The position numbers were made by a program, and so were the translations under genes. DNA of 5,826 nucleotides. It comes from Deltaproteobacteria bacterium (lineage in GTDB: Bacteria > JAUYMQ01). Each line of letters starts with the position of its first letter. Position 1 is the first letter of the stretch. Location: positions 1 to 5,826 of the forward strand of contig JAUYMQ010000133.1 in assembly GCA_030698575.1 (NCBI GenBank), given 5' to 3'. The notes below the pieces were generated by a model. It made no database searches. It saw nothing but the letters and a program-made list of their open reading frames with translations, and had not been told where the DNA came from. Below are positions 1-5,826 of this stretch, one piece after another.

Positions 1-87
1 CGGCCCCGGCCACGCGCGCAGGTGGGACGCTCTCGGCGCGATCTCCCGCTCCGAAACGCCGCTCTCTGGTTGAGGGGTCGAAGCGCG

Positions 88-1479
88 ATGAATTCCCATC
101 GCAGCCAGGGCGAGTTTCCTCCTGAGACTCGCACGGCACCGCTTACCGATGCGACTCGCCGGCACGCCGCCGAAGCTCCCAGGCAATGGCTGAAGGCGCT
201 ACTAAACGGGAATGGGTGGTTCGATCGCGCCGCCATTGTCCGGCACGTGGCGCTCTCTGCTGCTGCAGGCGCAGCTTATCTTTTTCGGGGCACACTGGTC
301 GCGCGCCCCGAGATCCTCTGGATCATCGCTGCCGCGTTGCTCCTGAACTGTCTGATCCTCCTTCTTCCGAAATCCACCAGAGGCCTGTCCGTAGCGCGGA
401 TTGCCTCGTCGGCCGCCGGGGTTTCCGGCTGGACGCTCCTCATCTACTTCACCGGGGGCATCACATCACCTTTTGCCGCGGGACTTGCGCTCGAGGTGGT
501 CCTGGCCGCCCGGACCTTCGGCTTGAACGGGATAGCGCCCGTCACGTTCGTTGCGACGTGCGGCCTCTGGCTGCAGCAGCTGCGGCTGGGGCTGGCGAAT
601 GCGGTGACCCCGCTCCTGGTGCAGACGTCCATGCTCCTGCTTCTCGGCGGCCTCATATTCTTCCTGGCGCGGTACTGGTCGCGCGAACAGCGGGCGCTTT
701 CCGACGAGGGGGAGCGCATCAGGCGCCGGCTCCTGACGCTGGAGGGGGAGCTTGCCGCGGCGCCTCGCATGGAGGAGATCGGCGAGAACGTGGCCAGGCT
801 CGCCCACGGGTGCAAGAACACGATCCACAGCCTGAAGGGGTTTGCAGCCCTCATCGAGCGGCACCTCCGGAACGACGACGAGAGCGCGCGCACGCTTGCC
901 GGGCTGCGCGCGGCGATCGACCAGCTGGAGGGGCTGGTGCGAAGCACCTTGCTCGCGGGCGGGGCGCAGGGCGCGGCGAGCGGCTCCACCGACGGGGAGC
1001 GGCTCGGAAAGCTGATGGAGGAGACGAGGATCGAATCGTCGTCGGCGTACCCGCAGGTTCAGTGGCGCGTCCTAGCAAACGGCGGAATGCCCGCGGTCGG
1101 GGTGCCCCCCGAGATCATCAAGGACGTGCTTCTCGAGCTGTGCACAAATGCGGCGGCGGCCGTGGAGACGGCCGTGGAGGCCCCGGGCTGCGTGACCCTC
1201 GAGACCTGCGCCCATGAGGCGTTCCTCTGCCTCCATGTGCGTGACGAGGGGTCAGGCATCGCTGAGGCGTCGAGGTCTCGAATCTTCGAACGCGGGTTCT
1301 CCACGAAGCCCGAGGGGCACGGACTGGGACTTTTTCTGTCTCGCCGCTCTCTCATGCTGCACGGCGGCGCGCTCGAGGCGAGACCCGCACCGCACGGGGG
1401 CGCGCTGTTCTGCATGCGTCTGCCGGTTGCCGGCGATCGCTCCCGCCCGCCCGGGCTCCCGCGGAGGGCCGCGCCATGA
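88..1479 (+). CDS. membrane sensor histidine kinase (NtrB/PilS-like, about six TM helices)
   Basis: Predicted inner-membrane histidine kinase of 463 aa that should phosphorylate the regulator encoded next. After a polar N-terminus, about six hydrophobic segments follow (roughly residues 49-67, 75-93, 101-121, 128-141, 148-166, 175-194) with no large periplasmic domain, so sensing is probably within the membrane. GGITSPF at 123-129 resembles the GGXXNPF motif of RegB-type sensors, with Ser for Asn. A charged helix leads to the H-box, with the likely phosphoacceptor His240 in LAHGCKN. The ATPase domain follows: N-box Asn354 (ELCTNAA), G1 DEGSGI at 386-391, F-box region IFERGFSTKP, and G2 GHGLGL at 410-415. 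The ATG at 88 is preferred because GAGGGG at 72-77 precedes it; an in-frame GTG at 22 would add 22 unremarkable residues. The 3' end overlaps the regulator gene by ATGA, indicating an operon. The ligand is unknown. The kinase class is certain; the PilS/RegB resemblance is by eye. Confidence 0.93.
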   Translation: MNSHRSQGEFPPETRTAPLTDATRRHAAEAPRQWLKALLNGNGWFDRAAIVRHVALSAAAGAAYLFRGTLVARPEILWIIAAALLLNCLILLLPKSTRGLSVARIASSAAGVSGWTLLIYFTGGITSPFAAGLALEVVLAARTFGLNGIAPVTFVATCGLWLQQLRLGLANAVTPLLVQTSMLLLLGGLIFFLARYWSREQRALSDEGERIRRRLLTLEGELAAAPRMEEIGENVARLAHGCKNTIHSLKGFAALIERHLRNDDESARTLAGLRAAIDQLEGLVRSTLLAGGAQGAASGSTDGERLGKLMEETRIESSSAYPQVQWRVLANGGMPAVGVPPEIIKDVLLELCTNAAAAVETAVEAPGCVTLETCAHEAFLCLHVRDEGSGIAEASRSRIFERGFSTKPEGHGLGLFLSRRSLMLHGGALEARPAPHGGALFCMRLPVAGDRSRPPGLPRRAAP

Positions 1480-2852
1480 CGACCCCCGCTATCCTGGCCG
1501 TCGAGGACGACGCCGCGGCGGCGGAACTCCTTCGGCTCGCGCTCGAGGGTGAAGGATTCGAAGTCCGCCTGGCCGCAAACGGGATCGAAGCGATCCTCGC
1601 GATGGAAACCGCCCTGCCGGACCTGGTGATCTCGGATCTCAGGATGCCGGAGATGGACGGGCTCACGCTTCTCTCTCGCGTCAAGCAACGCTGGCCCGCG
1701 GTTCCCTTCATCCTCGCGAGCGTGGAGGACGACATCGCGACGGTCGTCGAGGCCGTTCAGATGGGCGCGGTCAACTACCTGGTGAAACCCTTCTCGCCGG
1801 CGCTCCTGACCCTGGCCGTGCGAAAAGCGCTCCACAAGTCGCCCCCGCGCCAGGCCGGGGACGGCGCGCTCGGCGAGATCGTCGGCCGTAGCAGGCAGAT
1901 CGTGGAGGTGCGCCACGCAGTCGCCGTGGCGGCGCGGAGCGACGTGAACGTCCTGATAACGGGAGAGACCGGAACCGGAAAGGAACTGGTGGCCCGCGCC
2001 ATTCATCGATGTTCAAAGCTATCGCTCGGTCCCTTCGTAGCCGAGAACTGCGCCGCCATCCCGCCGGAACTCTTCGAGAGCCAGTTTTTCGGGCACCGCC
2101 GGGGCGCCTTCACCGGCGCGGATCGCGATCACGCGGGCCTTCTCCAGCGCGCGGACGGCGGCGTGCTCTTCCTGGACGAGCTCGAGAGCCTCGGTGCGAT
2201 TCACCAGGCGAAGCTGCTCCGGGTCCTGGACGACGGGGAGATCCGGCCGGTCGGCTCGAGCGAGGCGCGACAGATTTCGGTGCGGTTTCTGGCGGCGACC
2301 AACCGGGATTCGCAGTCGATGATTCGAGCAGGCCAGTTGCGCGAGGACCTTTACTACCGCCTGCGGGGATTCGAGATTCACCTGCCCCCGTTGAATGCGC
2401 GCCGTGATGATATTCCCCTCCTGGCGGCGCACTTTCTCCGAGGGGAAGCGAGCGCCCTGACGCCGGAGGCTCTGAAAGTCCTCCGGGCACGGTCATGGCC
2501 GGGCAACGTGAGGGAGCTGCAGAACGCCATCCGGAGCGCCGAGAGTCTCGCGGCCGGGGCACCGATTGGCGTGGAGCATCTGTCTTTCGGCGCCGCGTTC
2601 CCGAACCCGGAAGCAACCGCGGTCGCAGAGCCGTGCCGGCTCCTCCGCGCGGCCGAGCGCGGGGCGATTGTCGAGGCGCTTCGCGTCTCCAACGGCAAGC
2701 GGAGCGAGGCGGCGCGGAGGCTCGGGATCGATCGCTCGACCCTCAGGCGCAAGTTGCGCGAGTTCGCAATCGATCCCGCGCCGCCATCGGCCGATCCGTC
2801 ACCCCCGGCCGGCCCGCCCCCGAAGCCCCCCCGGGACCAGCTATTTAATTGA
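1476..2852 (+). CDS. sigma-54-dependent NtrC-family response regulator
   Basis: 458-aa transcription activator with the full NtrC layout. The receiver domain (about 3-120) has acidic pocket E10/D11/D12, phosphoacceptor Asp54 (SDLRMP), switch Ser82, Tyr101 and Lys104. The AAA+ domain (about 133-370) has Walker A GETGTGKE at 163-170, the sigma-54-contacting GAFTGA loop at 210-215, Walker B VLFLDE with D234/E235, sensor I near Asn276, the arginine-finger region REDLYYRL at 289-296, and sensor II in WPGNVREL at 341-348. A Fis-type helix-turn-helix lies at about 392-431 (SEAARRLGIDRSTLRRKL), followed by a proline-rich tail. All key residues are intact, so it should be a phosphorylation-dependent ATPase that remodels sigma-54 RNA polymerase. 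GGAGGG at 1463-1468, inside the end of the kinase gene, is its ribosome binding site, 7 nt from the ATG. Overlap with the kinase implies co-expression. The nearest evident target is the sigma-54 promoter about 140 bp past its stop. The specific subfamily (PilR, PrsR or other) was not determined. Confidence 0.97.
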   Translation: MTTPAILAVEDDAAAAELLRLALEGEGFEVRLAANGIEAILAMETALPDLVISDLRMPEMDGLTLLSRVKQRWPAVPFILASVEDDIATVVEAVQMGAVNYLVKPFSPALLTLAVRKALHKSPPRQAGDGALGEIVGRSRQIVEVRHAVAVAARSDVNVLITGETGTGKELVARAIHRCSKLSLGPFVAENCAAIPPELFESQFFGHRRGAFTGADRDHAGLLQRADGGVLFLDELESLGAIHQAKLLRVLDDGEIRPVGSSEARQISVRFLAATNRDSQSMIRAGQLREDLYYRLRGFEIHLPPLNARRDDIPLLAAHFLRGEASALTPEALKVLRARSWPGNVRELQNAIRSAESLAAGAPIGVEHLSFGAAFPNPEATAVAEPCRLLRAAERGAIVEALRVSNGKRSEAARRLGIDRSTLRRKLREFAIDPAPPSADPSPPAGPPPKPPRDQLFN

Positions 2853-2938
2853 TCGCCGCCTCGCGGCCCGGGGGGACTGGCCCGGCGCAAAACGCACCGC
2901 GCCTGCGGCGATTCGCCCCAGCCGTTTCTTGGTGGCGT

Positions 2939-2956
2939 CTTCCGGCCGTCCGGAAG
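2939..2956. promoter_or_regulatory. candidate upstream activator site (7-bp dyad)
   Basis: Perfect inverted repeat CTTCCGG-N4-CCGGAAG, 18 bp in all, centred about 71 bp upstream of the predicted start of transcription of the sigma-54 promoter. Fis-type helix-turn-helix dimers of NtrC-family regulators bind such dyads upstream of their promoters, so this is the best visible candidate site for the adjacent regulator. It is single-copy here, whereas many activator sites are paired, and it is somewhat closer to the promoter than is common. A transcript hairpin is the alternative, but no T-tract follows. Confidence 0.45.
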
Positions 2957-2992
2957 CTCATGAAAATACCTTTGAATTCGAAATCCGACGTT

Positions 2993-3008
2993 TGGCACGC
3001 GCCTTGCT
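2993..3008 (+). promoter_or_regulatory. sigma-54 (RpoN) promoter, -24/-12
   Basis: TGGCACG, four bases, then TTGCT: an exact match to the sigma-54 consensus TGGCACG-N4-TTGCW, preceded by the favoured T. The invariant GG (2994-2995) and GC (3006-3007) are separated by exactly 10 bases. Transcription should begin near 3019, giving a leader of about 78 nt before the ATG at 3097. An AT-rich stretch (about 2958-2985), unusual for this GC-rich window, lies directly upstream and could favour bending between an activator site and the promoter. This promoter type needs an AAA+ activator with GAFTGA, which the preceding gene encodes. Confidence 0.9.
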
Positions 3009-3084
3009 CTTGGACTCTGCTACCACGCTGAGGATGGGCTGCCGTCTTGTCTTCACCGCGGTTCTTCCCAACGTAATTAACCAC

Positions 3085-3089
3085 AGGAG
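3085..3089 (+). promoter_or_regulatory. ribosome binding site deciding the start at 3097
   Basis: AGGAG, 7 nt before the ATG at 3097. The frame is open far upstream (to 2566 and through the promoter), including an in-frame ATG at 3034, but that ATG has no properly spaced ribosome binding site. The start at 3097 also places a signal peptide exactly at the N-terminus. Confidence 0.85.
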
Positions 3090-3096
3090 TGCAACT

Positions 3097-3585
3097 ATGA
3101 GAGCCATGCTCAAGACGAGCCTGATTGTCCTTGCCGTCGGCCTTGCGCTGACCTTTGCCTACGGGGATGCTTACGCGGCTGGATGCTGCCAGAATCAGTC
3201 GCCGTCGAACGGCCAGGGACAGGACGACGACCTCAACTCCGGGCCGCTTCCCGATCCGGGCTGTACCACGGAACCGGCTGCAAGCCCTGACTGCTACCGT
3301 TTCGACAACTTGCAGGAGTTCTGGAATGACAGCATCTGCACGGGGTCTGACCCGGACGGCGCAGGACCAGCAACCGGAGATTCATGCCTGGAAAACGCCG
3401 ATTGCACGGATAGCGGTGTCCCTGCCGCCTGTTGTACAGGATCTGGCACTGGAACCTGCGGCGTGACGGACTCGGAGCCAGCGTTCGTGCCTGCCCTTTC
3501 GACATGGGGAGTTCTGCTGTTCCTCATGCTGGGTGGTGGGTTGATCCTGCTCCGGCGGTCTCGGTCCGGGATGTCGGGCGTGTAG
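3097..3585 (+). CDS. exported cysteine-rich protein with IPTL-CTERM-type sorting tail
   Basis: 162-aa small exported protein of unknown molecular function. Residues 1-27 form a Sec signal peptide (basic start, hydrophobic core, likely cut AYA/A). The mature part is acidic, rich in Gly, Ser, Asp and Pro, and carries ten cysteines (30, 31, 56, 66, 81, 97, 103, 112, 113, 121), suggesting disulfides or metal binding; the last six are spaced C-x15-C-x5-C-x8-CC-x7-C. The C-terminus is a tripartite sorting signal: VPALSTWG at 131-138, a hydrophobic helix to about 152, then RRSR. It matches the IPTLxxWG (IPTL-CTERM) class assigned to exosortase H, with V for I and A for T. No exosortase is in the window. 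The gene follows a consensus sigma-54 promoter and an NtrC-type regulator gene and ends before a strong hairpin, so it looks monocistronic. Its base composition looks less GC-rich than the flanking genes. AAGC at 27-30 weakly resembles a lipobox, making a lipoprotein a less likely alternative. Confidence 0.85.
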   Translation: MRAMLKTSLIVLAVGLALTFAYGDAYAAGCCQNQSPSNGQGQDDDLNSGPLPDPGCTTEPAASPDCYRFDNLQEFWNDSICTGSDPDGAGPATGDSCLENADCTDSGVPAACCTGSGTGTCGVTDSEPAFVPALSTWGVLLFLMLGGGLILLRRSRSGMSGV

Positions 3586-3601
3586 GTTGGCGGACTGGTC
3601 G

Positions 3602-3640
3602 GGTTGACGTGTACCCTGTTGTGAGGGTCCCGCGTCAGCC
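3602..3640 (+). other. stem-loop in the 3' untranslated region
   Basis: Seventeen bases after the stop codon, GGTTGACG (3602-3609) pairs with CGTCAGCC (3633-3640) with one G-T wobble. Inside, ACCCT (3613-3617) pairs with AGGGT (3624-3628) across a 6-nt loop, leaving a small internal loop. No T-run follows, so it is unlikely to terminate alone; it may stabilise the mRNA end. Confidence 0.5.
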
Positions 3641-3653
3641 TATTCAGGAGGAT

Positions 3654-3700
3654 GAACTCCCGCCTCGGAAAGCCTTTCGATTGGCCCGAGGCGGGAGTTC
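3654..3700 (+). terminator. likely transcription terminator of the sorted-protein gene
   Basis: Perfect 15-bp inverted repeat: GAACTCCCGCCTCGG at 3654-3668 and its complement at 3686-3700. The 17-nt centre can add a GCC/GGC pairing beyond a 3-nt AAA bulge. The downstream arm runs into TTCTTGTT, a weak T-rich tract. It lies 68 bp past the stop codon and 57 bp before the end of the convergent gene, as expected for a terminator between convergent genes. The poor T-run leaves open a role as an mRNA-stabilising hairpin or a Rho-assisted stop. Confidence 0.75.
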
Positions 3701-3757
3701 TTGTTCGCTCAAACCGCGCTCTCTGTCCGTTGCTCTTCAGCCATCCACGCCTAGAGG

Positions 3758-5826
3758 CTATCGCGAAACCACCGTACGTAGGATCGAAGCCGAGAGCAAG
3801 TAAAGTGCGCAGGCCAGCGACACGACGGTCCGCTGGCCCGCCTCCATGGCCACCAGCGTCGCAAGCACCGCGCCCACGACCGATGCGCAGCCGTTGACAC
3901 CCCACGCCCAGGGGACGAGCGACGGCGCGCGGCGCGCGAGCATCGCCAGGCCGAGGGGGAAGGGCATCCCCATGAAGAAGGCGAGCGGCGCGATGAGCGT
4001 GAGCGAGAGGGCGGCCTTCGCAAGGCCGGGCCAGCCCGAGGCGGCCCGGAAGAGCGGGGAGAGGGCCGCCAGGTAGACGAGTGCCAGGAACGCGATCGCG
4101 AGCACCGCGGCGGCGATGGCCCGGCCGGTTCCTCGATCGGGCGGTGCCGGGCGGGGTTCGGGAGCGTCCACGGCGTCCTCCCCGCCGCCAATCGACGCGA
4201 AGCCGAGGCCCCTGCGCGCCAGCCGCGCCCGCCAGCGCGCCGAGGCGCCGCTCCCGAGCCCCGCGAAGACGAGGAAGCCCGCCAGGACGACGGCAACGGA
4301 ATAGAGGGGGTGGCCGAGAAAGAGCGCGAAGCGCTGGATGAAGGCCATCTCGATCGCGATGAACGCGAGGCCGATCGCGACGAAGTAGACCCCGCTCCGC
4401 CGCCGGAGCGCGCGCGAGGCGTCCTCCCGCGGGAGCGCGGGGAGCGGCAGGAGGATCAGCAGGAAGCTCGCGAGCGCCGCCTGCGCCAGCGTTGCGAGCA
4501 AGACGAGATAGCCCCACTCGCCGAGCCCCATCCCCCCCGACTCCCGCATCGAGAGCATCTCGCGCACCGTGCCGAGCTTCAGGAACTGATGGAAGTAGGG
4601 GCGGTCGTCCGTTGCGGGGCGCAGGTCGAACTTGTAGCGATCGAGGAACGCGGCGCGTTCCGGCCCGAGCAGAGCCCGGGCGCCGGCCGAGAAGGTGTCG
4701 TCGTCGAGCACGTTGAAGCGATTGCCGAGATCCGCGCCCACGCCCGGCGCGTAAGCCACGTCGAAGGAGCGGGACTCGCAGAAATCCACGAGCGCGGCGA
4801 CCTCGGCGGGCGTGAAGGGCGCGCGCTTGACCAGCAGCGTGGCGGTCCGGAAGCTGCGTATGAGGGCGAGGTGCCGCGCGGGTTCGCGAGCGCCGGCGCG
4901 CGAGAGCGCTTCGGCGGCGGTCGCCACGAGGCGCAGGCTGTCGCGCGGCGGGATCTTGACCCAGCGCGTGATGGCGAGAACGCCGCTATCGGCAAGGCGC
5001 GCCAGGTAGGCCTCGAAGGCCTCCACCGTGTAGAGGTAGCTCTCTTGCGAGGCCTGGAGCCCGGCGGCCGAAGCACCGAAGGCGTCGAGCAGCGCGATCT
5101 GGATGAGATCGTGGCGCCCCTGCGACGAGGCGACGAAGCCGCGCCCTTCGGCGATGCGCAGCTTCACGCGCGCGTCATCGAAGGGATTGCCCATGCGAGG
5201 GGCCTCCCGGCGAACCATCTCGATCACGCCGGGGTTCAGCTCGACCGCCGTGATGTGGCGCGCACCGTGAGATCGCGCCAGCAACACCTCGGCGCCCGTG
5301 CCTGCGCCGAGCACGAGCACCGACGGTTCGTCGAGTAGCGCGTAGGGCGCCGCCGAGGACTGCCAGTCGAGATAGGCGAGCGGCTCGAAGCGCCCGTCGA
5401 AGTGCGTAAGCGCGCCGAGAAGCTCGCCGTCGGAAAAGAGCGCGTGCTGCGGCGGCGGTCCGGCGGGGGCCGCGAGCGAGAGCCCCGGCGCGTGGCGAAA
5501 GGGGACCTCCGGCGAGTCCACGAGCACCAGCGAGGCCAGCGGGCTGGAGGCCTGCCCCACTGCCCGTGCCCCCGACACGGCCAGGGCCTGGGGGAGCCCC
5601 TTGTAGGGCGAGGGGCGGGGGGCGAGCCAGCCCCCGGGCCAGGCCAGCGGGGTCGCCAGAGCGACAAGCGCGAGCGCCACGACCGCCGGCCGCGGCGGGG
5701 CTGCGCTCCGCCGGTCCAGCGCGGCGAGCCCGGCCCCCAGGAGGCCCAGGAGCGCTATCGCGCGCAGGCAGCTTTCGGGGGGCAGGACGAAGAGCCCCGC
5801 GATGACCGCGGCGGCGCCCAGGCCCC
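3758..5826 (-). CDS. polytopic membrane protein with spermidine-synthase-like domain (5' end outside window)
   Basis: Convergent - strand gene ending with TAG at 3758-3760. The frame stays open to the right edge. The GTG at 5678-5680 is probably internal, since 5681-5826 adds a hydrophobic, helix-like stretch without a stop. Counting from that GTG (640 residues), a spermidine-synthase/methyltransferase-like Rossmann domain occupies about 75-365: nucleotide-binding loop GAGTGA at 125-130, Glu147 in AVELNP, then QESYLYTVEAF at 212-222 and TDDRPYFH at 357-364. About seven membrane helices follow (389-413, 430-450, 459-480, 520-542, 557-581, 592-612, 617-637), with FLGHPLYSVAVVL and GMPFPLGLA typical of fused membrane/spermidine-synthase proteins. 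The DSTDP-like catalytic motif of true aminopropyltransferases is not visible; the equivalent stretch reads IQIALLDAFG, so aminopropyl transfer should not be assumed. The substrate is unknown. No link to the + strand genes is evident beyond adjacency. Confidence 0.88.
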   Translation of the reverse strand, partial: GLGAAAVIAGLFVLPPESCLRAIALLGLLGAGLAALDRRSAAPPRPAVVALALVALATPLAWPGGWLAPRPSPYKGLPQALAVSGARAVGQASSPLASLVLVDSPEVPFRHAPGLSLAAPAGPPPQHALFSDGELLGALTHFDGRFEPLAYLDWQSSAAPYALLDEPSVLVLGAGTGAEVLLARSHGARHITAVELNPGVIEMVRREAPRMGNPFDDARVKLRIAEGRGFVASSQGRHDLIQIALLDAFGASAAGLQASQESYLYTVEAFEAYLARLADSGVLAITRWVKIPPRDSLRLVATAAEALSRAGAREPARHLALIRSFRTATLLVKRAPFTPAEVAALVDFCESRSFDVAYAPGVGADLGNRFNVLDDDTFSAGARALLGPERAAFLDRYKFDLRPATDDRPYFHQFLKLGTVREMLSMRESGGMGLGEWGYLVLLATLAQAALASFLLILLPLPALPREDASRALRRRSGVYFVAIGLAFIAIEMAFIQRFALFLGHPLYSVAVVLAGFLVFAGLGSGASARWRARLARRGLGFASIGGGEDAVDAPEPRPAPPDRGTGRAIAAAVLAIAFLALVYLAALSPLFRAASGWPGLAKAALSLTLIAPLAFFMGMPFPLGLAMLARRAPSLVPWAWGVNGCASVVGAVLATLVAMEAGQRTVVSLACALYLLSASILRTVVSR

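Follow-up and report, generated by a model that had tools for sequence, protein, structure and literature searches.

A sigma-54-type two-component locus adjoining a gene for a predicted exported protein with an IPTL-like tail in a deltaproteobacterial genome

Gene organization of the locus

The window, that is, the whole stretch of 5,826 nucleotides analysed here, is an entire contig (C584) of a deltaproteobacterial genome of 4.13 Mb in 653 contigs. On its plus strand lie, in this order, a histidine kinase gene (88-1479), a gene for an NtrC-type response regulator and sigma-54 activator (1476-2852), a sigma-54 site (2993-3008) and a gene for a 162-amino acid, Cys-rich exported protein (3097-3585). 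The gap between the last two genes measures 244 bp and contains the promoter sequence TGGCACGCGCCTTGCT. A convergent gene on the minus strand (3758-5824), encoding a membrane protein that contains a spermidine-synthase-like domain (Spermine_synth, 30.6 bits), follows and is probably not part of the module. The original prediction for this DNA had named the regulator, the promoter and the exported-protein gene; the sequence and the list of open reading frames place all three where it had put them.

The kinase and the regulator

The kinase has an N-terminal sensor part with several transmembrane helices (hydrophobic segments at residues 68-97, 117-135 and 167-196), an H-box, LAHGCKNTIHSLKGF, and an intact HATPase domain. 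Pfam models detect HATPase_c at 62.7 bits and HisKA weakly, at 18.3 bits; no PAS domain was detected in the kinase by this domain search. The true start of the gene, at 88 or at an alternative GTG at 22, is uncertain because no stop codon closes the reading frame before the contig end. The kinase gene lies outside the interval covered by the original prediction (1476-3585).

The kinase and regulator genes overlap as ATGA, and the regulator is predicted to be translationally coupled to the kinase. The regulator polypeptide of 458 residues consists of a receiver domain (Response_reg, 95.9 bits), an AAA+ domain (Sigma54_activat, 211.6 bits) with its lid (AAA_lid_14, 58.5 bits) and a Fis-type helix-turn-helix (HTH_8, 48.1 bits). 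Its sequence retains the GAFTGA motif, the Walker motifs and the phospho-acceptor Asp. Neither protein reaches the equivalog cut-offs of the PrsK-PrsR pair: the kinase scores 48 bits with the PrsK model (TIGR02916; cut-off 300) and the regulator 290.7 bits with the PrsR model (TIGR02915; cut-off 502.6). This bears out the earlier view that the kinase is of a different type from PrsK. Nor is the regulator a ZraR orthologue, since it scores 326 bits with the ZraR model, below the cut-off of 760.

A scan of the named genomes yielded no orthologous regulator locus and homologues at only 34-46%. For the sensor part of the kinase, neither 386 sampled genomes nor 195 genomes from the phylum of one metagenome-assembled genome with a similar RpoN yielded a convincing homologue; the weak matches were antisense or in other frames. 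Among the named genomes compared, the nearest RpoN shows 58% identity at full length.

The sigma-54 promoter

The site at 2993-3008 reads TGGCACG-N4-TTGCT and matches the -24/-12 consensus at 12 of 12 positions. Its GG (2994-2995) and GC (3006-3007) are separated by exactly 10 bases. No sigma-70-like promoter was found between 2800 and 3800. Throughout the genome, the pattern TGGCACG-N4-TTGCW matches perfectly 15 times and its reversed control once; for the wider TGGCAYR pattern the counts are 26 and 2. Judged by its exact fit and by these counts, the predicted promoter is more than a chance match, and the original claim of a consensus sigma-54 promoter with exact GG-N10-GC spacing holds.

The genes 3' of the matches, named by eye from their translations, encode an ammonium transporter (amtB), two pilins, three NtrC-type regulators, and SpvB-like secreted and other exported proteins. 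RpoN itself is encoded in the genome (449 bits, above the cut-off). Since the strict site is enriched, often precedes surface genes and coexists with an rpoN gene, it appears to belong to a surface-rich sigma-54 regulon. Sigma-54 regulons in general have been described as rich in surface genes (PMC3162934).

The intergenic repeat and the transcription unit

A search of the intergenic region for folds and repeats revealed a perfect inverted repeat at 2939-2956 (CTTCCGG-CCGT-CCGGAAG; no strand assigned), some 70 bp before the predicted transcription start (~3019). It is the sole inverted repeat in this region with arms of at least 7 bp, and is perhaps a binding site for the activator. Genome-wide it occurs as a single perfect copy, with one-mismatch copies at chance level; no second copy, one-mismatch copies included, lies beside a strong sigma-54 promoter anywhere in the genome. 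A repeat present once would fit, without independently proving, an activator with one target.

Downstream of the exported-protein gene, folding of 3585-3720 identified a 14-bp GC-rich, terminator-like hairpin followed by CTTGTT on the plus strand (3655-3699). A consensus terminator scan had missed it, its loop limit being 8 bases. This hairpin and the convergent neighbour indicate that the gene is monocistronic on its downstream side. No terminator-like site was found between the regulator gene and 3097, and transcripts begun in the kinase operon may therefore run on into the exported-protein gene. The earlier description of the gene as monocistronic thus stands for its 3' side and is less certain for its 5' side.

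The exported protein and its tail

The reading frame at 3097-3585 is preceded by an AGGAG ribosome binding site and encodes a protein with hydrophobic ends. It begins with a signal peptide, MRAMLKTSLIVLAVGLALTFAYGDAYA-A, ending in AYA-A, carries 10 Cys residues in its mature part, and ends in the tail VPALSTWGVLLFLMLGGGLILLRRSR, in which VPALSTWG is followed by a transmembrane segment and RRSR. The protein matched no Pfam family. It lacks a prepilin motif, and the window contains no pil genes. A search of 98 genomes produced only short Cys-motif or chance matches, and viral contigs gave none.

The original prediction described the tail as IPTL-type. The features are those of such a tail (VPALS, W-G, a transmembrane segment and an Arg-rich end), but in isolation it scores 11.1 bits with the IPTL-CTERM model TIGR04174, below the cut-off of 20.5, so that only the likeness and not the family assignment is upheld. 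A control tail written in textbook form scores 45 bits with the same model. Several tail models match the window tail equally weakly.

Exosortase H is the predicted partner of IPTL tails, as the original name of the TIGR04177 model reflects. The genome encodes this enzyme (TIGR04177, 110.7 bits; cut-off 86) on contig C634 (L124:377-943, minus strand), and two other proteins of the genome exceed the TIGR04174 cut-off. A profile was built from six tails, five from the genome and one handwritten from the family pattern, so that matches of the seed to itself are circular; it recovers a protein outside its seed, on C151, at 2e-4. Its weaker matches include VPALSGWG on C398 and VPALSPEG on C55. A second exosortase, EpsH/EpsI, is found in an exopolysaccharide (EPS) locus on C317, which also contains a PrsR-like regulator, separate from the window, that scores 407 bits (cut-off 503). 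In Methylomirabilis, an S-layer protein of the IPTL-CTERM kind has been described (PMC8671808).

Sorting of the exported protein by exosortase H is plausible, given its IPTL-like tail, the exosortase H gene and the other IPTL-like tails in the genome. The C-terminal segment could instead be a plain membrane anchor that leaves the protein in the inner membrane, as its score below the IPTL cut-off and the equally weak matches to several tail models would allow. We find this doubtful, since the IPxLS-type motif, the W-G, the transmembrane segment and the Arg-rich end are all present in a genome that encodes exosortase H and other proteins with IPTL-like tails. In the literature searched, we found no paper on the control of proteins sorted by exosortase H.

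An IPTL-wide regulon

PEP-CTERM genes have been known since 2006 to be under sigma-54 control, and the locus had been proposed as an IPTL-CTERM counterpart of the PrsK-PrsR circuit. The scan of the genome for the same promoter in front of IPTL-tail genes speaks against this. Four IPTL-like genes, on C335, C349, C55 and C121, have readable upstream DNA, the others being cut by contig ends; none of the four has a sigma-54 site matching at least 10 of 12 positions near its start. The idea of an IPTL-wide sigma-54 regulon was therefore rejected. A PEP-CTERM gene, also on C335, is accompanied by a site matching 11 of 12 positions. In this comparison of upstream regions the gene of the window stands alone, in contrast to the many proteobacterial PEP-CTERM genes with such sites.

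Recurrence of the layout

Among 80 loci containing the best homologues of the regulator in the named genomes, 14 carry a strict sigma-54 site on the same strand, at most 450 bp 3' to the regulator match. This amounts to 14 sites in 35.6 kb, versus 4 in 1.77 Mb elsewhere, a 174-fold difference in density, although the 14 loci are not 14 independent cases because many come from related genomes. In three of them, a secreted protein is the product of the next gene: long proteins with heme-like CxxCH motifs in L040 and L049, and an EF-hand-like protein in L060. In Smithella-type genomes a protein of 150-156 amino acids recurs as the product of the next gene. An interpretation of the homologue loci as pilSR-pilA was dropped, as the neighbours encode other proteins and a pilin-like product occurs only in L103. 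The latter gene was read by eye in the list of open reading frames; an automatic prepilin search, which missed it because its leader is off pattern, was not used as evidence.

The layout is also repeated within the genome itself, which encodes about 18 convincing bacterial enhancer-binding proteins (bEBPs). Approximately eight of these genes are followed within 630 bp by a site matching at least 10 of 12 positions, and then by a gene for a pilin, a pilin-like, an SpvB-like or another protein. The pilin version is found on C253 and C292. Likewise, bEBP genes of Desulfovibrio are often co-localised with a sigma-54 promoter, and such operons are treated as their most probable targets (PMC4641369).

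These data bear on which activator acts at the promoter of the window. With about 18 bEBP genes, another of them could do so: the promoter would then be real and under one or several other bEBPs, the kinase-regulator pair would control other genes, and the adjacency would be incidental. The 26 sigma-54-like sites of the genome leave room for such an arrangement, the targets of D. vulgaris regulators frequently overlap or lie at a distance (PMC3333781), and the candidate repeat at 2939-2956 is absent from other sigma-54 promoters. Against this, sigma-54 sites are strongly enriched directly 3' of the regulator homologues, and the Desulfovibrio co-localisation (PMC4641369) favours the neighbour as target. 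We consider an incidental adjacency unlikely.

Relation to known systems

The locus has the parts of a bEBP pair with an exported neighbour, namely a GAFTGA regulator beside a kinase, a consensus promoter and RpoN. One close parallel is ZraSR-ZraP of E. coli and Salmonella, in which a membrane kinase and a sigma-54 NtrC-type regulator are likewise associated with one sigma-54-controlled gene for an exported protein. ZraSR (HydHG) has few direct targets by ChIP-exo: zraP, zraSR and mgtA (PMC7657598). However, ZraP is a free periplasmic chaperone, whereas the window protein has a C-terminal transmembrane, sorting-like tail.

The PrsK-PrsR system shares with the locus a kinase, an NtrC-type regulator and a sigma-54 promoter in front of a sorted-protein gene. 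Sigma-54 sites precede 99 of 167 proteobacterial PEP-CTERM genes, mostly in single-gene operons (PMC1569441), and pepA is RpoN-dependent with a TGGCAC -24 element (PMC9850573). The window differs in its IPTL-like tail and in having a single local gene in place of a regulon that spans the family. It resembles exosortase H/IPTL-CTERM sorting in combining an exosortase H gene with an IPTL-like tail, one that falls under the family cut-off.

A third relative is PilS-PilR-pilA, with its multi-transmembrane kinase, NtrC-type regulator and sigma-54 promoter of a surface-protein gene. In this two-component system a PilS-PilA feedback has been published (PMC6058289). An analogous loop in the window would have the unprocessed, tail-anchored protein keep the kinase off until its export releases it. 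The kinase has several transmembrane helices and a TGGITSPF segment like that of the PilS encoded beside pilR in L103, the window protein has a transmembrane tail, and the sensor part matches the L103 PilS at a pairwise E of 0.003, a weak similarity from a two-sequence comparison. Yet the kinase has no detected PAS domain, the output is not a pilin and the window is devoid of pil genes, which makes such a loop quite improbable in our view. A more specific version, in which the kinase would sense its own unsorted, tail-anchored output and thereby tune sigma-54 transcription to the sorting capacity as an analogue of PilS-PilA, seems very improbable.

A model for the locus

The reading that we consider rather probable is that of a local two-component switch, in which the kinase would act through the regulator on the RpoN promoter of one exported, sorted-type protein. 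Control of the promoter by the neighbouring regulator is deduced from their adjacency, and phosphotransfer, the binding site, cleavage of the tail and the final location of the protein are likewise predictions from sequence. The membrane kinase would sense an envelope or external signal and phosphorylate the NtrC-type regulator. The latter would bind upstream of 2993, perhaps at the repeat 2939-2956, and drive the RpoN polymerase into an open complex at TGGCAC-N5-TTGC. A single mRNA would give rise to the small Cys-rich protein, exported by Sec. Its C-terminal transmembrane tail would hold it in the inner membrane, and exosortase H would probably process it to the surface.

The proposed signal-to-surface circuit is thus retained in so far as a regulator adjoins a real-looking promoter and the gene of a single exported protein, which is probably sorted; it is not the IPTL counterpart of PrsK-PrsR. 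Nor does the suggestion of a previously undescribed compact module survive. The layout is an ordinary one, since it recurs in the regulator homologues (14/80 loci) and with some eight bEBPs of this genome, and is published as ZraSR-ZraP and PilSR-PilA. On our best reading, the module belongs to a known kind and is unusual only in the type of its output protein.

What the locus offers is a compact case in which a sigma-54 switch of the two-component type is paired with a protein that probably takes the exosortase H sorting route, on which little work has been done. A regulator, a sigma-54 promoter and a single neighbour form a repeated theme, both in this genome and among the regulator homologues. 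Although the kind of system is already known, the repeated layout may be useful for giving targets to orphan regulators.

The Cys motif of the exported protein, NADCTDSGVPAACCTGSGTGTC (window 3370-3465), is also found in a 1627-aa secreted protein encoded on the EPS/exosortase contig C317 (stretch L120, C317:6708-6791), the two proteins matching at 54% over 28 residues.

Other surface genes of this genome are preceded by sigma-54 sites. On contig C253 (898-3865, stretch L200), a bEBP gene is followed by two tandem pilin genes, each of which carries its own site (C253:2484 and 3232). An 11/12 site, TGGCACGGAATCTGCT, lies just upstream of a PEP-CTERM gene (L129 2563-3423, contig C335), and a consensus site directly precedes each of four secreted SpvB-like proteins (stretches L006, L009, L013 and L021).

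Elsewhere, in Smithella and other deltaproteobacterial genomes, a repeated module combines an NtrC-type regulator, a sigma-54 site and a 150-156-aa cytoplasmic protein with the sequence MKAFTAKLVDLTQKN... It occurs at the homologue loci L042, L044, L050, L062, L063, L065, L076 and L078, the site and the small gene lying 3' of the regulator.

Exosortase H stands in one row with two DsbA/thioredoxin-like exported proteins (L124, C634:377-3052, minus strand), and PEP-CTERM paralogues are arranged in tandem on the opposite strand of C634. IPALS/VPALS-TM-Arg segments also occur mid-chain, 129-341 residues ahead of the C-terminal end, in RHS/YD-repeat-like proteins (L164, C613:2801-2881; L165, C121:8366-8440; L166, C151:265-348). 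This placement is reminiscent of the 'midcut-by-XrtH' family named in NCBIfam.
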